The notes below the pieces were generated by a model. That model was not told where the DNA came from. It made no database searches and saw only the letters and a list, made by a program, of their open reading frames with translations. Made by a program: the position numbers and the translations under genes. 64,000 nucleotides of DNA, from the NCBI RefSeq assembly GCF_037023745.1, contig NZ_CP146101.1, positions 124,001 to 188,000 of the forward strand. Reading direction: 5' to 3'. This document shows positions 1-64,000 of the stretch, in pieces (the first letter of the stretch is position 1; every line of letters begins with the position of its first letter). The DNA is from Streptomyces sp. SCSIO 30461. GTDB lineage: Bacteria; Actinomycetota; Actinomycetes; Streptomycetales; Streptomycetaceae.

Positions 1-198
1 TCGGCGGCGACCGCGGTCGCTGGCGACGTGTGGGAGTACGGGCCGCGCCATCTGTGGTCCGAGATCGAAGCGGCGCACCGCGGCTACGTCGACCTCGGCT
101 CCCCGGCCTCCGAGTCGTTCGGGCTGACGGTGGGCCGCGAAGGCGGGTACCTGTGGCTGCACGCGCCGGACAACGTGCTTGCGCCGGTGGCCGTGTAG
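1..198 (+). CDS. C-terminal end of a protein-methyltransferase-like gene (partial)
   Basis: The window opens inside a reading frame whose last 65 residues are visible, ending in TAG. The tail, with WEYGPRHLW, FGLTV and a terminal WLHAP, resembles from memory the C-terminus of the isoaspartate-methyltransferase-like enzymes found in Streptomyces graspetide-type (ATP-grasp modified) peptide clusters. No catalytic motif is in view, so the assignment rests only on tail similarity. The precursor peptide and ATP-grasp ligase genes would lie to the left of the window if this is right. Confidence 0.5.
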   Translation, partial: SAATAVAGDVWEYGPRHLWSEIEAAHRGYVDLGSPASESFGLTVGREGGYLWLHAPDNVLAPVAV

Positions 199-252
199 CG
201 GCTCTCTGACTGCCCCGGCCGGTTCCTGTATCCCCGTCGCGCCGGCCGGGGT

Positions 253-492
253 TCAGCGCTGCACGAGGTCGGCGAGCTCGACGCCGATGGCGTCTGAGAT
301 GCGGATCAGAGTGTCGAGTAACGGTGAGCTGTGGCCTTGCTCGATGCGGCTGTAACTCGCGATGTCGATGCCGGTCCGCTCGCACAGCTCGCGCTGGCTG
401 AGGTTGTGGTGCTCGCGCACGCGACGGATTCGTTCTCCGACTGCTTGGCGGCGGGCGATGACACTGGCTGTCAGCGGAGTTGGGCGCGGCAC
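253..492 (-). CDS. XRE-family helix-turn-helix regulator
   Basis: A small DNA-binding protein of 79 residues, almost entirely one Cro/C1-type HTH domain: helices around GERIRRVREHHNLSQRELCERTG, then the recognition segment ASYSRIEQG, then ISDAIGVELADLV. The GTG start at 492 was chosen because GGGAG lies about 10 bases upstream and because it leaves the large dyad at 513-556 outside the coding region. A start at 555 or 561 would run the gene through that dyad. It is probably autoregulatory through the dyad. It faces the end of the methyltransferase-like gene, with no partner gene (for example DUF397) in view. It may be a stray accessory regulator. Confidence 0.75.
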   Translation of the reverse strand: MPRPTPLTASVIARRQAVGERIRRVREHHNLSQRELCERTGIDIASYSRIEQGHSSPLLDTLIRISDAIGVELADLVQR

Positions 493-512
493 TTGGACTA
501 CGCTCCCGACCC

Positions 513-556
513 CATGATCATTTGTGATTAGGGTCGACCCTAATTGTTTGATCATG
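513..556. promoter_or_regulatory. Nested palindrome, likely operator of the XRE gene
   Basis: An 18-bp perfect palindrome (ATTAGGGTCGACCCTAAT, 527-544) is bracketed by an outer inverted pair, CATGATCA (513-520) and TGATCATG (549-556). It lies just upstream of the chosen GTG start of the XRE gene and is AT-richer than its surroundings. Inference: promoter plus binding site for the dimeric regulator. Confidence 0.6.
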
Positions 557-582
557 AGCACGGTCGGGAGGGCGGTGAGGGG

Positions 583-618
583 CGGGCCGCGACGTGATGT
601 GGTGTCCGTCGCGGCCCG
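583..618. terminator. 12-bp-stem hairpin
   Basis: CGGGCCGCGACG (583-594) pairs perfectly with CGTCGCGGCCCG (607-618) around a 12-base loop. There is no T-run. It could be a GC-type terminator or a remnant of a mobile element; no gene ends immediately before it on either strand. Confidence 0.35.
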
Positions 619-699
619 CTCGGCTGTATTGGTCGAATCCCGACCGTTTCACGCCGTCCCGGCTTCTTCTGAGACGGGGCGGTTTACTGTGGGCATCAC

Positions 700-752
700 G
701 ACGCCCCCTGCTGCAAAGGGTCGTGTCCCGCGACGTGGTGTAGGGGATCAAG
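700..752 (-). repeat. IS-terminus-like repeat, copy 1
   Basis: Read on the minus strand this begins CTTGATCCCCTACACCAC, continues GCGGGAC and ends in GCAGGGGGCGTC. Its first 28 bases match copy 2 (881-938) at 25 positions, in opposite orientation, and both end in the same GCAGGGGGCGTC block. Such GATCC-CTACACCAC ends are, from memory, typical of IS256-family elements in actinobacteria. No transposase gene remains. Confidence 0.55.
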
Positions 753-880
753 ATCTGTGCGTTCCGGTACGCGGCCCGTGGTGATCTCCATCGGCGCAGC
801 AGCCCACCAAGCCTGCCGGTGAGGCAGGTTGGGCGCCCGGCAGGGCGGAGCCGCCGTCCCTGGCCTGCGGATTCCGGCGC

Positions 881-938
881 CTTGATCCTCTACACCACTT
901 GGCGGGACGCCATCCTGCAAAGACCGGCAGGGGGCGTC
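881..938 (+). repeat. IS-terminus-like repeat, copy 2
   Basis: It begins CTTGATCCTCTACACCAC, then GGCGGGAC, and ends GGCAGGGGGCGTC. It faces copy 1 with 128 bases between them, so the putative element bodies would have lain on the outer sides (left of 700 and right of 938). A perfect 10-bp stem (CCCGTTGAGG 942-951 / CCTCAACGGG 963-972) follows directly. Confidence 0.55.
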
Positions 939-1047
939 TTTCCCGTTGAGGGCCTCCCGGCACCTCAACGGGAACTTGCCTGGGGCTGTGGTGTCAGGCA
1001 GACGGTGTTGCCACGCCTGCCTCCCCAATTGGCACTGTACCCGTGGC

Positions 1048-1094
1048 GATCATCCTTCTACACCCGGTAGCTGATCCTCTACGGAACTGCGACG
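1048..1094 (+). repeat. Degenerate IS-terminus-like motifs, copies 3 and 4
   Basis: GATCATCCTTCTACACC (1048-1064) and GATCCTCTACGGAACTGCGACG (about 1073-1094) repeat the GATCC-N-CTAC core of the better-preserved copies at 700-752 and 881-938. They point to several rounds of insertion and decay next to tRNA-Ile. Confidence 0.35.
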
Positions 1095-1151
1095 TTGTGT
1101 TCGAGTTAGGTTACGGACCAGTAGTGGATTCTCAAGATCAAGACATGCAGA

Positions 1152-1183
1152 AGGCCCGGTAGAAGATGATCTCTACCGGGCCT
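1152..1183 (-). terminator. Terminator hairpin downstream of tRNA-Ile
   Basis: A perfect 12-bp stem (AGGCCCGGTAGA 1152-1163 / TCTACCGGGCCT 1172-1183) with an 8-base loop lies 22 bases past the 3' end of the leftward tRNA gene, as expected for its transcription terminator. Confidence 0.65.
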
Positions 1184-1205
1184 CTGACCTGGATTCAGGT
1201 CACTG

Positions 1206-1279
1206 TGGGGCTAACAGGATTTGAACCTGTGGCCTCATCCTTATCAGGGATGCGCTCTAACCAACTGAGCTATAGCCCC
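1206..1279 (-). tRNA. tRNA-Ile (anticodon GAT)
   Basis: Read on the minus strand the gene starts GGGGCTATAGCTCAG, carries anticodon GAT in the loop CTGATAA, has a T-arm GTTCAAATC and closes with TAGCCCC plus discriminator A (74 nt). The 7-bp acceptor stem pairs fully. CCA is not encoded. It follows gyrA and the DUF3566 gene on the same strand, the usual actinobacterial position (gyrA, small membrane protein, ileT). A tRNA-Ala normally found next in many actinobacteria is not visible in this window. Confidence 0.97.
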
Positions 1280-1361
1280 TCCGCGCTGCGCGCTGACTCC
1301 TGAAGGTTAGCGCACGTGGGGGGTAGTCCCAAAATCGGTTCTCTACCCCCCGGACCCCCGC

Positions 1362-2072
1362 CTACTCGTCCTCCGCGAGCGTCAGCTCGATCCCGCCCAC
1401 GAACCCGGCGGAGATGTTGTAGATGAACGCTCCCAGCGTCGCCAGCGCTGTGGCCAGCACCACATCGATCACGGCGATCACCGAGGTGAAGATCAGCACA
1501 CGGGGCAGCGAGAGGAACGACTCCAGGTCGAAGCCGCCGCTGTCGCCGGCCTCGCCGCCGACCGACGTCGCGTCGCTGAACGTCCTGCCGACCTCCGTGA
1601 AGACGCCCATGGCGTCCATGACCATCCACAGCACCGCCGAAGCGATGATCGTGCAGATGCCGATGGCGATGGAGAGCAGAAAGCTCACCTTCATCACCGA
1701 CCACGGATCGGCCTTGGCGACCCGCAGACGCGCCTTGCGCGTCCTCGGCTGAGTGGTCGCCCCGGTGCGGGGGCGGCGTACCGCGTCCGCGGCGACCGGC
1801 TGCCCGGCCTCCGTACCCGGCTGCGGGCCACCCCCCTGAGTACCCTCCTCGCCCTGGGGCGACGGGTACGCCTGAGGTGGGTGGTAAGGCTGCTTCGTTC
1901 CCTGCTGCTGCACCGGCTGCTCCTGCTCCCCGCCGTCGTTCCCGTACGGGGGCTTGAGCCCCCCGGTGTCCGTCACCGTAACCCCCCGAGGGCCACCTGC
2001 GGAGCCGGGGGCACCCATGGGTCGGGCGGCTCCGGCAGAGGCACCCTGACCGGCGCCCTCGGCTCCACTCAC
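1362..2072 (-). CDS. DUF3566 membrane protein downstream of gyrA
   Basis: A 236-residue protein with a disordered N-terminal half rich in Gly, Pro and Gln (about residues 1-110), a basic patch (RKARLRVAKADPWSV), and a C-terminal DUF3566 domain with two hydrophobic segments (FLLSIAIGICTIIASAVLW and LIFTSVIAVIDVVLATALA). It ends in the acidic tail ELTLAEDE. Its ATG lies 3 bases beyond the gyrA stop, so it is translated from the gyrB-gyrA transcript. The mycobacterial equivalent (Rv0007) occupies the same place; its molecular role is not known. Confidence 0.9.
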   Translation of the reverse strand: MSGAEGAGQGASAGAARPMGAPGSAGGPRGVTVTDTGGLKPPYGNDGGEQEQPVQQQGTKQPYHPPQAYPSPQGEEGTQGGGPQPGTEAGQPVAADAVRRPRTGATTQPRTRKARLRVAKADPWSVMKVSFLLSIAIGICTIIASAVLWMVMDAMGVFTEVGRTFSDATSVGGEAGDSGGFDLESFLSLPRVLIFTSVIAVIDVVLATALATLGAFIYNISAGFVGGIELTLAEDE

Positions 2073-2075
2073 TTG

Positions 2076-4670
2076 CTACTCCTCGCGCTCCGCGGCGGCC
2101 TCTGCCACCACGGCACCTTCCTCGGCCCCGGCGGCGCCATCCGCGTCGTCGCCGTCGACTTCCTCGGCCTCGCGTCCCGCCTCGGCGTTGCGCGCGATAC
2201 CGACCACGGCGTCCCGCTTGCCCAGGTTGATCAGCTGGACGCCCATGGTGTCACGGCCCGTCTCCCTGACTTCGTTGACTCGCGTACGGATCACACCACC
2301 GGACAACGTGATGGCGAGGATCTCGTCGGTCTCCTCGACCACCAGCGCGCCCACGAGGGAGCCGCGGTCCTCCACGATCTTGGCGGCCTTGATACCGAGG
2401 CCACCACGCCCCTGGACGCGGTACTCGTCCACCGCGGTGCGCTTGGCGTACCCGCCGTCGGTGGCGGTGAACACGAACGTACCGGGCCGGACCACATTCA
2501 TCGAGAGCAGTTCGTCGCCCTCTCGGAAGCTCATGCCCTTCACGCCGGATGTCGCCCGGCCCATGGGCCTGAGGGCGTCGTCCGTGGCGGTGAACCGGAT
2601 CGACTGGGCCTTCTTGCTGATCAGCAGCAGGTCGTCCTCGGCCGACACCAACTCGGCACCGATCAGCTCGTCGTCACGGCCGTCCTCGGTCTCCCTGAGG
2701 TTGATCGCGATGACACCGCCGGAACGAGGGGAGTCGTAGTCCTTCAGCGGGGTCTTCTTCACCAGACCCGCCTTGGTGGCGAGCACCAGGTACGGCACGG
2801 CCTCGTAGTCGCGGATCGCCAGGATCTCGGCGATCTGCTCGTCCGGCTGGAAGGCCAGCAGGTTGGCGACGTGCTGTCCGCGTGCGTCCCGGCCGGCGTC
2901 CGGCAGCTCGTATGCCTTGGCCCGGTACACCCGGCCCTTGTTGGTGAAGAACAGCAGCCAGTGGTGCGTGGTGGAGACGAAGAAGTGGTCGACGATGTCG
3001 TCCTGCTTCAGCTTCGTACCGCGCACGCCCTTGCCACCCCGCTTCTGCGAGCGGTAGTCCTCGGTCTTGGTGCGCTTGATGTAGCCACCGCGCGTGATGG
3101 TGACGACGATGTCCTCTTCGGCGATCAGGTCCTCGATGGACATGTCACCGTCGAAGGGGATCAGCTTGGAGCGCCGGTCGTCGCCGAACTTCTCCACCAG
3201 GGCGGCGAGCTCCTCGCTGACGATCGCGCGCTGCTTCTCCGGCGAGGCGAGGATCCCGTTGTACTCGTTGATCTTCGCCTGGAGCTCGTCGTGCTCCTGC
3301 ACGATCTTCTGCCGCTCCAGGGCGGCCAGCCTGCGGAGCTGCATCTCCAGGATCGCGTTGGCCTGGATCTCGTCGATCTCCAGCAGGCCCATCAGGCCCT
3401 CGCGCGCGACCTCGACCGTCTCACTGCGCCGGATCAGCGCGATGACCTCGTCGATCGAGTCCAGCGCCTTCAGCAGACCGCGCAGGATGTGGGCCCGCTC
3501 CTCGGCCTTTCGCAGCCGGAACTTCGTCCTGCGGACGATGACCTCGATCTGGTGCGTCACCCAGTGGCGGATGAACGCGTCCAGCGACAGCGTGCGCGGC
3601 ACCCCGTCGACCAGCGCCAGCATGTTGGCGCCGAAGTTGGTCTGGAGATCGGTGTGCTTGTACAGGTTGTTGAGGACGACCTTGGCTACGGCGTCCCGCT
3701 TGAGCACGATGACCAGGCGCTGGCCGGTGCGGGACGAGGTCTCGTCGCGGACGTCGGCGATGCCGCCGACCTTGCCGTCCTTCACCAGGTCGGCGATCTT
3801 CTGCGCGAGGTTGTCCGGGTTGACCTGGTACGGAAGCTCCGTGACCACCAGGCACTGGCGGTTCTGGATCTCCTCGACCTCGACCACCGCGCGCATCGTG
3901 ATGGAGCCGCGACCGGTGCGGTACGCCTCCTCGATGCCCTTGCGACCCACGACCAGGGCGCCGGTCGGGAAGTCGGGGCCCTTGATCCGCTCCACCAGCG
4001 CGTCGAGGAGCTCCTCGTGGCTGGCCTCCGGGTGCTCCAGCGCCCACTGGGCGCCGGCCGCGACCTCGCGCAGATTGTGCGGCGGGATGTTGGTGGCCAT
4101 ACCGACCGCGATACCGGCGCTGCCGTTGACCAGCAGGTTCGGGAAGCGGGACGGCAGGACCGTCGGCTCCTGGTTGCGGCCGTCGTAGTTGTCCTGGAAG
4201 TCGACGGTCTCCTCGTCGATGTCCCGGAGCATCTCCATCGACAGCGGCGCCATCTTGCACTCGGTGTAGCGCATGGCGGCGGCCGGGTCGTTGCCGGGGG
4301 AGCCGAAGTTGCCGTTGGAGTCGACCAGCGGCATCCGCATCGACCACGGCTGGGCGAGACGCACGAGCGCGTCGTAGATGGAGGAGTCGCCGTGCGGGTG
4401 GTACGTACCCATGACGTCGCCGACGACACGGGCGCACTTGTAGAAGCCCTTCTCGGGCCGGTAGCCGCCGTCGTACATCGCGTACAGCACACGGCGGTGG
4501 ACGGGCTTGAGGCCGTCCCGTACGTCCGGCAGCGCACGAGAGACGATGACGGACATCGCGTAGTCGAGGTAGGAGCGCTGCATCTCCGTCTCGAGCCCGA
4601 CGGGCTCGATCCGCAGTTGCGTGCCTTCCTCTTCGGTACCGGTGGTGGCGGGGGTCTTCTCGTCGGCCAT
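2076..4670 (-). CDS. gyrA: DNA gyrase subunit A
   Basis: The breakage-reunion subunit of gyrase (864 residues), which with GyrB introduces negative supercoils. The catalytic tyrosine is Y135 in AAAMRYTE. The quinolone-resistance region reads [10 protein letters not shown], with S96 and D100 at the positions equivalent to E. coli S83 and D87, i.e. the unmutated state at these sites. The C-terminal beta-pinwheel carries a GyrA box, QKRGGKG, needed for DNA wrapping. The ATG start has an AAAGGAC-like ribosome binding site. It follows gyrB by about 40 bases as one operon, with the DUF3566 gene behind it. Confidence 0.98.
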
Positions 4671-4711
4671 TGCTGGTCTTCAGTCCTTTCGAGCGGTCAG
4701 CTGAGACCGAC

Positions 4712-7304
<2,593 letters not shown>

Positions 7305-7859
7305 TCAGCCGTATGTGTCCCCCGGGCCCACACTCCCCGGTGCCCGCAGGGCCCCGTAGCGACGCACGGGACCGCCGGGTCCCAGCACCTTGATCACGCG
7401 CACCGTCCCCTGGCCCAGGTCCTCGTTCAGGCGGGCGACCAGCCGCGGTGCCAGCAGCCGCAGCTGCGTCGCCCATGCCGTCGAGTCGCACTGCACCGTC
7501 AGCACCCGCTGGTCCGGCTCCTCGTCGTACCGCAGCGGTACGCAGTGCTTCGCCAGGTCCTCGCCGACGATCTGCGGCCAGCGCCCCATCACCCCGCCCA
7601 CCGCCGCGGGTGTCTCCCAGCCCCGCTCGGTGATCAGGCGGTTGATCGCAGCACCCAGCGGCAGCGGGTCGCGGCCGTCCGCGCGGGCTCCGGAGCGCAG
7701 CCCGCCGCCCCGCCTGGCCTGCCGCTTCTCCTGGGCCGCCGCACCGCGTGCCCGAGCCTGTTCCTTGGCCGCGCGCAGCGCCACCCGGGCCAGATCCACA
7801 CCCGACGGCTCAGGCACGCCGGCGGCTCCAGTCGCCCCGGCCGCCTCGTTCTCGCTCAT
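7305..7859 (-). CDS. dciA: DciA-family (DUF721) helicase-associated protein
   Basis: A 184-residue protein with a basic, Ala/Arg-rich N-terminal half (about 1-75) and a C-terminal DUF721/DciA domain ([32 protein letters not shown], then [21 protein letters not shown]). DciA is the ancestral loader/operator of the replicative helicase DnaB in bacteria that lack DnaC. Its ATG overlaps the recF stop (ATGA), so the two are translationally coupled. The window also contains dnaA, dnaN and dnaB, so most of the initiation machinery is encoded within about 40 kb. Confidence 0.9.
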
Positions 7860-8977
7860 ACGCGCTCCACCGCGCCCTCCGCCACCGCGTAGCGCGCCCC
7901 GGCCAGCACCACGGGCACGTCGTCCTCCACCGCCGCCGTCACCAGGACCTGCTCACCCGGAGCGACCAGCTCCGCGAGCCGCTCACGGCGCCGGGCGTCC
8001 AACTCGGCGAAGACGTCGTCGAGCACCAGCACCGGCTCGTTGCCCTCCGCCCGCAGCAGGTCGTACGAGGCCAGCCTCAGCGCCAGCGCGTAAGACCAGG
8101 ACTCGCCATGGCTCGCGTACCCCTTCGCGGGCAGCTCGCCGAGCTTGAGCAGCAGTTCATCGCGGTGCGGTCCGACGAGCGTCACCCCCCGCTCGATCTC
8201 CTGCTTGCGCACATCGGCGAGCGCGCCGATCAACTGCTCGTACAACTCCGCTCGGCCCTGCGCTCCGCTGCCGCCCGAGCCCCGGTACTCGAGCGCCGCC
8301 GGTCCGCCTCCGGGGGCGAGCTGTTCATATGCCTTGTCCGCGAGCGGCTGGAGCGTCGCGATCAGATCCAGGCGCTGCGCCAGCAGCTCCGCGCCGGCCT
8401 TGGCCAGATGCTGGTCCCACACGTCCAGGGTGGACAGATCGGCCCCGCGCCCGCCATGGCGACGCGCCATCGCGGCGGTCTTGAGCAGGGTGTTGCGCTG
8501 CTTGAGCACTCGCTCGTAGTCCGACCGCACTCCTGCCATCCGCGGCGACCGCGCGGTGATCAGCTCGTCCAGGAACCGCCGCCGCTCTCCCGGGTCTCCC
8601 TTGACCAGCGCGAGGTCCTCGGGCGCGAAAAGCACCGTCCGTACGATCCCGAGCACATCGCGCGGTCTGACCTGCGACGATCGATTGATCCTGGCTCGGT
8701 TCGCCCGCCCCGGGTTCAGCTCGAGCTCCACCAGCTGGGACCGCTCCCCCTGGGTGACCGCGGCCCGGATGATTGCACGGTCCGCCCCCATCCGGACCAG
8801 CGGAGCGTCGGAGGCGACCCGGTGGCTGCCGAGCGTGGCGAGATAGCCGACGGCTTCCACCAGATTGGTCTTGCCCTGGCCGTTTGCACCGACGAACACG
8901 GTGACGCCCGGGTCGAGCGGGACCTCGACCCGGGCATACGAGCGGAAGTCGGCCAGCGACAGATGCGTGACATGCAT
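7856..8977 (-). CDS. recF: DNA replication/repair ATPase RecF
   Basis: A 373-residue SMC-like ATPase that helps load RecA at gaps and restart forks. Walker [10 protein letters not shown] is at residues 30-38, the signature region is [13 protein letters not shown], and Walker B is [12 protein letters not shown] near the C-terminus. Length and motifs are complete. It overlaps dciA by 4 bases and follows gnd by 87 bases, a gap that contains a perfect palindrome (9022-9045). Confidence 0.97.
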
Positions 8978-9021
8978 ATGGAACGCCGACCTCCCCCGGC
9001 TTCTACTCCGTGCTCAACCAC

Positions 9022-9045
9022 GGTCCGTGCACATGTGCACGGACC
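9022..9045 (-). terminator. 24-bp perfect palindrome between gnd and recF
   Basis: The sequence from GGTCCGTGCA to TGCACGGACC is an uninterrupted 24-bp palindrome (centre CATG), 20 bases past the gnd stop. As RNA it would be a 10-bp stem with a 4-base loop, fitting a terminator or attenuator between gnd and recF. As DNA it could also be a dimeric operator. There is no T-run. Confidence 0.45.
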
Positions 9046-9064
9046 ACCGCGCACAGCCTGTGGA

Positions 9065-9943
9065 CTACTTCTTGGCCTCGACCGCGTGCCCGCCGAACTG
9101 GTTCCGCAGAGCGGAGATCATCTTCATCTGGGGAGAGTCGTCCTGGCGGGAGGCGAACCGCGCGAACAGCGAGGCGGTGATCGCGGGCAGCGGGACCGCA
9201 TGGCCGATGGCCGCCTCCACAGTCCAGCGGCCCTCACCGGAGTCCTGCGCGTAACCGCGCAGCTTGTCCAGGTGCTCGTCCTCGTCCAGGGCGTTGACCG
9301 CGAGATCGAGCAGCCAGGAGCGGATGACCGTGCCCTCCTGCCAGGAGCGGAAGACCTCACGTACGTCCGTGACCGAGTCGACCTTCTCCAGCAGCTCCCA
9401 GCCCTCGGCGTAGGCCTGCATCATCGCGTACTCGATGCCGTTGTGGACCATCTTCGCAAAGTGGCCGGCTCCCACCTTGCCCGCGTGTACGGCGCCGAAG
9501 TCGCCTTCGGGCTTGAGCGCGTCGAAGATGGGCTGCACCTTGCCGACATGCTCATCGCTGCCGCCGTACATCAGCGCGTAGCCGTTCTCCAGGCCCCACA
9601 CACCGCCAGAGACACCGCAGTCGACGAAACCTATGCCCTTGATGCCCAGCTCGACGGCGTGCCGCTCGTCGTCGGTCCAGCGGGAGTTGCCTCCGTCCAC
9701 GACGATGTCGCCGGGCGACAGCAGCCCTGCCAGCTCATCGATGACGGCCTGGGTCGCATGACCCGCGGGCACCATCACCCACACAACCCGGGGCCCCTCC
9801 AGCTTGTCCACAAGCTCATCGAGGCTGTGGACATCGGCGAGGTCCGGATCGCGGTCGTAACCGATCACGGTGTGGCCTGCGCGGCGGATCCGCTCGCGCA
9901 TGTTGCCGCCCATCTTGCCGAGGCCGACGAGACCGAGCTCCAT
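9065..9943 (-). CDS. gnd: 6-phosphogluconate dehydrogenase, short decarboxylating type
   Basis: Oxidises and decarboxylates 6-phosphogluconate to ribulose-5-phosphate in the pentose phosphate pathway. At 292 residues it belongs to the short (about 300-residue) class rather than the 470-residue E. coli type. The N-terminal dinucleotide fold is GLVGLGKMGGNM. The substrate signature is VDGGNS, then GVSGGVWG, and the catalytic lysine region is GHFAKMVHNGIEY. Its position between dnaN and recF is a Streptomyces peculiarity. Cofactor preference (NAD or NADP) cannot be read with confidence. Confidence 0.93.
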   Translation of the reverse strand: MELGLVGLGKMGGNMRERIRRAGHTVIGYDRDPDLADVHSLDELVDKLEGPRVVWVMVPAGHATQAVIDELAGLLSPGDIVVDGGNSRWTDDERHAVELGIKGIGFVDCGVSGGVWGLENGYALMYGGSDEHVGKVQPIFDALKPEGDFGAVHAGKVGAGHFAKMVHNGIEYAMMQAYAEGWELLEKVDSVTDVREVFRSWQEGTVIRSWLLDLAVNALDEDEHLDKLRGYAQDSGEGRWTVEAAIGHAVPLPAITASLFARFASRQDDSPQMKMISALRNQFGGHAVEAKK

Positions 9944-10075
9944 CAGTGATTCCTTCAGGTCGTGTGCAGTTCTGTGCCCGCGTCCGAGCCTACGCCCGGA
10001 CGCGGGTGCACACCTGTGGGGTCCGTCGCTCGTACGAGGGCCCCGGGAGTGGACGATCGCCGGCGACCACGCAGG

Positions 10076-11206
10076 TCAGCCGCTGAGCCGCACCGGCATG
10101 ATCAGATACTTGTAGGCCTCGTCCGCCTCCGCGTCCACCGCGGGCTTGCCGCTGAGCAGCGCAGGCTTGGTGGAGGTGGTGAAGGAGAGCTGGGCGACCG
10201 GGGAGTCGATGGCGCTCAGACCGTCCAGCAGGAAGTTCGGGTTGAAGGCGATCGAGATGTCATCGCCGTCCAGCTTGGCGTCCACGCGCTCCACAGCCTG
10301 TGCGTCATCGCTGGAACCGGCCTCCAGGATCAGCACGCCCTGCTCGAAGGACAGCCGCACCGGGGTGTTCCGCTCGGCGACCAGCGCGACACGCTTGACG
10401 GCCTCGACGAACGGGGCGGTCTCGATCACCGCGACCGAGTTGAACTCCGTCGGGAACAGCGTCCGGTACTTCGGCAGGTCGCCTTCGAGCAGCCGCGTGG
10501 TGGTACGACGGCCGGCGCCCTCGAAACCGATCAGGCCCTCACCGGCACCGGAGCCGGACAGCGCCAGAGTGACGGTGTCGCCGCTGGTCAGCGCCTTGGC
10601 CGTATCCAGCAGCGTCTTGGCGGGCACGAGCGCGACGGCGGATGCGTCGGGGGACTCGGGCTTCCACAGGAACTCGCGGACCGCGAAGCGGTAGCGGTCG
10701 GTGGAGGCCAGAGTGACCGTGTCGCCCTCGATCTCGATGCGCACACCGGTGAGCACCGGGAGGGTGTCGTCCCGTCCGGCGGCGATGGCGACCTGGGCGG
10801 CGGCGGAGGCGAAGACCTCGCCGGGGACCGTGCCGGTCGCGGTCGGCATCTGCGGCAGTGCCGGGTACTCCTCCACGGGCAGCGTGTGCAGGGTGAAGCG
10901 GGACGAGCCGCAGACCACGGTGGCTCGTACACCGTCTGTGGAGATCTCCACGGGGCGGTTCGGAAGGGCGCGGCAGATGTCGGCCAGCAGGCGGCCGGAT
11001 ACGAGGACGGTGCCGTCCTCCTCGACCTCCGCCTCGACGGAGACCCGCGCGGAGACCTCGTAGTCGAAGCTGGAGAAGCTCAGCGCGCCGTCCTCGGCCT
11101 TCAGAAGAAGGCCCGCGAGAACGGGCGCCGGCGGACGTGCCGGGAGGCTCCGGGCCACCCACGCCACCGCCTCCGCGAGTACATCGCGCTCCACCCGGAT
11201 CTTCAC
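10076..11206 (-). CDS. dnaN: DNA polymerase III sliding clamp (beta subunit)
   Basis: The ring-shaped processivity clamp, 376 residues from the GTG at 11206 (VKIRVERDVLAEAVAWVAR). The start is supported by GGAGG ten bases upstream and by the family N-terminus; upstream ATG/GTG codons would add a non-homologous extension. Three clamp domains are present, and the C-terminal YLIMPVRLSG is the typical end of the protein-binding cleft (M-P-V/M-R). It lies on the left flank of oriC, transcribed away from it. Confidence 0.97.
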   Translation of the reverse strand: MKIRVERDVLAEAVAWVARSLPARPPAPVLAGLLLKAEDGALSFSSFDYEVSARVSVEAEVEEDGTVLVSGRLLADICRALPNRPVEISTDGVRATVVCGSSRFTLHTLPVEEYPALPQMPTATGTVPGEVFASAAAQVAIAAGRDDTLPVLTGVRIEIEGDTVTLASTDRYRFAVREFLWKPESPDASAVALVPAKTLLDTAKALTSGDTVTLALSGSGAGEGLIGFEGAGRRTTTRLLEGDLPKYRTLFPTEFNSVAVIETAPFVEAVKRVALVAERNTPVRLSFEQGVLILEAGSSDDAQAVERVDAKLDGDDISIAFNPNFLLDGLSAIDSPVAQLSFTTSTKPALLSGKPAVDAEADEAYKYLIMPVRLSG

Positions 11207-11339
11207 CGGAACCGCCTCCTGCTGTTGCTCGCTCGCTCTGCTGGCCTTCGTGGTCGGCATGACTGCCGGCGGGGAGCCGGGGTGATGCCGGAGACCAGTC
11301 TGACGCACGGCACCCACACTCGGTGCGGCTCGGGGTCAA

Positions 11340-11960
11340 GTCAGGACAAGCGTTGGCCAGAGTTCCGGCGCCGAGTTGTGCACAGCACCCACTTCGAAGC
11401 GGATTCCTGGCTAACTCTAAGTGGGAGTAGTAGTAGGGCCTGTGGAAACCGTGGATAACCCCGTCCAGGCAGGTCAGAGGCGCTTTTTTGTCCACCGCCC
11501 CTGTGGGTGGAGTCGGTGGACAACCGGGGTCGTCTGTGGACGCGCGAAAGTTCTGCACACGCCGTACACAGGCCAAGGGGAGTTCTCCCCAGCGCTGTCC
11601 CCAGCTTTACCCGGGTTCCCCACAGGCCAACCCGGGAGCCTTGTGTGACGCCTTTCACTCGGTCCGGTGAACTCGGGTGTTTCGTTGCCGAACAGTGGAC
11701 AGCCATGTGCACAAGCTGTGGGCAACCTGCCCCAGCCTGTGGGCAGGGTGGGGACAACCAGGATCACGGCCTGTGGACACCCGATTCATCCACAGTCTGT
11801 GGAAGCCGGTTGGCCACAATTCCACAACCAGCTGACCTGGTGTGATGAAGTGTTCGCGAGAGCCGCTGTGGACACGATCTGGACAACTCAGGAGTCCCCA
11901 GGCTGTGGACGGTGGATCTTGCTGACTTCTGTGGAGAACCGGCCCCCGACGATGGGTATT
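11340..11960. other. oriC: Chromosomal replication origin oriC
   Basis: A non-coding interval between dnaN and dnaA packed with DnaA boxes (Streptomyces consensus TTGTCCACA). Those I can place are: + strand at 11376 (TTGTGCACA), 11488 (TTGTCCACC), 11786 (TCATCCACA), 11810 (TTGGCCACA); - strand at 11450 (TTATCCACG), 11515 (TTGTCCACC), 11706 (TTGTGCACA), 11717 (TTGCCCACA), 11749 (TTGTCCCCA), 11772 and 11867 (GTGTCCACA), 11878 (TTGTCCAGA), 11930 (TTCTCCACA). They fall in two clusters, about 11376-11523 and 11706-11938. Weaker variants lie between. The frames running through it lack coding character. Confidence 0.95.
11426..11458 (-). promoter_or_regulatory. DnaA-trio-like unwinding element in oriC
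   Basis: On the minus strand a DnaA box (TTATCCACG, 11458-11450) and a weak second box are followed by a GC cluster (GGCCC) and then CTACTACTACT (11436-11426), i.e. repeated 3'-GAT-5' trinucleotides. Box, GC cluster and trinucleotide repeat in this order is the basal unwinding layout known from Bacillus subtilis. The A/T-richer bases 11401-11425 next to it are the likely opening site. Confidence 0.55.
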
Positions 11961-12138
11961 CGAACAGCGCTGACCTGTCTCGGTGACACCGAAGGACGCT
12001 CCGCCCGCGTGATGCCGGAGGCCTCCCGTCACCGAGACGCCAGAGACAGCCCCGCCCTCCAGGGCCACCCCTTCGCCTTTCGACTCGACGCCCTCTCGAC
12101 GCCCCCGGGACGACCTCAGGACGACCTCAGGACGCCGA

Positions 12139-12170
12139 AGGGCGCCCCGGAACGGATTCCGGGGCGCCCT
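12139..12170 (-). terminator. dnaA terminator
   Basis: A perfect 14-bp GC-rich stem (AGGGCGCCCCGGAA 12139-12152 / TTCCGGGGCGCCCT 12157-12170) with a 4-base loop, 64 bases past the dnaA stop. It separates dnaA transcription from oriC. Bases 11961-12138 between oriC and this hairpin show nothing except a short direct repeat ending at about 12130. Confidence 0.75.
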
Positions 12171-12233
12171 CGACCGTCGGCTGCGAGGCCCCTTGAGCGG
12201 GGTGCGCCGGTGCTGATGGTGGTGCGGCTGCTG

Positions 12234-14006
12234 TCAGCCGTTCTTGATGCGGTTGGTGAGCTCGGTGACCTGGTTGTAGATCGAGCGGCGCTCCGCCATC
12301 AGCGCCCGGATCTTCCGGTCCGCGTGCATCACCGTGGTGTGGTCCCGCCCGCCGAACTGCGCTCCGATCTTGGGCAGCGACAGGTCGGTGAGCTCGCGGC
12401 ACAGGTACATCGCGATCTGGCGTGCCGTGACCAGCACCCGGCTGCGCGACGAGCCGCACAGGTCCTCGACCGTCAACCCGAAGTAGTCGGCGGTCGCCGC
12501 CATGATCGCGCTCGCGGTGATCTCCGGTGCGGTGTCCTCACCGCCGGGGATCAGGTCCTTGAGGACGATCTCGGTGAGCCCGAGATCGACCGGCTGCCGG
12601 TTGAGACTCGCGAAGGCCGTCACCCGGATCAGCGCGCCCTCCAGCTCGCGGATGTTGCGGGAGATCCGGGACGCGATGAACTCCAGTACCTCGGGCGGCG
12701 CGTTGAGCTGCTCCTGGACGGCCTTCTTGCGGAGGATCGCGATCCTCGTCTCCAGCTCCGGAGGCTGTACATCGGTCGTCAGACCCCACTCGAAGCGGTT
12801 GCGCAGCCGGTCCTCAAGGGTCATCAGCTGCTTGGGAGGCCGGTCGGACGACAGCACGATCTGCTTGTTCGCGTTATGGAGCGTGTTGAAGGTGTGGAAG
12901 AACTCCTCCTGCGTCGACTCCTTGCTCGCGAGGAACTGGATGTCGTCGACCAACAGGATGTCCACGTCGCGGTAGCGCTTGCGGAAGGTGTCGCCTTTGC
13001 CGTCGCGGATCGAGTTGATGAACTCGTTGGTGAACTCCTCGGAGCTCACGTACCGCACGCGGGTGCCCGGATACAGGCTGCGCGCGTAGTGCCCGATGGC
13101 GTGCAGCAGATGTGTCTTGCCGAGTCCGGACTCCCCGTAGATGAAGAGGGGGTTGTACGCCTTCGCCGGTGCTTCGGCCACCGCGACGGCGGCTGCGTGG
13201 GCGAACCGGTTGGACGCGCCGATGACGAAGGTGTCGAAGAGGTACTTGGGATTCAGCCTGGCGTGCGGTTCGCCGGGGCCGGGGGCCGGGGCCGGCTGGG
13301 CGCCCAGCGGCCCGGGTGCGCCGGGCACGGCGGTGCCTGGCGGCGTCGCCCCTCCGGGTCCGCCTGGGCCCGCGTGCCTCGGTTCGGGCCGCTCGTGGCG
13401 CTCGCCGCGCGGCTGGTCGTAGGGGCGGTGGCCGGCCACCGGAGAGCGGTAGTCGTGCTGCGGCTGCTGGACGTGGGGCGCGGGATAGGGCTCACGCCAC
13501 TGCTCCGCGGCCGACTCGCGGTCCTGGAAGGCGCCGAGTCGAGGCTGCTGCCAGGACAGGTCCTCCTGACCGCGCGGCCAGGCACCGATCTCAGGGCGCT
13601 GCTGGTATTCGGGGTAGGCGGGGCGGACGGACGGCAGACCGTCGTCGGGTCCCGGTCGGTGCCCGTAGTCCTCGTAGCGGTGCTGCGCGACCGGAGCAGC
13701 CGGGGCCGGTGGCGACGGGGGGCCGGGTTCGGCCGCGGAGTCGTCCACGGTGATCGCGATACGGATCGGCCGCCCGCACTCACGGCTGAGGGTGTCGCTG
13801 ATCAGCGGCGCCAGCCGTCCCTCCAGCACTCGCTTGCCCCATTCATTGGGCACGGCGAGGAGCGCGGTGTCGGCCACCAGCGCGAGTGGCTGGCAGCGCT
13901 CGACCCACTGCTTGTCTTTCGGTTCGATGGCCTGTTGGCCCTCACCGAGGAGTTGGTCCAGCACTCGTGGCCACACTGCGGCAAGATCGGCAGGTACGTC
14001 AGCCAC
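12234..14006 (-). CDS. dnaA: Chromosomal replication initiator DnaA
   Basis: Binds DnaA boxes in oriC and opens the origin as an ATP-bound filament. The 590 residues comprise domain I (about 1-90), an exceptionally long Pro/Gly/Arg-rich domain II linker (about 95-250, usual in Streptomyces), the AAA+ domain with Walker [10 protein letters not shown] and Walker [11 protein letters not shown], and domain IV with the box-recognition signature [16 protein letters not shown]. The start is GTG at 14006 with only a modest GAGAG ribosome binding site. A perfect DnaA box at 14181-14189 upstream implies autoregulation. Confidence 0.97.
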
Positions 14007-14457
14007 AAGGCACGCTCTCTCACAGGTCCCACGAATGCGCGGTTCTCGGGACGGGTCGGTCAGGCCCGGTGGGCGGGAAGGACGGGTAGGACAGGAAGGG
14101 CAGGCAGGACAGGCGGGGACAGAAGGAAACGAATTCGAGTCCAGCCACGGTAGTCAGGGCGCCCCGTTGCGTTCAAGTCGTTGTCCACAGCCTGTGTACA
14201 GCCAGTCTGCCAGTCCCTGAGGGGTCCGACCCGCGATGAACCTGGTTTGACCGAATGGCGTAGTCGCGCGTACCGTAACCAGGTCGAGTTGTCGATGGCT
14301 GCTGCCGCCTGCCTCCGATGGGCAAAGGTCACGATCAGTAGATCATGGTCGGTGATTGTGAAGCGGTGCACTCGGGCGTATTGCGAGCTACTCGTGGGCG
14401 CACGGTGACAGCCAGGCGATGCCCCGCAACCATCCGATTCATTACTGGAGCCCCCGA
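14007..14457. promoter_or_regulatory. Divergent dnaA / rpmH promoter region with DnaA box
   Basis: A 451-base non-coding region between the leftward dnaA and rightward rpmH genes. It contains a perfect DnaA box TTGTCCACA at 14181-14189 next to TGTGTACAG, placing DnaA binding about 175 bases upstream of its own start codon. Autoregulation of dnaA through such boxes is known in Streptomyces; exact promoters were not assigned. Confidence 0.65.
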
Positions 14458-14595
14458 GTGAGCAAGCGCACCTTCCAGCCGAACAACCGTCGTCGCGCGA
14501 AGACCCACGGCTTCCGGCTGCGTATGCGCACCCGTGCCGGCCGCGCGATTCTCGCGTCCCGCCGCAGCAAGGGTCGCGCCCGCCTGTCCGCCTGA
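14458..14595 (+). CDS. rpmH: 50S ribosomal protein L34
   Basis: A 45-residue highly basic protein, [20 protein letters not shown] to RARLSA, the full L34 sequence, translated from GTG at 14458 with GGAG eight bases upstream. It is the first gene of the conserved rpmH-rnpA-yidD-yidC-jag operon. Confidence 0.97.
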
Positions 14596-14613
14596 TCGCG
14601 TACAGGTCATGAC

Positions 14614-14985
14614 GTGCTGCCTACCGAGAATCGGCTGAGGCGGCGCGAGGACTTCGCGACCGCGGTACGACGAGGACGTCGGGCAGGCCGCCCGCTTCTT
14701 GTCGTCCATCTACGCAGCGGTGCAACGGACCCGCACGCGCCTGGGGAGAGCGCTCCCCCGACGCGTGCGGGTTTCGTCGTGAGCAAGGCAGTGGGTGGAG
14801 CGGTCACTCGCACCCAGGTGAAGCGGAGACTGCGCCATCTGATACGCGAACGGCTGTCCGAGCTGCCCCCCGGTAGCCTGGTGGTCGTACGGGCGCTGCC
14901 CGGAGCGGGCGACGCCGATCATGCACAGCTTGCCCGAGACCTGGACGCCGCCTTTCAGCGGTTGCTGGGAGGGGGTGCGCGATGA
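14614..14985 (+). CDS. rnpA: Ribonuclease P protein component
   Basis: The protein subunit of RNase P, which assists the RNA in trimming tRNA 5' leaders. It has 123 residues; the N-terminal [22 protein letters not shown] and the RNR-like motif [18 protein letters not shown] are family hallmarks. GTG start. It overlaps yidD by 4 bases (ATGA). Confidence 0.96.
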
Positions 14986-15308
14986 AGTACCCGCTGCTGG
15001 CTCTGATCAAGCTTTACCAGTGGACGATCAGCCCGTTGCTCGGGCCTGTCTGCCGGTACTACCCGTCGTGTTCGCACTACGGATACACAGCTATAGACCG
15101 GCATGGCGCGGTGAAGGGCACAGCCCTCACCGCCTGGCGCATCCTGCGGTGCAATCCGTGGTCGCCCGGCGGCGTGGACCATGTCCCTCCAAGAAAACGA
15201 CCTCGTTGGCACCAGCTGCTGCGTGAGTACCTGCGCGGTGGCAAGGGCGGGCAACCCCCTGAGACCAGCCCGGCCGCAGAGACCTCGCCCAATGCTCAAG
15301 GAGCCTGA
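14982..15308 (+). CDS. yidD: Membrane protein insertion efficiency factor YidD
   Basis: A small amphipathic inner-membrane-associated protein (108 residues) that aids YidC-dependent insertion. The family core is intact: [30 protein letters not shown] and [17 protein letters not shown], with the three conserved cysteines. A charged tail (about residues 75-108) is less conserved. Translationally coupled to rnpA. Confidence 0.95.
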
Positions 15309-15311
15309 TTA

Positions 15312-16562
15312 GTGGACACGATTGCCAGTCTCTTCAGCTTTATCACCACACCCGTCTCCTGGATCATCGTCCAGTTCCACTCGTTGTACGGGGCGGTCTT
15401 CGGCCCTGACACGGGCTGGGCATGGGGACTGTCCATCGTGTCCCTGGTGGTGCTGATCCGTATCTGCCTGATCCCGCTTTTTGTGAAGCAGATCAAGTCG
15501 ATGCGGAACATGCAGGCGCTCCAGCCGAAGATGAAGGCCATCCAGGAGCGCTACAAGAACGACCGACAGCGTCAGTCCGAAGAGATGATGAAGCTGTACA
15601 AGGAGACGGGTACCAACCCGCTCTCCTCGTGCCTGCCCATCCTGGCGCAGTCCCCGTTCTTCTTCGCGCTGTACCACGTGCTGAGCAAGATCGCCTCGAA
15701 CGACACCGTTGGTGTGATCAATGAGCCGCTTCTGGCGAGTGCTCAGAAGGCCCATATCTTCGGTGCCCCGCTCGCGGCGAAGTTCACGGACTCCGAGGAG
15801 AAGGTCCAGGCGCTGCACGCCTCGCTCACGGATGTCCGCATCGTCACCGCGATCATGATCATCCTGATGTCGGCGTCGCAGTTCTACACGCAGCGCCAGC
15901 TGATGCAGAAGAACGTCGACCTCTCGGTGAAGACCCCGTACATGCAGCAGCAGAAGATGCTGATGTACATCTTCCCGGTGATCTTCGCCGTCATGGGCAT
16001 CAACTTCCCGGTCGGTGTCCTGGTCTACTGGCTGACCACCAACGTGTGGACCATGGGCCAGCAGATGTACGTGATCAACCAGAACCCGACACCCGGTTCC
16101 AAGGCTCAGGACAGCTACCTTCAGCGTCTGCTGAAGGGCGTCATCGCGCATGGAGAGGTGCGGGGCCGCCGTAAGCGCAACATCGTCCAGGCCATCGTGG
16201 CCAAGGGGCCGGACCGTAATGAAAACGAGCGCCGGTTCATCACGGGCCTGGCCAAGGCCGGTTTCGTGGCCCAGGCCGATGGCACCGTGATCAAGGGTGA
16301 CGCCGTCGGCGCCGAGGCTGAGAGTGGTTCCGGCGCCCGGCGTCAGCAGCCCAAGCGGCAGAGCAAGTCACAGCGTCAGTCCGGTGGTGCCGCAGCCGCG
16401 CAGACCACGACGGCGAAGCTCTCGCTGGAGAAGCAGGATGAACCGCAGGACACCGCGGCGAAGCCGGCGGGCAAGGCCGCTTCTGCTTCTTCCGCTCGCC
16501 AAGCCAAGTCCGGACAGCGCAAGGGCCAGCAGCGGCCCAAGCACCCGTCGTCCAAGAAGTAA
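15312..16562 (+). CDS. yidC: Membrane protein insertase YidC
   Basis: Inserts and folds membrane proteins, alone or with Sec. 416 residues of the Gram-positive/actinobacterial type: an N-terminal membrane anchor ([11 protein letters not shown] region), the conserved hydrophobic core with [23 protein letters not shown], further segments near [10 protein letters not shown] and [25 protein letters not shown], and a long Lys/Gln/Ala-rich cytoplasmic tail (about 330-416) that may contact ribosomes. GTG start 3 bases after yidD. Confidence 0.95.
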
Positions 16563-16576
16563 GAAGGAGTCCATCC

Positions 16577-17086
16577 GTGACGGAAGGCACCACCTCCGCC
16601 GCCGAGGGTGGCGACACCCTGACCCGCCTGGAGCAGGAGGGGGAGATCGCCGCTGACTACCTTGAGGGCCTGCTCGATATCGCCGATCTCGACGGCGACA
16701 TCGACATGGACGTCGAGGCGGACCGGGCAGCGGTCTCGATCATCAGTGATTCGGGAAGCCGGGATCTGCAGAAGCTCGTGGGCCGGGACGGCGAGGTGCT
16801 GGAGGCGCTCCAGGAGCTGACCCGCCTCGCCGTACACCGGGAGACCGGGGACCGCAGCAGGCTGATGCTGGACATCGCCGGCTTCCGCGCCAAGAAGCGT
16901 TCCGAGCTTGCCGAACTCGGTGCCCAGGCGGCGGACGAGGTGAAGAACACCGGTGAGCCGGTGAAGCTCAAGCCGATGACTCCGTTCGAGCGCAAGGTCG
17001 TGCACGACGCCGTTGCCGCAGCCGGTCTGCGCAGTGAGTCCGAGGGCGAGGAACCTCAGCGCTTCGTCGTCGTACTCCCTGCCTGA
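16577..17086 (+). CDS. jag: R3H/KH-domain RNA-binding protein Jag
   Basis: 169 residues with an acidic N-terminus, a KH domain (LIGRDG-like LVGRDGEVLEALQELT, about 65-95) and a C-terminal R3H domain (motif RKKRSELAEL to FERKVVHDAV). It is a partner of YidC in many Gram-positives. The GTG start has AAGGAG upstream. It ends the rpmH operon before the strong terminator at 17100. Confidence 0.93.
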   Translation: MTEGTTSAAEGGDTLTRLEQEGEIAADYLEGLLDIADLDGDIDMDVEADRAAVSIISDSGSRDLQKLVGRDGEVLEALQELTRLAVHRETGDRSRLMLDIAGFRAKKRSELAELGAQAADEVKNTGEPVKLKPMTPFERKVVHDAVAAAGLRSESEGEEPQRFVVVLPA

Positions 17087-17099
17087 CCCAGTGTTCCGT

Positions 17100-17132
17100 C
17101 GGCCCCGTCTGTTCGCAGGCGGGGCCGAATTT
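17100..17132 (+). terminator. Terminator of the rpmH-jag operon
   Basis: CGGCCCCGTCTG (17100-17111) pairs with CAGGCGGGGCCG (17116-17127, one G-U) around a TTCG tetraloop, followed by AATTTT. It is a textbook intrinsic terminator 13 bases past the jag stop. Confidence 0.85.
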
Positions 17133-17189
17133 TGTCAGCCTGTAACTCAGCACCACTGCGCGGTTGCGCGGCACGGAAGGACGGTTCCG

Positions 17190-17906
17190 GTGACGGAGGC
17201 AGCAGAGCTTCCCCAGGCACCCGAAGAGGCTAGGACGGTATTCGGTGAGTTCTTCTCCGAGGCCGTCCGCTATGCCGAACTGCTCGCGGATGCGGGGGTC
17301 AAGCGCGGTCTGATCGGCCCACGCGAGGTGCCACGGCTGTGGGAGCGGCACCTGCTGAACTGCGCCGTGCTGTCCGAAGTGGTCCCTGAAGGGGTCACCG
17401 TCTGCGATGTCGGTTCCGGTGCCGGACTGCCCGGTATCCCGCTGGCCCTCGTCCGTCCTGATCTCAAGATCACACTCCTGGAGCCGCTGCTGCGGCGCAC
17501 CAACTTCCTCCAGGAGGTGGTCGAGCTTCTGGGGCTCGACCATGTGACGGTGGTGCGCGGCCGTGCCGAGGAGGTGCTCGGCACACTGCCGCCGGTGCAT
17601 GTGGTCACAGCGCGGGCGGTGGCTCCGCTGGACCGGCTCGCGGGGTGGGGCGTTCCTCTGCTCCGTCCTTATGGGGAAATGCTCGCCCTCAAGGGGGACA
17701 CCGCGGAGGAGGAGATCAATGGTGCTCGGGCGGCTCTGACCAAGCTCGGTGTCGTCGATACCTCGGTTCTTCATGTCGGGGAGGGGGTGGTGGATCCGCT
17801 GTCCACGGTGGTGAGGGTCGAGGTCGGCGAAAGTCCCGGCGGTGTTCGGTTCGCCGCCAAGCGGGCCAAGGCGGCCCGAGTGGGACGTACGCGCCGTCGT
17901 CGCTGA
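17190..17906 (+). CDS. rsmG: 16S rRNA m7G527 methyltransferase
   Basis: Methylates G527 of 16S rRNA using SAM; loss gives low-level streptomycin resistance in Streptomyces. 238 residues from the GTG at 17190, which has GGAAGGACGG upstream. The SAM site is CDVGSGAGLPGIPLAL, followed by the typical VTARAVAPLDRL and LKG motifs. It lies directly upstream of parAB, as in other actinomycetes. Confidence 0.95.
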   Translation: MTEAAELPQAPEEARTVFGEFFSEAVRYAELLADAGVKRGLIGPREVPRLWERHLLNCAVLSEVVPEGVTVCDVGSGAGLPGIPLALVRPDLKITLLEPLLRRTNFLQEVVELLGLDHVTVVRGRAEEVLGTLPPVHVVTARAVAPLDRLAGWGVPLLRPYGEMLALKGDTAEEEINGARAALTKLGVVDTSVLHVGEGVVDPLSTVVRVEVGESPGGVRFAAKRAKAARVGRTRRRR

Positions 17907-18006
17907 CCTGTGCCTTCAGTCGATCCCGCCGCCTGCTTCCGCGGGATCCCCTTACGTACGCATTTCGGAGTGTCGTAACGGTGTGACCCAGGGGCGCGGG
18001 CATCGT

Positions 18007-18020
18007 GTTTCACGTGAAAC
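18007..18020. promoter_or_regulatory. parS: parS site 1 (GTTTCACGTGAAAC)
   Basis: An exact 14-bp ParB-binding palindrome in the rsmG-parA intergenic region, about 200 bases upstream of the parA start. It is probably both a centromere element and an autoregulatory site. Confidence 0.93.
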
Positions 18021-18103
18021 GTCGCTCACTACTCCAGGGAATCATCAGCCGCGGTCGTGCCGTCACGCCGCGCGACCGCAAGCCCATCCCGAGGGTCACG
18101 GGC

Positions 18104-18130
18104 TTGTCCACAGAGGTGGAATTCTCCACA
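18104..18130 (+). promoter_or_regulatory. DnaA boxes upstream of parA
   Basis: A perfect TTGTCCACA (18104-18112) and a one-mismatch TTCTCCACA (18122-18130) in the same orientation, spaced 18 bases start to start. They lie between parS site 1 and the parA start, in the likely parAB promoter region. Confidence 0.6.
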
Positions 18131-18214
18131 GATCCACCGAGCGCGCTGGTTCGCGACCCCGAAACCATGGCAGGCTCTGCTCATTGCGAGCCTGAAGTCG
18201 AGGAGAGTGAATCC

Positions 18215-19246
18215 TTGCGGTCCGACGCCAACATCGCGGGACCGATGACCGATCCGGTCCCGAGTCCCCGTACCGAGTCGGCGGGGGAGGATGTTTCACG
18301 TGAAACACCGCCGCCGATGGACGACACCCCCATTGGTCGTGCCGCCCAGCTGGCGGTGGAGGCTCTGGGTCGTGCCGGTGAGGGGCTCCCCCGACCCCAG
18401 CAGACACGCGTCATGGTGGTCGCCAACCAGAAGGGTGGCGTCGGCAAGACGACCACCACGGTGAATCTTGCCGCGTCGCTTGCTCTGCATGGCGCCCGCG
18501 TTCTGGTGATCGATCTTGACCCACAGGGAAATGCCTCGACGGCCCTGGGGATCGACCACCATGCCGAGGTCCCCTCGATCTATGACGTGCTGGTGGAGAG
18601 CAAGCCTCTCTCGGATGTGGTCCAGCCCGTCCCGGATGTCGAAGGCCTCTTCTGTGCTCCTGCCACCATCGATCTTGCCGGAGCAGAGATCGAGCTGGTG
18701 TCGCTGGTGGCCCGGGAGAGCCGACTGCAGCGTGCGATCCAGGCGTATGAGCAGCCCCTGGACTACATCCTCATCGACTGCCCTCCGTCGCTGGGACTGC
18801 TGACCGTCAATGCCCTTGTGGCGGGTGCGGAAGTGCTGATCCCCATCCAGTGCGAGTACTACGCGCTGGAAGGACTCGGTCAGCTGCTGCGTAATGTCGA
18901 CCTGGTGCGCGGTCACCTGAACCCGGGTCTGCATGTGTCGACGATTCTGCTCACGATGTACGACGGCCGGACGCGGCTCGCCTCGCAGGTGGCGGAAGAG
19001 GTGCGCAGCCACTTCGGCGAGGAGGTGCTCCGGACGAGCATCCCGCGGTCGGTGCGCATCTCTGAGGCTCCGAGTTACGGGCAGACCGTCCTCACCTATG
19101 ACCCGGGATCCAGTGGGTCGCTGTCGTATCTCGAAGCCGCGCGGGAGATCGCCCTGCGAGGGGTCGGCATTCAGTACGACGGCCGGTCCGCGCATGTGAT
19201 CGGTCAGAACAACCAGCAGCACAGTGTGTCGGAGGAGATCCAGTGA
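18215..19246 (+). CDS. parA: Chromosome-partitioning ATPase ParA
   Basis: The Walker-type ATPase that moves ParB-bound origins and, in Streptomyces, organises segregation during sporulation. 343 residues from TTG at 18215, chosen because AGGAGAG lies 8 bases upstream. ATG at 18245 has no ribosome binding site, and the GTG at 18005 would drag parS and DnaA boxes into the gene. The deviant Walker A KGGVGKTT is at residues 73-80, followed by DLDPQGNAS and the DCPPSLG switch. A parS copy lies inside the coding sequence (18293-18306, encoding VSRET). Confidence 0.95.
   Translation: MRSDANIAGPMTDPVPSPRTESAGEDVSRETPPPMDDTPIGRAAQLAVEALGRAGEGLPRPQQTRVMVVANQKGGVGKTTTTVNLAASLALHGARVLVIDLDPQGNASTALGIDHHAEVPSIYDVLVESKPLSDVVQPVPDVEGLFCAPATIDLAGAEIELVSLVARESRLQRAIQAYEQPLDYILIDCPPSLGLLTVNALVAGAEVLIPIQCEYYALEGLGQLLRNVDLVRGHLNPGLHVSTILLTMYDGRTRLASQVAEEVRSHFGEEVLRTSIPRSVRISEAPSYGQTVLTYDPGSSGSLSYLEAAREIALRGVGIQYDGRSAHVIGQNNQQHSVSEEIQ
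18293..18306. promoter_or_regulatory. parS: parS site 2, inside parA
   Basis: An exact GTTTCACGTGAAAC within the parA N-terminal coding region. The encoded segment lies in the poorly conserved N-terminal arm before the ATPase core, so it tolerates the embedded site. Confidence 0.93.
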
Positions 19247-20253
19247 GCGAGCGACGTAGAGGGCTTGGGCGGGGGCTCAACGCGCTGATCCCAGCCGCTC
19301 AGGCACCCTCGGTGGGGCTGCTGCCCCCAGAGCAGCGCACTGCCGAGCCGGAGCCCGAGGCGCTCCCCGAGACGGTCTCGCCCGCGGTGGCGCACTTCGC
19401 CGAACTGCCTCTGGACGCGATCACGCCCAACCCCCAGCAGCCCCGCGAGGTCTTTGACGAGGACGCACTGGCTGAACTGGTCACGTCCGTCAAAGAAGTC
19501 GGTCTTCTTCAGCCCGTAGTGGTACGGCAGCTGGGTCGGGACCGCTATGAGCTCATCATGGGTGAGCGTCGCTGGCGGGCCTGCCGCGAAGCGGGCTGGG
19601 AGCGCATTCCCGCGATCGTCAGAGCCACGGACGACGAGAAGCTCCTGCTGGACGCCCTGTTGGAGAACCTCCATCGATCCCAGCTGAACCCGCTGGAGGA
19701 GGCACATGCCTACGAACAGTTGATCAAGGACTTCAACTGCACGCATGACCAGCTGGCCGACCGGATCGGGCGGTCGCGTCCGCAGGTGTCCAACACTCTC
19801 CGTCTGCTCCGGCTTTCCCCGCCGGTCCAGCGTCGTGTGGCTGCCGGGGTCCTCTCCGCCGGGCATGCCCGGGCACTGCTCTCTGTGGAGGACTCCGAGG
19901 AGCAGGACCGGTTGGCGCATCGCATCGTGGCCGAGGGGCTGTCGGTGCGTGCCATCGAGGAGATCGTGACCCTGATGGGCTCGCGCCCGTCGAGCTCGCC
20001 GAAGGCCAAGAGCCCCCGGGCCGGCAGCCGGGTCTCGCCGGCGCTGGGTGAGCTGGCCTCGCGTTTGTCGGATCGCTTCGAGACCCGGGTCAAAGTGGAC
20101 CTGGGGCAGAAGAAGGGGAAGATCGTCGTCGAGTTCGCCTCGATGGAGGATCTTGACCGGATTCTGGGCACCCTGGCCCCCGGTGAGGGGCGCGTCATGG
20201 AGAAGAGTCTCGAGAGCCTTGAGGATGAGGACATGGAAGACCGCGAGGCATAG
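19243..20253 (+). CDS. parB: Chromosome-partitioning CTPase ParB
   Basis: Binds parS sites and spreads as a CTP-dependent sliding clamp. 336 residues: an N-terminal basic arm (RRGLGRGLNALIP), the ParB N-domain with CTP-binding PNPQQPR and GERRWRA, an HTH domain around QLADRIGRSRPQVSNTLRLLRL, and a C-terminal dimerisation segment (KVDLGQKKGKIVVEFASMEDLDRIL). Its GTG overlaps the parA stop (GTGA), so the two are co-translated. It is followed by a terminator. Confidence 0.97.
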   Translation: MSERRRGLGRGLNALIPAAQAPSVGLLPPEQRTAEPEPEALPETVSPAVAHFAELPLDAITPNPQQPREVFDEDALAELVTSVKEVGLLQPVVVRQLGRDRYELIMGERRWRACREAGWERIPAIVRATDDEKLLLDALLENLHRSQLNPLEEAHAYEQLIKDFNCTHDQLADRIGRSRPQVSNTLRLLRLSPPVQRRVAAGVLSAGHARALLSVEDSEEQDRLAHRIVAEGLSVRAIEEIVTLMGSRPSSSPKAKSPRAGSRVSPALGELASRLSDRFETRVKVDLGQKKGKIVVEFASMEDLDRILGTLAPGEGRVMEKSLESLEDEDMEDREA

Positions 20254-20270
20254 TCTCCAGCCGGTCATCA

Positions 20271-20314
20271 GGGCGGATCGTGTCAGGCAGTCGGCGGAAC
20301 ACGGTCCGCCCTTT
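20271..20314 (+). terminator. parAB terminator
   Basis: GGGCGGATCGTG (20271-20282) pairs with CACGGTCCGCCC (20300-20311, one mismatch or G-U) and is followed by TTT, 18 bases past the parB stop. Confidence 0.7.
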
Positions 20315-20407
20315 GCCGTCTCACGGTAGGCGCGTCCTCGCTGGGTGGATACGATGCGTTCTGGTATGGCGCATCCACCTTTTACCCAACTCAGAGGAAG
20401 GCGAGCG

Positions 20408-20665
20408 ATGCGATCGCTGAGCCGTAGCCAGCTACTGACAGCCGGCCTGAGCATTGGCGCGGTTGGCGGGTTCATCGGCAGCCTGCTCCGGGAACGGAGC
20501 GTGTTGTCCGCTGCCCTTGGCACGGCAGTCGAAGGAAGTGAGGAGCAGCCTTCATGGGGCGTCGGCTCGTACCGCTCACCCTGGACAACCTTTCAGACCT
20601 CCCCAAGCGATGCCGAGCGTGTGTCTTCTGGGAGCTTGATCCGGTCAGCGGAGAAGCGGCGGTAA
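20408..20665 (+). CDS. Possible small membrane protein overlapping the acetyltransferase gene
   Basis: An ATG with an excellent ribosome binding site (AGAGGAAGG) opens an 85-residue frame. Its first half has a basic start and a hydrophobic stretch (LLTAGLSIGAVGGFIGSLL), then GC-rich third positions fade. The frame overlaps the following acetyltransferase by 112 bases. The C-terminal part therefore looks like out-of-frame read-through. It could be a real short protein, a leader peptide, or chance. If not real, bases 20315-20553 hold only the acetyltransferase promoter. Confidence 0.3.
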   Translation: MRSLSRSQLLTAGLSIGAVGGFIGSLLRERSVLSAALGTAVEGSEEQPSWGVGSYRSPWTTFQTSPSDAERVSSGSLIRSAEKRR

Positions 20666-21171
20666 AGGCAGGCAGGCCCGAGCTGGAAAAGGAAGCCTGG
20701 ATCTCCGCCGTTCTGCTGGAATGGGGTTCGTGCGGTCGCGTTGTCTATGTCGACGAAGCGCCGGTCGGCTTCGTGCTCTATGCGCCACCCGCCTATGTCC
20801 CGCGATCCACGGCCTTTCCCACGAGCCCTGTCTCGGCGGACGCGGTGCAGCTGATGACTGCCTGGATCACCCCGGCGTACCAGGGGCAGGGTCTTGGCCG
20901 GGTGATGGTGCAGACCGTCGCCAAGGACTTGCTGCGCCGGGGCTTCAAAGCGATCGAGGCGTTCGGTGACGCCCGCTGGACCGAGCCGGCCTGTGTGCTC
21001 CCCGCCGACCATCTGCTGGCGGTCGGTTTCAAGACCGTCCGTCCGCACCCCGCGCATCCACGGCTGCGACTGGAGTTGCGCACCACACTCTCCTGGAAGG
21101 AGGATGTGGAGTTGGCTTTGGACCGGCTGCTGGGGGCTGTCCAGAAGGAACCTGCGCTACGGCCGTTGTGA
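20554..21171 (+). CDS. GNAT-family N-acetyltransferase
   Basis: A 205-residue single-domain acetyltransferase. The acetyl-CoA pyrophosphate loop lies in AWITPAYQGQGLGRVMVQTV (Q/R-x-x-G-x-G type), preceded by the fold's beta-4 region. Substrate unknown. It occupies the position just downstream of parB that is conserved in Streptomyces. The ATG has GAGGAG about 9 bases upstream. Confidence 0.85.
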   Translation: MGRRLVPLTLDNLSDLPKRCRACVFWELDPVSGEAAVKAGRPELEKEAWISAVLLEWGSCGRVVYVDEAPVGFVLYAPPAYVPRSTAFPTSPVSADAVQLMTAWITPAYQGQGLGRVMVQTVAKDLLRRGFKAIEAFGDARWTEPACVLPADHLLAVGFKTVRPHPAHPRLRLELRTTLSWKEDVELALDRLLGAVQKEPALRPL

Positions 21172-21219
21172 GGCCCGGAGGCGATGAATGGGCCGACCCG
21201 TCAGGGGCGGCCCATTCAT

Positions 21220-21233
21220 GTTTCACGTGAAAC
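21220..21233. promoter_or_regulatory. parS: parS site 3
   Basis: An exact GTTTCACGTGAAAC in the convergent gap between the acetyltransferase and trxA, just after the short inverted repeat GAATGGGCCG / CGGCCCATTC (21185-21218), which may be a shared terminator. Confidence 0.93.
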
Positions 21234-21246
21234 GAAGCGTGAGGCT

Positions 21247-21588
21247 TCAGCCCTGAGAGACCTCGTCGCTGATGTAGGCGTCCAGCTCACGCAGAAGCAT
21301 GGCCTTCGGCTTGGCGCCGACGATGGTCTGCGCGACCTCACCGTTCTGGTACACGTTGAGTGTCGGGATCGACATCACGCCGTACTTGGCCGCCGTGGCC
21401 GGGTTCTCATCGATGTTGAGCTTGACGATTTCCAGCTTGTCGCCGTGCTCGGCGGCGATGGCCTCCAGCGACGGAGCGATCTGGCGGCACGGACCGCACC
21501 ACTCGGCCCAGAAGTCCACAAGCACGGGCTTTGCGCTCCTGAGGACTTCCTCTTCGAAGTTGGCGTCGGTAACGATCTTCAGGGCCAC
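21247..21588 (-). CDS. trxA: Thioredoxin
   Basis: A cytoplasmic dithiol reductant, 113 residues from GTG at 21588 with GAGGAGG upstream. The active site is WCGPCR (FWAEWCGPCRQIAP), and the cis-proline is in IPTLNVY. An upstream-extended frame to 21729 lacks homology. It follows trxB by 59 bases on the same strand, forming the thioredoxin system pair. Confidence 0.96.
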   Translation of the reverse strand: MALKIVTDANFEEEVLRSAKPVLVDFWAEWCGPCRQIAPSLEAIAAEHGDKLEIVKLNIDENPATAAKYGVMSIPTLNVYQNGEVAQTIVGAKPKAMLLRELDAYISDEVSQG

Positions 21589-21647
21589 GGTGGCCTCCTC
21601 GTCTTGCGGGGGTGTGGGGTATGGGGGCTGGAAGTCGTTGAGGGCGG

Positions 21648-22613
21648 TCAGACCGCCACCGCTGCCGCGGCCTTCTCCTCGTCCGCCAGGGCCGCGAGGT
21701 AGCGCTCGGCGTCCAGCGCGGCCGAGCAACCGGTGCCCGCTGCGGTGATCGCCTGGCGGTAGGTGTGGTCCACCACGTCGCCGGCACCGAAGACCCCTGT
21801 GAGGTTGGTACGCGTGGAGGGCGCGTCGACTTTCAGGTAGCCCTCTTCGTCCAGCTCCAGCTGGCCCTTGACGAGCTCGGTGCGGGGGTCATGTCCGACG
21901 GCGATGAACAGGCCCGTCACGGGGAGCTCGGAGGTCTCGCCGGTCTTGGTGTTGCGCAGGGTCAGACCGGAGAGCTTCTGCTCGCCGTGGATCTCGGCGA
22001 CCTCGCTGTCCCAGGCGAACGAGATCTTCGGGTCGTCGAAGGCGCGCTCCTGCATCGCCTTGGAGGCACGCAGGCTGTCACGGCGGTGGATCACCGTCAC
22101 GGACTTGGCGAAGCGGGAGAGGAAGGTCGCTTCCTCCATCGCCGTGTCTCCGCCACCGACCACAGCGATGTCCTGGTCCTTGAAGAAGAAGCCGTCGCAG
22201 GTGGCGCACCAGGAGACTCCGCGTCCGGACAGGGCGTCCTCGTTGGGCAGGCCCAGCTTGCGGTGCTGAGAGCCCGTGGTCACGATGACGGCCTTGGCAC
22301 GGTGGACAGTGCCTGCGGTGTCGGTCACGGTCTTGATGTCACCCGTGAGATCAACGGCTACTACGTCGTCGGGGATGAGTTCGGCACCGAAGCGCTCGGC
22401 CTGACCCCGCATGCTGTCCATCAGCTCCGGCCCCATGATGCCGTCGCGGAAGCCGGGGAAGTTCTCCACCTCCGTGGTGTTCATCAGCGCGCCACCGGCG
22501 GTGACGGAGCCCTCGAACACCAGCGGGTTCAGCGAGGCGCGCGCCGTGTAGAGCGCGGCGGTGTACCCGGCCGGCCCGGAGCCGATGATGATCACATTAC
22601 GGACGTCGCTCAC
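21648..22613 (-). CDS. trxB: Thioredoxin reductase
   Basis: A FAD/NADPH enzyme reducing thioredoxin. 321 residues from the GTG at 22613 ([20 protein letters not shown]), with GAGGAAGAAA upstream. It has the FAD Rossmann motif GSGPAG, the redox pair CATC in [11 protein letters not shown], the NADPH motif GGGDTAMEE and the C-terminal FAD motif VFGAGDV. It lies upstream of trxA in one operon, and thiol stress would be the expected inducer. Confidence 0.96.
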
Positions 22614-22789
22614 GGGTTTCTTCCTCGTCTCTGGGGACTGCCTACTGCCTGCGGGGAGCGCCTTCAACCACTCACCCCACCCAACGGATCCTAAGGGGCA
22701 GGCATTCCCGCGGGGTCCCAGGCGCGTCCACTCCCGGCTCCCGTCCCGGCGTGGACCCAGGTGACGACGGTGGCACGGTGGTGGCGCGC

Positions 22790-23704
22790 TCAGGGACGGG
22801 GGTAGGCCTCCGTCAGCAGCAGCTCACCCTTGCCGGCAGGAGCGGACTCGACACATGAGGCGTCGACGACATACGCCTGCACCTGGGATTCATCGCCGGG
22901 CTTCGGGAACACCACAAGGAAGGCCCTGGTCCCCTCATACGTGCTCTGCTCCGCCGCGAGGGGAGGTTCACCGCGTCCTGTACCCCGCTGGACACAGGCT
23001 GGTACCTCCACACCCTCGGGTGTCCGCAAAGGCTGCATGCGAGGCACGGTCGGCCCGGTCTTGGACATGCCCGGTGATACCTCTTGCGCGGTGGCGCCTT
23101 GGGCCAGCAGTTGATGGACCCGGTCTCCGAGGGTGCCCTGGGAGAGCCCGCTCGCGGTATCGCCGGTGCTGAGCCCGGTCTGGGCCCTCTCGGCGCTGTC
23201 GGTGCCGGTCCCCATACCTCGGACCAAGAGCACGCTCATCCCCGCAGCGGCGATACCCAGAGCAGCGCCCAGGACGGCCGTGCGGCGACGTCGCCGAGTG
23301 GTGCGGCGTCGGCCGGGACCTGTGGCAGCGTGAGGCCGTCCCGCGGGACGATCCGTCGGAACGGTCCCGCCCGGCTCGGAGCGCCCCGGTGTTTCACGTG
23401 AAACACCGGGGGGATCGGCGGCATCCACCGGCTTCTCGGGGAGGGCGCCGGCGCTGAGAAGCGCCTCAGCGGCCAGCGCGGCATCGATGCGTCCCGCGAT
23501 GTCGTCAGGCATCCGCGGGGCTCCCGGAAGGGTGCCCAGGAGGCCACGGATCTCCTGCAGGGACTCGTGAACCTCGGAGCAGAGTGAGCAACTGTCGATA
23601 TGGCCTCTGATCTCGGTCTGACGGGAAGGTGACACCAATCCCTCGGTGAGATCGGCGATCTCCGACACATCCGGGTGCTGACTCGTGCCGGTCGAGGAGG
23701 TCAC
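22790..23704 (-). CDS. Zinc-finger anti-sigma factor for SigM
   Basis: 304 residues. The N-terminal anti-sigma domain has the ZAS motif H-x3-C-x2-C (GHIDSCSLC, about residues 34-42), followed by a linker (parS site 4 lies within it, coding VSRET), an Arg-rich stretch and one membrane segment ([19 protein letters not shown]), then an extracytoplasmic domain. It probably holds SigM at the membrane until an envelope or redox signal releases it. Its GTG overlaps the sigM stop (GTGA), the classic sigma/anti-sigma coupling. Confidence 0.88.
23391..23404. promoter_or_regulatory. parS: parS site 4, inside the anti-sigma gene
   Basis: An exact GTTTCACGTGAAAC within the linker-coding part of the anti-sigma factor, the second of the two intragenic copies in this window. 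Confidence 0.93.
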
Positions 23705-24444
23705 GCGCGCCCACCTCCGTCCTTCACACCGGCAGGATCACTCGGCCCTGCGTCCTTCGGTCCCATCACCGGTGGGACGGATGTCCCTGGCGTCCGGTTC
23801 CTTCCCCTGTTGCGACCTTCGCTATCCCCGTTTTCACCGGGCTTGCTCCCGGAGTCACCGCGCAGATGGGTGAGCATGGGCAGCAGCCGCGCACGGCCGC
23901 GGGCGCAACGGCTCTTCACCGTTCCCGTGGGCACATCCAGCATCGCCGCCGCCTCGGCGACGGGATAGCCCTGCATATCGACCAGGACGAGCGCGGCGCG
24001 CTGGTCCACCGGGATTCTGGCCAGGGCCGCCAGGAGCTCGCGATGAAGATCCTGGCGCTCGGCAGGGGCTTCGGCGGACTCCACCGGTTCGAGCAGCTGC
24101 TCCAGGCGCTCCGTGTCATCGACGGGGGAGGTCCGGCGGGAGGCGGCCTTCCGCGCACGGTCGAGACAGGCGTTGACCGTGATCCGGTGGAGCCAGGTCG
24201 TCACCGCGGACTGGCCACGGAACGTATGAGCCGCCCGGAAGGCCGAGACAAAGGCGTCCTGCACCGCGTCCGCCGCCTCTTCGCGGTCGCCCAGCGTGCG
24301 CAGGGCTACGGCCCAGAGCCGGTCGCGGTGCCGCCGTACGAGCTCACCGAAGGCGTCTGGATCGCCTGAGACATGGCGCTCCAGGAGCTCCTGGTCGCTT
24401 GCACCGTCGAGAGCGTTCTGCTCCACCGCATCATCCCCTCCCAC
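23701..24444 (-). CDS. sigM: ECF RNA polymerase sigma factor SigM
   Basis: 247 residues from GTG at 24444 (AAGG eight bases upstream; an ATG at 24510 lacks one and would add an unconserved arm). Region 2 runs DQELLERHVSGDPDAFGELV to RGQSAVTTWLHRI. Region 4 is LARIPVDQRAALVLVDMQGY to VPTGTVKSRCARGRARLLPML. A Gly/Asn/Arg-rich tail follows. The gene sits last but one in the murJ block with its anti-sigma gene overlapping. By analogy it controls envelope or oxidative stress genes; targets cannot be read here. Confidence 0.9.
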   Translation of the reverse strand: MGGDDAVEQNALDGASDQELLERHVSGDPDAFGELVRRHRDRLWAVALRTLGDREEAADAVQDAFVSAFRAAHTFRGQSAVTTWLHRITVNACLDRARKAASRRTSPVDDTERLEQLLEPVESAEAPAERQDLHRELLAALARIPVDQRAALVLVDMQGYPVAEAAAMLDVPTGTVKSRCARGRARLLPMLTHLRGDSGSKPGENGDSEGRNRGRNRTPGTSVPPVMGPKDAGPSDPAGVKDGGGRA

Positions 24445-24513
24445 GACATTGACCTTACGGTGACTCCGGTCAGGGCGGACAGAGCCATCTCTCGCCGAGG
24501 CAGGCATCACGAA

Positions 24514-26244
24514 TCAGCTGTCGCCGCCCTTGACTGCGATCTCCGCAATGCCACCGCGGTACCCATCGGACGAGCCGTCACTGGGGAGCTCGGTGACGTG
24601 GATGAGCAGGTATCGAGTCGTGACCGGCTTGTCGAGCGGTTTGGCAACCTGCCGGCCGGCCTTGCCCGGCTCGGTGATCCGCTGTGGGAAGTCACTCAGC
24701 GAACTCGGGTCCGTCGCGTCCTTGTCCGCGGCGAGCAACTCGATCGTCTGGCCCGCCCGGTACATCTCGACAGAGATCTCCGAGACGTTCTTGGGGCTGC
24801 CCAGGTCGACGATGATCCCGCTTCCGTCCCGCCGCTCCGGCAGGTTGCCGAAGTTGGGGTAACCGATGTACTTCGGGGTGACCCATGCCGTACCGGGGTC
24901 GCCGTCGACGGCTTTGGGCACATCCTCCGGCTCCACGCCCGACCCACCGGGCGCGAACACCGAGGCGGCGGTGATGCGCAGCGGCTCGGCGGCGGGCGGC
25001 TTGTCGTCCTGCTTCCCGCTGTCGGTCTGGCTGTTCCCCGGGGTCCGGTCCGTCGACTTCTCGTTGTCTAGCAACTTGTCGGCGATCTGCCAGCTGCCGA
25101 GCCCCAGTGCGGCGATGAGCAGCGCCGCGACGGTCCACTTGAGCACCGTGCCCGTGCGGCTCTCCAGCGGAGCTGGAGGGGGCGGAACCGGCTGAGCCGG
25201 AGCGGTCCCCGGACGGGAGCCCGGGCGGCTGTATGTGCCTTGCTGGTACGTCGTGCGCTGGTACTCCGGGAGCGGAGCGAAAGTCGGCTCCGGGGGCCGG
25301 ATACGGGGCATCTCCCCGACTGCCTTGGCCAGCTCGTCGGGAGTCGTGCAGGGCTGCTCCTGCCGGGATGCCGTCGCCCCGTCGTTGACCAGTGCTCGCA
25401 TCGCCAGCTCCGAAAGCCCGCGGTGCACACCCGCGCGGACCTGGTCGGGTGGGATCAGCCCGACGCCTTTGGGAAGGCCCGAGAGACCGTAGGCATCGCT
25501 CTCGTAGGGCCAACGCTGGGTGAGCGCGGCGTAGAGCAGGGCGCCGATGGCCTCGGTGTCGGAGCGCTGTGGACGGTCCGAGCTGATGCCACGCAGTGCC
25601 GCGTTCACTGCGAGCCCGCGAATGCGGTACTGGCCGGTGGAGCTGCGCAGCACGGCGTTCGGGGTGAGGCGCAGATGTGCGAGGCCCTCGCGGTGAGCCG
25701 CCGTCATGGCCTGGGAGAGCTGGCTGACCAGCTGGTAGGCGTCGTGCGCCTCCATCGGCCCGGCGGCCAGCAGTGCCGAGAGCTCGATGGCGTCGGGCAG
25801 CCATTCATGGACGACGTAAACGATGTCATCGTCCTCGACCGCGTCGAGGACCTGTACGAAACGGGGGTCGCCGAGCAGCGCGGATGACCGGGCGGCTGCG
25901 AGCACGGACCGGGCGCGAGGGTGGTCGGCGGGGAGGATGTGGACCCCGACGGCTCGGCGCAGCTTCTCGTCGACCGCACGCCAACTGCTGAACCCGTCCA
26001 GACGGGTGACGCACTCCTCCAGCCGGTAGCGGTGGGCGAGTTTGTGGCCGCTGTGCACCTCGGGCGTCTTGATGGAGGACAGCTCGCTCTTCTCGTGCTC
26101 GCTGCCCATGTCCTCGGCGCTCATCTCCGCCGTGTCGTCGGCTTCCGCCACCCCGTCGGCCGTGGCCTTACCCGCCTTGGCGGTCAGCGGTTCGTCTCCG
26201 CTGTTGTCGGCCACGTCGACGGCAGCCGTGCTACGTTCCGCCAC
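24514..26244 (-). CDS. Membrane pseudokinase, MurJ partner
   Basis: 576 residues from GTG at 26244 (AGGGA upstream; longer starts are possible). The intracellular part (about 70-330) has a Ser/Thr-kinase fold but no catalytic residues: the VAIK lysine is replaced (GVHIL), the HRD loop reads AHLRLTPNAVL, and DFG reads RGLAV. A Pro-rich linker, one membrane span (LKWTVAALLIAALGLGSW) and an extracellular discoidin/sugar-binding-like domain (about 420-576) follow. In mycobacteria this pseudokinase plus sugar-binding module is fused to the C-terminus of MviN/MurJ. Here it is a separate gene 144 bases after murJ. Confidence 0.82.
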   Translation of the reverse strand: MAERSTAAVDVADNSGDEPLTAKAGKATADGVAEADDTAEMSAEDMGSEHEKSELSSIKTPEVHSGHKLAHRYRLEECVTRLDGFSSWRAVDEKLRRAVGVHILPADHPRARSVLAAARSSALLGDPRFVQVLDAVEDDDIVYVVHEWLPDAIELSALLAAGPMEAHDAYQLVSQLSQAMTAAHREGLAHLRLTPNAVLRSSTGQYRIRGLAVNAALRGISSDRPQRSDTEAIGALLYAALTQRWPYESDAYGLSGLPKGVGLIPPDQVRAGVHRGLSELAMRALVNDGATASRQEQPCTTPDELAKAVGEMPRIRPPEPTFAPLPEYQRTTYQQGTYSRPGSRPGTAPAQPVPPPPAPLESRTGTVLKWTVAALLIAALGLGSWQIADKLLDNEKSTDRTPGNSQTDSGKQDDKPPAAEPLRITAASVFAPGGSGVEPEDVPKAVDGDPGTAWVTPKYIGYPNFGNLPERRDGSGIIVDLGSPKNVSEISVEMYRAGQTIELLAADKDATDPSSLSDFPQRITEPGKAGRQVAKPLDKPVTTRYLLIHVTELPSDGSSDGYRGGIAEIAVKGGDS

Positions 26245-26387
26245 CGTCGTTCCCTGCCTCCCCATCCGTTGCGCCATATCCAACAGCCATGCCAATTGTG
26301 CCCACAGTCCGGCGCTATGCACGACACACGGTGGTGGACGAAGGTTGTGCACGACGTGGACGTTTGAGTGCGGCTTGCGGATAACTC

Positions 26388-28613
26388 CTAGCGGCCGAGG
26401 CGCCCGCGAACCATGCCGACCATGGCGTTGAGCTCCTCGATCCGCATCTTCCTGGCCGCGACGAAGAAGATGCCGAGAAGAAGCGCTCCCCCGGCGATCA
26501 GCGCCACCAGCGACCCGAAGGCACCCTCCCCCAGCGTTCTCAGCAGCAGGAAGCCCACACCACCGGCCACGAGGGCCGCGGGAAGCGATGCCAGGCTGAG
26601 CCGTGCGTAGGTGCGGACCACATGTGCCCCGTCCAGGTCACCGCCCAGCCGGTTCCGCAGGCGACGCCAGGCGACGCCGACGCCCACCGCGTACGCGAGC
26701 CCGTAGGAGGCGGCCATGCCCACCACGGCCCAGGCGGGCGGGAGCACGAGATAGCAGACGGCTGAAGCCGCCGCGTTGACCGCGGCCACGATGACGGTGT
26801 TGTAGAACGGCGTGCGGGTGTCCTCGTAGGCGTAGAAGCCCCGCAGAACCACGTACTGCACCGAGAACGGGATCAGGCCCAGGCCGAAGGCCATGAGGAT
26901 GAATCCCATGGACCGAGCGGCCTCCACACCGGCGGAGGCGTACAGCAGGGTGCACATCGGGACGCCCAAGGCCAGGAACGAGAAGGCGACCGGCACGATC
27001 GCGACGGCGGAGTTCCGCAGACCCTGGGAGATGTCGTCGCGTACGGCACCGGAGTCCTCGTCGTGCGCGGCACGGGAGATCCGCGGCAGCAGCGCCGCCA
27101 TGACCGACACCGTGATGATGGCCTGCGGCATGCCCCAGATGAGCTGCGCGTTGGAGTACGCGAGGATACCGGCGCCGTCCTTGCCGGACGCCGCTCCCGC
27201 CGCAGTGGACAGCTGGGTGACCACGAGGACGCCGGCCTGGTTCGCCAGGACGAACAGCACCGTCCACTTGGCGAGCTTGACCGTCTTGCCGAGTCCCTTG
27301 CCCTTCCAGTCGAAGCGGGGGCGGAAGCGGAAGCCGGTCTCGCGGAGGTAGGGGATCATCGCGACCGCCTGGACGGTCAGACCCAGCAGTGTGCCGATAC
27401 CGAGGAGGCGCACGCCTTCCGGCGGAATGGTCTGCACACTCATCTGAGTGTCCGCCGAGGTGCCGTAGACCCAGATGAAGAGCCCGAAGGTGGCGATCAT
27501 GACGATGTTGTTGAGGACCGGGGTCCACATCATCGCGCCGAACTTGCCCCGGGCGTTGAGGATTTGGCCCATCACCACGTGCACACCCATGAAGAAGATG
27601 GTGGGCAGGCAGTAGCGGGCAAAGGTGACTGCGACGCTGTTCGCCGGCGGATCGCCGGCGATGGTGGGTGACATGGCGGCGATCAGCAGTGGTGCGCCGA
27701 AGACCGCGATGACGACGATCACGCCGAGGGTGACCATGACCAGCGTCAGCAGCCTGTTGGCGTAGGCCTCGCCGCCGTCCTCGTCGTTCTTCATGGCGCG
27801 GACGAGCTGCGGTACGAAGACCGAGTTGAGGCCGCCGCCCACGGTGAGGATGTAGATCATCGTCGGCAGGGTGAAGGCGACGGTGAACGCGTCACCGAGC
27901 AGCGCGGCGCCGAGGGCGCCGGTGATCACGAGACTGCGGACGAAGCCCGTGATGCGCGACACCAGGGTGCCTGCCGCCATCACCGCACTGGACTTCAGCA
28001 GACTCGCGGCACGGCCACCGGCACCGGACTTCGGCTGCGCGGGTGCCGGTTTCGGCTCTGCTTCCGGCTCGGTCCTGACCTGGGTACGGGCAGCGCCCTG
28101 CTGCTGGTCCCGGTAGAGATGGGCGAAAGCATCCTGCTCCGTCTCGTTCTCTCCCGCGTGGCTCAGCAGTTCGTCGACACCGGTGAACCGCACCGCACGG
28201 GTGTCGTCGCCGTACGGCAGGCGGCGCGACGGGCCGTCCGGTTCGGGCGGGGGCGTCTGGGCCCACACCCGAGGATCGGGGGCGTACTGCTGGACCGGAG
28301 GCTGCTGGTACAGCGGCTGCGGCTGGGGATAGGAGCCGGGCGGTGGCGGCGGATGTGACGCACGGTCGTAGAGAGCTTCCGATACCGGGTCCTGGGCCGA
28401 AAGGTCCTGCGACCGGTAGGGGTCGTGCGCGTAGGCGTCCTGCACATACGGGTCGGCGGTGGCATCAGGGGCAGGCTCGTGCGCAGGCTGGGGCACCTGG
28501 CTCGCAGCCGGGGACCGGGATGCCCTGGGGCCGGGCGAGGGGTACCCGGCGCCCGGGGCGGGCGCGGTGCCGCCCGTGCCTTCCCCGCGGTCACCGTCGT
28601 ACGGCGCGTTCAT
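26388..28613 (-). CDS. murJ: Lipid II flippase MurJ
   Basis: 741 residues from the ATG at 28613 (GAGGTGGGG upstream). A long disordered N-terminal cytoplasmic arm rich in Pro, Gln, Tyr and Asp (about 1-190) precedes about 14 membrane segments of the MviN/MurJ fold, e.g. SLLKSSAVMAAGTLVSRITGFVR and GGGLNSVFVPQLV. It exports lipid II for peptidoglycan synthesis. It lies between the DUF6049 gene and the pseudokinase on one transcript, the conserved actinobacterial block that also carries sigM. Confidence 0.93.
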   Translation of the reverse strand: MNAPYDGDRGEGTGGTAPAPGAGYPSPGPRASRSPAASQVPQPAHEPAPDATADPYVQDAYAHDPYRSQDLSAQDPVSEALYDRASHPPPPPGSYPQPQPLYQQPPVQQYAPDPRVWAQTPPPEPDGPSRRLPYGDDTRAVRFTGVDELLSHAGENETEQDAFAHLYRDQQQGAARTQVRTEPEAEPKPAPAQPKSGAGGRAASLLKSSAVMAAGTLVSRITGFVRSLVITGALGAALLGDAFTVAFTLPTMIYILTVGGGLNSVFVPQLVRAMKNDEDGGEAYANRLLTLVMVTLGVIVVIAVFGAPLLIAAMSPTIAGDPPANSVAVTFARYCLPTIFFMGVHVVMGQILNARGKFGAMMWTPVLNNIVMIATFGLFIWVYGTSADTQMSVQTIPPEGVRLLGIGTLLGLTVQAVAMIPYLRETGFRFRPRFDWKGKGLGKTVKLAKWTVLFVLANQAGVLVVTQLSTAAGAASGKDGAGILAYSNAQLIWGMPQAIITVSVMAALLPRISRAAHDEDSGAVRDDISQGLRNSAVAIVPVAFSFLALGVPMCTLLYASAGVEAARSMGFILMAFGLGLIPFSVQYVVLRGFYAYEDTRTPFYNTVIVAAVNAAASAVCYLVLPPAWAVVGMAASYGLAYAVGVGVAWRRLRNRLGGDLDGAHVVRTYARLSLASLPAALVAGGVGFLLLRTLGEGAFGSLVALIAGGALLLGIFFVAARKMRIEELNAMVGMVRGRLGR

Positions 28614-28659
28614 TGGATACCCCACCTCATCGTCCCCGGCCGACCGGCCACGCCATCGC

Positions 28660-31065
28660 TCAATGGTCCACCTTCTCACCCGTGTCCGACGGGTCCCTGC
28701 TTTCCGGAAGGGTGTCCGGCCCAGGGTCACTCGGCTGCTGCCCTGCGCTGTCGGCCGCGGTGTCGGCGACGGCATCGCCGCCATCGTCTGCGTCCTCGGG
28801 CGCGGCGGCATCAGCGTCGTCGGCGGTGCCCTCGCGGGCGGCGGCGCGCTTGCGCTGGGTGTACATCCTTACTCCGGCGAGGACAAGGAGAAGTACACCG
28901 CCCGCGATGACAAGCATCACGGTCGGGGTGACTTCGGAGACCTTGACTGTGAAGGTCATCCGGTCGCCGTAGGGGATCCCTTCCTTGGTGTAAAGCTGGG
29001 CGGTCACCTGGACCGGGCCGTTGGCGTTGGCAGCGGCGGCGAACTTCACGGACTGGCTGTGTCCGCCCTCGACCTTGATCTGCTGCTCCGCCGCATCACT
29101 TCGGTCATCGAGCTTCAACCGGGTCGGGTTGCCGGACTCCAGCCTGAGGACCAGGTCGACCCCTTGGAGCAGCTTGTTCTGCACCGTCACGGGGATCGTG
29201 GCGCTGCGGCCCGAGAGCGTCAGCGCGGACTTCTCGATCAGCCTGACCTCGGTCCTGAGGTCCTCCAGGAAGGTCTGCACCCCTCTGCGGTAGTCGGCCG
29301 CCGCGGCAGCTCTGCCCCGCCAGGATGTGGACATCTCCCGGTCCAGCGCGTTGCCGAACGGTGTCACGACCCGGTCCTGCGCTGTGAGGATGACCTTGAA
29401 GTTGTTCAGGGTCTCCTGCGTGGTGCGGATGTCCTGGAAGGTCTGGACCGGCAGCTCCTGGGCTCGGAGTCGGCCCGGATAGCTCTTCGCGCCCGGTACG
29501 TCCGTGGTCGCGTCGGGGTCGGGCTTCGCTGCCGCCACCGCGATGAGGTCCACCTGCTGGACCCAGCGCTGATCCGCGAGCGAGTGCAGGGCGTTCGCCA
29601 TCGTCTGCGCCTGGGACGCTGTCAGCATCCGCTGCGGTGCGACCACGACGGTGCGCTGCTTGCTGGGAGCCTGGAGGGTCAGGGCCAGCGTCTGCGCCAG
29701 GAACCTCTGGACCGCGAGGGTCGAGCCGTCCGCCGTGGCCAGATCGCCCTGGAAGGCAGTGGAAAGCCGGGCGTCCGCGACGACCGCCGTGGTACCGCCG
29801 CCGATGGGCCGTGCCGCGGACGGTGTGTAGGACACCGGGCCGGTCTCCCTGAGGCTGTCACCGCGGGCGATGATCTTGTCGGCGCCCGCCGAAGTCGCGA
29901 CATCGACGATCGACGGGTCGATCGCACCCTCGACCGGCCAGGCGAAGTCTATGGACGGCTTCACATGGAGGATCGTCTCCACGGTGCTCTCGGCGACCGT
30001 GGTGGCCGACTGGAGCTGGCTCAGGGAGCCGGAGACGTCCTTACCTCGATGGGCGAGAGACGCCAGGTCGGGATCGCCGAACGGCAGCGCGACGACGTTG
30101 CTCCCCTGCACCGCTTTCTCCAGCGAGCTCAGCCACTGCTTGGCCACGTCCTGGTTACGGCCGGGCGCCGTGGTGTCCGGCGCGGTCCTGACCTTGTACT
30201 CGCCGGCCATCGCCTCGACCGTGGCGAGCAGATCCGGATCGATGACCCAGGTCACAGGCAGTTCGCTGCCCAGCGACACAAGCCGCTCCAGCCGGCCACC
30301 GGGAGCCAGCTCCGCCGCCAGGGCCGCGTCATCCTCGAAGATCGGGCTCTGCCGTTCGTCCGTGTTGGTCTCCGCCGAGAGCCGTGTCGAGGAGATCAGC
30401 GGCCACAGGTAGGACATCTGGGTCTTGGTGTCCGCAGCCACCGGCTGCCAGGGCAGAAGGGTCCGCTCGATGCCCAGGACGTGCTCGTACTGCTCGCTGG
30501 AGGTCTGCCCCGAGAGGACCACTCCGAGCTGGTACACGCCGTTCTCGTCCTCGTCGAGACCGAGCTTGCCCACCGGGACGCTCAGCGAGAAGTCCTCGCT
30601 GAGGCCGGCTGCGATGGTCGGAAGCTCGACGGTGTACGGGGCGCCCAGCTTGTCGCCGTCGTCACCGGGCGAGTACGCGCCGCGCTCGGACACGTCGTCG
30701 ATCTCGGAGCGCCCGTCCAGACGGGGGCCCACCAGGAGATCGACTTCGGCTTCGGTGACGGCTTCCTTGCCCTTGTTGGTCACGGTGCCGCTCAGGGTGA
30801 GCGTGTCGCCCTTCACGGGAGCGGCGGGAGACAAGGTGTCCAAGAACACATCGACACCGGTCGACGCGGGCGTCTTCGCGGCAGCCGGTGCGGTCTGTGC
30901 CACACCTGCGGTCCGGGCCGTCGGCGCGGCCTGCGCGGCCGGTGTCGCCGCTCCGTTGATCAGAGCGGCCAGCAGTGGTGCTGCCGCGATGACGGCGACT
31001 GTGCGCCGCAGCCACCGGCGGGCAGGAGAGGTCCCCATCCCCTGGAATTCTGCCGCCTCGGCCAC
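28660..31065 (-). CDS. Secreted/membrane-anchored DUF6049 protein
   Basis: 801 residues from GTG at 31065. The N-terminus is a signal peptide (RRWLRRTVAVIAAAPLLAALINGAA, cleavage near AQA), followed by a large extracytoplasmic region (DUF6049) with Ig-like segments (KGDTLTLSGTVTNKGKEAV). A single C-terminal span (VMLVIAGGVLLLVLAGVRMY) and a cytoplasmic tail rich in Lys/Arg then Asp/Glu follow. The topology suggests an envelope-spanning scaffold. It is first in the murJ-pseudokinase-sigM block and divergent from cca. Function unknown. Confidence 0.85.
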   Translation of the reverse strand: MAEAAEFQGMGTSPARRWLRRTVAVIAAAPLLAALINGAATPAAQAAPTARTAGVAQTAPAAAKTPASTGVDVFLDTLSPAAPVKGDTLTLSGTVTNKGKEAVTEAEVDLLVGPRLDGRSEIDDVSERGAYSPGDDGDKLGAPYTVELPTIAAGLSEDFSLSVPVGKLGLDEDENGVYQLGVVLSGQTSSEQYEHVLGIERTLLPWQPVAADTKTQMSYLWPLISSTRLSAETNTDERQSPIFEDDAALAAELAPGGRLERLVSLGSELPVTWVIDPDLLATVEAMAGEYKVRTAPDTTAPGRNQDVAKQWLSSLEKAVQGSNVVALPFGDPDLASLAHRGKDVSGSLSQLQSATTVAESTVETILHVKPSIDFAWPVEGAIDPSIVDVATSAGADKIIARGDSLRETGPVSYTPSAARPIGGGTTAVVADARLSTAFQGDLATADGSTLAVQRFLAQTLALTLQAPSKQRTVVVAPQRMLTASQAQTMANALHSLADQRWVQQVDLIAVAAAKPDPDATTDVPGAKSYPGRLRAQELPVQTFQDIRTTQETLNNFKVILTAQDRVVTPFGNALDREMSTSWRGRAAAAADYRRGVQTFLEDLRTEVRLIEKSALTLSGRSATIPVTVQNKLLQGVDLVLRLESGNPTRLKLDDRSDAAEQQIKVEGGHSQSVKFAAAANANGPVQVTAQLYTKEGIPYGDRMTFTVKVSEVTPTVMLVIAGGVLLLVLAGVRMYTQRKRAAAREGTADDADAAAPEDADDGGDAVADTAADSAGQQPSDPGPDTLPESRDPSDTGEKVDH

Positions 31066-31304
31066 GCGCTCGTCCGTCCCTTGTCGTCGTCTGCTGCCGT
31101 TGGTGGGCGGTGTCAGTGCCTCGGCTGAGTGACCTGGCCGCACCGGCCGTATCCAGGCATGGTAACGAGGTGCGCCATGGCGGAGTGCCGTCGACTGCGC
31201 CACATGATCGCTGCGGGGATGCGCTGGTGACCTTGATCCGGGGACCCGAGGCACCGGTAAAAGGGTGAAGCCCATGTCCGCACGGGCACGTACCCTGTGC
31301 TGTT

Positions 31305-32771
31305 GTGCCGAACGCCAACGAAGACAACCCCACCGCCCTGAATCAGGTGCAGCACCGCGCGGTCACGGAACTGCTGAGGGTGTCCCCTGTCGCCGATGAG
31401 CTTGCTCACCGTTTCAAGCAAGCGGGATTCCGCCTTGCCCTGGTGGGCGGATCGGTCCGGGACGCGCTGCTGGGGCGACTCGGCAACGATCTCGACTTCA
31501 CCACGGACGCCCGCCCCGGGGACGTACTGAGAATCGTCCGGCCATGGGCGGACTCGGTATGGGATGTGGGGATCGCGTTCGGCACTGTGGGCTGCCAGAA
31601 GAGCGCCCCGGTCGGGGACGCGGTGCAGGATTTCCAGATCGAGATCACCACCTATCGCTCCGAGGCCTACGACCGGACCTCGCGCAAGCCCGAAGTGTCC
31701 TACGGCGAATCCATCGAGGAGGACCTCGTCCGCCGGGACTTCACGGTCAACGCGATGGCGCTCGCCCTCCCGGAGATGGAATTCATCGACCCCCATGGAG
31801 GCCGGGCGGATCTGGCGGCGCGGGTGCTGCGCACGCCCGGAACGCCTGAGGAGTCGTTCTCCGACGACCCGCTGCGCATGCTGAGGGCAGCACGCTTCGC
31901 CGCCCAGCTGGACTTCGAGGTGGCCCCCGAGGTCATCGGCGCGATGAACGACATGGCGGACCGTATCGAGATCGTCTCCGCCGAGCGCATCCGGGACGAG
32001 CTCAACAAACTGGTTGTCTCCCGGCATCCCAGGAAGGGCTTGGCGCTGCTGGTCGAGACCGGCCTTGCCGGTCATTTCCTCCCAGAGCTTCCCGCCCTCC
32101 GGCTGGAGAGTGACGAGCACCACCGTCACAAGGATGTATACGAACACTCGCTCACCGTGCTGGATCAGGCGATCGACCTCGAGCAGGGAGGCCCTGATCT
32201 GGTGCTGCGGCTGTCCGCGCTGCTGCATGACATCGGCAAGCCCAGGACTCGCCGCTTCGAGTCTGATGGCCGGGTCTCCTTCCACCACCACGAGGTGGTG
32301 GGGGCCAAGATGGTCAAGAAGCGGCTGACGGCGCTCAAGTACTCCAATGACATGGTCAAGGACATCTCGCGGTTGGTGGAACTGCATCTGCGCTTCCACG
32401 GCTACGGTGACGGTGAATGGACCGACTCGGCGGTGCGACGCTATGTAAGGGATGCGGGCCCCCTGCTTGAGCGGCTGCACAAACTGACCCGCTCGGACTG
32501 CACGACCCGGAACAAGCGGAAGGCGAGCGCGCTGTCCAGGGCCTACGACGGGCTTGAAGAGCGCATCGCTGAGCTGAAGGAGCAGGAAGAGCTGGACTCG
32601 ATCCGTCCGGATCTGGACGGCAATCAGATCATGGAGATTCTCGGCGTCGGCCCGGGGCCGGTGATCGGCAAGGCTTACCAGGCGCTGCTGGAGCTGCGTC
32701 TGGAGCATGGGCCGATGGAGCACGAGGCTGCGGTGGCGGCGCTCAAGGAGTGGTGGGCCGGTCAGGACTGA
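31305..32771 (+). CDS. cca: CCA-adding tRNA nucleotidyltransferase
   Basis: Adds or repairs the 3' CCA of tRNAs; the tRNA-Ile in this window lacks an encoded CCA, consistent with need for it. 488 residues: the polymerase head with LVGGSVRDALLGR and NDLDFTTDARP (the metal-binding D-x-D), the YRSEAYD/RRDFTVNAMA region, and a C-terminal HD domain (LLHDIGKPRTR). GTG start with no clear ribosome binding site, possibly leaderless. It is divergent from the DUF6049 gene with about 240 bases between. Confidence 0.95.
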   Translation: MPNANEDNPTALNQVQHRAVTELLRVSPVADELAHRFKQAGFRLALVGGSVRDALLGRLGNDLDFTTDARPGDVLRIVRPWADSVWDVGIAFGTVGCQKSAPVGDAVQDFQIEITTYRSEAYDRTSRKPEVSYGESIEEDLVRRDFTVNAMALALPEMEFIDPHGGRADLAARVLRTPGTPEESFSDDPLRMLRAARFAAQLDFEVAPEVIGAMNDMADRIEIVSAERIRDELNKLVVSRHPRKGLALLVETGLAGHFLPELPALRLESDEHHRHKDVYEHSLTVLDQAIDLEQGGPDLVLRLSALLHDIGKPRTRRFESDGRVSFHHHEVVGAKMVKKRLTALKYSNDMVKDISRLVELHLRFHGYGDGEWTDSAVRRYVRDAGPLLERLHKLTRSDCTTRNKRKASALSRAYDGLEERIAELKEQEELDSIRPDLDGNQIMEILGVGPGPVIGKAYQALLELRLEHGPMEHEAAVAALKEWWAGQD

Positions 32772-32792
32772 GCCCCGTGCTGCGCTCATCGT

Positions 32793-32806
32793 GTTTCACG
32801 TGAAAC
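32793..32806. promoter_or_regulatory. parS: parS site 5
   Basis: An exact GTTTCACGTGAAAC in the 80-base convergent gap between cca and the MFS gene, 44 bases (start to start) from site 6. Confidence 0.93.
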
Positions 32807-32836
32807 ACGCACCCGCGCGGTCGCGCCGGGCGCCGT

Positions 32837-32850
32837 GTTTCACGTGAAAC
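32837..32850. promoter_or_regulatory. parS: parS site 6
   Basis: The second of a close pair of exact parS copies. It ends 2 bases before the stop codon of the leftward MFS gene. The pair is the only tandem arrangement in this window. Confidence 0.93.
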
Positions 32851-32851
32851 A

Positions 32852-34114
32852 TCAGCCCTTGTCTGCGCGGTGTCGCGTCAGGATGAGCGCAACCACCGCA
32901 TAGAGCAGCGCCATCAGGATCACCAGCGGCCCGGACTTGCCGTCGGGGGGCAGGATCAGTGCCGCCAGCCCGACCGCCGTGACGAAGGCGACGTTGAAGA
33001 GCATGTCGTAGAGGGCGAACACCCGGCCGCGAAAGGCGTCGTCGACGGTTGTCTGGACGACCGTGTCCGTGGCGATCTTCGCTCCTTGGGTGACGGCGCC
33101 CAGGACGAACGCGGCGATGAGCATGGGTACGGGGGCGAAGGGCAGACCGAGGGCCGGTTCAAGGACGGCCGCGCCGCCCGCGCATGTCGCCATCCAGCCG
33201 TACGGGCCGAGCCGGTTCACCGCCCAGGGGGTGATGACGGCTGCGGTGAGGAAGCCGACCCCGGAGACACCCACCGCCAACCCCAGCAAGGTCAGCCCCT
33301 GCCTCTCGGTCGTCGGCCAGGCGTACCGGCACAGGGTCAGCACCATGACCGTCAGTGCGCCGTAGCAGAAGCGGAAGAGGGTCATCGCGCCAAGTGCCCT
33401 TGCGGCGGTCCGGCGTTCGGCGAGATGCCGCAGCCCGCTGACGAGCCCCCGCGCGGTGGAGGCCAATGCCGCCGCCAGTCGCGGCTGCAACTGCTCGGGG
33501 TCGGGGCCGAGCAGTGAGCGGGCCATCCTCAGTGAGGCCAGTCCGGCACAGAGGTAGAGCGCCGAGCCCAGCAGGACGACTGCGGCGTCAGAGTCGGCCA
33601 TGCCTAGACGTACGGCGAAGGCGAGCCCGCCTCCGGCGGTCGCGGCGATGGTGCCCGCGGTCGGTGACAGGGAATTGGCCATCACCAACCGGTCCTCATC
33701 GACTACCCGGGGCAGGGAGGCTGACAGTCCCGCCAGGATGAAGCGGTTGATGGCCGTTACGCAGAGGGCTGAGGCGTAGAAGAGCCAGTCCGGGAGGGCG
33801 GCGACGATCAGTAGCGCGGTGACGGTGGCGAGCGCGGCACGCAGCAGATTGCCGTAGAAGAAGACCTGTCGGCGCTGCCAGCGATCCAGGAGTACACCGG
33901 CGAACGGGCCGACGAACGAGTACGGCAGCAGCAGTACGGCCATGGCCGAAGCGATGGCGGCCGGGGAGGTCTGCCGTTCTGGTGAGAAGACGACATAGGT
34001 GGCGAGTGCGATCTGGTAGACCCCGTCGGCCGACTGGGAGAGCAGCCTCACGGCCAGCAGACGGCGGAACCCGGAGAACCGCATGAGTACGCGCAGATCA
34101 CCTACGACAGGCAT
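32852..34114 (-). CDS. MFS transporter
   Basis: 420 residues with about 12 hydrophobic segments. The loop motif GVLLDRWQRRQVFFYGNLL (variant of the MFS G-x3-D-R/K-x-G-R-R signature) lies after helix 2, and a repeat-like DAFRGRVFALYDMLF follows in the second half. It is of the multidrug/macrolide-efflux (MFS_3-like) type; substrate unknown. The start at 34114 (MPVVGDLRVLM) is preferred for homology, with a weak ribosome binding site; a start at 34159 is possible. It faces cca across the two parS sites. Confidence 0.82.
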   Translation of the reverse strand: MPVVGDLRVLMRFSGFRRLLAVRLLSQSADGVYQIALATYVVFSPERQTSPAAIASAMAVLLLPYSFVGPFAGVLLDRWQRRQVFFYGNLLRAALATVTALLIVAALPDWLFYASALCVTAINRFILAGLSASLPRVVDEDRLVMANSLSPTAGTIAATAGGGLAFAVRLGMADSDAAVVLLGSALYLCAGLASLRMARSLLGPDPEQLQPRLAAALASTARGLVSGLRHLAERRTAARALGAMTLFRFCYGALTVMVLTLCRYAWPTTERQGLTLLGLAVGVSGVGFLTAAVITPWAVNRLGPYGWMATCAGGAAVLEPALGLPFAPVPMLIAAFVLGAVTQGAKIATDTVVQTTVDDAFRGRVFALYDMLFNVAFVTAVGLAALILPPDGKSGPLVILMALLYAVVALILTRHRADKG

Positions 34115-34216
34115 GTCCGCCAGCGTCACACAGAACGAGGGTCCCCGGGCAGATGCCACGGGGACCCTCGGGTGTCCGGAAGGACGGGCGCACTCGCGCC
34201 CAGGAGGACGTGCGTG

Positions 34217-35299
34217 TTAGCGCTCGACCTCGCCCTTGATGAACTTCTCGACGTTCGCGCGGGCCTCGTCGTCGAAGTACTGCACCGGCGGGGACTTCAT
34301 GAAGTAAGAGGACGCGGAGAGGATCGGGCCGCCGATGCCGCGGTCCTTGGCGATCTTCGCCGCACGCACGGCGTCGATGATGACACCGGCCGAGTTCGGG
34401 GAGTCCCAGACCTCGAGCTTGTACTCCAGGTTCAGCGGGACGTCACCGAAGGCGCGACCCTCCAGGCGGACGTACGCCCACTTGCGGTCGTCCAGCCAGG
34501 CCACATAGTCCGAGGGACCGATGTGGACGTTGTTCTCGCCGAGGTCGCGGTCCGGGATCTGGGAGGTGACAGCCTGGGTCTTGGAGATCTTCTTGGACTC
34601 CAGGCGCTCGCGCTCCAGCATGTTCTTGAAGTCCATGTTGCCGCCGACGTTGAGCTGCATCGTGCGGTCCAGGATCACACCGCGGTCCTCGAACAGCTTC
34701 GCCATGACGCGGTGCGTGATGGTGGCGCCGACCTGGGACTTGATGTCGTCACCGACGATCGGCACGCCGGCCTCGGTGAACTTGTCGGCCCACTCCTTGG
34801 TGCCGGCGATGAAGACCGGGAGCGCGTTGACGAAGGCGACCTTGGCGTCGATGGCGCACTGCGCGTAGTACTTCGCCGCCTCCTCGGAACCCACCGGCAG
34901 GTAGCAGACGAGGACGTCGACCTGCTGGTCCCTGAGGACCTGGACGACATCGACGGGAGCCTCGGCCGACTCCTCGATGGTCTGGCGGTAGTACTTGCCC
35001 AGGCCGTCGAGGGTGTGGCCGCGCTGGACCTTCACGCCCGTGCTCGGCACATCGCAGATCTTGATGGTGTTGTTCTCGCTGGCACCGATGGCGTCCGCGA
35101 GGTCGAGGCCGACCTTCTTCGCGTCGACGTCGAAGGCGGCCACGAAGTCGACGTCCCGGACGTGGTAGTCGCCGAACTGGACGTGCATCAGCCCCGGCAC
35201 CTTGGAGGCCGGGTCGGCGTCCTTGTAGTACTCGACGCCCTGCACCAGCGAGGCGGCGCAGTTGCCCACGCCGACGATGGCTACGCGAACCGAACCCAT
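34217..35299 (-). CDS. ino1: Inositol-3-phosphate synthase
   Basis: Converts glucose-6-phosphate to 1L-myo-inositol-1-phosphate, the precursor for mycothiol and phosphatidylinositol in actinomycetes. 360 residues from ATG at 35299 (GGGAGC upstream). It has the NAD-binding [16 protein letters not shown], the conserved [30 protein letters not shown], and [12 protein letters not shown]. It lies 58 bases after the PadR gene on the same strand, suggesting joint control by that regulator. Confidence 0.93.
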
Positions 35300-35357
35300 T
35301 CCGGTTGCTCCCTGTCCCTGTTTGTTCTCGTACGAGACCTGCGTGTTCCGCGGGGTC

Positions 35358-36077
35358 TCACTTGGTGGTGTCATCGGACGGATCCGGCTGGTCGGGTGCC
35401 CTGGAAGGGCTCCCTTCCGAGGGCGCTGCCCCTTGATGCCGGGGCAGGCCGCCCGTCTCATCAGATGTGGTGTCCTGCCGAGGACCGTCTCCAGCGGAAG
35501 GGGACCGGCGCTGGTCCCGTCCCGCTCGCTCGCTCTCGATCAGCTCGTTCAACCAGCGCACCTCACGCTCCACGGACTCCATGCCGTGGCGCTGGAGCTC
35601 GAGCGTGTAGTCGTCGAGGCGCTCGCGGGTGCGGGCGAGCGAGGCGCTCATCTTCTCCAGCCGCTCCTCGAGCCTGCTGCGTCTGCCCTCCAGCACACGC
35701 ATCCTCACCTCACGCTCCGTCTGCCCGAAGAAGGCGAAACGAGCCGCGAAGTGCTCGTCCTCCCAGGTGTCGGGGCCGGTGTGGGAGAGGAGTTCCTCGA
35801 AGTGCTCCTTGCCTTCGGCGGTCAGCCGGTAGACGATCTTGGCTCGTCGACCCGCCAGCGAGGCGGCCAGGGCGTCCTCGGGCGCGCTGCCCGGCTCTTC
35901 GATCAACCACCCGTTGGCGACCAGCGTCTTGAGGCAGGGGTAGAGCGTCCCGTAACTGAACGCCCGGAAGATCCCCAGCGACGTGTTGAGCCGCTTGCGC
36001 AGCTCGTATCCGTGCATCGGGGCCTCACGGAGCAGGCCGAGGACGGCGAACTCGAGGATGCCGGAACGCCTGCTCAT
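35358..36077 (-). CDS. PadR-family transcriptional regulator
   Basis: 239 residues from ATG at 36077 (GGAGGAGG upstream). A winged-helix N-terminus ([24 protein letters not shown], then [18 protein letters not shown]), an intermediate [16 protein letters not shown], a coiled-coil-like C-terminal region with Arg/Glu-rich helices (about 110-190), and a disordered acidic/proline tail. A perfect 21-bp dyad upstream (36126-36146) is its likely operator. ino1 follows. Confidence 0.9.
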
Positions 36078-36125
36078 CGATCGCCTCCTCCGTTCTTCCG
36101 GACCCGGGTGCACTTATGCCGCTCT

Positions 36126-36146
36126 GATGTATCGACTCGATACATC
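36126..36146. promoter_or_regulatory. Operator-like palindrome upstream of the PadR gene
   Basis: Two perfect 10-base half-sites, GATGTATCGA (36126-36135) and TCGATACATC (36137-36146), flank a central C. It lies 48 bases upstream of the padR start codon, in the 369-base divergent gap before the PBP gene. The ATGTAT...ATACAT form is typical of PadR operators. No other gene or clear signal is seen in 36147-36446 beyond the PBP promoter region. Confidence 0.7.
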
Positions 36147-36446
36147 CAGACGATAGAACGGTGTTCCTGTGGCGACAAGTGGGACTCTCGTGACCGGCGT
36201 CACATCGTCAATTCACAGCGAGGGACTTGCCGGTTTAGGGGTTAATTTTCCACTCAAGACGTTTTTGTCCATGCGTAGGCTGTGCGGCATGCAGACCACC
36301 GGGAACCATGCGGCGCCTTCAAACGTCGTCCTCCCGGATGCATCACGGATGAGCCCGATCGCGGGCTGGTCCGTATTGATTGCGGGGGGACCGGATCACA
36401 ACTGCCGCTTCCAGGCGTTTACGCCTGCCCGAGGAGTAGTCGTTCG

Positions 36447-39188
36447 ATGAGCGAGCACCGTCGCAAACCACCCCAGCCGCAGGGTGGCGGACGTGCCGCG
36501 GCCAGGCGTGCCGCCCAGCAGCCGACAGGTCGCCGCGCAGCCCCGCACGGGGGCGCAGGCACGGGATCCCCTTCAGACGCATACGGACAGCCGTCGTACG
36601 GCGGACGTGCCGAGGCCCGCCGCGCCGCGCAGCGCGGCAGCGGACGCAGACGAGCCGCCGAGGCGGGCGGAGCAGGCGCCGGCGGCCACGGCGCAGGTCG
36701 CCGCGGTACCGGCGGCGGAGGCCAGGGCGATCCCGGCCGTGACTGGGGCGGTGACCCCGGCAAGCGGAGGTTGATCGACTACCCGCGGTACAACATGTAC
36801 GGCTGGCGGCGCTGGGTGCCGTCGTGGAAGCTCATCACAGGTCTGGGGCTCGGGTTCGCCGGTAGTCTGATGGTGGCGGGCACCATCGGCTACGCCGTGG
36901 TGGCCGTGCCGGACCCCGCCGCCGCCGCCGAGGCGCAGAACAACGTCTACTACTGGAGTGACGGCACCCAGATGGCCGCCACGGGTGGTGAGGTCAACCG
37001 TCAGATCCTCACGCCCGAGAACATCCCGTCGGAAATGAAGTCCGCCGTGATCTCCGCGGAGAACAAGACGTTCGAGACCGACTCGGGTGTCGACCCGATG
37101 GGTATCGCCCGCGCCGTCTTCAACATGGCGAGGGGTGGTCAGACCCAGGGCGGTTCCACGATCACCCAGCAGTACGTCAAGAACGCCATGCTGAACCAGG
37201 AGCAGACTCTGAGCCGGAAGGCCAAGGAGCTCTTCATCTCCATGAAGGTGGACACCCGCCTTTCCAAAGAGCAGATCATGGCGGGCTATCTGAACACCTC
37301 CTACTACGGGCGTGGCGCCTACGGAGTCCAGGCGGCGGCGCGCACCTACTTCAACAAGGACGCGAAGGATCTCGACGCCAGCCAGTGCGCCTTCCTCGCC
37401 GCACTTCTGAAGGGCGCCACGTACTTCGATCCGGCCGGTGCCACCGAGATCGACCGGGCCGCCACCCCGGAGGCCAACACCAGGCGCGTCACCGAGCGTT
37501 GGACCTGGATCCTCGACGAGATGGTCAAGGACAAGCGTCTCGACGTGGCGGAGCGCGAGAAGTTCCGTGTCTTCCCCAAGGTCGAGAAGCCGAAGAAGAA
37601 TGCCCAGCTGGGCGGGCAGATCGGCTATCTGGTGGACTTGGCCAAGGCCAACTTCATCAACAACAACGAGAGAGGCATCACGGTCGGTGACCTGACCAAG
37701 GGCGGTTATGAGATCCGCACCACCTTCGACAAGAAGAAGGTGGAGGCGCTCCAGAAGTCGGTCCAGAAGGTCTACAAGGAGAACATCGACCCCGAGAAGC
37801 GCCCGGACAAGGACACCCATGTCCAGTTCGGTGGTGCATCGGTGAATCCGGAGAACGGCGCGATCGTGGCCGTCTACGGCGGTACCGACGCGACCAAGCA
37901 CTTCACCAACAACGCCGACGAGACCGGCGCCCAGGTCGGATCGACGTTCAAGCCCTTCGTGCTGGCCGCGGCCATGCAGGACGGCGTGCGTGACCCGTCG
38001 CTCGGTGACGACCAGGGCGCGGAGAGCCGCACCCGTGTCGATCCCGACAAGAGCAAGTACAACGGCGTCAACAAGCTCAAGATCAGGAACTACGACGGCA
38101 CCGTCTGGCGCAACGAGAAGAACGAGGAATGGCTCCAGACCAATGACGGGGGGGAGTCCTACCGGAACATCACCCTGCGCGAAGCCATGATCCACTCGGC
38201 CAACTCGCCCTTCGCCCAGTTGGGCATGGACGTCGGCATCTCGAACGTCCGGCAGACCGCGATCAAGGCGGGTCTCCGAGAGGAGAGCCTGGTCAAGGGT
38301 AACGTCCCGTCGTTCTCGCTCGGTATCTCCAGCCCCAGCGCCATCCGCATGGCAGGTGCGTACGCCACGTTCGCCGCCGAGGGGAAGCAGAACGACCCGT
38401 TCTCGGTGACCGAGGTCAAGAAGGGGGGCGAGATCGTCTACAAGCACGAGGACAAGTCCAAGACGGCCTTCTCGTCCGCCATCTCGAGCAATGTGACCGA
38501 TGTGCTCAAGGACGTCGTGGAGAAGGGGACCGGCACCAACGCCAGGCTCCCTGGACGCGAGGTCGCGGGCAAGACCGGCACCACCGACGGCAACAAGTCC
38601 GCCTGGTTCGTGGGATACACCCCGCAACTGGTGACGGCCATCGACATGTACCGGATGGACGACAACGCGGAGAACAAGAACCGCAAGTTCCTGGAGATGT
38701 TCGGGACCGGCGGGCAGAAGAAGATCCACGGTGCGTCGTTCCCGTCCGAGATCTTCAAGGACTACATGACGGTCGCTCTCAAGGGTCAGAAGGCCGTCTC
38801 GTTCCCCGAGCCGGAGCCGCTCGACGCCGAGGCCGTCTGTGGGGCCGGCAAGCGCTGCTCCTCGCCGTCGCCGTCCGTGTCCGCCTCGCCTTCCGAGGAA
38901 CCCTCGCAGAGCCCCTCTGCGAGCCCTTCCGAGGAGCCGTCCCAGTCGCCTGATCCCGAGGAGAGCTGCGGGCGATTCGACTGGAACTGCGACCCCGTAG
39001 GCGGCCAGGACGGCGGAGGCGACAACGGCGGCAATGACATCGGAGGTACGGCGGACGGCGGCGCCACGGACGGTGGAGTGACCACCAGCCCGTCACCGCC
39101 GCCCGGCACCAACGGCAACGGCGGCAACAACGGTGGCAACGACGGAGGCGCCGACAACGGCGGCTTCTTCGGGGGAGCGGGAGGCTGA
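36447..39188 (+). CDS. Class A penicillin-binding protein (transglycosylase/transpeptidase)
   Basis: A bifunctional peptidoglycan synthase, 913 residues from ATG at 36447 (GAGGAG upstream). It has a disordered Arg/Gly-rich cytoplasmic arm (about 1-115), one membrane span (LITGLGLGFAGSLMVAGTIG), a GT51 domain (AENKTFETDSGVD, GGSTITQQYVKN), and a transpeptidase domain with SxxK (GSTFKPF), SxN (HSANSP) and KTG (AGKTGTT). The C-terminal extracellular tail (about 790-913) is low-complexity Ser/Pro/Glu, then Gly/Asn/Asp-rich, with one C-x6-C pair (CGRFDWNC). Confidence 0.95.
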   Translation: MSEHRRKPPQPQGGGRAAARRAAQQPTGRRAAPHGGAGTGSPSDAYGQPSYGGRAEARRAAQRGSGRRRAAEAGGAGAGGHGAGRRGTGGGGQGDPGRDWGGDPGKRRLIDYPRYNMYGWRRWVPSWKLITGLGLGFAGSLMVAGTIGYAVVAVPDPAAAAEAQNNVYYWSDGTQMAATGGEVNRQILTPENIPSEMKSAVISAENKTFETDSGVDPMGIARAVFNMARGGQTQGGSTITQQYVKNAMLNQEQTLSRKAKELFISMKVDTRLSKEQIMAGYLNTSYYGRGAYGVQAAARTYFNKDAKDLDASQCAFLAALLKGATYFDPAGATEIDRAATPEANTRRVTERWTWILDEMVKDKRLDVAEREKFRVFPKVEKPKKNAQLGGQIGYLVDLAKANFINNNERGITVGDLTKGGYEIRTTFDKKKVEALQKSVQKVYKENIDPEKRPDKDTHVQFGGASVNPENGAIVAVYGGTDATKHFTNNADETGAQVGSTFKPFVLAAAMQDGVRDPSLGDDQGAESRTRVDPDKSKYNGVNKLKIRNYDGTVWRNEKNEEWLQTNDGGESYRNITLREAMIHSANSPFAQLGMDVGISNVRQTAIKAGLREESLVKGNVPSFSLGISSPSAIRMAGAYATFAAEGKQNDPFSVTEVKKGGEIVYKHEDKSKTAFSSAISSNVTDVLKDVVEKGTGTNARLPGREVAGKTGTTDGNKSAWFVGYTPQLVTAIDMYRMDDNAENKNRKFLEMFGTGGQKKIHGASFPSEIFKDYMTVALKGQKAVSFPEPEPLDAEAVCGAGKRCSSPSPSVSASPSEEPSQSPSASPSEEPSQSPDPEESCGRFDWNCDPVGGQDGGGDNGGNDIGGTADGGATDGGVTTSPSPPPGTNGNGGNNGGNDGGADNGGFFGGAGG

Positions 39189-39210
39189 CGCCGCGTTCAC
39201 CCTGAGCCCT

Positions 39211-39260
39211 ACCGTGAGGGCCGCCGCACCGGGACACCCGGCCGCGGCGGCCCTCACGGT
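39211..39260 (+). terminator. Terminator of the PBP gene
   Basis: A 16-bp perfect stem (ACCGTGAGGGCCGCCG 39211-39226 / CGGCGGCCCTCACGGT 39245-39260) with an 18-base GC-rich loop, 22 bases past the stop. Confidence 0.8.
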
Positions 39261-39268
39261 TATCCACA
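39260..39268 (+). promoter_or_regulatory. Isolated perfect DnaA box
   Basis: TTATCCACA directly abuts the PBP terminator and lies 42 bases upstream of the glycosyltransferase start. It is an exact E. coli-type consensus box; single copies could titrate DnaA or modulate transcription. Confidence 0.5.
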
Positions 39269-39309
39269 GGACGGCGGCACCGACAGGGTGGTACGGCAGG
39301 ATGTGACCC

Positions 39310-40812
39310 ATGCCGAGCCCACAGAAGACGATCGTGCACCAGGACCAAACCGTGGTGCCTCCCACGCGGCGGGACGAGGTCGCGTCCGCCGGCAGTGAGC
39401 TGATCGGTGGCCCGTTGGGTCGGTTCGCGTGGGTAGGCGGGAGCTGGTTCACACCCGTACGGGTCATCGCCCTGGTCACGATCGGGATGTTCGCGCTGGG
39501 CATGGTGCAGAAGCTGCCCTGCTACAACTGGGCGTGGTTCCGGGGCGCCAGCTCGCAGTACACCCACGCCTGCTACTCGGACATTCCCCATCTCTTCCTC
39601 GGGCGCGGCTTCGCGGACGGGCTCACCCCGTACCTGGACCGGCTGAGCGGCGACATGGAGTACCTCGAATACCCGGTCCTGACAGGCCTGTTCATGCAGG
39701 TCGCCGCCTGGCTGACGGCGCCGTTCGACGGGGACCTCCAGTACCGCGAGCAGATGTACTGGCTGGTCAACGCGGGCATGCTGCTGGTGTGCGCCGTGGT
39801 CATCGCGGTATGCGTCACCCGCACCCAGCGCAATCGTCCCTGGGACGGGCTGATGGTCGCGCTCGCGCCCGCGTTCGCCCTCACCGCCACCATCAACTGG
39901 GATCTGCTGGCCGTAGCGCTGACGGCCGCGGCGATGCTGATGTGGTCCCGCGGGCGTGCGCTCCTGTTCGGTGTGCTCATCGGGCTGGCCACCGCGGCCA
40001 AGCTCTATCCGTTGCTGCTGCTCGGACCGGTGCTGGTGCTGTGCTGGCGGGCCGGGAAGTGGCGGGCGTTCGGCGCGTCCCTGCTGGGCGCGGCCGCCGC
40101 CTGGCTGGTGACGAACGTACCGGTGATGCTGCTCGCCCCCGAAGGGTGGAAGAAGTTCTACACCTTCAGCGAGGAGCGGCAGGTCGACTTCGGGTCGTTC
40201 TGGCTGATCATCACCCAGCGCACCGGCCAGGAACTGGACGTGGACCTCGTCAACGACTTCGCCAAGGTGCTGATGGCCCTGGTGTGCGTGGGCATCGCGG
40301 CCCTCACCCTGACCGCACCGCGGAGACCGCGGTTCGGTCAGCTGGCCTTCCTCGTCGTGGCCGCGTTCATCCTGGTCAACAAGGTCTACTCACCGCAGTA
40401 CGTGCTGTGGCTGATCCCGCTCGCGGCACTCGCCAGACCCCGCTGGCGGGACTTCCTGATCTGGCAGGGCTGCGAGATCGGGTACTTCCTGGGTATCTGG
40501 ATGTATCTCGCGTACACGACCAGTGGTGACAAGCACCAGGGGTTGCCGACCGAGGGCTACCAGCTGGCGATCGCCGTGCATCTGCTGGGGACGCTCTATC
40601 TCTGCGCCGTGATCATCAGGGACATCCTCATGCCGGAGCGTGATGTCGTGCGTCAGGACGGGTCCGACGACCCCGCGGGTGGGGTGCTGGACCGGGCGCC
40701 GGACGTGTTCGTGCTCGGTCGCGAGGTTCGTCCGGGTAGCCGGAGCGGCACCGCCCCGGCGGTGGAGGGACCGCGGGTGGAATGGGGGACCGAGCCCATG
40801 TCGAGCTGCTGA
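39310..40812 (+). CDS. GT87-family membrane glycosyltransferase
   Basis: 500 residues with about 10 hydrophobic segments, of the DUF2029/GT87 (polyprenol-sugar dependent mannosyltransferase) type. The first periplasmic loop has YSDIPHLFLGRGF, then YLEYPVLTGLFMQ. The internal TINWDLLAVALTAAAMLMW and TAAKLYPLLLLGP are family-like. It probably transfers mannose or arabinose from a lipid carrier onto a cell-envelope glycan outside the membrane; the acceptor is unknown. Adjacent PBP, racemase-like and FemX genes support a wall role. Confidence 0.85.
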   Translation: MPSPQKTIVHQDQTVVPPTRRDEVASAGSELIGGPLGRFAWVGGSWFTPVRVIALVTIGMFALGMVQKLPCYNWAWFRGASSQYTHACYSDIPHLFLGRGFADGLTPYLDRLSGDMEYLEYPVLTGLFMQVAAWLTAPFDGDLQYREQMYWLVNAGMLLVCAVVIAVCVTRTQRNRPWDGLMVALAPAFALTATINWDLLAVALTAAAMLMWSRGRALLFGVLIGLATAAKLYPLLLLGPVLVLCWRAGKWRAFGASLLGAAAAWLVTNVPVMLLAPEGWKKFYTFSEERQVDFGSFWLIITQRTGQELDVDLVNDFAKVLMALVCVGIAALTLTAPRRPRFGQLAFLVVAAFILVNKVYSPQYVLWLIPLAALARPRWRDFLIWQGCEIGYFLGIWMYLAYTTSGDKHQGLPTEGYQLAIAVHLLGTLYLCAVIIRDILMPERDVVRQDGSDDPAGGVLDRAPDVFVLGREVRPGSRSGTAPAVEGPRVEWGTEPMSSC

Positions 40813-40879
40813 CCGGCTGCCGGGCCTGGGCCGCTGCTCGAACGCGGCCCGGCCGGGCCCGGCACGCCCGTCCCGTGGC

Positions 40880-41911
40880 TCAGCGGTCGACCAGCCGGTC
40901 GTACTGGGTGGTCGTGTGACGCAGGTGGGCGACCAACTCGTCACCGACCTGCGGCTCCTGTGCGTCCGCCGGGATGAACAGGATGGAGACCTGCATATGC
41001 GGGGGCTCCGCGAACCAGCGCTGCTTGCCCGCCCAGACGAACGGTGAGAGATTGCGGTTCACGGTCGCCAGACCCGCGCGGGCCACGCCCTTGGCACGCG
41101 GCATGACACCGTGCATGGCCTTCGGAGCCTCCAGGCCGACCCCGTGGGACGTACCACCGGCCACCACGACCAGCCAGCCGTCCGACGCTGCCTTCTGCTG
41201 GCGGTAGCCGAATCGGTCGCCCTTGACCACCGGCGTCACATCGAGGACGGAGCCCCGGTACTCGGTGGCCTCGTGGTCGCCCAGCCACAGCCGGGTTCCT
41301 ATCCGCGCACGGAACCGGGTCTGCGGGAACTGCTGCTGCAACCGGGCCAGTTCGTCGGCACGCAGATGGCTCACAAACATGGAGTGCAGCGGAAGCCGGG
41401 CATTGCGCAGCCGGTCCATCCAGCCGATGACCTCTTCGACCGCATCCGAACCGTCCGTGCGGTCGAGCGGCAGATGCAGGGCGAAGCCCTCCAGCCGCAC
41501 GTCCTCGATGGCCGCGTGCAGCAGGCCCAGATCCTGCTCGGACACACCGTGGCGCTTCATGGAGCTCATGCACTCGATGACCACCCGCGCGCCCACCAGC
41601 GCGTGCACGCCGTCCACCGACGACACCGAGCGGATGACCCGGTCGGGCAGCGGCACGGGCTCCTCGCCCCGTCTGAAGGGGGTGAGGACGAGCAGGTCAC
41701 CGCTGAACCAGTCCTTGATCCGCGCCGCCTCGTACGTCGTACCCACGGCCAGCATGTCCGCGCCGAAGCGGGTCGTCTCCTCGGCGAGCCGTTCATGACC
41801 GAAGCCGTAGCCGTTGCCCTTGCAGACCGGGACGATGCCGGGGAACTGGCCGATCACCGACTTCTGGTGCGCCCGCCAGCGCGCGGTGTCGACATAAAGG
41901 GAGAGCGCCAT
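40880..41911 (-). CDS. Alanine-racemase-like PLP protein
   Basis: 343 residues with the alanine racemase N-terminal barrel. The PLP lysine is K31 in VPVCKGNGYGFGHE, with barrel strands such as ECMSSMKRHGV and ARIGTRLWLGDHE. It is shorter than canonical Alr (about 370-390 residues) and lacks the usual KANAYGHG spelling, so racemase activity is likely but the substrate may differ. It lies head to tail with femX on the same strand, suggesting both supply peptidoglycan side-chain chemistry. Confidence 0.82.
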   Translation of the reverse strand: MALSLYVDTARWRAHQKSVIGQFPGIVPVCKGNGYGFGHERLAEETTRFGADMLAVGTTYEAARIKDWFSGDLLVLTPFRRGEEPVPLPDRVIRSVSSVDGVHALVGARVVIECMSSMKRHGVSEQDLGLLHAAIEDVRLEGFALHLPLDRTDGSDAVEEVIGWMDRLRNARLPLHSMFVSHLRADELARLQQQFPQTRFRARIGTRLWLGDHEATEYRGSVLDVTPVVKGDRFGYRQQKAASDGWLVVVAGGTSHGVGLEAPKAMHGVMPRAKGVARAGLATVNRNLSPFVWAGKQRWFAEPPHMQVSILFIPADAQEPQVGDELVAHLRHTTTQYDRLVDR

Positions 41912-42035
41912 GGCCGGGACCGGGACCTTTCTGGGGGGTCAAAGGGTGCAGGGGGTGGATCGGTTGCGGGTGGATGCAGATCGAGTCACAGGTACGGCCG
42001 GAGGCTCGGACATGCTGTGGGGGACCGCGGGAGGA

Positions 42036-43154
42036 TCAGCGGCGCGACATGTAGATGTCGAGAGCCTTGTGCAGCAGCTTGTTGAGCGGGAAGTCCCACT
42101 CGCCGACGTACTCGACCGCCTCGCCGCCGGTGCCCACCTTGAACTGGATCAGACCGAAGAGGTGGTCGGTCTCGTCCAGCGAGTCGCTGATGCCCCTCAG
42201 GTCGTAGACCGTGGCTCCCATGGCATACGCGTCGCGCAGCATCCGCCACTGCATCGCGTTCGAGGGACGGACCTCGCGGCCGATGTTGTCGGAGGCGCCG
42301 TAGGAGTACCAGACGTGTCCCCCGACGACGAGCATGGTCGCGGCGGAGAGGTTCACTCCGTTGTGCCGCGCGAAGTACAGGCGCATGCGGTTGGGGTCCT
42401 CGTTGTTGAGGACGGTCCACATGCGCTGGAAATACGAGAGCGGGCGGGGCCGGAAGCGGTCGCGCACAGCGGTGATCTCGTACAGCCGCTGCCATTCCGC
42501 GAGGTCGTCGTATCCGCCCTGGACGACCTCGACCCCGGCCTTCTCGGCCTTCTTGATGTTGCGCCGCCACAGCTGGTTGAAGCCCTTGAGGACGTCGTCG
42601 AGCGAGCGGTTGGCGAGTGGTACCTGGTAGACGTACCGAGGCTGCACGTCACCGAAGCCGGCCCCGCCGTCCTCGCCCTGCTGCCAGCCCATCCTGCGAA
42701 GCCGGTCGGCCACCTCGAACGCGCGGGGCTCGACATGGGTGGCCTGCACATCGCGCAGCCGCTTCACATCCGGGTCCTGGATACCCGTCTTGATGGCGGG
42801 AGCGTCCCAGCGGCGGATGACCACCGGCGGGCCCATCTTCACGGAGAACGCGCCCTGGTTCTTGAGGTGCGCCAGCATCGGCGTCAGCCACTCGTCCAGG
42901 TTCGGCGCGTACCAGTCGATCACCGGGCCCTCGGGCAGATAGGCGAGATACCGCTTGATCTTGGGAAGCTGGCGGTAGAGCACGAGGCCGGCGCCGACGA
43001 GCTCGCCGCTCCTGTCGAACCAGCCGAGGCTCTCCGAGCGCCACTCCGTCTTGACGTCCGCCCATGCGGGAACCTGGCAGTGGCTCGCCGACGGCAGGCT
43101 CTGGACGTACGCCAGATGCTGCTCTCGGCTGATGGTCCTCAGGGTCAGGCTCAT
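42036..43154 (-). CDS. femX: FemX-type peptidoglycan cross-bridge ligase
   Basis: Adds the first glycine (from aminoacyl-tRNA) to lipid II in the Streptomyces interpeptide bridge. 372 residues from ATG at 43154 (GAGGAGCG upstream). It has the Fem/GNAT double fold: WADVKTEWRSESLGWF, LAYLPEGPVIDW, the LWRRNIKKAEKAGVEV motif, and YSYGASDNIGREVRPSNAMQWRMLRDA, then YDLRGI and FKVGTGGE. The frame upstream of 43154 has no homology. Confidence 0.92.
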   Translation of the reverse strand: MSLTLRTISREQHLAYVQSLPSASHCQVPAWADVKTEWRSESLGWFDRSGELVGAGLVLYRQLPKIKRYLAYLPEGPVIDWYAPNLDEWLTPMLAHLKNQGAFSVKMGPPVVIRRWDAPAIKTGIQDPDVKRLRDVQATHVEPRAFEVADRLRRMGWQQGEDGGAGFGDVQPRYVYQVPLANRSLDDVLKGFNQLWRRNIKKAEKAGVEVVQGGYDDLAEWQRLYEITAVRDRFRPRPLSYFQRMWTVLNNEDPNRMRLYFARHNGVNLSAATMLVVGGHVWYSYGASDNIGREVRPSNAMQWRMLRDAYAMGATVYDLRGISDSLDETDHLFGLIQFKVGTGGEAVEYVGEWDFPLNKLLHKALDIYMSRR

Positions 43155-43309
43155 GCGGGGCGCTCCTCGGCAGGTGTGTCCCCATGGGTACAGGGGTTCC
43201 AGCTCTCGCCGGAAGCCTACTTGTCCAGTGCAGCGCCCCGCGTGGCCGCGGGGTGGGGGAATCCGCGGTGGCGGACGGGCCGGGTGGGGCGGCGGCAGGC
43301 CGCGGAAAG

Positions 43310-43627
43310 TCAGTATCCGATCAGACCGCCGAAGAGCCCGCCGCGGGCCATACCGAGGAAGAAGCCGATGCCGGAGGCGCCGAGCCCGACGACCGTGAGG
43401 AAGCGCTCGCGGGTCGTGACGGAGATGAACTGGCCGTAACCACCGGCCAGGATGCCGATCAGCCCGGTCCACGAGGCGAGTAGATGCAGAAAGTCGAACT
43501 GCGCCGTCACGAGCGACACCAAACCCAGCACCAGGGTGGCCACCATCAGGGTGTCCTGGAGCCGATGGGGCTTGCCGTCCGTGGCGAGAAGGGAGCCTGT
43601 GGGGTTCGAGCGCATTGTCTGTGCCAT
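43310..43627 (-). CDS. Small membrane protein, function unknown
   Basis: 105 residues from ATG at 43627, with an excellent AGGAGG ribosome binding site. A polar N-terminus (about 1-25) is followed by three hydrophobic segments (LMVATLVLGLVSLVTAQF, LLASWTGLIGILAGGYG, FLTVVGLGASGIGFFLGMA). It ends GLFGGLIGY. Its place between femX and rpsF is conserved in Streptomyces as far as I recall. Confidence 0.8.
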   Translation of the reverse strand: MAQTMRSNPTGSLLATDGKPHRLQDTLMVATLVLGLVSLVTAQFDFLHLLASWTGLIGILAGGYGQFISVTTRERFLTVVGLGASGIGFFLGMARGGLFGGLIGY

Positions 43628-43926
43628 GAAGCACCTCCTGGCGGTCCTGCGGGCCCGCATTCCCGGAGGGCGGCGCACTGTGACGCCGCCCACACCCGAT
43701 GTGTACAGGGTGCGGCCAGGGGCCGCCGGATTTCAACCGGAAGCAGGGGTGAGGGTAGTGTGTACCGTCTGCATCGGTGTCTGCCCAGGCCTGCATTCGG
43801 ATTCTCGGTTCTCGAGCCCGATTGTCAGTGGGCCCTGATTTACTCGTAGACATCGATGCTCACGCATCACGACCCTCCTGCCACGGAACGACCGTGGCCG
43901 CTGAGTCCAAAGGAGGTGGGTTCCAC
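43628..43926. promoter_or_regulatory. rpsF leader / divergent promoter region
   Basis: A 299-base gap between the divergent membrane-protein and rpsF genes. It must hold the promoter of the rpsF-ssb-rpsR-rplI operon. GTAGTGTGTACCGTC (about 43755) is a possible -10 area. No coding region and no clear protein-binding leader structure could be assigned. Confidence 0.35.
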
Positions 43927-44217
43927 ATGCGTCACTACGAGGTGATGGTCATCCTCGACCCCGATCTCGAGGAGCGCGCTGTCTCCCCGCTGATCGAGAA
44001 CTTCCTCTCCGTCGTCCGTGAGGGCAACGGAAAGGTGGAGAAGGTCGACACCTGGGGCCGTCGTCGTCTCGCTTACGAGATCAAGAAGAAGCCCGAGGGC
44101 ATCTACTCGGTCATCGACCTGCAGGCGGAGCCTGCGGTCGTCAAGGAGCTCGACCGCCAGATGAACCTGAACGAGTCGGTCCTCCGGACCAAGGTCCTCC
44201 GCCCCGAGACCCACTGA
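43927..44217 (+). CDS. rpsF: 30S ribosomal protein S6
   Basis: 96 residues, complete. [16 protein letters not shown] and [23 protein letters not shown] are diagnostic. The ribosome binding site AAAGGAGGTGG is nearly a full anti-16S match, fitting high expression. It is first in the rpsF-ssb-rpsR-rplI operon. Confidence 0.97.
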
Positions 44218-44290
44218 GCGCCTAGCTCAGAGGTCATCGGGTTCGAGTAGCAGCAAGCAGCCAGAAGCAATCCCGCCGAGAGGTTCACCC

Positions 44291-44884
44291 ATGGCAGGCG
44301 AGACCGTCATCACGGTCGTCGGCAATCTTGTCGACGACCCCGAGCTGCGCTTCACCCCGTCCGGTGCGGCCGTCGCGAAGTTCCGTGTCGCGTCGACTCC
44401 CCGCACCTTCGACCGTCAGACCAACGAGTGGAAGGACGGCGAGAGCCTCTTCCTGACCTGCTCGGTCTGGCGTCAGGCGGCGGAGAACGTCGCCGAATCG
44501 CTCCAGCGAGGCATGCGCGTCGTCGTGCAGGGCCGGCTGAAGCAGCGGTCGTACGAGGACCGCGAGGGTGTGAAGCGCACGGTCTTCGAGCTGGACGTCG
44601 AGGAAGTCGGCCCCAGCCTCAAGAACGCCACGGCCAAGGTCACCAAGACCACCGGTCGGGGCGGCCAGGGCGGCTACGGCGGCGGCCAGCAGCAGGGCGG
44701 CGGCAACTGGGGCGGCGGCCCCGGCGGTGGCCAGCAGGGTGGCGGCGGTGCTCCCGCCGACGACCCCTGGGCGACCAGCGCGCCGGCCGGCGGCGGCCAG
44801 CAGCAGGGCGGCGGCGGTGGCGGCTGGGGCGGAAGCTCCGGCGGAAGCTCCGGCGGCGGCTACTCGGACGAGCCCCCTTTCTAG
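44291..44884 (+). CDS. ssb: Single-stranded DNA-binding protein
   Basis: Coats ssDNA at forks and recruits repair proteins. 197 residues: the OB fold (about 1-115, [23 protein letters not shown] to [12 protein letters not shown]), a long Gly/Gln-rich linker (GGGQQQGGG repeats) and the acidic protein-binding tip DEPPF. This is the essential ssbA-type by its ribosomal operon context and intact tip. Confidence 0.97.
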
Positions 44885-44956
44885 GACCTGGTCCCTCAGG
44901 GACAGGACCAAGAGGCAGCTCGTACCCCTACTTCTTGATCACACAGGAGAAACACC

Positions 44957-45193
44957 ATGGCGAAGCCGCCTGTGCGCAAGCCTAAGAAGAAGGTCTGCGC
45001 ATTCTGCAAGGACAAGACCGCGTACGTGGACTACAAGGACACGAACATGCTGCGGAAGTTCATTTCCGACCGCGGCAAGATCCGTGCCCGCCGCGTTACC
45101 GGCAACTGCACGCAGCACCAGCGTGACGTCGCCACGGCCGTGAAGAACAGCCGTGAGATGGCGCTGCTGCCCTACACGTCCACCGCGCGCTAA
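44957..45193 (+). CDS. rpsR: 30S ribosomal protein S18, zinc-type
   Basis: 78 residues, complete. C14-A-F-C17 and C51 with nearby H54 show the zinc-binding (C+) version. Streptomyces usually carry a cysteine-free paralogue elsewhere under Zur control for zinc starvation. GGAG ribosome binding site. Third in the rpsF operon. Confidence 0.97.
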
Positions 45194-45211
45194 GGGAAGG
45201 GTGACCACGAT

Positions 45212-45658
45212 ATGAAGATCATCCTCACCCACGAGGTCTCCGGCCTCGGCGCTGCCGGCGACGTCGTTGACGTCAAGGACGGTTACGCTCGCAACTACCT
45301 GGTCCCGCGTGGTTTCGCGATCCGCTGGACCAAGGGTGGCGAGAAGGACGTAGAGCAGATCCGTCGCGCCCGTAAGATCCACGAGATCGCCACCATCGAG
45401 CAGGCCAACGAGATCAAGGCCAAGCTCGAGGGCGTCAAGGTGCGTCTGGCCGTTCGCTCCGGCGACGCCGGCCGCCTGTTCGGCTCGGTCACCCCGGCTG
45501 ACATCGCTTCGGCGATCAAGACCGCGGGCGGCCCGGACGTCGACAAGCGTCGCGTTGAGCTCGGTTCGCCGATCAAGACCCTGGGCTCGCACCAGGTGTC
45601 CGTGCGTCTGCACCCCGAGGTTGCCGCGAAGCTCGGCATCGAGGTCGTCGCCGCCTGA
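45212..45658 (+). CDS. rplI: 50S ribosomal protein L9
   Basis: 148 residues, complete. The N-terminal domain [34 protein letters not shown] is diagnostic; a central helix and a C-terminal domain follow. Last gene of the operon, before the strong hairpin at 45680-45710. Confidence 0.97.
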
Positions 45659-45679
45659 GGCGACTGCTCATAGAGCCTG

Positions 45680-45710
45680 AGAGGGCCGCACCCGTCGGGT
45701 GCGGCCCTCT
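45680..45710. terminator. Bidirectional terminator between rplI and the MATE gene
   Basis: AGAGGGCCGCACCC (45680-45693) pairs perfectly with GGGTGCGGCCCTCT (45697-45710) around a 3-base loop. It lies in a convergent gap and serves both strands. Confidence 0.85.
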
Positions 45711-45715
45711 GTGCT

Positions 45716-45729
45716 GTTTCACGTGAAAC
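45716..45729. promoter_or_regulatory. parS: parS site 7
   Basis: An exact GTTTCACGTGAAAC immediately after the rplI/MATE terminator hairpin, in a convergent intergenic region. Confidence 0.93.
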
Positions 45730-45748
45730 GGCGCGGGTGCGTGCCCGA

Positions 45749-47086
45749 TCAGCGGGTCGCACCCGTGACGATCCAGCGGCCGGAGCGAGTGCGCAGCCAC
45801 AGAGTCAGCATGCGCACGGTCATCATCAGTGTCATGGCTCCCCAGAGTGCGGTGAGGCCACCGCCGAGGGCCGGTACGAGCAGGGCGACGGGAGCGAAGG
45901 CGGCCAGCGTCAGAAGCATGGCCAACGCCAGATAGCGGCCGTCGCCCGCGCCCATCAACACCCCGTCCAGCACGAAAACCACTCCGGCCACCGGCTGGGA
46001 GAGAGCCACCACCAGCAGTGCCGGAAGCAGTGCACTGCGCACCGCCTGGTCTCCGGTGAACAGGGGGATGATGAGCGGCCTGGCCAGTACGAGCAGCACA
46101 CCCAGCACGACGCCCGAGACGATGCCCCAGAGCACCATGCGACGGCAGACCTGCCGGGCGCCTTCGGGGTCGTCGGCGCCGAGATGGCGGCCGATGATCG
46201 CTTGGCCCGCTATGGCGATCGCGTCAAGCGCGAAGGCCATCAGGGACCAGAGGGAAATGATGATCTGGTGCCCGGCGATCTCGGTGTCGCCGAGGCGGGC
46301 TGCCACGGCCGTGGCGATCAGCAGTACGGCACGCAGCGAGAGCGTACGCACCAGCAAGGGTGCTCCCGCTTGGGCGCTGGCGCGTATACCCGCGGCGTCG
46401 GGCCGCAGGGAAGCGCCGTGCCGACGGGCCCCCCGGACGACGACCACGAGATAGGCGGCGGCCATCCCACACTGGGCGAGCACCGTTCCCCAGGCGGACC
46501 CGGCGATACCGAGTCCGGCACCGTAGACGAGCCCGGCGTTGAGTGCCGCGTTGGCCGCGAAGCCCGCGATGGCCACATACAGAGGGGTGCGGGTGTCCTG
46601 AAGGCCGCGCAACACCCCGGTGGCGGCCAGGACGACGAGCATCGCCGGGATACCCAGGCTGGAGATGCGCAGATATGTGACGGCGAAGGGCGCGGCGGTA
46701 TTCGATGCTCCGAACAACTCGACCAGCCAGGGGGCGCCGGGCAGCATCACGGCGATCACGCCGGCGCCCAGCACCAGGGCGAGCCAGATCCCATCGATCC
46801 CCTGACGGATGGCGGCGCCCAGCTCACCGGCCCCGACGCGTCGGGCGACCGCTGCGGTGGTCGCGTAGGCGAGGAAGACGAACACGCTCACCGCGGTCAT
46901 CAGCAGCGCGGCAGCGACCCCGAGACCGGCGAGTTGGGGCGTGCCCAGATGGCCGACAATGGCGCTGTCGACGAGTACGAAGAGCGGCTCTGCGACCAGT
47001 GCGCCGAAGGCGGGGATCGCGAGCGCGACGATCTCGCGGTCATGCTTTCGCCGGCTGTTGTGCGGCGCCACGGTGGCCTGGGTCAT
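45749..47086 (-). CDS. MATE-family efflux transporter
   Basis: 445 residues with about 12 membrane segments in two homologous halves. The first half begins REIVALAIPAFGALVAEPLFVLVDSAIVGHLG, the DinF/NorM signature of cation-coupled drug efflux. The start at 47086 (MTQATVAPHNSRRK) has no strong Shine-Dalgarno. Substrate unknown. Convergent with rplI, divergent from dnaB. Confidence 0.88.
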   Translation of the reverse strand: MTQATVAPHNSRRKHDREIVALAIPAFGALVAEPLFVLVDSAIVGHLGTPQLAGLGVAAALLMTAVSVFVFLAYATTAAVARRVGAGELGAAIRQGIDGIWLALVLGAGVIAVMLPGAPWLVELFGASNTAAPFAVTYLRISSLGIPAMLVVLAATGVLRGLQDTRTPLYVAIAGFAANAALNAGLVYGAGLGIAGSAWGTVLAQCGMAAAYLVVVVRGARRHGASLRPDAAGIRASAQAGAPLLVRTLSLRAVLLIATAVAARLGDTEIAGHQIIISLWSLMAFALDAIAIAGQAIIGRHLGADDPEGARQVCRRMVLWGIVSGVVLGVLLVLARPLIIPLFTGDQAVRSALLPALLVVALSQPVAGVVFVLDGVLMGAGDGRYLALAMLLTLAAFAPVALLVPALGGGLTALWGAMTLMMTVRMLTLWLRTRSGRWIVTGATR

Positions 47087-47273
47087 GCGGGCAATCTAAT
47101 CTTCCACAGGTAAGGAATACAAGGCATATGTGATCCTTACCAATCTCTGAGATGGGGCTTCGGCTGTGCGCCGTTTGTTCTGATCTTGGCCCGCCTGGGA
47201 AAGTTTTTCTCCCCCACAGCCCGTGGATGGAAAACATGCAGGTCAAATGGTGTGTCATGAGGAGGGCCCCGAC

Positions 47274-47362
47274 TTGTCCACAGCTGTGTCCCCCGATCCG
47301 TGCACAGGTTCCGGGGGGTTCTCCACAGCATCTCGTCGCTCGTCCACATGGCCTGTGGATAA
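47274..47362. promoter_or_regulatory. DnaA-box cluster upstream of dnaB
   Basis: Within the 425-base MATE-dnaB gap there are a perfect TTGTCCACA (+, 47274-47282), a perfect TTATCCACA (-, 47354-47362), and one-mismatch boxes TTCTCCACA (47319-47327) and TCGTCCACA (47340-47348). The density rivals oriC. It places DnaA binding 150-240 bases upstream of the dnaB start. The rest of 47087-47511 shows no gene. Confidence 0.7.
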
Positions 47363-47511
47363 CCAGATTGGCTGACGGTGCCGGGAGCCCTAACGTAGAC
47401 CGGCGCTCGACGCGCCACAGGTGGAGTCGGGCCGCACGTTTTCTGTCAGTGCCGTGCCGTAGAAAGAGGGCACGGAGAGGTCCGTGGAGCGGACGGGAGG
47501 GGAGGCGGCCG

Positions 47512-48999
47512 GTGAGCATTCCCGAGCCCCTGGACGAGCCCTGGACCGACGTCGGTCCGGGTGCTCGACTGCCCGTCTCGCGCCAGAGGCGCGGAGAGGG
47601 CCGCGGGCGTGGCCGCGAGGAGCAGCACGAGCGCGGCCATGAGAGCGGCCCGTGGGACGACGGCGCACCCGGCGGGTTCGAGCGGGTTCCCCCGCAGGAC
47701 CTCGACGCCGAGCAGTCCGTTCTCGGCGGCATGCTGCTGTCCAAGGACGCCATCGCGGATGTCGTCGAGATCCTCAAGGGCCATGACTTCTACCGGCCCG
47801 CCCACGAGACCGTCTACCAGGCCATCCTCGACCTCTACGCCAAGGGCGAGCCCGCCGACCCCATCACGGTGGCCGCCGAGTTGACCAAGCGTGGGGAGAT
47901 CACCCGCGTCGGCGGTGCCTCGTACCTCCACACCCTGGTCCAGTCGGTGCCGACCGCGGCCAACGCCTCGTACTACGCTGAGATCGTCCATGAACGGGCG
48001 GTGCTGCGCCGCCTGGTAGAGGCGGGCACGCGCATCACCCAGATGGGATACGCGGCGGACGGCGACGTCGACGAGATCGTGAACTCCGCGCAGGCGGAGA
48101 TCTACGCCGTCACCGAGCAGCGCACCAGCGAGGACTATCTACCGCTCGCCGACATCATGGAGGGCGCGCTCGACGAGATCGAGGCGATCGGTTCTCGCAG
48201 CGGTGAGATGACGGGCGTCCCGACCGGCTTCACCGACTTCGACTCCCTCACCAACGGTCTGCACCCCGGCCAGATGATCGTGATCGCCGCACGTCCCGCC
48301 ATGGGTAAGTCCACCCTGGCGCTGGACTTCGCCCGTGCTGCGTCGATCAAGAACAATCTGCCCAGCGTGATCTTCTCCCTCGAAATGGGTCGCAACGAGA
48401 TCGCGATGCGCCTGCTGTCCGCCGAGGCACGGGTGGCCTTGCACCATATGCGATCGGGCACGATGACCGACGAGGACTGGACCCGGCTGGCCCGCCGTAT
48501 GCCGGACGTCTCCCAGGCCCCGCTCTACATCGACGACTCTCCGAACCTGTCGATGATGGAGATCCGCGCCAAGTGCCGCCGACTCAAGCAGCGCAACGAC
48601 CTGCGGCTGGTCGTCATCGACTACCTCCAGCTGATGCAGTCCGGTGGCTCCAAGCGGGCGGAGAGCCGCCAGCAGGAGGTCTCGGACATGTCCCGTAACC
48701 TCAAGCTGCTCGCCAAGGAGCTGGAGGTCCCGGTGATCGCACTCTCCCAGCTGAACCGTGGCCCCGAGCAGCGCACCGACAAGAAGCCGATGGTCTCCGA
48801 CCTGCGTGAGTCCGGCTCCATCGAGCAGGACGCCGACATGGTCATCCTGCTGCACCGCGAGGATGCCTACGAGAAGGAGTCCCCCCGCGCCGGCGAGGCG
48901 GACCTGATCGTCGCCAAGCACCGTAACGGCCCGACGGCCACCATCACGGTGGCGTTCCAGGGGCACTACTCGCGGTTCGTGGACATGGCGCAGACCTGA
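47512..48999 (+). CDS. dnaB: Replicative DNA helicase DnaB
   Basis: The hexameric 5'-3' fork helicase, 495 residues from GTG at 47512 (GGGAGGGGAGG upstream). A disordered Arg/Glu-rich N-terminal arm (about 1-55) precedes the primase-binding N-domain (PPQDLDAEQSVLGGMLLSKDAI). The RecA-like domain has Walker A ARPAMGKST, Walker B LVVIDYLQLM, SRQQEVSDMSRNLKLLAKEL and LRESGSIEQDADMV. No intein. The stop codon is 8 bases from the end of a Tn7-like element. Confidence 0.97.
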   Translation: MSIPEPLDEPWTDVGPGARLPVSRQRRGEGRGRGREEQHERGHESGPWDDGAPGGFERVPPQDLDAEQSVLGGMLLSKDAIADVVEILKGHDFYRPAHETVYQAILDLYAKGEPADPITVAAELTKRGEITRVGGASYLHTLVQSVPTAANASYYAEIVHERAVLRRLVEAGTRITQMGYAADGDVDEIVNSAQAEIYAVTEQRTSEDYLPLADIMEGALDEIEAIGSRSGEMTGVPTGFTDFDSLTNGLHPGQMIVIAARPAMGKSTLALDFARAASIKNNLPSVIFSLEMGRNEIAMRLLSAEARVALHHMRSGTMTDEDWTRLARRMPDVSQAPLYIDDSPNLSMMEIRAKCRRLKQRNDLRLVVIDYLQLMQSGGSKRAESRQQEVSDMSRNLKLLAKELEVPVIALSQLNRGPEQRTDKKPMVSDLRESGSIEQDADMVILLHREDAYEKESPRAGEADLIVAKHRNGPTATITVAFQGHYSRFVDMAQT

Positions 49000-49013
49000 C
49001 GACCACGTGTAGG

Positions 49014-49083
49014 TTCTCAAATCTCGTGTCATTTTCTCAGTCGCGATGTCATCCGAGTGGCCGATCTGACACGGGATTGAGAA
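49014..49083. repeat. Left-end subterminal repeats (transposase-site-like)
   Basis: Three copies: 49014-49031 and 49034-49051 inverted (TTCTCA-N6-GTGTCA and TTCTCA-N6-ATGTCA), and 49067-49083 direct (TGACAC-N5-TGAGAA). Consensus TGACAY-N5/6-TGAGAA. They resemble the repeated TnsB sites that mark Tn7-family ends. Confidence 0.8.
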
Positions 49084-49201
49084 TCGCTGCTCATCGCCGT
49101 CACTCGTTTGGGTGACCCTGTCTCAGGTCCGGCCTGCGAGCCTCCCGCGGATGCGAACGTAGCGTCCGTGAAGGGGACTGCCTGCGATCCGGGGGTGACT
49201 T

Positions 49202-49903
49202 ATGGCGGCAGGGCTGAGCCCGGGATCGATCACCGTGAGCCTGCGGGGCCCGAACGGCAGCTTGCTTGAGAACCGGGAGTGGACTGCTTCCTCGATCGAC
49301 GGGCTTGCGGCGGCGGACCCGTGGCGGACCTTCCGCTGGTACCGAGGCCAGCGGCACTACTCGGGCACCTACTGGTCCGCCACAATGCGCGACCACGTCA
49401 TCTACGAGTCGCGCCTCGAACTGGAGAGGCTCCTCTTCGCTGATTTCGATCCGTCCGTACGGCACATCGTGGCCCAGCCCTTTTTGCTCAAGGCCGAGGT
49501 GGACGGGGCCGTGCGCAAGCACATCCCGGACTATCTTCTGGTCACCGACGAGGGGCCTGTGATCGTGGATGTGAAGCCACTGCACCGGTTGTCCAAGCCG
49601 GAGGTGGCCTTCACTTTCGGCTGGACCCGTGAGGCGATGGAGGTTCGCGGGTGGAGTTACGAGGTCTGGAGCGAGCCACCTGCGGCTGAGCTGGAGAACG
49701 TCCGTTTCTTGTCGGGCTACCGCAGGGACTGGCTGTTCGATCGTGGGCTCGTCGACGAACTCCGTGGCGCTGAACTCGATGGAGTCTCTTTGCGACGCGC
49801 GGCGGTCAGCCTGCCTAATCACCCGGAGGAGCAAGTCCGTTCTGCGGCAATCCGTCGATCCGCCCAGGCGGTCCGGTCACGACTGGCTGCGGCGCCGATC
49901 TGA
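49202..49903 (+). CDS. tnsA: TnsA-like transposase endonuclease subunit
   Basis: 233 residues. Cuts the 5' strands at transposon ends in heteromeric (TnsA+TnsB) transposition. The restriction-endonuclease-like core is visible: E69/E73 in YESRLELERLL, D110 in HIPDYLLVTDEG, and D123-x-K125 in VIVDVKP. The C-terminal helical part (about 190-233) looks complete. The ATG at 49202 has GGGGGTGA upstream. It lies about 120 bases inside the left end, next to dnaB, reading away from it. The stop is followed directly by the deletion junction into tniQ. Confidence 0.82.
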   Translation: MAAGLSPGSITVSLRGPNGSLLENREWTASSIDGLAAADPWRTFRWYRGQRHYSGTYWSATMRDHVIYESRLELERLLFADFDPSVRHIVAQPFLLKAEVDGAVRKHIPDYLLVTDEGPVIVDVKPLHRLSKPEVAFTFGWTREAMEVRGWSYEVWSEPPAAELENVRFLSGYRRDWLFDRGLVDELRGAELDGVSLRRAAVSLPNHPEEQVRSAAIRRSAQAVRSRLAAAPI

Positions 49904-49947
49904 CCTGTGTTTCGACGCTTCGCCTGCCTCCTGGCCATCCGGTTCTC

Positions 49948-51699
49948 ATGGCGCAGGACCGGGTCACGGAGATCATCGACGGGCCGACAGCGGCCTTCGG
50001 CCCCTACCGGACTGTTCCCCAGCCGACACCGGCGGTGCTGGCCGACATCCGGGCCCTGGGCATCCGCGTCCTGAGCGACGTTCCCGCTGCTGTCCTGCGT
50101 GAACAGATGCCGGCCGACATCGCAGAAGCGCACCTCGCCACCGATCCGATCGTCCCGCGCACGGAACAGGCGGCGGACCGCCCGGGGTTCATGGCCCCGC
50201 CACGAGCCGCGGATGCCGCGGTCGCGGTCACCATGGCCCTGGGCATCCTGGAACAGCCAGGAATCCACCGGGCTGGTGAGGCCCTGCGGGGCCTGCTGGA
50301 AGCAGTACGCGAGGAACTCACGCAGATCTCGGCTACCAGCATCGACGACTGGGGCCAGGGCATCAGCCCGGTGCTGCAGTCCGTGCACCTGGCCGCCCTC
50401 GACCCCTCCCTCCGCCCCAGCGAGCACATCCGCTACCGCACGACCGAGACTCCCCGCCGGCCTGCAAGGACCACTCGGGACATCGAGCAGCGAGCCAGAA
50501 AGATCCCCACGATGTTCTGGCCGTACTGGACGGTCCGGCTCACACCGCCCGAAGGAATACATTCGCGGACCCTGGCCCCCGCCCTCGCCGCCCTGCTGCT
50601 GATCCCCGACAGCCGCACCTCCTTGGACCAGTCCGCTCGGCTGGTCGGCGATGCCATCGACGGCATCGAGATCTCACGCCTCCTCCAGGAACTCGACGAC
50701 CTTCCACAATGGCCGGACATCGTCACCGCCCTGGACCGGCTCGCCGACCGCCTTGACGCCGATGACATCCCCATCGACTACGGCCGGCGTCGGCTCCTGG
50801 ACTACACCGGACTGCTTCCCCATGACCGCTGGCTGGAGATCTGCCGCCGCACCGGAACACCGCCAGGGACCAGCCGGCGCGAACGCATCGCCCGCAGCCA
50901 ACTCTTCCAACGCCTCAGCGGCCTGCCTGCCGAGTCCGTCCCCGACCTGGGCGGGCTCGACAGCGCAGAGTTCCGGGCGACGTCCTTGAGGCTCACCGCC
51001 CTTCAGACCCCCGAACTCGCACACGCCCTCCAACAGGAAGCCCTCGAATTCCTCGCCGCGCAACACATCCACGAAGAGCCCGCGACCTGGCAGCCTCCCA
51101 CCGCCCTGCTGGCCGGACTCTCCCTTCCTGGCCCCGACCCGGCGCATATCGACCTCCCCCGCCTGCACCAACTCGTCCGAGAACGGCGGCACCCCGTTCA
51201 GCACGCCGCCCAAGTCCTGGGCACGAACGTCGAGGCCATCCGGCATGTCCTCGACGAACACCCAGCCCCCGCACCCCCGCTGACGAAGAACGCTGCCAGA
51301 GCCACCGGCCGCATCCGGCAGCAAGCCCGGCAAGCCATCCCGGCAGAGCGCTTCACTCAGCTCTACCTCGACGAACACCGGTCCCTCCAGCAGATCGCCA
51401 CCCTTACCGGCTTCTCCCGCAGACTGCTGACCGATCTCGCCAAGGAGTACGGCATCCCGCTCAGGGAGGGTCCCCAGGACTACAGACACCGTGGCACCAT
51501 CGAACGGGAATGGCTGTTTGAGCAGTACGTTGTCCACCGACGAACCCTGCCCGACCTTGCCCGCGAGACGGGTATGAGTACTGCGAACATGGCTCGGTGG
51601 GCCCACACCCACAACATCCCTCTCCGGCCCCGTGGTGGAGCAAGCCACAACGTTGCCCTCCGAGCGCGCGACCGCGCTCAGTCGCCCCCGCCGTCATGA
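49948..51699 (+). pseudogene. tniQ: TniQ/TnsD-like targeting protein, 5' part deleted
   Basis: 583 residues from the first ATG. It corresponds to the middle and C-terminal parts of a TniQ-family protein: VPQPTPAVLADIRALGIRVL, then two HTH-like repeats at the end (SLQQIATLTGFSRRLLTDLAKEYGIPLR and TLPDLARETGMSTANMARWAHTHNIPLR). The N-terminal zinc-finger half that contacts TnsC is absent. Homology-like coding continues upstream in frame (LRLPPGHPVL) to about 49910, right behind the tnsA stop. A deletion therefore removed tnsB, tnsC and the 5' part of tniQ. Family attribution is from memory. Confidence 0.68.
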
Positions 51700-51752
51700 G
51701 CAGATGACGACATGGATGCGCTGTCACTGGACGAAGAAGACAGCCCCACACC

Positions 51753-53003
51753 TCACCTTGCGCCGTGCCGTCGAACGGACGGGAACACCAGTACCACCCC
51801 GACCGCGGTCAGCTGCCACAACACACCGAGCCCGAGGAGCCGGTCTGCCCCCACGATGTTCGACACGGGCCCGGCCAGCGCCAGCCCGAGCGGCCCCAGG
51901 GCGAAGGCACCCAGGCTGTCGAACGCACTGACCCGTCCGCGGACCTCGGCGGGGATCTCGCGCTGGATGACGGTCGTCACGAGGGTGTTACACACCGCTG
52001 CCCCGGCCCCTGCGAGGAGTGCGGCCGCGGCCACCCAGCCCAGCGGCAACCGCGCCGCCAACGCTGCTGCCGGGAGTGCCCAGCCTGCGGATGCGGCCAC
52101 GGACCAGACGAGCGCCCGGCTGGGGTTCCTGCCGAGCAGTGCCAGGCCGCTGCCGATTGACCCGATGCCGTACAGGGCCAGCACCAGCCCCCAGGCACTG
52201 GCACCGCCGAGCCGCTGCTGAGCAAGAGTCGGACCCAGCACCAGGAACGGTGCCCAGAGAACGAAGTTGAAGAGGCTGATGTGGAGGGTCGTGACCCACA
52301 GCCATGTGCGGGAGGTGAACTCCTTCCAGCCGCGCCCCAGGTCGGTGAACAACCCATGGCGGGGCGTGGCCAACTGCGACAGGGGCAGCCCAGCCAGGGC
52401 CAGGGCGCTCACGCCGTAGCTGACCGCGTCGACAGCGAGCACGGTGCCAGCATCAGAAACAGCGATGAGCAGACCGGCCAGACCTGGACCTGCGACCGAG
52501 GTCACAGCCTGGACGATCTGCAGCAGCGAGTTGGCGTCCGCAAGGTCATCTGCCGGAACGAGACCGGGCACCAGAGCCGTCAGACCCGGGCTGAACCCTC
52601 CCTCACCGATTCCGAGGACCACCGCCAGCGCGACCACTTCCCAGACCCTCGCGCTATGGGTGAGCAGCAGTACGGCCAGCGTGCCCTGGGCGGTGAACCG
52701 GAGCAGATCCGCTGTCAGCATGACTGCACGGGCTCCGAGACGATCGGTGAACACGCCGCCGAGCAGCAGCACGACCAGCACAGCGAGGATCCGCGCCGCC
52801 ATCACCACGCCGACGGCGTCGACCCCGCCGCCAGGCATCTGCAGCACGGCGAAGGTCGTCCCGATCGTGTTCATCCCGGTGCCGAGTAACGACGTGCTCT
52901 GGCCGATGAGGAAGCGGCGGAACGAGGAGTGCCGCAGCGTGCGCAGGCGGTGAGTGGCTGTCTGGGGCTTGGATGCAGCGGGCGGGCGAGTGCGAAGCGT
53001 CAT
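51753..53003 (-). CDS. MFS efflux transporter (transposon cargo)
   Basis: 416 residues, about 12 hydrophobic segments, MFS drug-export type. The loop after helix 2 reads GGVFTDRLGARAVMLTADLLR, a good MFS motif A, and the second-half equivalent is REIPAEVRGRVSAFDSLG. Complete, with ATG at 53003 and GGAGG/GGAG upstream. It is the only intact cargo gene in the element, convergent with the tniQ remnant and divergent from the recombinase gene. Its upstream region has repeated ATTTACTGC motifs. Substrate unknown; a resistance role is inference. Confidence 0.85.
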   Translation of the reverse strand: MTLRTRPPAASKPQTATHRLRTLRHSSFRRFLIGQSTSLLGTGMNTIGTTFAVLQMPGGGVDAVGVVMAARILAVLVVLLLGGVFTDRLGARAVMLTADLLRFTAQGTLAVLLLTHSARVWEVVALAVVLGIGEGGFSPGLTALVPGLVPADDLADANSLLQIVQAVTSVAGPGLAGLLIAVSDAGTVLAVDAVSYGVSALALAGLPLSQLATPRHGLFTDLGRGWKEFTSRTWLWVTTLHISLFNFVLWAPFLVLGPTLAQQRLGGASAWGLVLALYGIGSIGSGLALLGRNPSRALVWSVAASAGWALPAAALAARLPLGWVAAAALLAGAGAAVCNTLVTTVIQREIPAEVRGRVSAFDSLGAFALGPLGLALAGPVSNIVGADRLLGLGVLWQLTAVGVVLVFPSVRRHGAR

Positions 53004-53100
53004 GGCTCCGCACTTTTCCTCCGTCAGCCTATTCCCTGCAAGCGTTTCCGAGAAAGAAATCTGATTCTTCCACGAGTAATTTCCATTCCGGGTAATTGGC

Positions 53101-53190
53101 GCAGTAAATGGCCTATATTTACTGCAACATGCCTGGTGGTAGGCTCAGCGGAAGAAGGATGGGGCAGGCTCCATGGAGTTCATTTACTGC
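53101..53190. promoter_or_regulatory. ATTTACTGC repeats in the MFS/recombinase divergent region
   Basis: GCAGTAAAT (53101-53109) and ATTTACTGC (53117-53125) form a 9-bp dyad with a 7-base spacer, and a third direct copy lies at 53182-53190. The surrounding 53004-53201 is markedly AT-richer than the rest of the window. It is a likely operator/promoter region for the MFS gene, with no cognate regulator gene in the element. Confidence 0.5.
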
Positions 53191-53201
53191 GGATGGCCAG
53201 C

Positions 53202-54095
53202 ATGAGTCAGCACCAAACCGACGGAGCGGGAACACCTCGCCTGGCGCCGGTGGAGTACAGCGCAGCCGTTGATCGCTATCTCGCCGCGGCCGATCTCGGC
53301 AGCGCCTCCCGCCGCGTTTACCGCATCTCGCTGGTCGGGTGGTCCTGGCCATTGGTCGACCGCCGGGCTCCGACCGGTCGCGAGCGCCGGGGGGCCCACC
53401 CGCCCGTCGTTCCTCTTGCCCTGCTCGACGACCCGAAGGCCCCAGAGCGGCTGCAACGGGCACTGGCCGACCGTGCCGCCGCTGCGGAGTCACGCACACT
53501 GGCCCGCGAACTGGCCTGCCTTCGAGCCGCTACGGCATGGTGGCTGGCAGAAGGCTGGATCACCGCAGACCCGGCCGCCGGACTGGCACCGCCGGCGCCG
53601 TGTCCTGGACCGGCACCGAACCCCTCCGACGCTTTCACGGCTGCGAGGGCGACTGCCGCCGACCCGGATCGGGCCCGCGCCGCCCTCGCCTTGCGGGCGC
53701 CACTCAGGGAGTTGACTCTGTGGCACCTCCTCCACGAGTCGAGAGCCCCCGTCGAACAGGTGCTCGCCCTCAACATCGATCACCTCGACCTGTCCAGCCG
53801 ACGCACCAGGGCGCGCGCGGCAGCAGCCCTGAGCTGGGGATGGGGCACGGCACGCCTGCTGCCCATGCTGCTGGCCGGGCGCACTGCGGGGCCGGTGTTC
53901 GTCACCGACCGAAGGGCCCCCGCCTCCATACCGGCAGCTGACCGCTGCCCGGTGACCGGCCGAGGGCGGCTTTCCTACCGCCGGGCCGCAGAGCTCTTCA
54001 CCGCCGCGACCAGACCACTCGATCCAGTCGGCCGCGGCTGGACCCTGCTTGTCCTGCGCGACCGGGCACCCCGGAGCAGGACGGTCCCCAGATGA
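53202..54095 (+). pseudogene. Tyrosine recombinase, C-terminus lost
   Basis: 297 residues. An N-terminal SAM-like core-binding domain (AVDRYLAAADLGSASRRVYRISL) and the start of the catalytic domain (LRELTLWHLLHESRAPVEQVLALNIDHLDLSSRR, first catalytic Arg region). It has family-typical WGTARLLPMLLAGRTAGPVFVTDRRAP and CPVTGRGRLSYRRAAELF. Where the catalytic HxLRH box should be it reads WTLLVLRDRAP and stops soon after; the H-x-x-R and the nucleophilic Tyr are missing. Probably inactive. Start uncertain (53193 or 53202, poor ribosome binding site). Confidence 0.72.
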
Positions 54096-54170
54096 CGCGC
54101 CGGGGCAGGTTGAGTCTCCGTGCTCGCTGGCTGGCCCGTCTGACGGACCTACGTGGGCGCCAGTAGGAAA

Positions 54171-54265
54171 TGACACGGATCTGAGACCGGCAGGGCCTGA
54201 CACGACGTGAGGCAGCGAGAGAACGCCCAGGTCACGGCGTCGTCGAATGACATCGAAAGTGAGAA
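54171..54265. repeat. Right-end subterminal repeats (transposase-site-like)
   Basis: Three copies, all in the same orientation: TGACAC-N5-TGAGAC (54171-54187), a weaker TGACAC-N4-TGAGGC (54198-54213) and TGACAT-N6-TGAGAA (54248-54265). The last overlaps the terminal inverted repeat. They match the left-end consensus TGACAY-N5/6-TGAGAA. Confidence 0.75.
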
Positions 54266-54387
54266 CCTACAACGTGGAGGCGCCTCGGGACCGGCCCCAT
54301 CTCGCCGCACTCTCAGCGCAGGGTCTGACAATTCAGACCGGGCAGCACATTCATGTGGAGGCTGTCATCACCTGGGATACTCGTCTC

Positions 54388-54843
54388 GTGGACACATCGA
54401 GGGCTTCCTGGGTCAATACGACGCACGATTGGTCCGGCCTCGTTGATGTGGATCACCTGTCGCACATCCGCCACAATCCCGACGAGTTCGCTCCGGGAGG
54501 GCCGTGGCACCTCGTCCTTGAGGTGCTTGGCTATGCCGCTGACGAAGCGGCAAGCAGGGGCGGGGGGCGATGCGTCGTAGTTCTCCATCCCGACGGTTCC
54601 CTGTCCGTGCGGGACGATGGACGGGGCACTGACACCCGGGTCGACGAGCACGGCCAGAGCGTGAAGAAGCCGGTCATGGCCACCAGGGATCTCCGGTTCT
54701 TCGACTTCCCCGAGACCGAGGTGCTTGGACGGCGATCTTTCGCGCCTGACCACGTCCTGGCCTCATCTGGAGGTTCAGCTCGAGGACCAGCGGCTGCGGC
54801 GTCACGCTCTACGGTCGTTCGCCGACTGAGCGTCCATCGGTGA
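54388..54843 (+). pseudogene. GyrB-like ATPase fragment, C-terminus replaced
   Basis: A GHKL/GyrB-type ATP-binding N-terminal segment (VDVDHLSHIRHNPDEFAPGGPWHLVLEVLGYAADEA, then VVLHPDGSLSVRDDGRGTDTR and KKPVMATRDLRFFD). Related stand-alone Streptomyces proteins, as I recall them, continue with a RRGMSVVAALS (G2-like) motif, which is absent. After about 54730 the frame loses similarity. A different frame (54755-54834) reads LEVQLEDQRLRRHALRSFAD like the tail of another gene. The start is uncertain. The longer frame from 54247 begins inside the transposon end. Confidence 0.6.
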
Positions 54844-55235
54844 GCCGGCGACCGGGCAGCAGTGACGCGGGCAGCAGCGCCAGCGCCAGCAGAGCCGCCG
54901 AGTTGCTGGAAGAACTCGGACTGTCAGCGAGCCATCTCATGGACGCCGTCCGCGAGTACGCCGACGGATGGGGGCTCGCCTTCGACCCGAAGGACATGAA
55001 CGCCTCCCCGCAGCAGCTCAACGGGGATCACTGGGAGGACTGGCTTGCCAGCGACTGCCCGGCATTGCTCATCCGAGGCAGCCGCAGCACGGTGCTCGGC
55101 GCCGAGCATGCGAAGGATATGGCGGCACGTCGCCCCCACACCAGGCTCGTCGAACTCCCCGCCGGGCACACCGTCCATGGGACCGTCCCAGCAGAGTTCG
55201 CCGCAGCCGTAAGGGAGTTCCTCAGCACGATGTGA
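54840..55235 (+). pseudogene. C-terminal fragment of an alpha/beta hydrolase
   Basis: 131 residues. DCPALLIRGSRSTVLGAEHAKDMAARRPHTRLVELPAGHTVHGTVPAEFAAAVREFL is the last third of an alpha/beta hydrolase: the acid-loop strand and the catalytic-His GH motif. The nucleophile elbow, oxyanion region and most of the core are missing, so it cannot be active. The N-terminal 25 residues are low-complexity and probably out of register. With the preceding GyrB-like fragment it marks a decay zone right of the transposon. Confidence 0.65.
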
Positions 55236-55378
55236 GTTGCCGGAAGGGGACATCGCGTCCAGCTACCGGCGGTCTGAATGGTCACGTCACTCGGGCGTTC
55301 TGCCGGTGCCGGTAACGTGGACGAGTGACCGGGCCGCCCAGTGGATCGGTGAACAGCACGTACCAGAACGAAGCCTGG

Positions 55379-55424
55379 GCGAGGAGACCGCGACCGCCAT
55401 ACCGGCGTCGGCCGGTCTCCTCGC
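55379..55424. terminator. Hairpin in the 55236-55586 gap
   Basis: GCGAGGAGACCG (55379-55390) pairs with CGGTCTCCTCGC (55413-55424); the 22-base loop can pair further (CGACCGCC/GGCGTCGG). It is a probable terminator for the leftward cell-wall protein gene or for the hydrolase fragment. I see no gene in 55236-55586. Confidence 0.5.
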
Positions 55425-55586
55425 TTGGATGTCCGGCTCAGCTTCCGCAGGCCGAGGCATGCGGCTTGCCCCTGGTTGGGGCTGCGGCATGAAGGGCCAT
55501 GGCTCTCCTGCCGGTCATGGCCCCAGTTCCGCGATGACGGTACCGGCGTCAGGACTCGCGTCCGTGGCCCCGCAAGCGGACAGGCA

Positions 55587-56873
55587 TCAGCTGTTGTCGG
55601 CCTTGCGGCGGCGAATGGCGAAGACCGAACCTGCGCCGAGTGCGACGGCAGCACCGCTCACGAGAGCGAGCCGGGGCAGGACGGAGGGCGAACCGGTCCT
55701 GGCGAGGGCGCTTCCGTTCGCGGTGGTCGTCTCCGGAGTGCCCGACGTGCCAACCGACTCGGTCGAGGTGCCGCCCTGCACGGACGGGCTTGGCTTGGGT
55801 GTCGGCCGGTCCTTGTCATCGACCGTGCCGGGCTTGGCGTCGTCGATCTCTCCCGGCTCGCTTCCGGCAGGCAGGACCTCGTAGTCATAGCGCTTCATCG
55901 GGCCGTGGATACACGGGTTGTATGCGCTGGAGGCATCGCCGGCGAACAGGGCGAAGCCCTTGGCCGACGGAGCCGCCTCATCGAGAGTGAGCCTCATCTT
56001 CACAGCGCTGCGGTCGCCCGGCTTCATGGCGTCGACGGTCGCGACATAGTTGTTTCTCCCGGCGTCGAGCTCCTGCCAGTCGGACCCGTTGGACCACTCC
56101 ACCTTGAGGAAGTCCATGTTCTTCACCGGATTCAGGACGACCACGGCCAGCGGGTCCACATCCAGCGTCCTGTCGGTGCCATTGGTCACCGTGAACGAGA
56201 AGTCGACCGTGGTTCCGGCGACGATCTCGGACGGCAGGCCGTCCGCGAGGACGGTCAGTCCCGAAACACGCACGCACTCCTTGGCGGCGGCGAGCGCCTT
56301 GCCCGCGGCTTCCTTGATCTTGAGGGCTTCCTCAGGAGCGTTCTGGACGAGGCCGTACTCCTGCGCCGCCTTGATCCTGGCGTCGTTCCATGCGTCCCAA
56401 GCCGCCTCCTTCTCGGCGTCGGCTTGCGCCTTGGCGGCGGAGGCCTTCTCTGCATTCGCCCTGGCAGTTGTGAGGGCCTCCTGCGCTTTGGCCTTCGCGG
56501 CATCGTCCTGGGCCGCTTCCAGCTCGGCCTCGGCGTCGATGACGGCCTTGTCCGCGACCGTCTTGTCAACCGCCGCGGCCTTGGCCACCGCATCCTTGGC
56601 CAGGGCGGTGGCCTTGAGCGGGTGCGTGTCCAGGGCCAGGGCGGCCATGGTCGCCTTCAGCTTCTCCAGCCCGGCCGCCTTGGCGGCGACCGCGTCCTCG
56701 TACGCCTTCTCCGCGTCGGCGGCGGCCTTCTCCAACTCGGCGTAGGTCTTCGGCTGGTTCACCGTCTGCGTCGCGGGCTCGGTGTCGGCGAATGCCGAAG
56801 TGGCGGAGAGCAGCATGACGGGGCTGGCCAAGGCAACGGCGGCAGCTGTCGCGAGGGCACGGCGAAGCTTCAC
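55587..56873 (-). CDS. Cell-wall-anchored coiled-coil protein with LAXTG sorting signal
   Basis: 428 residues from GTG at 56873 (AAAGGG upstream). A signal peptide (VKLRRALATAAAVALASPVMLLSATSAFA) is followed by a long Ala/Lys/Glu-rich helical region (about 35-200) predicted as coiled coil. A beta-rich domain (VSGLTVLADGLPSEIVAGTTVDFSFTVTNGTDRTLDV...) with two cysteines, a Pro/Thr linker, and the C-terminal LARTG motif, hydrophobic segment and RRRK end follow. LAXTG is the motif recognised by Streptomyces class E sortases (as in chaplins). Ligand unknown. Confidence 0.82.
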   Translation of the reverse strand: MKLRRALATAAAVALASPVMLLSATSAFADTEPATQTVNQPKTYAELEKAAADAEKAYEDAVAAKAAGLEKLKATMAALALDTHPLKATALAKDAVAKAAAVDKTVADKAVIDAEAELEAAQDDAAKAKAQEALTTARANAEKASAAKAQADAEKEAAWDAWNDARIKAAQEYGLVQNAPEEALKIKEAAGKALAAAKECVRVSGLTVLADGLPSEIVAGTTVDFSFTVTNGTDRTLDVDPLAVVVLNPVKNMDFLKVEWSNGSDWQELDAGRNNYVATVDAMKPGDRSAVKMRLTLDEAAPSAKGFALFAGDASSAYNPCIHGPMKRYDYEVLPAGSEPGEIDDAKPGTVDDKDRPTPKPSPSVQGGTSTESVGTSGTPETTTANGSALARTGSPSVLPRLALVSGAAVALGAGSVFAIRRRKADNS

Positions 56874-57201
56874 TTGATCCCTTTCGGGTGTGGTGGTCTG
56901 AGGACGGCCGGGGATTGACACGCTCATGTGGCAGCCGTAGGCGTGATCGTATGGCCGGTATCGGGGACGGGGGTATCGAGATCTCGATCCGGCCGCCTCA
57001 CGGTCGAGAGGAACCCATCGGGCAAAATGGAATGAATATGGATAGTTGCTCGTGTTGTCGCGAATTCTCTGAGATCTATCTCATCGCATGTGAAGGAGGG
57101 GCAGAAGATCTCACCGCTCTCCGTTGCTTCAATTCAGGAACCTGCGGGCCTGGACGGAAATGCCGTGTGGGGACAGTGAGTCCGTCTGGTAGAGCTTGGG
57201 C
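56874..57201. other. Divergent intergenic region with AT-richer core
   Basis: 328 bases between the cell-wall protein and the serine hydrolase genes, both transcribed outward. 57025-57110 is AT-rich for this chromosome and holds a short Cys-rich frame (57031-57205) that I do not regard as a gene. Promoters of both neighbours must lie here; none could be placed precisely. Confidence 0.4.
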
Positions 57202-58611
57202 GTGAACTCAGCGCACTCGCCGTACCCGTCGTCGGATGTCCCGCCCCTGCTCCCCGGCACCGTAAGAGCTCTGCTGCACCGTGTCGCCGTAGGGCAGGCA
57301 GAGGGGCGGGCGCCTTCCCTGGTCGGGGCAGTGGGAAGGGACGGCCGGTGTCTGTGGAGTGGGGCGCGGAGTTGCGTCGCCGATGAGGTGCCGGATGCCG
57401 ACACCCAGTACCGCGTCGGGTCCATCACCAAGACCTTCACGGCGGTTCTGGTGATGCGGCTCAGGGATGAGGGGCTGCTGGATCTGAGCGATCCGTTGGA
57501 GAAGTACCTGCCAGGCACCGGTGTCGGTGAGGTGACCGTCGCCCAACTCCTCGGACACGGAGCGGGGCTGGCCGCGGAGAGTCCGTCTCCGTGGTGGGAG
57601 CGTACGCCGGGTACGGTCCGGCCCGGGTTGCGAGATGTGCTCGGTGACCAGCCGTTGGCGCACCCCGTGGGGCGCCGCCATCACTACTCCAACCCCGGAT
57701 ACACGCTGCTCGGTGCACTGGTCGAGGCGGTGCGTGGGGAGTCCTGGGAAGCCGTGCTGCGTCAGGAGATCCTCGAACCACTCGGGATGGACCGGACGAG
57801 CGCCCAGCCGCGGTCACCGCATGCGGGGGGCTGGGCGGTGCATCCGTGGGCCGATGTGATGATGCCGGAACCCGTCCAGGACCTCGGGTTGATGGCCCCT
57901 GCCGGGCAGTTGTGGTCCACCGCGTCCGACCTCTGCCGCTTCGGGGGCTTCCTCGCTGACGGCGATGAGCGGGTGCTGAATGCGGAGTCCGTACGGGAGA
58001 TGCGTACGCCTTCCGTGCCGCCCGAGACGGGGGACTGGGAGAGCGGCTACGGTCTGGGACTTCAACTGGTACGCAGGGCCGGACGCACACTGATCGGCCA
58101 TTCCGGCTCGCTGCCCGGGTTTGTCGCCGGCCTCTGGGTGAGTGTGGAGGAGGGGGTCACCGGGGTCGCACTCGCCAACGCCACATCGGGTCCGTTGACC
58201 GGCACTGTGGCAGGCGACCTCGTCGGCATCGTGGCCGATGCCGAGCCGAGGTTCCCCGAACCTTGGCGTCCTATGCCGGAGGTGGACCCGTCTGTTCTGG
58301 AACTCGCCGGGCCCTGGTACTGGGGCACCCATGCGTTTGGGCTGAAGGTGCTGGCCGACCGTGGTCTGGAGTTGTATCCACTCAAGGGGGTCGGACGTGG
58401 TGCCCGCTTCCGCGCCGGTGTGAGCGAGGTCGACTGGATCGGGCTCGACGGGTACTACGCCGGGGAGACGTTGACCGTGGTGCGGCGGAGCGACGGCACG
58501 GTGGACCATCTCGACCTGGGGTCATTCGTCTTCACCCGTGAGCCCTATGATCCGGCGGCGGAGGTCCCGGGGGGAGTGGACCCGGAAGGTTGGCGCGGGC
58601 TTCCGCGGTGA
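57202..58611 (+). CDS. Serine hydrolase of the class C beta-lactamase family
   Basis: 469 residues from GTG at 57202. It has the penicillin-recognising fold: SITK (S74, K77) in YRVGSITKTFTAVLV, the second-motif YSN in HHYSNPGYTLLGALVEAV, and HSG in LIGHSGSLPGFVAGLWV. A C-terminal domain (about 350-469) may be a lipocalin-like add-on. There is no signal peptide, so it is cytoplasmic or non-classically exported. More likely a D-aminopeptidase/esterase-like enzyme than a true beta-lactamase. Confidence 0.87.
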   Translation: MNSAHSPYPSSDVPPLLPGTVRALLHRVAVGQAEGRAPSLVGAVGRDGRCLWSGARSCVADEVPDADTQYRVGSITKTFTAVLVMRLRDEGLLDLSDPLEKYLPGTGVGEVTVAQLLGHGAGLAAESPSPWWERTPGTVRPGLRDVLGDQPLAHPVGRRHHYSNPGYTLLGALVEAVRGESWEAVLRQEILEPLGMDRTSAQPRSPHAGGWAVHPWADVMMPEPVQDLGLMAPAGQLWSTASDLCRFGGFLADGDERVLNAESVREMRTPSVPPETGDWESGYGLGLQLVRRAGRTLIGHSGSLPGFVAGLWVSVEEGVTGVALANATSGPLTGTVAGDLVGIVADAEPRFPEPWRPMPEVDPSVLELAGPWYWGTHAFGLKVLADRGLELYPLKGVGRGARFRAGVSEVDWIGLDGYYAGETLTVVRRSDGTVDHLDLGSFVFTREPYDPAAEVPGGVDPEGWRGLPR

Positions 58612-58636
58612 GGTGCTCGCGCGCTGACGGGATCGT

Positions 58637-58650
58637 GTTTCACGTGAAAC
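58637..58650. promoter_or_regulatory. parS: parS site 8
   Basis: An exact GTTTCACGTGAAAC in the convergent gap between the serine hydrolase and the double-GNAT gene, about 47 kb from oriC, the most distal copy here. Confidence 0.93.
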
Positions 58651-58708
58651 AGTCCGAAGCCGGGCGGGGCTCCGATCCCCGAACCGGTCGCCCCTCGTGC
58701 CGCCTTCC

Positions 58709-59581
58709 TCAGCCCGCCGCGACCGTCAGGGGCGCGAAACGACGACCCCAGGAGCCCGGGAGCTCCCCGGCGCCCCGGAGCATCACGGTGTTGAAGGCGA
58801 CCGTCGCCAATCCGCATGACTTCAGCCAGTGGAGTAGCTCGCCATGGCGTACGTCGATGTCCGTACGCAGTGGTCGGTCAGTGCTCGCCGCCAGCGAGGC
58901 GATCAGGGACTTCGCGGTATCCGTGTCACGGGCGATGAGCGGGCCCACCACATGGGTCTCCATGTTCGGCCAGAGCGCCCCGTAGCCCGTCAGCGCGCCA
59001 TCGGACTCGGCGACCCTGAACTGATCGGCGAAGGCCGGAAGCCTTGTGATCATGTGGGTGCGGTCTTTACCGAAAGCCTCGGCGTCCAGCCGCAGGATGG
59101 CGGGAAGGTCATCGGCGGTCGCCGGGCGAGTGGTGGCTTGTGGCACCGGCCCGGTGAGCCGGAAGAAGCCCCGGACCATCTCGGCGCTGCCGACGGTACC
59201 GAAGCCCAGCTCCTCGTACAGAGGCCGGCCGTACGGGGTGGCATGGAGGGTGAGTGGTGTCTCGCGGGTCTCCGCGATGACGTATTCCATCAGCCGCCGA
59301 CCCACACCCTGGCGGGCGAACCGCTCGGCCACCAGAACCATGCCGATGGCGGCGAGCTCGCCCTGCTGCCCCGACTGAGGCCCGTAGCGCGTCACCACGC
59401 ACGCGGTGACAAGGCCCTTGCCTGATGGGTCATCAATGCCGTAGCCCGTGCCCGAGGCGAGAAGCAGACCCCATTTGTGTTCCTCGCGAGGCCAGCCGCG
59501 GTCTTCCGAAAGATCAGCGCATATGGTCACGTCTGACCTGGTCAGGCGCCGGATGGGGAGCTGGCCGAGCGGTGTTGACAT
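58709..59581 (-). CDS. Tandem-GNAT acetyltransferase (YitH-like)
   Basis: 290 residues from ATG at 59581. The N-terminal GNAT domain (about 1-135) has acetyl-CoA loop residues in IGMVLVAERFARQGVGRRLMEYV. The C-terminal half (about 150-290) resembles the second domain of YitH-type proteins (PATADDLPAILRLDAEAFG, LHWLKSCGLATVAFNTVMLRG). Substrate unknown. The ribosome binding site is weak, and a frame extending to 59896 lacks homology. Confidence 0.82.
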   Translation of the reverse strand: MSTPLGQLPIRRLTRSDVTICADLSEDRGWPREEHKWGLLLASGTGYGIDDPSGKGLVTACVVTRYGPQSGQQGELAAIGMVLVAERFARQGVGRRLMEYVIAETRETPLTLHATPYGRPLYEELGFGTVGSAEMVRGFFRLTGPVPQATTRPATADDLPAILRLDAEAFGKDRTHMITRLPAFADQFRVAESDGALTGYGALWPNMETHVVGPLIARDTDTAKSLIASLAASTDRPLRTDIDVRHGELLHWLKSCGLATVAFNTVMLRGAGELPGSWGRRFAPLTVAAG

Positions 59582-59898
59582 GAGGTCAGGCTGTCGGACC
59601 GGATGATCGTTCGTCCAGTGCTTTACCAGAACTGGCCGAGACAAGTCCGGTGTTCTTGAAACCGGGCTACGGGCATGGGGCAATGCAGCGTAACGGGAGA
59701 ACAGCCGCGGAGACCCGGACTTTCCTCTCTTCGTCTCCGTGGCGGTGTCCGGCTGGCATGCTGCGACGAAGGTGTTGCGGACAGTGTCACAGTTCAGTCC
59801 CACTCGTCCTGATTCCCGCAGGAGCGGGGATCTGAGGCACGTTCCTGGGCAGCGGGAAGTGCGTAGACCGACCGAAAGACGCTCGAGGCGAGGCACAC
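59582..59898. other. Divergent promoter region, no gene seen
   Basis: 317 bases between the outward-facing double-GNAT and flavohemoprotein genes. I see no coding region, repeat or strong dyad. Promoters of both genes presumably lie here. Confidence 0.4.
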
Positions 59899-61422
59899 AT
59901 GGACGCTCCGACCACCGCGTCGGCGGACAAGGGCACTTCAGACGAGAACAGCGATAGCCAAGACGGTCGAGACGACCGAGAGCGCCGTGAGAACGGTGCC
60001 GACTGGTTCACACCGCGAAAGCGGGGCACCGCGCATCGTTCTACGCCCCATGAGGACGGGAACGGCGACGGTGCTGCCGCCAGTGGTACCGCCGGGGGCC
60101 GGGGCGCCGAGGGACGGAGAGCTGTGCCGCGCCGCCCCGTCGCCGCGATACGGCCGGTCGGAACGGGGGCGGCGAGAGCCGCGGCGATGCCCCCGCCTGT
60201 TGTACCGATCCCTCCTGCGATGCCCCCGCCTGCCGTGCCGAATCCTCCGGTGGCCCCCCAGCCGGCAGCACCGGCCACCCCTGCGCCCAATCCCCGCGAC
60301 CGGAACCACGACGCCTCACCGGACGCCGTCCTGGTGCGGCGGACCATGGAGGAGATAGCCCCCGTCGCGGACAAAGTGACGTCCTACTTCTACGCGCTGC
60401 TCTTCGTTCGGCACCCGGAGCTGCGCGCCCTGTTCCCAGTGGCGATGGATGCTCAGCGGGACCGGCTGCTCAGGGCGCTGCTCACGGCGGCCGAGCACAT
60501 GGACAACACCGAAGTGCTCGTCGACTATCTGGCGCACCTGGGCCGCGGCCACCGCAAGTACGGCACCCAGCCCGCGCACTATCCCGCCGTGGGGGAGGCG
60601 CTCATCGGCGCGCTCAGCCGCTTTGCCGCGACCAGTTGGAACCGCGAGACCGAGGCCGCCTGGATCCGTACGTACACGACGATCTCCCAGGTCATGATCG
60701 ACGCCGCCGCCGAGAACGAGCGGTACGCCCCGCCCTGGTGGTACGCCGAGGTGGTCTCGCACGATCTCAGGACCCCCGAGATCGCGGTCATCACCGTGCG
60801 TCCCGACCAGGCGTACTCGTTCCTGGCCGGGCAGTACACGAGTCTGGAGACCCCGTGGTGGCCGCGGGTCTGGCGGCATTACTCATTCGCCGGGGCTCCG
60901 CGTAACGACGGGCTGCTGTCCTTCCACGTCAAGGCCGTCCCCGCGGGTTGGGTATCGAACGCGCTGGTCCATCACGCCCGTCCCGGCGATGTGCTGCGCC
61001 TCGGACCTCCTGCCGGGTCCATGACGGTGGACCACAGCTCCGACAACGGGCTGCTGTGCCTGGGCGGCGGCACGGGGATCGCCCCCATCAAGGCGCTGGT
61101 CGAAGATGTCGCAAAGCACGGCGAGCGCCGCCCTGTGGAGGTCTTCTACGGGGCGCGCAGCGACCACGACCTCTATGACATCGACACGATGCTGCGGCTC
61201 CAGCAGAGCCATCCCTGGCTCCAGGTGCGTCCGATCATCGACGACAGGGCCCAGTTGCCGGACCTCGTGCGCGCATACGGTCCCTGGAACGAGTACGACG
61301 CCTATCTGTCGGGACCGATTGGCATGATCCGCAATGGCGTGCACACACTCCGGGGCATCGGCATCCCCTTCGAGCGGATCCGGCATGACTCACTTGAGGA
61401 CCTGGTCGCCGCGGCGGAATGA
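59899..61422 (+). CDS. Flavohemoprotein-like globin/ferredoxin-reductase fusion
   Basis: 507 residues. A disordered N-terminal arm (about 1-140) with charged then Pro/Ala-rich sequence precedes a globin domain (about 141-275; B10-type Tyr at 165, proximal His at 218 in LGRGHRKYG). A reductase module follows: FAD motif R326-HYS329 and NAD loop GGGTGIAP (389-396). Such proteins detoxify nitric oxide or shuttle electrons to oxygen. The long arm is not part of canonical Hmp (about 400 residues) but occurs in actinomycete relatives. Confidence 0.88.
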   Translation: MDAPTTASADKGTSDENSDSQDGRDDRERRENGADWFTPRKRGTAHRSTPHEDGNGDGAAASGTAGGRGAEGRRAVPRRPVAAIRPVGTGAARAAAMPPPVVPIPPAMPPPAVPNPPVAPQPAAPATPAPNPRDRNHDASPDAVLVRRTMEEIAPVADKVTSYFYALLFVRHPELRALFPVAMDAQRDRLLRALLTAAEHMDNTEVLVDYLAHLGRGHRKYGTQPAHYPAVGEALIGALSRFAATSWNRETEAAWIRTYTTISQVMIDAAAENERYAPPWWYAEVVSHDLRTPEIAVITVRPDQAYSFLAGQYTSLETPWWPRVWRHYSFAGAPRNDGLLSFHVKAVPAGWVSNALVHHARPGDVLRLGPPAGSMTVDHSSDNGLLCLGGGTGIAPIKALVEDVAKHGERRPVEVFYGARSDHDLYDIDTMLRLQQSHPWLQVRPIIDDRAQLPDLVRAYGPWNEYDAYLSGPIGMIRNGVHTLRGIGIPFERIRHDSLEDLVAAAE

Positions 61423-61539
61423 GCGACAGGGGCCGGCCGGAGACAGCCGCCGGAGGTGTGCGGGGACAGGGTGGGGCCCGCACGGGGCGGCGAGGCTCAT
61501 TCGACGGACCGTTGCTCGTCGACTCAGGACCGCTTTCCG

Positions 61540-62019
61540 TCAACCCAGGTCGGGAGCGTGCATGGCTCGTACGCCCTCGATGTTGCCGTCCAGATAGTGC
61601 CGCAGGGACAGCGGTACCAGATGGACGGCCGCGATCCCGACACGACTGAAGGGCACCCGGACGATCTCGTACTCGCCGAGAGGCTCCTCCACTTCAGGGC
61701 CGTGTCGCCTCGACGTGTCCATCGAGGCCAGGCGGCAGACGAAGAAGTGCTGGACCTTCACGCCGGCGACTCCTCCGTCCACGATGTGCTCGACGGTGTC
61801 GACGAAGCAGGGCACGACATCGACGATCTTGGCGCCGAGTTCCTCATCCACTTCCCGGTGCAGGGCGTCCACGACGGTGGCGTCCGTGGATTCGACTCCG
61901 CCTCCCGGCGTGACCCAGTACGGGTTCATGCCCGGTTTGGTGCGCTTGATCAGAACGAGATCGTCGCCGTCGAGCAGAATGGCGCGTGCGGTGCGCTTGA
62001 CCACTGGCCGTTCGGTCAT
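61540..62019 (-). CDS. Nudix hydrolase
   Basis: 159 residues from ATG at 62019 (ATG at 62037 is an alternative; neither has a clear ribosome binding site). The Nudix box reads GGGVESTDATVVDALHREVDEELG: the REVDEELG catalytic core is intact, but the upstream glutamate of the G-x5-E motif is Ala, a variation seen in divergent members. It probably hydrolyses a nucleoside diphosphate derivative; substrate unknown. Confidence 0.85.
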   Translation of the reverse strand: MTERPVVKRTARAILLDGDDLVLIKRTKPGMNPYWVTPGGGVESTDATVVDALHREVDEELGAKIVDVVPCFVDTVEHIVDGGVAGVKVQHFFVCRLASMDTSRRHGPEVEEPLGEYEIVRVPFSRVGIAAVHLVPLSLRHYLDGNIEGVRAMHAPDLG

Positions 62020-62119
62020 GGCAAGAGAGTGGCCCATGACACCCGTTCTGAAACTCGTCTCCACCCGTTGTCGCTCGGTGTCACCGCGGTTCGCGCGAAC
62101 GTCACGGATCCGCCGCACG

Positions 62120-63025
62120 TCACCAGTCAGCCGCCGCGCGCAGTAGTTGCTCGTGCGCGGGGGCGATGTGCGGCAGCGCCAGTGTCCCGGCGCGGACGAC
62201 GAGGAAGTAAGTGCGCAGTGGTGGTACGTCGGGTTCCAGCAGGGTCACGATCCGGCCGCTCGCCAGATCCCGCTGGCACAGGTAGCGGGGCAGCACCGCG
62301 AGCCCGGCGCCGGCTGCCGTGGAGTCCCGAACAGCCCGCAGGTCCGGTGCGATGACGGTCGCCGTAGCGGCGGGACGGCTGTCGAAGACGGCGGACCAGT
62401 AGCGGGAGACGAAGGGCAGGGACTCATGGACCTCAACCACCGGCAGCTGCTCCAGCACCAGGGAGTGCTTGCCCCGGCGCAGCTCGGGTACGAGGCGCGC
62501 CGCCCAGCGCGGCGCTGCGACCAGGACGTGCTCCTCGTCGCAGAGGGGAGTCGGGGTGAGCAGCCCCCCGCGAGGGCGGGCCGTCGTGACAGCAAGATCG
62601 TGGTGCCCGGCCGCGAGTCCTTCCAGGGTCTCCTCGGCGTCGCCCGCGAAGGAGGTCCGTAACGCGAGGCCCCCCGCTATCAGCGGGGTGAGCGCCGGAA
62701 GCACTCGCAGCGAGGTGAATTCGGGCGGCCCGGCCAGATGCAGGGTACGGACCACGCCCGACTCCTCGTCCAGGTCGAGCCCTGCCTCGGTGATCTCCAC
62801 CAGGGCGTCCAGATGAGGTGCGGCCCGGTGGGCGAGTTCGTCGCCGATGGGCGTGGGCGTGACTCCGCGCGGCTGCCTCAGGAAGAGCGGTCGTCCCAGT
62901 TGGCGCTCCAGAGTGCGGATCTGGCTGGTCACCGCGGGCTGGGAGAGGCCGAGGAGTGTGGCGGCGCGGGTGAACGAGCCGGCCCGGTGCACCGTGACGA
63001 ATGTGCGCAACAAGGCCAAGTCCAT
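62120..63025 (-). CDS. LysR-family transcriptional regulator
   Basis: 301 residues from ATG at 63025 (MDLALLRTFVTVHRAGSFTRAATLLGLSQPAVTSQI), the canonical LysR winged-helix N-terminus; a periplasmic-binding-protein-like effector domain (about 90-301) follows. LysR proteins are often divergent from or next to the gene they control; the neighbour on the right is a trans-sulfuration enzyme transcribed towards it, so the target is not obvious. Confidence 0.9.
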   Translation of the reverse strand: MDLALLRTFVTVHRAGSFTRAATLLGLSQPAVTSQIRTLERQLGRPLFLRQPRGVTPTPIGDELAHRAAPHLDALVEITEAGLDLDEESGVVRTLHLAGPPEFTSLRVLPALTPLIAGGLALRTSFAGDAEETLEGLAAGHHDLAVTTARPRGGLLTPTPLCDEEHVLVAAPRWAARLVPELRRGKHSLVLEQLPVVEVHESLPFVSRYWSAVFDSRPAATATVIAPDLRAVRDSTAAGAGLAVLPRYLCQRDLASGRIVTLLEPDVPPLRTYFLVVRAGTLALPHIAPAHEQLLRAAADW

Positions 63026-63126
63026 CGTCCAACTATAAATAAGTCGATAGGTTGCTGTCGTTGGTGTGATTGGACACTGACGCAGAGTCAACTAGCCTTG
63101 TTCGAGCGGATCACCGCAGCGGAATC

Positions 63127-63173
63127 GGACGGCCGGTCCGAGCCACGAGGGGGGAGGCTCGGACCGGCCGTCC
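63127..63173 (-). terminator. Strong terminator hairpin after the trans-sulfuration gene
   Basis: A perfect 18-bp stem (GGACGGCCGGTCCGAGCC 63127-63144 / GGCTCGGACCGGCCGTCC 63156-63173) with an 11-base loop, 50 bases past the stop of the leftward metabolic gene. Confidence 0.8.
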
Positions 63174-63222
63174 ATGCTGTGGGCCACGCACCGTCCTCCG
63201 GTGACTCGGTCGTGCCGCCCCG

Positions 63223-64000
63223 TCAGTGGAAGGCGGCGGCCAGGGCGCGTCGTACGTCCGCCACCAGGTCGGCGGTGTCCTCGGCGCCGGCCGAGAACCG
63301 GACGAAGCCCTCGGGAACGGCGTCGCCGCCCCAACGTCCGCGGCGTTCGGCGCTGGAGCGGACAGCGCCGAAGCTGGTGGCTTCGTCCACGATGCGCAGC
63401 CCGGCCAGGAACCGTTCGGCATGCGCACGGTCGGGGAGTGTGAAGGAGAGCACAGAGCCGAAGCGGTGCATCTGGGTTGCCGCGATCGGGTGCGAGGGGT
63501 CGTCGGGCAGCCCCGGATACCGCAGCCCGGACACCTCGGGGAAGTCCTTCAGCTCCAGGGCGACCGCGAGCGCGTTCGCGCACTGGCGTTCGGCTCGCAG
63601 TTGCAGCGTGGCCAGGGAGCGGTGGGCGAGCCAGGCTTCCATCGGACCGGGGATCGCACCGACCACCTTGCGCCAGCGGCGTACGCGTGCCGCCGACTCG
63701 GCGTCGCGGCAGACGACATAGCCGAGCAGCAGGTCCCCATGACCGGTGAGGCCCTTGGTGCCGCTGGCCACGGCGAAGTCCGCGCCGAGTGCCAGCGGAC
63801 GCTGGCCGAGGGGGGTTGCCAAGGTGTTGTCGACCGCGACCAGGGTCCCTGCGGCGTGCGCCGCTGCCACGAGCCGTCGCACGTCGCACACATCGAGCCC
63901 GGGATTGGACGGTGTCTCGATCCACAGCAGCTTCGCCCCGTCGAGTACGGAGAGCTGTGCGTCGCCGGCCGTCGGCGCGGTGCGGACCTCGACCCCGTAG
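63223..64000 (-). CDS. Cystathionine gamma-lyase/synthase-type PLP enzyme (partial)
   Basis: The C-terminal 259 codons are visible; the gene runs off the right edge. Diagnostic features are LLWIETPSNPGLDVCDV, VAVDNTLATPLGQRPLALGADFAVASGTKGLTGHGD (PLP lysine in SGTKGLTGH), and SFGAVRSSAERRGRWG near the end. Family members interconvert cysteine, homocysteine and cystathionine. Whether lyase or synthase cannot be decided from this part. Confidence 0.88.
   Translation of the reverse strand, partial: YGVEVRTAPTAGDAQLSVLDGAKLLWIETPSNPGLDVCDVRRLVAAAHAAGTLVAVDNTLATPLGQRPLALGADFAVASGTKGLTGHGDLLLGYVVCRDAESAARVRRWRKVVGAIPGPMEAWLAHRSLATLQLRAERQCANALAVALELKDFPEVSGLRYPGLPDDPSHPIAATQMHRFGSVLSFTLPDRAHAERFLAGLRIVDEATSFGAVRSSAERRGRWGGDAVPEGFVRFSAGAEDTADLVADVRRALAAAFH

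Follow-up and report, generated by a model that had tools for sequence, protein, structure and literature searches.

A Probably Nonautonomous Tn7-like Element Immediately Downstream of dnaB in Streptomyces sp. SCSIO 30461 and Its Actinobacterial Relatives at the Same Site

The window analyzed here is a stretch of 64,000 nt from the 8.05-Mb genome of Streptomyces sp. SCSIO 30461 (NZ_CP146101.1, positions 124,001–188,000). A Tn7-like element was found to occupy positions 49008–54271 of the window, directly after dnaB, with its left end 8 bp 3' of the dnaB stop codon. The features of the locus are as follows, numbered from the first letter of the window.

47152–48999, + strand: dnaB ORF as listed in the ORF list (Pfam DnaB_C, 6e-108); the real start is probably more internal
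48976–49007, + strand: coding block TTYnnnRAYMTG to the insertion point, 32 bp, which takes in the stop codon and an 8-bp spacer, CGACCACG
49008–49019, + strand: dnaB-proximal terminal inverted repeat TGTAGGTTCTCA, exact
49014–49033, + strand: TnsB-type repeat 1, rank 2 in the window by the site model
49034–49053, + strand: TnsB-type repeat 2, adjoining repeat 1, rank 3 by the site model
about 49064–49083, − strand: TnsB-type repeat 3 of the left end, inverted, seen in the sequence; match one base off register, rank 11
49202–49903, + strand: tnsA, C-terminally truncated (NCBIfam TnsA_like_Actin NF033179, 221.6 bits; cut-off 110)
49841–49847, no strand: internal deletion junction, 7-bp microhomology TCTGCGG, where offsets 828 and 4667 of locus L073 join
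49948–51699, + strand: tniQ remnant, 85% identical to residues 213–795 of an 884-aa TniQ
51753–53003, − strand: cargo, MFS transporter (PF07690, 4e-27)
53202–54095, + strand: cargo, tyrosine-recombinase-like ORF, probably degenerate (weak XerC match, no match in Pfam)
54165–54271, − strand: distal end block, common to other dnaB-site and plasmid elements
54246–54265, − strand: TnsB-type repeat at the distal terminus, rank 1 by the site model
54260–54271, − strand: distal terminal inverted repeat TGAGAACCTACA, the exact reverse complement of TGTAGGTTCTCA
54272–54276, no strand: ACGTG, proposed surviving target duplication, from sequence and inference; the left copy reads ACG before TGTAGG

The position beside dnaB and the perfect 12-bp inverted ends are as given in a preliminary description of this DNA. 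The sequence TGTAGGTTCTCA occurs just twice in the 8.05-Mb genome, once at each end of the element, and the reversed control gave no copies. A model of the TnsB-type site was trained on both ends of nine other elements and used to score all of the 20-mers of the 64-kb window on both strands. The three best scores were obtained, in order, at 54246 (−), 49014 (+), and 49034 (+). At the right end, the terminal repeat is the only strong one. The repeats recognized by eye near 54168–54187 and 54195–54213 are weaker, are spaced differently, and fall outside the top 20 of the model, and the earlier count of three subterminal repeats at each end is therefore generous for the right end; at the left end, the third repeat is inverted and its match shifted. 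The TGT...ACA termini and the arrays of ~20-bp transposase sites by which a Tn7-like element is recognized are both present, the array at the right end being the weaker. The distal end block is 75–79% identical to those of L069, L073, L082, L085, L088, L093, L097, and L102, and 79–80% identical to those of L004 and L103.

The TnsA-like gene at one end, the TniQ-like remnant behind it, the MFS gene, and the recombinase fragment had all been predicted from the letters, and each was recovered. In an alignment with its relatives, the window tnsA retains invariant residues such as E73, D110, D123, and K125, which we take to be catalytic; the conserved C-terminus is gone, with ~20 other residues in its place. 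Neither the TniQ domain nor the C-terminal HTH is retained in the tniQ remnant. Relative to L073, a full-length element that is also found at dnaB and that matches the window element on either side of the deletion, 3.8 kb is absent, comprising the end of tnsA, all of tnsB and tnsC, and the start of tniQ. The proposed internal deletion was thereby mapped to its junction. From the core set of TnsA, TnsB (DDE), TnsC (AAA+), and TniQ, the window copy holds only a truncated tnsA and a tniQ remnant. Since tnsA, tnsB, tnsC, and tniQ are all present in 9 of 38 same-site elements, we treat the window copy as derived by deletion from a Tn7-like member. The host genome contains no close TnsB or TnsC, the best matches being 30% and 28% identical, respectively, so the element appears to be nonautonomous and at best mobilizable in trans. 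This fits the reliance on trans helpers suggested earlier, mobilization itself being putative.

The pattern of a dnaB end followed by TGTRGG was found in 39 of 295 genomes in a scan of the genus, and the reversed control was found in 0 of 295. Thirty-eight of these loci were examined, the window being one of them and the other 37 having been fetched; the remaining hit falls at the edge of a contig. A TnsB-type site in the right register was found at 30 of the 38 dnaB-adjacent loci, versus 18 of 369 other TGTRGG sites, although the 18 probably include some real ends, and the model was trained in part on loci from the same genomes; it was absent from 8 of the 38. TniQ, TniB/AAA, and TnsA domains were detected in the same-site elements, and the TnsB profile matches solved Tn7-type TnsBs. 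The full-length elements with the same ends that the preliminary description had proposed to look for thus exist at the same place in relatives, and the Tn7-like identity of the window element is upheld by them.

Actinobacteria were also scanned for TnsB without reference to dnaB, and the best 80 of 155 loci were kept, all of them named. Among these best 80, 43 are at dnaB, with the element starting 5–13 bp after the stop codon. When at least 900 bp before tnsA/tnsB was demanded of dnaB and non-dnaB loci alike, 40 of 66 of these loci were at dnaB and 26 of the 66 were elsewhere. In 41 of the 43 dnaB loci, tnsA lies 137–444 bp from the dnaB-side end, and a single orientation is found in 41 of the 43. 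The register of the window's TTYnnnRAYMTG block relative to the insertion point is the same in the 43 named loci. A strict class-wide pattern matched 3 of 236 genomes, one of them outside the genus; the same pattern recovers 20 of the 43 known loci. Elements are also found, in smaller groups, at rsmB and at a further shared motif, and L170, among 11 short-flank loci without dnaB, is at rsmB. No Rfam family matched any of 8 loci that have other targets. Position and orientation beside a conserved gene are fixed, with TniQ as the presumed agent, and these sequence comparisons suggest that the position just after dnaB is a repeatedly used docking site of actinobacterial Tn7-like elements, a recurrence that the preliminary description had not noticed.

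Exact 5-bp target duplications were identified at 9 of the 38 genus-scan loci and at 10 of the 43 dnaB loci of the TnsB scan, for which a swapped-duplication control gave a mean of 0.15 loci (20 shuffles); joined, the two sets contain 16 different elements with such duplications. At 14 of the 38, the window included, the distal end matches at 10–12 of 12 bases with no exact 5-bp duplication, some of these matches probably being due to chance. The mean gap is 11.25 bp for a dnaB tail of 21 nt (n = 8), 9.19 bp for 24 nt (n = 32), and 6.33 bp for 27 nt (n = 3), and the regression of gap on tail length has a slope of −0.77 (p = 3e-7, uncorrected for kinship). The insertion distance is 33.0 ± 1.26 bp from the coding block versus 9.4 ± 1.68 bp from the stop codon. 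Because the gap offsets a longer or shorter tail, the insertion distance seems to be counted from a point within dnaB, in the manner of TnsD on glmS.

The full-length TniQs are mostly about 720–890 aa long, and about 880 aa at the dnaB site. A LysR-type C-terminal HTH was found in 30 of 35 dnaB-site TniQs (the frameshifted L157 counted in and the truncated window copy left out); those without it are L121, both copies of L177, L180, and the first TniQ of L151. The HTH is present in 0 of 4 TniQs of a second target class (L124 of that class has a weak match elsewhere), in 10 of 21 others (L004 among them), and in 6 of 9 with an unknown site. This domain is considered a candidate reader of dnaB. 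One TniQ was compared by sequence with solved structures, and no match was obtained. A tree was built from 70 rows, made up of TniQs no shorter than 650 aa and not broken off where a contig ends, together with the 583-aa remnant of the window, the rest being dropped. The tree clusters by target, and none of 500 shuffles scored as low. The dnaB label changes 15 times on this quick tree, which has several long branches, and targeting is therefore not confined to one clean clade.

The window copy is flanked by CCACG and ACGTG, with no exact 5-bp duplication. This would be explained if its two ends stemmed from separate dnaB-site elements that recombination or a deletion had brought together, an origin that we regard as unlikely yet worth weighing. 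Tandem or nested elements are known at dnaB (L109/L097, L177, and L120), further elements at the site also have no exact duplication, and the window's right flank is similar to the interior of other elements. However, both 12-bp ends are identical, and if one TG was lost at the left junction, the duplication would have been ACGTG and the gap the modal 10 bp; the empty site would then read GACCACGTGGAGG. The right flank was matched in 7 of 41 genomes, its own included, and in the others it is not at their dnaB. The comparison with empty sites proposed in the preliminary description succeeded for a related insertion (L066/L029, with a 1-nt offset required) and failed for the window insertion, because no searched relative has the window's right flank beside dnaB. 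Joined flanks were unlike empty sites on the right side in 4 of 8 cases (L073, L074, L099, and L102).

It is improbable that elements land after dnaB often simply because insertion there is harmless. Other family elements are indeed located elsewhere, and there is apparent debris of several insertions at the site, but a harmless landing place would hardly account for one register (5–13 bp) and one orientation, for a gap that compensates for the dnaB tail length, or for a TniQ tree grouped by target. Less probable still is that a tyrosine recombinase, for example the one in the cargo, installed an integrative island in which the Tn7 genes are passengers. A recombinase-like ORF does lie inside the element, and the MFS-recombinase stretch is also present in three megaplasmids. 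This ORF, however, has no nucleotide homology in any of the 37 other dnaB-site loci (E 1e-8), and both TnsB repeats at the ends and 5-bp duplications are hallmarks of transposition.

The window element is very probably an internally deleted, nonautonomous member of an actinobacterial Tn7-like family that homes to the 3' end of dnaB. In intact members, the conserved coding end of dnaB would be bound by the TnsD-like TniQ (about 880 aa), which may then recruit the TnsC ATPase and direct TnsA/TnsB to insert the element. Insertion would take place with the tnsA end facing dnaB, ~33 bp away as counted from where the TTYnnnRAYMTG block begins and thus 5–13 bp after the stop codon; it would create a 5-bp duplication and leave dnaB intact. 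More broadly, it is likely that a large actinobacterial branch of Tn7-like elements attaches to the chromosome mainly at the 3' end of dnaB, and that the TniQs of this branch form a modular set redirected to the ends of different housekeeping genes, dnaB and rsmB among them. If so, nature would have supplied a panel of TniQs from which to learn how the protein reads DNA, with several target classes available for comparison.

Tn7 uses TnsABC+D to insert into attTn7 at glmS, past an essential gene whose 3' coding end fixes the distance (PMC2918618, PMC11406308). The dnaB family shares with Tn7, as described in these sources, TnsA/TnsB/TnsC/TniQ, TGT...ACA ends with TnsB sites, the 5-bp duplication, and one orientation. 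It differs in its target, in a gap to the stop codon of about 10 bp rather than about 20, in a TniQ of about 880 aa that mostly carries the C-terminal HTH, and in its actinobacterial hosts; the window copy additionally lacks tnsB and tnsC. The glmS strategy, in which an essential gene is read at its coding end and insertion occurs just past it, is seen here at the gene for the replicative helicase. Nowhere in the literature passages and listings searched is dnaB named as a Tn7-like attachment site. The findings also point to the end of dnaB as a natural place for single-copy integration in Streptomyces and its relatives.

The actinobacteria-dominated Tn7-like clade of Benler et al. (2021) has no experimentally characterized member according to that survey (PMC8649781), and the dnaB site offers a concrete, testable target for this group. 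The clade and the dnaB family are likened on host group and core genes alone; the passages and one section of the survey name no attachment gene for it. Tn7706 of Rhodococcus erythropolis is described as an actinobacterial Tn7-like element with tnsA, tnsB, tniQ, and tniB that is found on plasmids and islands (PMC12915292). Compared by description, its core genes are like those of the dnaB family, and the passages of that paper mention no dnaB site. The small TniQs of CAST systems are tied to extra target selectors (PMC10293859) and differ by length from most of the TniQs described here. The plasmid element of NBC_01217 (L003) resembles the dnaB family in its tnsA-tnsB-tnsC-tniQ genes, its TGTAGGGTCTCA end, and its 5-bp duplication GCTCG. 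Unlike that family, it is on a plasmid, is not beside dnaB in the annotated stretch, and has a 791-aa TniQ that ends without the C-terminal HTH.

The perfect 12-bp inverted ends proposed in the preliminary description were found to be exact, and no other copy is present in the 8.05-Mb chromosome. The two ends are as follows.

Window 49008-49019, dnaB-proximal terminal end, exact, TGTAGGTTCTCA
Window 54260-54271, distal terminal end, exact, TGAGAACCTACA

When the window was scored with a site model trained on nine other elements (both ends of each), three of its end repeats took ranks 1-3. Each end had been described as carrying three related repeats. This holds for the dnaB-proximal end, where two repeats abut and one is inverted; at the distal end only one is strong, and the other two are weaker and spaced. 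The layout agrees loosely with a statement in the excerpted text of PMC11406308, by which the end with overlapping sites appears nearest to the attachment site. The predicted TnsA-like gene (NF033179, 221.6 bits), TniQ-like remnant (583 aa), MFS gene, and recombinase-like ORF were all located inside the element. The MFS-recombinase cargo (window 51759-54098) is 86.6% identical to three Streptomyces megaplasmid stretches (NBC_00046, NBC_00012, and NBC_01590).

The internal deletion was confirmed by comparison with L073, a full-length dnaB-site element whose tnsB is frameshifted, from the genome (G003) whose dnaB is the second-best match after that of the window's own genome. Window 49008-49847 matches the first 828 bp of this element at 87.6%, and window 49841-51649 matches L073 4667-6481 at 86.0%. 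The two segments meet in the window, and thus 3.8 kb is absent, with a 7-bp microhomology (TCTGCGG) at the junction. The window TnsA lacks the conserved C-terminal HLLWT...VLR segment. The tniQ remnant corresponds to residues 213-795 of an 884-aa TniQ, so that neither the TniQ domain (9-151) nor the LysR-type HTH at the C-terminus (810-868) is included. The last 107 bp (window 54165-54271) matches the distal end of each of eight further dnaB-site elements and two plasmid elements, an independent determination of the right boundary. The best TnsB and TnsC matches in the window's own genome are 30% and 28% identical, respectively, so this genome is without a close helper. These distant matches are a TnsB/TnsC-type gene pair (G000:C1:2508426-2510869) that probably belongs to another transposon family.

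The sequence TGTRGG was found 3-25 bp after the dnaB 3' end in 39 of 295 Streptomyces genomes, the window's included, and the same pattern read backwards was found in none of the 295. A set of 38 loci was assembled from 37 of the 39 fetched and the window, with one at a contig edge omitted. A TnsB-type site follows dnaB in 30 of the 38, with gaps of 7-11 bp (exactly 10 in 18), and is missing after the dnaB end in the other 8. The search for full-length elements recovered tnsA, tnsB, tnsC, and tniQ together in 9 of the 38 loci, some of them frameshifted or at a contig end; the remaining loci have partial or no visible tns genes. The TnsB of L097 (genome G028) matches that of L109 (Streptomyces sp. 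MnatMP-M17) at 100%.

Named genomes were also scanned by TnsB alignment alone, ignoring dnaB. Among the best 80 of 155 relatives, an element end lies 5-13 bp after the dnaB stop in 43; when both sides were required to have at least 900 bp before tnsA or tnsB, 40 of 66 (from the same best 80 of 155) were at dnaB. Genera represented include Streptomyces, Streptantibioticus, Actinacidiphila, Pseudonocardia, Amycolatopsis, Nocardia, Mycobacterium and kin, Tsukamurella, Nonomuraea, and Actinospica. The start of tnsA is 137-444 bp inside the dnaB-side end in 41 of the 43, and thus the orientation of the elements is fixed. The exceptions, L155 (3343 bp) and L169 (897 bp), suggest nested elements. A strict class-wide pattern, which would catch 20 of the 43 known dnaB loci, was found in 3 of 236 genomes, one of these outside the genus, so occupancy of the dnaB site across the class appears modest.

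The position of the element follows the coding sequence of dnaB. Counted from where the conserved TTYnnnRAYMTG block begins, the dnaB tail to the stop is 21, 24, or 27 nt long; in that order, the mean gaps from stop to element are 11.25 (n = 8), 9.19 (n = 32), and 6.33 bp (n = 3). The slope is -0.77, with p = 3e-7, a value that ignores kinship. Measured from the block, the mean distance is 33.0 bp (s.d. 1.26); from the stop, it is 9.4 bp (s.d. 1.68). Over 72 nt around the block, conservation is 1.49 and 1.58 bits at codon positions 1 and 2 and 0.90 at position 3. This coding-end distance rule resembles the action of Tn7 TnsD on glmS, the last 36 bp of which TnsD reads according to excerpts of PMC2918618. 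Among the matches listed from open-licence full texts, dnaB was not found named as a Tn7-like attachment site, nor is it so named in the excerpted texts of PMC10293859, PMC8649781, PMC11406308, PMC12915292, PMC10991518, and PMC2918618. The rows listed from Table 1 of PMC11406308 give glmS, yhiN, comM, parE, and tRNA genes, and the excerpted text adds guaC, yciA, ffs, and rsmJ.

An exact 5-bp duplication and a matching distal end were found together in 9 of the 38 genus loci and 10 of the 43 scan loci; three elements are common to both sets, giving 16 different elements. When duplications were swapped between loci, 0.15 loci were obtained on average across 20 shuffles. Among the loci with partial or no visible tns genes, L066 and L093 have 615 and 1894 bp, respectively, between ends with exact duplications. 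A further 14 of the 38, the window included, match 10-12 of 12 distal-end positions without an exact 5-bp duplication; apparent 4- or 6-bp duplications occur in L068 (CATC), L100 (GGGC), and L075 (TCGGTT), and others are probably chance matches. For related insertions, empty sites were recovered in part. When the flanks of eight insertions were joined and aligned to nine genomes without an end there, L066, L069, L071, and L094 resembled the empty sites on the right side too, and L073, L074, L099, and L102 did not. Joined L066 (duplication CGCGC) agrees with L029 at 20 of the first 30 nt in register; offsetting by 1 nt gives 95 of 120. A serine-hydrolase homologue starts 79-96 bp past the distal end in L066, L069, L071, and L094. 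Twelve other dnaB loci have a hydrolase match: in five its start lies approximately 72-128 bp past the dnaB stop, in six approximately 320-1020 bp past it, and in the twelfth (L027) the stop was not located.

The window element is flanked by CCACG-TGT on the left and ACA-ACGTG on the right. If the duplication was ACGTG, we infer that one TG was lost from ACGTG-TGTAGG at the left junction; before this loss the gap would have been 10 bp, the mode. A hybrid of two elements is a less probable explanation. Just to the right, window 54282-54358 matches the interiors of the elements in L082 (96%) and L102 (88%), and window 54358-54845 matches L091 in two pieces; from these matches, older insertions were probably once present at this site. 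Between the element and the conserved gene for a beta-lactamase-family serine hydrolase lie 3 kb (window 54272-57246), which contain scraps that match the interiors of other elements and a 446-aa ORF with no Pfam match.

Related elements use other targets. In a second class (T2), L122, L124, L125, and L127 share the upstream motif CTGTCTGCC...GCGAACT; Rfam gave no match there. Their TniQs form one group (support 100), and three are 724-740 aa. The element ends are as follows.

L122, 2799, T2 element end
L124, 8095, T2 element end
L125, 8095, T2 element end
L127, 8097, T2 element end

In L161, L170, and L171, elements lie 12-13 bp after the stop of the 16S rRNA methyltransferase gene rsmB, which is a second conserved-gene target. 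On a quick TniQ tree (70 rows), the dnaB label requires 15 changes; shuffles require 23.6, and none of the 500 was as low. TniQ lineage and target thus go together, though not one-to-one. Single elements are also found downstream of an OmpA-family gene (27 bp, L126), a cutinase-domain gene (17 bp, L156), and a GH15 gene (6 bp, L158), and these genes are candidate targets.

Several dnaB loci are unusual. In L177 (Nonomuraea antri), two tandem copies with identical TniQs lie at dnaB, the first of 6651 bp with the duplication TCTTT, reflecting either absent immunity to a second insertion or an assembly effect. Between dnaB and a full-size element in L120 lies a 232-bp element that has both of its ends. 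In L165, the dnaB stop just before the element is the TGA of TGAGAACCTACA, apparently the remnant of a distal end; an earlier element may have replaced the dnaB tail. Inteins occur in actinobacterial dnaB, and the DnaB matches upstream of the element in L132, L142, L151, L159, and L165 are in separated pieces, as if interrupted by inteins. One element in L151 carries two tniQ genes, perhaps two target selectors; the 888-aa product has a C-terminal HTH and the 799-aa product lacks it.
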